In this document: piece after piece, positions 1-13,079 of the stretch
How positions within the stretch are numbered: the stretch's first letter is position 1
How the letters are laid out: each line of letters begins with the position of its first letter
From: Pyrodictiaceae archaeon
GTDB taxonomy: Archaea > Thermoproteota > Thermoprotei_A > Sulfolobales > Pyrodictiaceae
Length of the DNA stretch: 13,079 bases
Direction of reading: 5' to 3'
Assembly: GCA_027033675.1 (NCBI GenBank)
Contig: JALVKZ010000128.1
Span: forward strand, 1-13,079
Program-made: the position numbers and the translations under genes
Notes under the pieces: generated by a model
Database searches by the model: none
Seen by the model: the letters and a program-made list of their open reading frames with translations, nothing else
Told to the model about the DNA's origin: nothing

Positions 1-563
1 AACCAGTACGGGCTCCTAGGCTCGACAACCAGTATCATGAAGGGCGTAGCGCTGTAAGTAACCCTGCTGATAACGAGCCTATGCCTATCGCTACGAAACC
101 TCGGCGGCCTAAAATCTAGCTGCTCGCCAGGCGCCGCGAAGACCCCGGTTTCCCGCGAGTACAATAGCTCCCGTGACTCTCTCCCATCCATGCACTTCAC
201 GACGTAGTTGTCCCTACCCCTCTCGAAGACTGTATCAAGGCCTCTCTCCGAGCAGCTACTAAGCACCGAGAGCACCAGTGATACTGCACGAGGCGTCCAG
301 AACCCCTTGGGAACCTTGCCATAGCTAGGTAGCCGTAACGGGGGAAGAAGGGAGACGTAGCCGCTGCTGCTCCGGGCCACTGGTAGCAGGGACGAGAACC
401 TTGACTCGGCTAACCCGCTACTAATACCGTGGCCTAGCGTAGCTGCGGCCGCCATTATTGCTGCATGCAGGCTCGTTGAGTCTATATAGCCCTCGGCTAA
501 GCTAGGAGAATAGCTACTAAACTGGGACTTAAACTCAACTACAGCGTACAGGTAGCGCCTCAT
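1..563 (-). CDS. csm4: Csm4-like type III Cas5 (RAMP), partial, runs off left edge
   Basis: This is the N-terminal 187 residues of a RAMP protein; the C-terminal part, including the Gly-rich loop, lies outside the window. Features seen are an initial beta strand (RRYLYAVVEFKSQF, about 2-15), the helix STSLHAAIMAAAATLG (about 29-44) where Csm4 proteins carry their first helix, a motif FSSLLPVARSSSGYVSLLPP (about 57-75), and RLVISRVTYSATPF (about 162-175), which resembles the R-x-x-I-x-R-x-T segment of Csm4. In the family, Csm4 (type III Cas5) caps the crRNA 5' handle and contacts Cas10. I chose ATG at 563; an in-frame TTG at 584 is the alternative. The ATG lies 29 bases past the csm3 stop, so the two are co-transcribed. 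Family assignment rests on motif resemblance and operon position; a Csx10-like or III-D Cas5 is the main alternative. Confidence 0.72.
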   Translation of the reverse strand, partial: MRRYLYAVVEFKSQFSSYSPSLAEGYIDSTSLHAAIMAAAATLGHGISSGLAESRFSSLLPVARSSSGYVSLLPPLRLPSYGKVPKGFWTPRAVSLVLSVLSSCSERGLDTVFERGRDNYVVKCMDGRESRELLYSRETGVFAAPGEQLDFRPPRFRSDRHRLVISRVTYSATPFMILVVEPRSPYW

Positions 564-592
564 CGATAGAGAAGAGGTGCTCAAGGCCTCAA

Positions 593-1585
593 CTACCCTT
601 TACTAGGGCATGCAGCCGCGACAATGTCGCCACTGGGCTCTAGCTCGGCAACAGGCGTGGGTTTGCCTAGTAGCTCTCTCCCCCCGAGACCCGGGGCCTC
701 GTAGAACACTAGCCGCTCTACACTAATCCCGACCCTACCGTAGCCACGGCTAGTAGCAGCACCGAGGCCAAGGGACTCGGCGAGCCTAAGCCCACGGATA
801 ACGAGGCCCAGGTTCCTCTCGACACACAGCTGCTTCTCGCGGGGACAGGGCTCGCAGTCATTGTCGTAGACTAGTAGCTGTATACGCCCCCTGAACACTA
901 CCCCGGGCTTAACGCGGACCGAGAGACGGGGATCCGCTGCAGCAGTCAACCTATCGATCCTGTTCTCGGGCTTCTCCTCCAAGAAGTCGCTCAGATAAAC
1001 TGGGCGCTCAAGGCGTTCATAGAGCTCACACACATAGCCCTCGTCCGGGTACAGGTCCTCAACGTAGAGACGCGTAGGAGCAAGATACTCCATTAGCTTC
1101 TTGGCACTACTCTCTTCGAGCTGCAGTTTGCCCCGGAGGTGCTGTATGTAGTTGAAGCTTGCATAGCCAAAGACCTCGTCTACCGGGCACCTATTCACGA
1201 CATCCTCCATGAACTTGTGGCGCGCCTCCACTTCATCAACATAGCTACGGGAGAACGCATCGATGCTACGGACGTGCTGGAATACCTTGCCATCAGTAGT
1301 GACGTACTCCATCCCGAGAGCCTGCTCTAAGAGACTCCTCATACGCCCCTTCAGGCTAGAGCCGGGGATATACGGTACCTCTACACTAAGCCTCTCATCG
1401 CCGCACTCGTAGTAGCGCTCAATACTCATAGGCCATACATCGGCGCCGCCTATACTTAGCTGGGCTTGGCTAGGCTTACGGATAAGGAGACCCGTCTTAA
1501 CCCTAACACTTAGCTCGAACTCGTAGAAACCCCGGAGAGACCTCTTTAGAGAGAAGAACCCAGGCTGACTCACGGGGCACCTCAC
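593..1585 (-). CDS. csm3: Csm3-like Cas7 backbone subunit of a type III effector complex
   Basis: This 330-residue RAMP protein would form the repeated crRNA-binding backbone of a type III complex and cut target RNA every six nucleotides. Hallmarks in order: IGGADVWPM (45-53), where Asp49 matches the catalytic Asp of Csm3 (Asp33 in bacterial Csm3); PYIPGSSLKGRMRSLLE (71-87); CPVDEVFG (133-140); APTRLYVEDLY (169-179); EEKPENRIDRLTAAADPR (203-220); and the Gly-rich GLGAATSRGYGRV (273-285). It is longer than typical Csm3 (about 220-260 aa), mainly through insertions around 95-130 and 140-168 and a C-terminal tail after about 298. A CEPCPREKQLC segment (244-254) could bind metal or form disulfides. 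The start is GTG at 1585. A second GTG at codon 5 is preceded by a good GAGGTG motif and may be the real start. It follows the upstream gene by 14 bases. Confidence 0.9.
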   Translation of the reverse strand: MRCPVSQPGFFSLKRSLRGFYEFELSVRVKTGLLIRKPSQAQLSIGGADVWPMSIERYYECGDERLSVEVPYIPGSSLKGRMRSLLEQALGMEYVTTDGKVFQHVRSIDAFSRSYVDEVEARHKFMEDVVNRCPVDEVFGYASFNYIQHLRGKLQLEESSAKKLMEYLAPTRLYVEDLYPDEGYVCELYERLERPVYLSDFLEEKPENRIDRLTAAADPRLSVRVKPGVVFRGRIQLLVYDNDCEPCPREKQLCVERNLGLVIRGLRLAESLGLGAATSRGYGRVGISVERLVFYEAPGLGGRELLGKPTPVAELEPSGDIVAAACPSKG

Positions 1586-1599
1586 CTTCCTTGCTATTC

Positions 1600-2079
1600 T
1601 TAACGCGACCTTACACCCACTATTAGGGAGTCGAACACGAGACGAGCCCTCCGCGCAACACGCCTAACACTGGGGTCGCCGCTGCGTATTAGCTCGGCAA
1701 GCATCCTTACAACATCAGCAACGATGTCAGCTAGGCACCTACTAATCTGTCCACGCTCAGCCTGATAACGAGCAAAGACCTCGAGACCAGCAAGCTCAGC
1801 GAATATCTCGCTGCCATGCCTCCCTTGCGCGATACGATCGAGGATACTAGTAGCGGCCTCATGTATTCTGCGAGCAGCCGAGGGAGAGCTAGCTATACTG
1901 TTTAACCGCCCCCGTAAGATATACTCAACTAAGTTAACCTCATTGACCCCGCTATCGCTAAGGTACTGCATAGTTCTATCAAGCCAAAGGCCTCTACAGG
2001 ACCGTGTCGAGTAATAGCTTGTGGTTTGAATAGTTGAGCTCAAGGACGGAGGCACCGCTACTTTATAGTCTTTATCCAT
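1600..2079 (-). CDS. Probable type III small subunit (Cas11/Csm2-like)
   Basis: This 159-residue protein, directly upstream of csm3 and csm4, is predicted to be almost wholly alpha-helical after residue 35. Helices run about 48-58, 65-85, 90-110 and 113-132, with a basic C-terminus (RRVARRARLVFD, 139-150). The segment FAELAGLEVFARYQAERG (93-110) resembles the helix near the end of Csm2. In known complexes Cas11 subunits form an inner filament that contacts the target RNA. Size, helical content and the order small subunit-csm3-csm4 support the call; sequence similarity alone is weak. The reading frame stays open upstream to 2463, but that part looks like the shadow of the plus-strand gene and crosses the promoter, so I start at ATG 2079. 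A TATA-like CATTATAGG about 27 bases upstream would give an almost leaderless mRNA. Confidence 0.55.
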   Translation of the reverse strand: MDKDYKVAVPPSLSSTIQTTSYYSTRSCRGLWLDRTMQYLSDSGVNEVNLVEYILRGRLNSIASSPSAARRIHEAATSILDRIAQGRHGSEIFAELAGLEVFARYQAERGQISRCLADIVADVVRMLAELIRSGDPSVRRVARRARLVFDSLIVGVRSR

Positions 2080-2080
2080 A

Positions 2081-2096
2081 GTATAAATATTTATAC
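2081..2096. promoter_or_regulatory. Palindromic TATA element between divergent operons
   Basis: GTATAAATATTTATAC is a perfect 16-base palindrome in the divergent gap between the type III operon and the ATPase operon. For the plus strand it is a good archaeal TATA box: transcription would start near 2113-2118, giving a leader of about 40 bases to the GTG at 2156. For the minus strand it sits only 2 bases from ATG 2079, so a start driven by it would fall inside the annotated N-terminus (near 2060), with GTG 2055 as the next usable codon. The palindrome could also be an operator. Confidence 0.6.
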
Positions 2097-2103
2097 TTCC
2101 CAG

Positions 2104-2112
2104 CCTATAATG
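2104..2112 (-). promoter_or_regulatory. TATA-like box for the type III operon
   Basis: On the minus strand this reads CATTATAGG, with its centre about 29 bases upstream of the ATG at 2079. That is the distance expected for a leaderless or near-leaderless archaeal transcript. It is a weaker TATA match than the palindrome at 2081-2096, so either may be used. Confidence 0.4.
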
Positions 2113-2155
2113 GGGGGCCAAGATAGCGGGGATAGGAATAGAGAACAGGGACTCA

Positions 2156-2677
2156 GTGCCCCTATTCGTATACAGCTGCATAGAAGAGCCCAAAGTCATA
2201 GGGGAATATCCCGCAGAGTGTAGTATAGAGGTGAAGCGGGGACTCACAATACTCGAATGCTGTACATTAGAGAGTCTCGTAGAGCTTGTATTGAGGCTTA
2301 TTGAGGCCGGAGTCTCTCCTCTCACGCCGAGCACGTGGATATGTGGCCCTAGTAGAGAGCTAGGCTTGGTAGTCTTCACGGAGCCTTCTCGCTGCCCGGA
2401 GACTAGCACTAAGAGTATAGTGGTTGGGTGCCGCAGCCTAGCCCCCTGTACCAGGGCATACACTGTGCTAGAGGGTGGTAGGAAGTTCTCGGTAAAGCGT
2501 AGAAGGGGCTGCTTTACTGCATCGATAGAGCTAGTGAGGGATATATCACTTCAGCAAGTTATACATGATCTCTTTATGAGTGAAGGGCTCCTTGGAGAGG
2601 TATTTATTCTTTCCCCGCTAGTTATTCCCTGGTTTCCCCGAGGAAGAGGATTATGGGTAAATGGTTGCTTGAAGTAA
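2156..2677 (+). CDS. Unrecognised Cys-rich protein, first gene of the ATPase operon
   Basis: I do not recognise this 173-residue protein. It starts at GTG 2156, the only usual start codon in this frame after a stop at 2108-2110. It contains ten cysteines (8, 22, 35, 36, 63, 80, 92, 98, 119, 171; about 6%), a hydrophobic helix around 38-51, a basic patch KRRRGC (114-119) and a Pro/Gly-rich C-terminus. No signal peptide or membrane segment is evident. The next gene's ATG lies 25 bases before this stop in another frame, and the promoter at 2081-2096 is well placed, both of which support it being real. The opposite strand is also open here, but that reading lacks a promoter. Translational coupling suggests that it works with the ATPase, as a partner, inhibitor or specificity subunit; this is inference. 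Confidence 0.6.
   Translation: MPLFVYSCIEEPKVIGEYPAECSIEVKRGLTILECCTLESLVELVLRLIEAGVSPLTPSTWICGPSRELGLVVFTEPSRCPETSTKSIVVGCRSLAPCTRAYTVLEGGRKFSVKRRRGCFTASIELVRDISLQQVIHDLFMSEGLLGEVFILSPLVIPWFPRGRGLWVNGCLK
2640..2650 (+). promoter_or_regulatory. Ribosome binding site for the ATPase gene
   Basis: GAGGAAGAGGA contains two GAGG motifs, 9 and 3 bases before ATG 2653. It lies inside the end of the preceding gene. It supports both the chosen start and independent re-initiation on the ATPase coding sequence. Confidence 0.7.
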
Positions 2678-3825
2678 CGGGCTCTAAGCTTTTCGGCGAC
2701 GATTTCAAACTAGAGGTAGACGATTATACGGTGATTGCTGGCTTTAACTCCGCGGGTAAGTCGATAATAGCTAGAACAATATATGCTCTTGCCCGCCGGG
2801 ATGTAAACGAGCTCGATAGACTGTGGCGGAAAGACAATGCCTCTGTATGCCTACATACATTACGCGGCAACCTATGCTACGCAGGTGGAGAAATTAGGGG
2901 AGATCTAAGAGGCGATATTGTAGCGTACATGGCGCCTGATTACCGTATAGTGCTGCGCCAGAGCCTCGCCATCGAGAAAAGCATCAGCGAGAACCTTGGG
3001 AGAATGGAGCAAGATGTTGACACGTTATGCAACATGATTGACTCCTTATCCGTGTACATCCCCGAAGAAGAATATGATAGGATACAGGGGCTTAGAGAAC
3101 TATGTAGGAACCTGCAGCAACACATTAGGGATCACGGTAATGTTCTAGGGAGCTTTATGCGTCCATTACTCGCTGAGGCACTGGTCTATAAAGCTAGGGC
3201 TAATCCTTGGCTACTTAAGAGGCTCTTAGATGCCCAAGAAGAGAGCGTTGAGAGAGCAGTAGATGCACTTAATGAGCTACTGGGAGACATTGACGAGAAA
3301 ATATCCGCTGAGGACCTAGTTCCCCTAAACGTTGACGTAACTATATCGGGTACGAGACACGTAGGAGGACCCGCGTTATCAATAGATACCGAGAACCTTA
3401 CCCTCTTAGTACAAGATAATAGGCTTGCAGCCACGGTGCCCCCGGACATAGTCTCCTCGTCGGTAGCATCCTACTTGTTGCTAAGCATTCTGCCATATGT
3501 CTTTGCACAGAGAGAGGATACAATAGTCGTGGTTATAGAGGAGCCCGAGGAGGCGTTTTCTCCTCCACAACAATTCTTATTTGCGTATATCCTTGGTAGA
3601 TACATAAGGCTGCTACAGGGCAGCGGGAAGGAAGTTAAGGTTGTCTTAACTACTCACTCGCCTTACATCGTTAGTGGTGCATCCCGCTTCGACGCCACGA
3701 TATATTATGCGCGCTTCAGCCGCGCAAAGAGAGCCTTCTACTACGAGCAGAGGCCCTATGCCGCCTTTGCTCTCGCTGAGGCACTAGCTCTCTCGCAGCG
3801 TCCCTTGGAGGAAGAAGAGCCTTGA
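2653..3825 (+). CDS. SMC/RecF-like ABC ATPase (AAA_15/AAA_21/OLD-type)
   Basis: This 390-residue protein has all the ABC-ATPase landmarks of the SMC/RecF/OLD group. The Walker A is GFNSAGKS (30-37). A signature-like segment SSSVASYLLLS (268-278) follows. The Walker B is IVVVIEEPEEAF (291-302), with Glu296 where Asp is usual and Glu297 as catalytic base. The H-loop is VLTTHSPYIVSG (331-342). The middle, about 100-215, is charged and helical with coiled-coil character, and much shorter than in SMC. There is no C-terminal TOPRIM, so it is not a full OLD or GajA protein. Stand-alone ATPases of this size are the sensor/motor part of several prokaryotic immune systems (for example AriA of PARIS, PtuA of Septu), usually beside an effector gene. 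Here the next gene overlaps by 4 bases. Function in this locus is inferred. Confidence 0.9.
   Translation: MGKWLLEVTGSKLFGDDFKLEVDDYTVIAGFNSAGKSIIARTIYALARRDVNELDRLWRKDNASVCLHTLRGNLCYAGGEIRGDLRGDIVAYMAPDYRIVLRQSLAIEKSISENLGRMEQDVDTLCNMIDSLSVYIPEEEYDRIQGLRELCRNLQQHIRDHGNVLGSFMRPLLAEALVYKARANPWLLKRLLDAQEESVERAVDALNELLGDIDEKISAEDLVPLNVDVTISGTRHVGGPALSIDTENLTLLVQDNRLAATVPPDIVSSSVASYLLLSILPYVFAQREDTIVVVIEEPEEAFSPPQQFLFAYILGRYIRLLQGSGKEVKVVLTTHSPYIVSGASRFDATIYYARFSRAKRAFYYEQRPYAAFALAEALALSQRPLEEEEP
3807..3811 (+). promoter_or_regulatory. Ribosome binding site fixing the TTG start at 3822
   Basis: GGAGG lies 10 bases upstream of TTG 3822, inside the end of the ATPase gene. It is a full Shine-Dalgarno core and supports initiation at the TTG that overlaps the ATPase stop codon. 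Confidence 0.7.
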
Positions 3826-4514
3826 CCAACCCTAATAGAGACGTTACCGAGAACTACGTCTACATCATTGACCTAGATGTATTTAACTTGTGCAATAAGC
3901 ACAGCGACCCCGCAGCACAGGACTGCAGGATTGATAAGAACTATGCTCGTGAAGCCTGCGAATCACTCGACAAAGTATTCGGTAGCGGGGACTGGTCGAA
4001 GGGGTTATGGAAACTAGTAAGAGCTATTAATGCATACAATGCAAGGTCTTCTAAGGGCTATGGTGCTGCAATAATTTTTCCCAATCTCGGAGAAGCTGCT
4101 TCGTCTGCTGGGTTAGCGGCCCGTTGTCTCGGAAGAGTTCAGTTTATTTGCAAGGATTGTCTTATCGGAAGGATATTGTCCTTGCTGAAAGAATCAGTGT
4201 CACAGAGAGACGCTATTTGCTTGTTTAATCCTCGTATTAGGTGCAAGGATCTCGACAACATGGTTCGGCGGTGCTATAGGGAGGCCGGGCATAGCGATAA
4301 GTGTCGGCGAGTCATCAGTGCCATAGAGTGCATAGTAAATGAGCTCGGGAACATGTATGGGAGACTTCGTGCCGATATCGGTGTAGCTGTTTTCTGCGAC
4401 AGGGAGGGCTCGCTGTGTAGCAGTATAATAGAAGAGGGTGACAGGACTAAGATTAGGTATATCGAGCTAGGCAGCGGCCTTGGCACCGTCTGTATAGCTC
4501 ACAGCGATGATTAG
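3822..4514 (+). CDS. Unrecognised very Cys-rich protein, partner of the ATPase
   Basis: This 230-residue protein starts at TTG 3822, overlapping the ATPase stop by 4 bases, with a GGAGG site 10 bases upstream. I do not recognise the family. It has 14 cysteines (24, 35, 46, 102, 110, 113, 133, 141, 151, 161, 170, 192, 199, 224; about 6%), including CKDC at 110-113. The N-terminus YVYIIDLDVFN (12-22) is a hydrophobic strand ending in Asp17 and Asp19, as in the first strand of PIN-like or other metal-dependent nuclease/phosphatase folds. Further strands are likely at GAAIIFPN (81-88) and IGVAVFCDREG (186-196), so an alpha/beta fold with acidic strand ends is plausible. By analogy with ATPase-plus-effector immune systems it could be the effector, but no complete catalytic motif is visible. 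It ends 9 bases from the convergent gene. Confidence 0.75.
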   Translation: MTNPNRDVTENYVYIIDLDVFNLCNKHSDPAAQDCRIDKNYAREACESLDKVFGSGDWSKGLWKLVRAINAYNARSSKGYGAAIIFPNLGEAASSAGLAARCLGRVQFICKDCLIGRILSLLKESVSQRDAICLFNPRIRCKDLDNMVRRCYREAGHSDKCRRVISAIECIVNELGNMYGRLRADIGVAVFCDREGSLCSSIIEEGDRTKIRYIELGSGLGTVCIAHSDD

Positions 4515-4523
4515 TGTATTGCT

Positions 4524-4943
4524 TTATTGTAGGGGTTCTAGCTCTACTTCTAGCCTTTTTATCTTCATCCATCTCCTGTGCTCGATGACTCTTATGGCTT
4601 TGTCGCCTGGTGCCTTGAGGTAGGTTCTCCTATCCGGTTTTTCCTGGACCAGTTTCCTTGCCTCCTCCTCGTCCTCTGTTACGGCAACGGTGTCCATCCA
4701 CGCTATTATTAGGTCTATGCCTGCTTTCCTTGCCTCCCGGAACAGCTTGTATAGGAGCGCTAGTGGTAGTGCCTGGATAACTATGTATCTCACGTCGTTC
4801 CTGGCCCACGTCTCTACGAGCTGTGGTATTTCGTCCTCTTCTATCTTCGCTACTTGCTCGATCGCGTCTATGCCTTTCTCCCGGAGCTCCTCTACCTGGG
4901 CCGGCATCATCCTATGTCTTCCAATGACTATTGCCCTAGGCAT
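4524..4943 (-). CDS. Small Rossmann-like protein of unknown function
   Basis: This 139-residue protein appears as a beta-alpha-beta unit. A strand PRAIVIGRHR (2-11) is followed by helices 15-23 and 35-47. A strand VRYIVIQALP (51-60) leads into helix LALLYKLFREARKAG (61-75), then strand IDLIIAWMDTVAV (76-88), an acidic helix (89-102) and a basic, strand-rich tail (about 103-139). I do not recognise a named family. A nucleotide- or ligand-binding role is possible from the fold alone. ATG 4943 is preferred over GTG 4955 because GGAG lies 4 bases upstream. It is convergent with the Cys-rich gene (9 bases apart) and divergent from the gene at 5040, sharing an A+T-rich promoter. That arrangement would fit a regulator of the neighbouring pair, but there is no helix-turn-helix that I can see. 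Confidence 0.75.
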   Translation of the reverse strand: MPRAIVIGRHRMMPAQVEELREKGIDAIEQVAKIEEDEIPQLVETWARNDVRYIVIQALPLALLYKLFREARKAGIDLIIAWMDTVAVTEDEEEARKLVQEKPDRRTYLKAPGDKAIRVIEHRRWMKIKRLEVELEPLQ

Positions 4944-4947
4944 TCTG

Positions 4948-4951
4948 CTCC
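4948..4951 (-). promoter_or_regulatory. Ribosome binding site deciding the ATG at 4943
   Basis: On the minus strand GGAG lies 4 bases upstream of ATG 4943 and inside the longer GTG-initiated reading. It favours the shorter protein beginning MPRAIVIG. Confidence 0.5.
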
Positions 4952-4990
4952 ACACCTGCGCCGAGAAAACTGTCTAGAAGAATGTGTAAA

Positions 4991-5003
4991 GTATTTATAT
5001 TTT
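4991..5003. promoter_or_regulatory. Bidirectional TATA element between 4943 and 5040 genes
   Basis: The plus strand reads GTATTTATATTTT and the minus strand AAAATATAAATAC; both are good archaeal TATA boxes. Expected minus-strand initiation is near 4970, about 27 bases before ATG 4943. Expected plus-strand initiation is near 5022-5028, 12-18 bases before TTG 5040. The 8-base core TATTTATA is the same, in the same orientation, as half of the palindrome at 2081-2096. Confidence 0.65.
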
Positions 5004-5039
5004 GGCTAGGGAGCATTTAAGAGAAGAGGCTGCAGAACG

Positions 5040-6290
5040 TTGCCTACCCCGAGTAATGACTGCACCATACTGGGGTGCAGAGTAGCCTACTGTGCGCCAT
5101 CGGTAACGATCCTTCCTCCCCAGCTCGCCTATGTTCTCAGCGAGGCACTGCGCGAAATAGACCTAGTAGTAGAGCTTGATTGCGGGAACGGTTTTCGTAC
5201 ATATTTCCTAGTAGAAGAGGTCAGCGAAGCCAATGAGGCCGAGAAGGTTGCGGCACGCGATCTCGACCTAGGGCTTAGCCCGGTCTACATGCTCCAGAGC
5301 AAGCATATGAGTGTTTTCAATAAGCAGCTGCCCCTAGGGGCCCCGGTAAGGCTGCCGACTAAATCCTTCAAGCAGCTCCTTAGGTGCTGCCTACAAAGAA
5401 ATAACGCGGAGCAAGGAGAGGGGCTGGAAAAAGCCCTCATGGATCAGTTCTTCGAGGAGGCCAAGTGCCGCCCGGAGCTAGTCAACGCGCTACACTACAT
5501 GCTGCTACTCAGTAATAGTGAACTCTCTGAGCGCGCTATGAATGACTTAGCCGAGATACTCCGGTCTGGTCAGCGAGGCAGCCAAGGCGACGATGCATGC
5601 AAGGATATTCTCAGGCTCCACGAGTGCATCCCCAGCGATTCCATCCGAGACGCTGTGGAGGAGGCCAAGCAAATCAACGAGACTGATGAAGGAGTGCTAG
5701 TGATTCTACCGCAGTACCGTAGAGCCACTAGCTCGTCACCCACGGAGGAAAAAACCATACGCGGAGCAGTAGACGTGGCAGCTGGGCTGGCGAAAGCACT
5801 GAGAGTATTAAGGATACTCATAGCCTCTAACGAGCTCATAAAAGAGTCAGCGGAGACAATAGAGTCCGAGCTAAGAAATAGACACCATATGGAGGCATGC
5901 GTTGCCGGTATCGATTCGGAGTACAGAGGAAACAAGCTAGGAGATCTTATAGCAGGTTATAAGCCGAGGGCAGTGTATCTCTTACCCCTCTACGACTACT
6001 CCAAGCAACTCCTAAACAATATTATATGCACCTTGACGAGGACACAAGAAATAGGGCATATATGCTTCATACTCATGCCCGAAACCCTCATAGCGCTAAG
6101 TAAAACGGGTGATCAAAACACTCACAATATAGTAAGGATGTTCAAGTCGATGAAGGCGCCTAACTACGTAAAAGAGGTAATTGACGAGGAAGGACAGCTC
6201 AGAGTACCACAGAACACTTCGTACCATTTATACATCAGGTGTCTAAGCCGCGACAGCGACGCCTTGCAAAGAATCGCTTCCTGTAAATAA
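5040..6290 (+). CDS. Unrecognised 416-aa protein, first of a two-gene operon
   Basis: I cannot place this protein in a family. It starts at TTG 5040 behind a TATA element and an AGAAGAGG stretch. An N-terminal region of mixed strands (10-90) is followed by a helical, charged middle (about 110-215). The C-terminal part looks like a Rossmann-type alpha/beta domain: strand EGVLVILPQYR (217-227), helix 239-253, strand LRVLRILIAS (254-263), then PRAVYLLPLYDY (309-320) and HICFILMPETLIAL (340-353). The strand-Pro-Leu/Met-Pro patterns recall ligand-binding Rossmann domains such as CARF but lack a diagnostic motif. There are 14 cysteines (3.4%), including a CC pair (116-117). No membrane segment is seen. 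The following gene starts 15 bases after the stop, so they are probably co-transcribed and may form a complex. Confidence 0.75.
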   Translation: MPTPSNDCTILGCRVAYCAPSVTILPPQLAYVLSEALREIDLVVELDCGNGFRTYFLVEEVSEANEAEKVAARDLDLGLSPVYMLQSKHMSVFNKQLPLGAPVRLPTKSFKQLLRCCLQRNNAEQGEGLEKALMDQFFEEAKCRPELVNALHYMLLLSNSELSERAMNDLAEILRSGQRGSQGDDACKDILRLHECIPSDSIRDAVEEAKQINETDEGVLVILPQYRRATSSSPTEEKTIRGAVDVAAGLAKALRVLRILIASNELIKESAETIESELRNRHHMEACVAGIDSEYRGNKLGDLIAGYKPRAVYLLPLYDYSKQLLNNIICTLTRTQEIGHICFILMPETLIALSKTGDQNTHNIVRMFKSMKAPNYVKEVIDEEGQLRVPQNTSYHLYIRCLSRDSDALQRIASCK

Positions 6291-6305
6291 TGTAGACTCG
6301 GGGGC

Positions 6306-7739
6306 GTGGTTGCGTTGGAGCAGCTTCTCCTAGGGATCAAGCCCAGTGGGGGAAGCTTCTTCGGGTATCTGTTAAAGTATCTCAGCTATACGAGGTATAA
6401 CCTAGGATACGAGGATAGCGGAGATGATGCTATCTATATCGGCCATATCGCCCTTGGCTCGAGGGTTGCTAGGCTACTCGGCCTAAAGCTAGGTCATGGC
6501 AAAGGGGGCTCCGGCGCCATAGCTCTTAATAGGGCCCTACTATATCTCCGGGCTTATCCCCTTTCCCTGCTGCCGAGCGACACGGTGATAGCGAATATAA
6601 TCTCTAAACCCCTTGATACAGTTTATGATCCGCGATACATGGCTATGGCTCATTTATCTGTGCAGAAGAACCTAGCAGCTATACGCAGAGATGGTATCAG
6701 CGCTGCCCTGGAGACCCGTACCAGTGAGCTAGGCGGCGACCCCTCAGCAGCCCTTCTCGCAACAGCCCTGCTCTCCGGCCTAACTCGGCAGGGTTTCGAG
6801 CTCCATGCAGCAGCTGCTCAGAACCTAGTAGCTGGCTACATACTCGGGGAAGTAGGGGTAGATGCCGCCGCCAAGGGCATTACAGCCCTATTCATAGACC
6901 TCGTCATCTACTACCTAGTAAACATACTCCACTATAAGCGGGGAGGAACACTAGGCGGCGAGCTACTACACAGCATAGCCGTAGACCCTATCAAACAACT
7001 AGTAGATAAAATAGATGAAGCGCCCAGTGCCGTCCGGCCCGAGGAACTAGATGCAACAAAATACCTAGAGCACATATATTCTATAGCATCATCGATGTGT
7101 TCACATCTCTTAAAAACACTGGGAGAAATACCGTTAATAGATAGAGACAGGGATCCCAAGGAAGTACTAGAGAAGATCACACATTTACTGGAAGAACTTA
7201 AGAACGAGCTACTAGAGATCGAGAAGACAATATACAAACAAGTACTCGATTTCCTCAGAGTAAAGGATTTCCAAGTACAGGATACTAGGACTGAGCCCCT
7301 TATCGGGAGACTAAGCATACTCATACAAAGACTAAGCGACATAGCCGGGGACGATTGCATCCCCGTAATAATGCTCACGGGCCAGTCATCGGGCTACGTG
7401 GTCAAGCTACTCTGGAGGATGCTAGGCAGAGAAAAACCACTATACATCGCGTGGACACCGTACACGCTCTTAAACCTCCAGAACACGGTAGATATACTCG
7501 ATATAATGAATAAAAAGGATAAAAACAGGGGCAAGAATTACTACATATTCCCTCTAACACACAGCGACCTCTACCTAAACGAGTACATGGGGAAACAAGT
7601 CGCGAAACACATCAATAGAGCCTCGGGCAACGGAGGCAAGCCAGTCTGCGCCCTACTACAGGGAGCCTCGCAGACAGTCTACCCCTTCGCCATAGGCCTC
7701 GCAGAGAACACAAACGGCATAAAGATAAAAATAATATAA
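6306..7739 (+). CDS. Unrecognised 477-aa protein with possible C-terminal CARF-like domain
   Basis: This protein starts at GTG 6306 (TTG 6315 is an alternative) and I do not recognise the family as a whole. The N-terminal half is Ala/Leu-rich and helical, with a Gly-rich loop LGHGKGGSGA (62-71) and one hydrophobic stretch (about 191-208) that could be a buried helix or a single membrane segment. A strongly charged coiled-coil-like helix covers about 284-318. The C-terminal 125 residues look like an alpha/beta domain: strand plus turn IPVIMLTGQSSG (352-363), PLYIAWTPYT (378-387), YYIFPLTHS (412-420), and VCALLQGASQTVYPFAIGLA (447-466). The last segment resembles the strand-GGT/S-helix element of CARF domains in Csm6 and Csx1 proteins. 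No HEPN R-x4-6-H pair was found by eye. It is likely partnered with the gene 15 bases upstream. Confidence 0.75.
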   Translation: MVALEQLLLGIKPSGGSFFGYLLKYLSYTRYNLGYEDSGDDAIYIGHIALGSRVARLLGLKLGHGKGGSGAIALNRALLYLRAYPLSLLPSDTVIANIISKPLDTVYDPRYMAMAHLSVQKNLAAIRRDGISAALETRTSELGGDPSAALLATALLSGLTRQGFELHAAAAQNLVAGYILGEVGVDAAAKGITALFIDLVIYYLVNILHYKRGGTLGGELLHSIAVDPIKQLVDKIDEAPSAVRPEELDATKYLEHIYSIASSMCSHLLKTLGEIPLIDRDRDPKEVLEKITHLLEELKNELLEIEKTIYKQVLDFLRVKDFQVQDTRTEPLIGRLSILIQRLSDIAGDDCIPVIMLTGQSSGYVVKLLWRMLGREKPLYIAWTPYTLLNLQNTVDILDIMNKKDKNRGKNYYIFPLTHSDLYLNEYMGKQVAKHINRASGNGGKPVCALLQGASQTVYPFAIGLAENTNGIKIKII

Positions 7740-8315
7740 TACTCTGCCGCGCACGAACCCTATACTACCAATTACCTCTGTTTTCAGCCTTGCTCCCTAA
7801 ACCCGCATCAGTCTATACAAGCCCCTATACGTTTCCTCATAATTAAACTCCTATCCCGCTCAGCCTGCTTGATTTTCAGAGGGTCTCCGTATTTTGGTGC
7901 GCTTTGGCCGCGCTCTATGGTTATCCTTATACCACTCTTTTCACGTCCCCCCCGAGAAACTCGCTTCTGGGAAGTTCGCATGCCTTGTCTTAATGGAAGG
8001 AGGAACATAATGGTAGGCTAGGTCACTGAAACTTATGCCTCGTGTAAGCCTTCTCTCCTCGGAGAGACAGAAATGCCTAATCCTTTTCTTCTTCGTCTCT
8101 CTGCCATCAGGGCGTGTCCCCATCTCCTGGGAGGAGCACAGGTATATGGCCTTAATTGTCATGCTCTACTATGTGAGCCTTGTTCACAGCTACGAAGCGG
8201 TTTGTATTGAGGTACAGCTAGAGGGGCCTTATTGATACTGCTGTGAGGTCTTTGGGGCCTCTTCTCAACCATGTCTGCTCCATGATGGTTTGGGACATGC
8301 ATGATGTCTGCACTG
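7740..8315. other. 576-base gap without a convincing gene
   Basis: This region lies between the convergent 6306 gene and cas3''. Only three short overlapping open frames exist (66-73 codons), with unlikely compositions and no matching start signals. A strong GGAAGGAGG (7995-8003) precedes ATG 8010, but that frame stops after three codons. Small dyads occur at 8053-8066 (CTCTCC-TC-GGAGAG), and 8-base direct repeats (ATGTCTGC) at 8271-8278 and 8304-8311. No CRISPR repeats, tRNA or transposon ends were seen. It may be a decayed gene, a transcription termination zone for both flanking operons, or the site of a non-coding RNA. Confidence 0.6.
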
Positions 8316-9182
8316 CTAGAAGATCGTGGAGAATATATCTATTTCTTGTAATGTTTGTTTGAGTGTTTTTCTCCCGCTTGTCGCTATTTCTCTTAGCCTT
8401 GTTGCCACGTATTGGCCTGTCTCCTGCCCGGTTGCTCCTATGCTGTATTGGAGTTCTCTGATTACTTGTTTGGTGTACCCTCGGGGCCTAGGGTCTTGGG
8501 CTCTCTTGTCTAGTGTTGTTGCCGTTAAGTAGTCTGCTAGGCTTAGTAGTCCTGTTAGCGCTGAAGCGGTTAGTGAGAGCAGTTCCCTTCTCACCCTGTA
8601 TGTTTTTTGAAGAGTTCTTGCAGCATTCTCTACTGTTTGGGGTCCTTCTAGGGGCTTGTAGTCCTTGACAAGTCGTCGGAGAAAAAAGGCTATTATCTCT
8701 GCCTCTGGGCATCCATCCTCTAGCTCGCTTGCCAGTATCAGTAGTTCCTTACTACTTAGCCCCGGCACCATCTGCCTATGTGCTCGTGCTACGCAGTAGC
8801 CGAGCGTCCTCATGGCGTGATGATGTCTCAGCGCCGCTGTAGCGGCAGCTACTGCTAGTAGCTTTCCTCTCCTCGCGTCATCCGCTATGGTCTGAGGCGC
8901 TAGCAGCGCATCAACTACTTCATAGACTATTTTTCCCGCTACTAGCTCGTGGCAAGTAAAGCTTGGATGCCCCCTCCTAACGGTTACCTGGAACCTCTTA
9001 GCAGCTTTACCAGCGTCGTGTAGGAGGGCGGCAACCCCGGCAGCAATGAGTACGTGGCTAGGGCTGGCTCTAAGCCTCCCAGCTATGACTCCTAGCTCCT
9101 CACTGAATAGGCCTAATAGGAGCCCAGCCACGTTACAGCTGTGCTCCCCGAGCCTTACCCCGTTCCAAGCATAGAGAGCCAT
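8316..9182 (-). CDS. cas3'': Cas3'' HD-domain nuclease, type I-A
   Basis: This 288-residue protein carries the HD metal-dependent phosphohydrolase motifs of the stand-alone Cas3'' nuclease, which degrades the displaced strand of DNA targeted by Cascade. Visible motifs are GEHSCNVAG with His14, ALLHDAGKA (52-60) with His55-Asp56, FTCHELVAG (75-83) with His78, and ALRHHHAMR (117-125) with His120-122. All expected metal ligands are present, so it should be active. ATG 9182 places the first His near the N-terminus as usual. The cas3' stop is 5 bases upstream, and separate helicase and nuclease polypeptides are typical of type I-A. It is the last gene of the operon in transcription order. It is slightly longer than many Cas3'' proteins because of its helical C-terminus. 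Confidence 0.92.
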   Translation of the reverse strand: MALYAWNGVRLGEHSCNVAGLLLGLFSEELGVIAGRLRASPSHVLIAAGVAALLHDAGKAAKRFQVTVRRGHPSFTCHELVAGKIVYEVVDALLAPQTIADDARRGKLLAVAAATAALRHHHAMRTLGYCVARAHRQMVPGLSSKELLILASELEDGCPEAEIIAFFLRRLVKDYKPLEGPQTVENAARTLQKTYRVRRELLSLTASALTGLLSLADYLTATTLDKRAQDPRPRGYTKQVIRELQYSIGATGQETGQYVATRLREIATSGRKTLKQTLQEIDIFSTIF

Positions 9183-9187
9183 GGCTA

Positions 9188-10915
9188 TCAGGCCACGAGC
9201 CCTACTCCTTCAATATATGATTCTTGTCTCACAACGGGTAAGAGCTGGTAGCCTCGGAGCCCGTGCTTCCTCGCGACCTCGCCTAGGAGCCGGGGGTAGC
9301 GGTCTAGAAACGCTTGGCAGCTCCTAAGCATTCCCAGTAGCTTCTCTCGGGGAACTTTATCCTCAATAATTTCCACTCTATCGCCGTAGGCTATGAGTAC
9401 TATCCTGCACTCTTCATTGCTGCAGTCGAGTATCTTCTCGGCTCTCCTCCTAGCTAGTAGGGATAGGCTAGCTTCCAGGTGATCGTAGCTGTCTTGTCTC
9501 TTGGGCACGGCGAGGGTTATGAGTGAGGAATCTCTGACGAGGCTGCAGTAGCGCTGAAGAAGCGTCATCGTGGGCCTTGATGAGGTTCTGGAGATGCTTG
9601 TCAGGCTTAGGTAGAGGAGATTGGTATAAGCTGCGTAGCCTGGCCTAGGCTTTTCCCCAGCTCTGTCCTCAGCTTGCTCGACGAGTACTCGAAAACTCCT
9701 AAGCCTCTTATCACGATTCTCTCTGTCGTCTAGGAGCCTCCACTCAATACCGTCTCCCACCTCTTCTAGTTCTCTTAGCAACGACAATGCATCTCTAGCC
9801 ACGGTACCGTAGGGATGGAGCTTATCTGGCTCATAGATTATGACCTCGGGTGGCTCCTCTCTGCACTTCTCGAGGGTCTCTCTGCTCCTACAAAGCCTCC
9901 CAGCTCTCTGTGCAAGGCTACTCGGAGCGGCCGCCTCCGTCACTAAGGCCTCTGCGTCAACGTCTACACCTGCCTCTATAACCTGTGTAGCAACCACTAC
10001 CCTGGCCCTGGGCATCCTTCCTACTGCTGCTTCACGGTCCTTCTCGCTAAGCCTTCCATGAATAAGGACGACGCTTTCCCTGCCCAGGCGCTCGGCGACG
10101 TATTTGTAGACCTCTATGGCGGAGCTCACAGTGTTTACGCTGATCAGTACCCTTCTACCAGTCTCGGCGAGCTCTATGGCTCTCTCCCAAGCAGTGCCTT
10201 TATCGACAAGGCTTGTCCTCCAGTCAAGGCTCTGTTCCTCCTCGTACTCCCTGTCACGGATAGATGTGCATCCCTCGTGGATGCAGCAGGTTCTACAAAC
10301 AGCCATTATCTTGCTACCAGTCCTCCTTGCCACATCCCTCATCAAGCTCCGCGGCATAGTGGCTGTTTCAATTACTACTGGTAGCTCTGCTCGCGCGAAG
10401 ACACTTAGCACGAGGCCTAGGAAGAGCCTTGAGAGAGGCGGCTCCTCAGCCCATGGCTCAGCATATAGGTGGGCTTCGTCGAAAACCGTTAGCGAGGAAA
10501 AAATAGCTGCCCGGGGAAGCTCATAGTGACCCTCGAATACGTCTCTGAGGACACCGCTGAGCTCGACCACGGGTAGGCGGGCAAGATTAAGGGAGAAGCT
10601 ATCAAGAGTGGTGACAACTGCTTGGCGCAGCATGAAGCCAGAGTAGTCCTCGCGGCTAATCTCGAGCCCGGCCAGGAACCCGGCCCTTTCGCCTAAGAGG
10701 CTCTTAAGGAACTTGAATTGCTGCTTAACAAGAGCCCTTAGAGGTAGCACATGTATTACTCGGGCAGCGATACCAGTGTCCCTGCCCTCCTCTAGGAGCC
10801 TGGGAATGGACTTGCTCTTGCCATAGCCTGTGGGGGCCACAAAGATAACGCTAGATCCGCTGCGAACAACTCTAGCCAGCTCATCTATACCGGGACGCTC
10901 CCAAGGCTTCCTCAA
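9188..10915 (-). CDS. cas3': Cas3' superfamily 2 helicase, type I-A
   Basis: This 575-residue DNA helicase unwinds target DNA for the Cas3'' nuclease. Superfamily 2 motifs occur in order: Walker A VAPTGYGKS (26-34), LPLRALVKQQ (57-66; motif Ia), TTLDSF (102-107), FDEAH (145-149; motif II), ETATMPRSL (183-191; motif III), VVLIHGRLS (282-290; motif IV), VVVATQVIEAGVDVD (306-320; motif V) and LAQRAGRLCR (334-343; motif VI). There is no fused HD domain. A Cys cluster CRTCCIHEGC (207-216), at the start of the second RecA-like domain, could bind zinc or form disulfides. Translation begins at TTG 10915, 6 bases past the cas8a stop, so it depends on the operon transcript. Confidence 0.95.
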   Translation of the reverse strand: MRKPWERPGIDELARVVRSGSSVIFVAPTGYGKSKSIPRLLEEGRDTGIAARVIHVLPLRALVKQQFKFLKSLLGERAGFLAGLEISREDYSGFMLRQAVVTTLDSFSLNLARLPVVELSGVLRDVFEGHYELPRAAIFSSLTVFDEAHLYAEPWAEEPPLSRLFLGLVLSVFARAELPVVIETATMPRSLMRDVARRTGSKIMAVCRTCCIHEGCTSIRDREYEEEQSLDWRTSLVDKGTAWERAIELAETGRRVLISVNTVSSAIEVYKYVAERLGRESVVLIHGRLSEKDREAAVGRMPRARVVVATQVIEAGVDVDAEALVTEAAAPSSLAQRAGRLCRSRETLEKCREEPPEVIIYEPDKLHPYGTVARDALSLLRELEEVGDGIEWRLLDDRENRDKRLRSFRVLVEQAEDRAGEKPRPGYAAYTNLLYLSLTSISRTSSRPTMTLLQRYCSLVRDSSLITLAVPKRQDSYDHLEASLSLLARRRAEKILDCSNEECRIVLIAYGDRVEIIEDKVPREKLLGMLRSCQAFLDRYPRLLGEVARKHGLRGYQLLPVVRQESYIEGVGLVA

Positions 10916-10921
10916 GGCTCC

Positions 10922-12064
10922 TCAAGCCACGCTAAGCACCTGGCTCGTAGCTGCCTCAGCTACAGCGCTAGCTGCTCGGAGAAGCGAGTCACGCACAGCC
11001 TTCACGTTCTTACACGAATTGCTCTCAGCGGCTCCTCGGAGGAGACGAGCACAGTCATAGAGATACACGTTGTTACCAGTAATGGTGTAGAGGAAGAGCT
11101 TGCCCAGGCAATGCCCAGTAGCCGTTTTCCCTGGATCCTGCTCTCCTCCACAAAGGCCCTGGGAAACTGCTCTACGGAGTAGCATGCTTAGCGCCGCTAA
11201 TGGCGCCGAGCCGAGAACGCATAGGGGCTCAGAGATAGAGAGAGGGGATAACTCGTTAAGTATAGGCCTATTCCCCGCCTCAGATACATTAGCGAACAAT
11301 AATTGGTCAAGAACACTACTAGCTCCACACAGCTCGCCCGGTTCAGCCCCAAGTAGTTCTGCTACGAGACTTGCAACGTAGAGTACTAGTAGTACATCAA
11401 GGCTGATAGGTAGCTCAGCGACCCCTCGCCTCGCCAGTAAGCGGCCAAGAGGCTCGAGACGGGTACCGCTCCCCCTCATGGCGGCGACAGAGTAGAGCTC
11501 CATAACGGCCTCGAGGTCCTCTCTACTAGCCTCAGACAAGGGGATGAGGTACACACCGTTATCGCCTACTTTTCCAAGCTTGGATAACAAACCGCCTACA
11601 AGGGCTAGGGCGAGAGACGAGGGCGCGGCCTTTCCAATCTTGTCGCCGAGCGGCTTACCGCCCCTCATTGTTCGTGCCTTCTCGAACAAGTTGAGCTTCA
11701 TGAGGCCCAGGGGCACGACTTGTGGCTTCTCAGGATCCAGGTCCCCATTAATGAGTTGTTCAGCGACCAGTTGTGTTGCTTTGTCCCACTTCTTCTCGTC
11801 TTTTGACAATTTCCTGCCAACCAGCTTCTCCACCGGCTTATAATCGTTGCCGAACATTCGGGGGGCTTGTACAAGCTTATCGGATAACAAGTCCACGGCT
11901 ATGCTATAGGCAGTGGACAAGGCTTCTATGAAGTCGTCTCTGCTCTTGAATAAGACCCTATCAGGCTCTATCGCTTCCACCAGGTAGGGTGGGGCAATGG
12001 ATAGTGCTAGTAGCTGGAAGCTTCTACCCATCCACCCTGGCGGGAAGAGCTCGACACTATACAA
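10922..12064 (-). CDS. cas8a: Cas8a large subunit of type I-A Cascade (Csa4-like)
   Basis: This 380-residue, mostly helical protein lies between cas5a and cas3', where type I-A operons carry Cas8a (Csa4/Cas8a2). In known systems Cas8a helps recognise the PAM and recruits Cas3. Size and position fit, as do the N-terminal pattern (SVELFPPGWMGRSFQLLAL, 3-21), the Lys/Glu-rich segment KPVEKLVGRKLSKDEKKWDK (76-95) and the very Leu/Ala-rich C-terminal helices. Large subunits diverge fast, so the call rests mainly on context. Translation starts at TTG 12064, 3 bases past the cas5a stop. Eight cysteines sit in the second half, clustered around 244-350, perhaps as stabilising disulfides. Confidence 0.78.
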   Translation of the reverse strand: MYSVELFPPGWMGRSFQLLALSIAPPYLVEAIEPDRVLFKSRDDFIEALSTAYSIAVDLLSDKLVQAPRMFGNDYKPVEKLVGRKLSKDEKKWDKATQLVAEQLINGDLDPEKPQVVPLGLMKLNLFEKARTMRGGKPLGDKIGKAAPSSLALALVGGLLSKLGKVGDNGVYLIPLSEASREDLEAVMELYSVAAMRGSGTRLEPLGRLLARRGVAELPISLDVLLVLYVASLVAELLGAEPGELCGASSVLDQLLFANVSEAGNRPILNELSPLSISEPLCVLGSAPLAALSMLLRRAVSQGLCGGEQDPGKTATGHCLGKLFLYTITGNNVYLYDCARLLRGAAESNSCKNVKAVRDSLLRAASAVAEAATSQVLSVA

Positions 12065-12067
12065 TGC

Positions 12068-12916
12068 TTAGGCACCTCTAGTAGCTATGCACAAACCCTT
12101 ATCCGTGTCCAAGCAATAAGCTACAGAGTCTTGGGGCTCGAACACCGCAGGCTCGCTAGGCGGGAATAACAAGACACGGGTTGAGAGTGGACTGCTGGGT
12201 ACAAAGTAGTCCTCATAGCTTGGCTGAAGCATTTCCCCACAGAAGATCCTGGGCTCTAGCCTCCACATAATAATAGGCTTGACAGCCTCTATACTGATAG
12301 GCCTTACTAGGCCCCTTTCCTGGTAGAGGATCGACGAGAACTCCTTCCTCAAGGCCTCTGGCTCGCCCACCCAGCTATCGAGAACAGATACTAGGCCCTC
12401 CTTGGATCCAAGCCTCCAGCCAGCACGCGCTATCTGCTCGGCTAGCTCCTCGATACTCGCATCAGCCTCCTCTGCCAGGCCCTCGGCATCAACCACTATA
12501 CTTAGGTAGAGCCGGGCCCCAGGCCCATACACGGCTCCAAGGGCTTGCACGCTCCAGGCATAGGGCTCCCATTCCTTCCTCTTCCTCTGATACGGCAAAG
12601 ACAATACCCTTGTCACGTCACCGTGGAGACTAAGGGCTACGGGGCTTTCTGGGTCTAAGCCAGCGGCGGCAGCCAGAGTGTGCTTTGCGAGGAGACCTGC
12701 TGGGCTGCAGTGCTTCGCTAAGCCGTACTCCGGGAGCCCTAGGAGCCTCGCTAATGGCTCGGCATAGAACCCGATAATGGACGTGGGCGGGGGTAATGGT
12801 AGTGAGGGCTGAGCGGCTGATAGCCCAGCATAACGTACACTAAACCCCCAGGCTAGCTCAGCCTTGCTGACAATCATGAGTGGTTTCAAGGCGCTGCTAA
12901 CCCTCCCTAGGAGCAC
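12068..12916 (-). CDS. cas5a: Cas5a RAMP subunit of type I-A Cascade
   Basis: This protein of up to 282 residues has the Cas5 N-terminal signature: a first strand with aromatic residues (AELAWGFSVRYAG, 19-31) followed by SAAQPSLPLPPPTSIIGFYA (33-52), which matches the P-S-x-x-x-P-P-P-T-x-x-x-G pattern of type I Cas5. Cas5a binds the crRNA 5' handle and, with Cas7, forms the Cascade backbone. Translation may start at GTG 12916 or at ATG 12877 (residue 14); the conserved part begins just after the ATG, while neither start has a clear ribosome site. cas8a follows after 3 bases. The 75-base gap upstream contains a T-run and a weak TATA-like GCATTAAAGC (12944-12953), so cas5a may begin a separate transcript. 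Confidence 0.9.
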   Translation of the reverse strand: MLLGRVSSALKPLMIVSKAELAWGFSVRYAGLSAAQPSLPLPPPTSIIGFYAEPLARLLGLPEYGLAKHCSPAGLLAKHTLAAAAGLDPESPVALSLHGDVTRVLSLPYQRKRKEWEPYAWSVQALGAVYGPGARLYLSIVVDAEGLAEEADASIEELAEQIARAGWRLGSKEGLVSVLDSWVGEPEALRKEFSSILYQERGLVRPISIEAVKPIIMWRLEPRIFCGEMLQPSYEDYFVPSSPLSTRVLLFPPSEPAVFEPQDSVAYCLDTDKGLCIATRGA

Positions 12917-12943
12917 TGGCGTCGAGTAAGACTATGTAGCAGT

Positions 12944-12958
12944 GCTTTAATGCAAAAA
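12944..12958 (-). promoter_or_regulatory. T-run and weak TATA-like site before cas5a
   Basis: On the minus strand TTTTT (12954-12958) follows the stop of the upstream gene by 33 bases and could terminate part of its transcripts. It is directly followed by GCATTAAAGC, a poor TATA-like site about 30 bases before GTG 12916. Together these may set the ratio of upstream Cascade subunits to Cas5-Cas8-Cas3. Confidence 0.35.
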
Positions 12959-12991
12959 CGATGAGGGCACGTTATTCACTTATGTGTGTAT

Positions 12992-13079
12992 TTAGCCTAG
13001 CTTCTCTGTTATTCTCTTCTTTGCCTCCTCTATCACATCTATATAATTGCTCTTACCTATGATCTCTACTCCCTTATCC
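12992..13079 (-). CDS. C-terminal end of the gene upstream of cas5a, possibly Cas7 (Csa2)
   Basis: Only the last 28 residues (DKGVEIIGKSNYIDVIEEAK followed by KRITEKLG) and a TAA stop lie in the window. The fragment forms a short strand and a Lys/Glu-rich helix. In type I-A operons the gene before cas5a is usually cas7 (csa2), sometimes csa5. The fragment is compatible with the helical C-terminus of Cas7, but there is not enough sequence to decide. Codon use matches the neighbouring cas genes. Confidence 0.5.
   Translation of the reverse strand, partial: DKGVEIIGKSNYIDVIEEAKKRITEKLG

Follow-up and report, generated by a model that had tools for sequence, protein, structure and literature searches.

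Layout of the locus

The window, the whole 13,079-nucleotide stretch of DNA analysed here, carries three overlapping open reading frames (ORFs) that diverge from csm2–csm3–csm4. Its features around this point are listed below, with the names Walker A, Walker B and H-switch given to the ATPase segments that we take to be these motifs.

3..584, minus strand: 5' part of csm4, running off the window edge; 87% identity to L023:4923-5930
593..1585, minus strand: csm3; TIGR02582 93.9 bits (cut-off 90), PADLOC Csm3 E 3.9e-39
1600..2055, minus strand: csm2, 151 aa; PADLOC Csm2 E 1.2e-5, 86% to the 151-aa L023 gene
2080-2097, no strand assigned: palindromic TATA-like box AGTATAAATATTTATACT between csm2 and ORF1; identical in L023
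2156..2677, plus strand: ORF1, 173 aa, GTG start
2653..3825, plus strand: ATPase, 390 aa, ATG start; AAA_15/OLD-type ABC ATPase, Pfam PF13175 E 4.3e-13
2740..2763, plus strand: Walker A, GFNSAGKS; K and S conserved in alignments
3538..3552, plus strand: Walker B, EEPEE; E296, E297, P298 and E299 are the same in all 9 rows of alignment A4
3649..3666, plus strand: H-switch, TTHSPY; TTHS does not vary across alignment A4 (9 rows)
3822..4514, plus strand: ORF3, 230 aa, TTG start; Cys-rich, occupying the partner slot that X and cas_RFas genes fill elsewhere

The first-pass annotation had described an overlapping trio with its own promoter and internal ribosome sites. All three frames are present and overlap by 25 and 4 bases, the TATA-like box lies upstream, and GGAGG-like stretches can be seen by eye before the ATPase gene and ORF3. 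By its position, the box may serve both csm2 on the minus strand and the trio on the plus strand. A 287-aa antisense ORF (1600-2463) is csm2 with a probably false upstream extension; the csm2 start common with L023 is at 2055. In L023, csm4 is 335 aa at full length, and L094 has a csm4 profile match at the same place as the window's csm4. The locus had also been called a CRISPR island: cas genes indeed flank the trio on both sides (the csm4 part, csm3 and csm2; Cas3 HD and helicase parts, Cas8a and Cas5a), but a general repeat search found no CRISPR array among the window's repeats. The genome's own cas10, on contig C117, has kept GGDD, whereas the LLHDxGKP-type HD site seen in relatives is missing; cOA signalling is therefore possible.

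The near relative L023 has retained all three trio frames and their starts, with amino acid identities to the window of 80% (ORF1), 86% (ATPase) and 75% (ORF3). The corresponding dN/dS values were 0.47, 0.14 and 0.22, the value of ORF1 being the weakest. As previously annotated, both flanking proteins are Cys-rich (ORF1 5.8% and ORF3 6.1% Cys), a content reached by only 4/435 and 3/435 background ORFs, respectively, in a background that may still include ORF1 itself and L023 copies.

The ATPase and its linkage to csm2

By sequence, the middle gene is an AAA_15/OLD-type ABC ATPase, with two Pfam models above cut-off (PF13175 AAA_15, 50.1 bits, cut-off 32.1, E 4.3e-13; PF13304 AAA_21, 39.3 bits, cut-off 27, E 1.1e-9). 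In relatives, the Walker A segment reads GLNSTLKS, GMNSTLKS or GFNATLKS, and the usual glycine is absent from most of them. PADLOC returned AriA as the best match (E 5.5e-14), then PD-T4-4, NsnB, GajA and PtuA among others, and the best 25 of 85 matches were all ATPases. Among solved structures, the ATPase profile matched a chain of the OLD family (E 2.1e-7) and, more weakly, chains of AriA (E 0.0017); two other matches were unlikely. One protein search, which scored the 7993 candidates with most shared words, found seven proteins including the window's own. The spread of the ATPase is patchy: 15 of 214 genomes of the order had a match at E 1e-8, six of them long.

All seven other long relatives with visible surroundings (L023-L027, L032 and L052) adjoin a csm operon on its csm2 side, including one from another class (Thermofilum pendens). 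Three further ATPase relatives flank csm2 in Sulfolobaceae-like genomes (L105, L106 and L109); in L109, a transposase-like gene stands between csm2 and the locus of the ATPase and a shortened partner. Among long relatives whose surroundings were seen, only a relic (G147) was away from type III genes. In a draw of 211 genomes of the order, which is not exactly the same set as the 214, all six long matches (the window included) fell within the 19 genomes with csm2 (hypergeometric 2.4e-7, uncorrected for kinship); with the G147 relic counted, six of seven did so (1.6e-6, likewise uncorrected). As a control, 15 loci were checked. No csm genes were found over ∼3 kb at nine distinct loci of other AAA proteins (L004, L005/L019, L006, L007, L017, L018 and L020-L022; L005 and L019 denote one locus), in a comparison that cannot detect III-D genes or genes more than ∼1.5 kb away. 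L014 carried csm2 and csm3. Short flanks of L003/L016 and L015 (III-D branch) and of L013 (relic) gave no csm match, and longer stretches of L003/L016 and L015 contained III-D genes.

A small partner gene accompanied every ATPase relative seen at csm2, across Desulfurococcales-titled, Sulfolobaceae-like and Thermofilum genomes, and ATPase and partner probably form a functional pair. The recurrence of ATPase relatives at csm2 in two archaeal classes supports what the first-pass annotation had offered as its alternative, an ancillary role for the trio next to the type III complex: the trio is very probably an accessory cassette of the adjacent type III-A CRISPR system.

The partner slot and ORF1

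ORF3 had no Pfam or PADLOC match up to E 1, one chance-level NCBIfam match (E 0.12) and nothing among solved structures. Its close copies amount to three other proteins (four with the window's own), and one further weak match (E 0.0029) was seen in 211 genomes; close copies of both ORF1 and ORF3 were found in near relatives only. In other loci, the slot is filled by different genes, among them X, a partner family defined in this analysis. The X profile matched 5/211 genomes, four times adjoining the ATPase and once at a contig end beside Y (see below). In Sulfolobaceae-like genomes, the partner is PADLOC cas_RFas (E 3.4e-44). The partner follows the ATPase directly, with overlaps of 4 bases (ORF3) and 11 bases (L052) or gaps of 13-24 bases (L024, L026, L027 and L032). 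Up to five kinds of partner can be counted: X, cas_RFas, ORF3 and the L032 gene, with the III-D partners of L033 and L050 as the fifth.

In tested pairs, these kinds mostly did not align. Equating ORF3 with X by sequence failed in hhalign (E 0.37; 64/150 shuffles as good), HMMER and shuffles; ORF3, its L023 copy and P0004 did not match the cas_RFas model (PDLC01064) at E 5; and sequence comparison of ORF3 with the III-D partners also failed. L033 scored slightly above shuffles against X (E 0.032; 2/150 as good), whereas L033 against L050 (12/150), L032 against X (29/150) and L050 against X (98/150) were unconvincing. Nonetheless, a strand-Asp N-terminus, a pattern chosen after seeing the sequences, occurred in 10/11 partners (L105 and the cut L049 copy excluded) versus 19 of the same 435 background ORFs, and, of 471 ORFs, none but X and ORF3 carried the likewise post hoc motif D[LI]x3-6Cx1-2Hx0-2P. 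That ORF3 belongs to the same family as X falls just short of an even chance. The only invariant acids of X are D8 and E94; one of six members matched NYN (PF14626, E 0.0012, below its cut-off), the structure model of X was middling and of no clear fold, and a comparison with solved structures gave nothing significant. That the partner is a PIN/NYN-like nuclease is a tentative reading, somewhat less likely than not. The slot probably evolves fast or gets swapped, as expected for a part attacked by viruses.

Pfam and PADLOC (up to E 1) and NCBIfam gave no match for ORF1. Its own profile hit 17/211 genomes at E 0.1; one of these is the window's genome, and the remaining 16 hits are weak (best E 6.8e-4), many with stops. 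Its position points to Y, a small family defined in this analysis that is found with csm operons whether or not the ATPase is present. At E 0.01, the Y profile matched 12/211 genomes; two matches were dropped (one on G000 contig C332 that falls within a 717-aa frame, and one in G191 at 1.75 Mb, with two stops and E 0.0018, distinct from the Y gene of L109), and 9 of the 10 credible loci share a contig with csm genes. A profile rebuilt from more members recovered the true Y genes of G191, G196 and G197, which the first profile had overlooked. Solved structures gave nothing significant for Y. ORF1 and csm2 point away from each other, the arrangement that Y also shows in L066, L067 and L068. Against the Y profile, ORF1 reached hhalign E values of 4.8e-4 to 1.7e-3 (probability 16-32%), with 1/300 shuffles scoring higher; by HMM score, 0 of 1581 reported shuffles (of 2000) were higher, and 1/500 with the earlier profile. 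In L107 (G012, of the window's family), a gene 23% identical stands in ORF1's place, and adding it made the similarity to Y no stronger. On moderate evidence, we think it fairly likely that ORF1 is a diverged Y member.

A possible switch, rival explanations and known systems

Most known accessory effectors of type III systems respond to cyclic oligoadenylate or SAM-AMP via CARF, SAVED or similar domains. We propose, at slightly less than even confidence, an accessory cassette composed of a csm2-linked ATPase, a variable-slot partner as the acting or restrained part and a likely Y-type ORF1. The ATPase would dimerise on ATP and hold the partner; a signal from target-bound Csm could alter the ATPase state, and the partner would then be released or fired, acting on nucleic acid of virus or host in parallel with Csx1-type effectors; Y may aid the Csm complex itself. 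The ATPase would be a dock gated by ATP, and the effector or regulator that it holds would be swappable. This full switch mechanism is put forward tentatively, as somewhat less likely than not. A further generalization, which we hold to be rather unlikely, is that Thermoproteota type III CRISPR has a CARF-independent third arm, an ATPase dock at csm2 with interchangeable partners. As the partners share a slot, nearly all start with strand-Asp and mostly did not align in tested pairs, they would on this reading be different toxins or nucleases, all triggered through a single ATP-gated switch on Csm target finding.

Alternatively, the pair could process RNA for type III, the partner nuclease trimming crRNA or clearing target RNA and the ATPase loading or clearing the partner. 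The sub-cut-off NYN match of one X member, the strand-Asp start and a precedent in the available part of PMC11346440, a CRISPR-associated NYN nuclease of Bacteroides, fit this. However, X has only its two invariant acids, and in the same order G067, G165, G128, G207, G037 and G012 carry type III-A operons with neither ATPase nor X on stretches of 5.6-18 kb. The pair is therefore not generally required for making crRNA, and we judge RNA processing quite unlikely. ORF1 and ORF3 might instead be unrelated newcomers, with only the ATPase common to other cassettes and a new partner recruited in this clade; this accords with the confinement of ORF3 to close relatives and the failure to detect ORF3-X homology. 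ORF3 nonetheless shares slot, overlap and N-terminal pattern with other partners, and ORF1 occupies the divergent place of Y with weak profile similarity to it, making newcomers somewhat unlikely.

The main idea of the first-pass annotation, a PARIS- or Septu-type module, would place stand-alone abortive infection in a CRISPR island by chance. The ranking of AriA first in PADLOC, ahead of PD-T4-4, NsnB, GajA and PtuA, is in keeping with it. Repeated placement at csm2 in two classes argues against it, as do long relatives that all lie at type III genes except the G147 relic and the lack of an AriB- or PtuB-type partner in Pfam, NCBIfam and PADLOC searches; it is very unlikely. A housekeeping DNA-repair or cell-cycle ATPase (archaeal Cran1, RecF/SMC types) present by chance is extremely improbable given the patchy spread and recurrence at csm2, even though the profile matched a solved OLD-family chain and, from the available part of PMC12796447, archaeal OLD-family ATPases with non-defence roles exist.

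For the accessory cassette, the term 'undescribed' held in part: ORF1 and ORF3 match no PADLOC model, but the equivalent Sulfolobaceae-like small gene does, indicating that one branch was noticed before. Regarding the co-occurrence of the three genes, also raised earlier, the outcome was mixed: ATPase and small partner stood together in the loci seen, and Y also occurred without the ATPase. Shah 2019 and Shmakov 2018 probably report such a cassette. It is unnamed in the available parts of PMC11229360, PMC11346440, PMC12988326 and PMC12669027; we do not claim its absence from print.

Among known systems, cas_RFas (PDLC01064, 'cluster 17 associated', where 'RF' may stand for RecF) is a small gene directly after a related ATPase, at csm2 in L105 and L106; in L109, the transposase-like gene separates a shortened copy from csm2. 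Its model matched neither ORF3 or the X members L052, L025 and P0017 nor the partner genes at L032, L033 and L050, and divergent orientation was seen only in loci other than those of cas_RFas. PARIS AriA shares the AAA_15-type ATPase, EEPE Walker B and THS switch, and Septu or retron PtuA the ATPase family (PtuA1 E 3.6e-7). In contrast to AriB and PtuB, ORF1 and ORF3 have no DUF4435/Toprim or HNH match in Pfam, NCBIfam or PADLOC, in line with the first-pass annotation, and the trio is tied to type III genes. ATPase-Toprim_I-B of PADLOC has an OLD-like ATPase (E 1.4e-5) and a name pointing to a CRISPR subtype, but here there is no Toprim match and the system is type III-A. The Bacteroides type III-B NYN nuclease would be a comparable small accessory nuclease if X is PIN/NYN-like; the available part of PMC11346440 mentions no ATPase there, and X has two invariant acids, not three. 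Csx1/Csm6 CARF-HEPN effectors are likewise accessory genes and occur at the same loci (L024/L002, L028 and L067-L071). They differ from ORF1 and ORF3, which match no PADLOC model, and from the ATPase, whose best 25 of 85 matches are ATPases. As the cassette is present in Thermofilum pendens and Sulfolobaceae-like genomes, it should be testable in cultured archaea. A cassette that combines an ATPase of OLD type and a changeable partner would join ATPase-effector pairs such as PARIS and Septu with type III CRISPR.

The trio and its island

The three genes of interest lie on one strand and overlap, with csm genes of the opposite strand to their left:

3-584, minus strand: start of csm4
593-1585, minus strand: csm3
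1600-2055, minus strand: csm2
2156-2677, plus strand: ORF1, overlapping the ATPase gene by 25 bases
2653-3825, plus strand: ATPase gene, overlapping ORF3 by 4 bases
3822-4514, plus strand: ORF3, third of the trio

To the right follow three unnamed genes and then type I genes for the Cas3 HD part, Cas3 helicase, Cas8a and Cas5a. A near-identical island with a complete trio was found on JALVYZ010000237.1 (locus L023), where csm5 and cas10 are also visible. Between the two islands, dN/dS was 0.47 for ORF1, 0.14 for the ATPase, 0.22 for ORF3, 0.13 for csm3 and 0.18 for csm2, and a TATA-like palindrome at 2080-2097 showed no difference. The L023 record is titled 'bacterium' though its genes resemble those of the archaeal window; the bin is likely mislabelled.

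The 143-aa gene at 4524-4955 (minus strand) has no assigned family, shares 96% identity with L023 and has the lowest dN/dS (0.07) among nine genes compared. A 416-aa gene (5040-6290, plus) adjoins a 477-aa gene (6306-7739, plus), with 81% and 85% identity to L023; Pfam, NCBIfam and PADLOC gave no credible match to either. Judged by eye only, the C-terminus of the 477-aa protein looks CARF-like.

Linkage of the ATPase to csm2

The window ATPase is an AAA_15/AAA_21 protein with 85 PADLOC matches, AriA being the top one among the best 25 of the 85. A protein search recovered at least six other proteins; of these six, three shared 83-89% identity with the window ATPase and the other three 28-36%. 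When 214 genomes of the order were searched with a profile, 15 had a match at E 1e-8: six of the matches are long, the window's among them, the one in G147 is a fragment, six are short matches to other AAA proteins, and those in G154 and G016 belong to a more distant ATPase branch beside type III-D genes. A class-level search (9 of 229 genomes matched) gained no further genome, and a draw across the phylum (2 of 398, window included) gained G324, whose partner protein has, except at its start, the sequence of a protein named for Thermofilum pendens. Scanning genome contigs yielded five ATPase loci, L023-L027.

At L025, L026, L027 and the Thermofilum-type locus L052, the ATPase gene is directly divergent from csm2. 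ORF1 stands between the two in L023, as in the window, and L024 and L032 have the order ATPase, partner, csm2 on one strand. Linkage to csm2 was thus seen for seven of seven long relatives with visible surroundings, a count that excludes the window and the metagenome proteins P0006-P0011, whose surroundings are not visible. As a control, other AAA proteins were examined at nine distinct loci, none of which had a csm gene on a stretch of about 3 kb. A csm2 profile, run on 211 genomes of the order, matched 19, including all six with long ATPase matches (hypergeometric 2.4e-7, kinship ignored). Inspection of csm2 flanks revealed three further ATPases, in G196, G197 and G191, which we infer to be Sulfolobaceae; in G191, ~2.7 kb with transposase-like genes (by eye) separates cassette from csm2. 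Altogether the ATPase lies near csm2 in at least 9 of the 19 csm2 genomes, and none was present on the fetched stretches of G067, G165, G128, G207, G037 and G012.

In G191, the transposase-like genes (by eye) split the cassette (L109, 6947-9542), and the partner gene is shortened. The distant branch adjoins type III-D-like genes at L033 (6692-8463) and L050 (625-2569), with Cys-rich partners of 238 and 250 aa. At L031 (8318-9245, minus), an ATPase fragment adjoins a fragment of the partner family X, with type I genes near and no csm matches on the 19-kb stretch; these fragments are likely a relic of the cassette.

Partner slot and accompanying genes

Directly behind the ATPase gene lies a small gene, which in the window is ORF3. 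Family X is coherent, comprising the partners of L024, L025, L026, L027 and L052; L049 carries a cut copy. The Sulfolobaceae-like partner is cas_RFas in PADLOC, labelled there 'cluster 17 associated' (L106, E 3.4e-44; L105, 3.5e-34; L109, 2.8e-7). Those of L032, L033 and L050 are other genes, preceding the ATPase in the last two. None of the pairs of partner kinds tested aligned convincingly; only L033 against X scored slightly above shuffles. The partner kinds have in common their position and, in 10 of 11 partners, a hydrophobic strand at the N-terminus with Asp at its end. This N-terminus occurs in 19 of 435 background ORFs; its pattern was chosen post hoc and scored with L105 and L049 outside the 11. 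A second post hoc pattern, D[LI]x3-6Cx1-2Hx0-2P, was confined to X and ORF3 among 471 ORFs and is missing from the X copy of L024.

AlphaFold2 modelled the X protein of T. pendens with five strands (best pLDDT 65.6, pTM 0.63), and structure searches with this model returned no clear fold. An NYN model was matched by one of six X members, under its cut-off. A PIN/NYN nuclease is therefore a possible identity for X.

A second small family, Y, follows X in L026, L027, L049 and L052, and in L024 lies ahead of the ATPase on the opposite strand. Y also stands beside csm genes, with no ATPase on the fetched stretches, in L066, L067, L068, L069 and L071; in L070 it lies behind Csx1, in a genome (G150) that also carries the ATPase. 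The Y search matched 12 genomes, of which two places were dropped; Y shared a contig with csm genes in nine of the ten left, and in the tenth (G049) it sits at a contig end, beside X.

ORF1 occupies the position that Y holds in L066, L067 and L068. Their similarity is weak (hhalign E 4.8e-4, 32% probability), and whole-genome searches from Y to ORF1 and from ORF1 to Y gave no connection. The HMM score of ORF1 against Y exceeded all 1581 reported of 2000 shuffles, and its hhalign score 299 of 300; with an earlier Y profile, one of 500 HMM shuffles outscored ORF1. We consider ORF1 a probable member of Y. A gene in ORF1's place beside csm2 also occurs at L107 (2280-2780, plus) in G012, of the window's family, on a 5.6-kb contig with no ATPase.

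A possible Csm-coupled switch

The cas10 of the window's genome lies on contig C117 and is 90% identical to that of L023. This Cas10 has GGDD, and its sole HD pair, at residue 49, stands outside the LLHDxGKP setting, unlike in L024, L028, L029 and L033. The Thermofilum-type Cas10 (L052, 2700-5528, minus) reads AGDD, where five others aligned and the window genome's own copy have GGDD; the cassette's dependence on the cyclase may therefore vary.

At the csm2 end, the ATPase stays constant and its partner changes; together with the type III-A setting and a Cas10 with GGDD, this fits a model where the cassette would be a switch coupled to Csm activity. Y would more likely serve the Csm complex itself than the ATPase, as it occurs without the latter.

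ATPases of the AriA and PtuA group form dimers that, with ATP bound, hold or fire a partner, and the window ATPase falls in an AriA/PtuA-like group. As PADLOC already models one partner branch, the kind of system, which the first-pass annotation had thought possibly undescribed, is not new. Within the reach of our searches, what appears new is that it extends to Thermofilum and to Desulfurococcales-titled genomes, along with the pattern of the partner slot, family Y and the way the window's trio fits into the cassette pattern.
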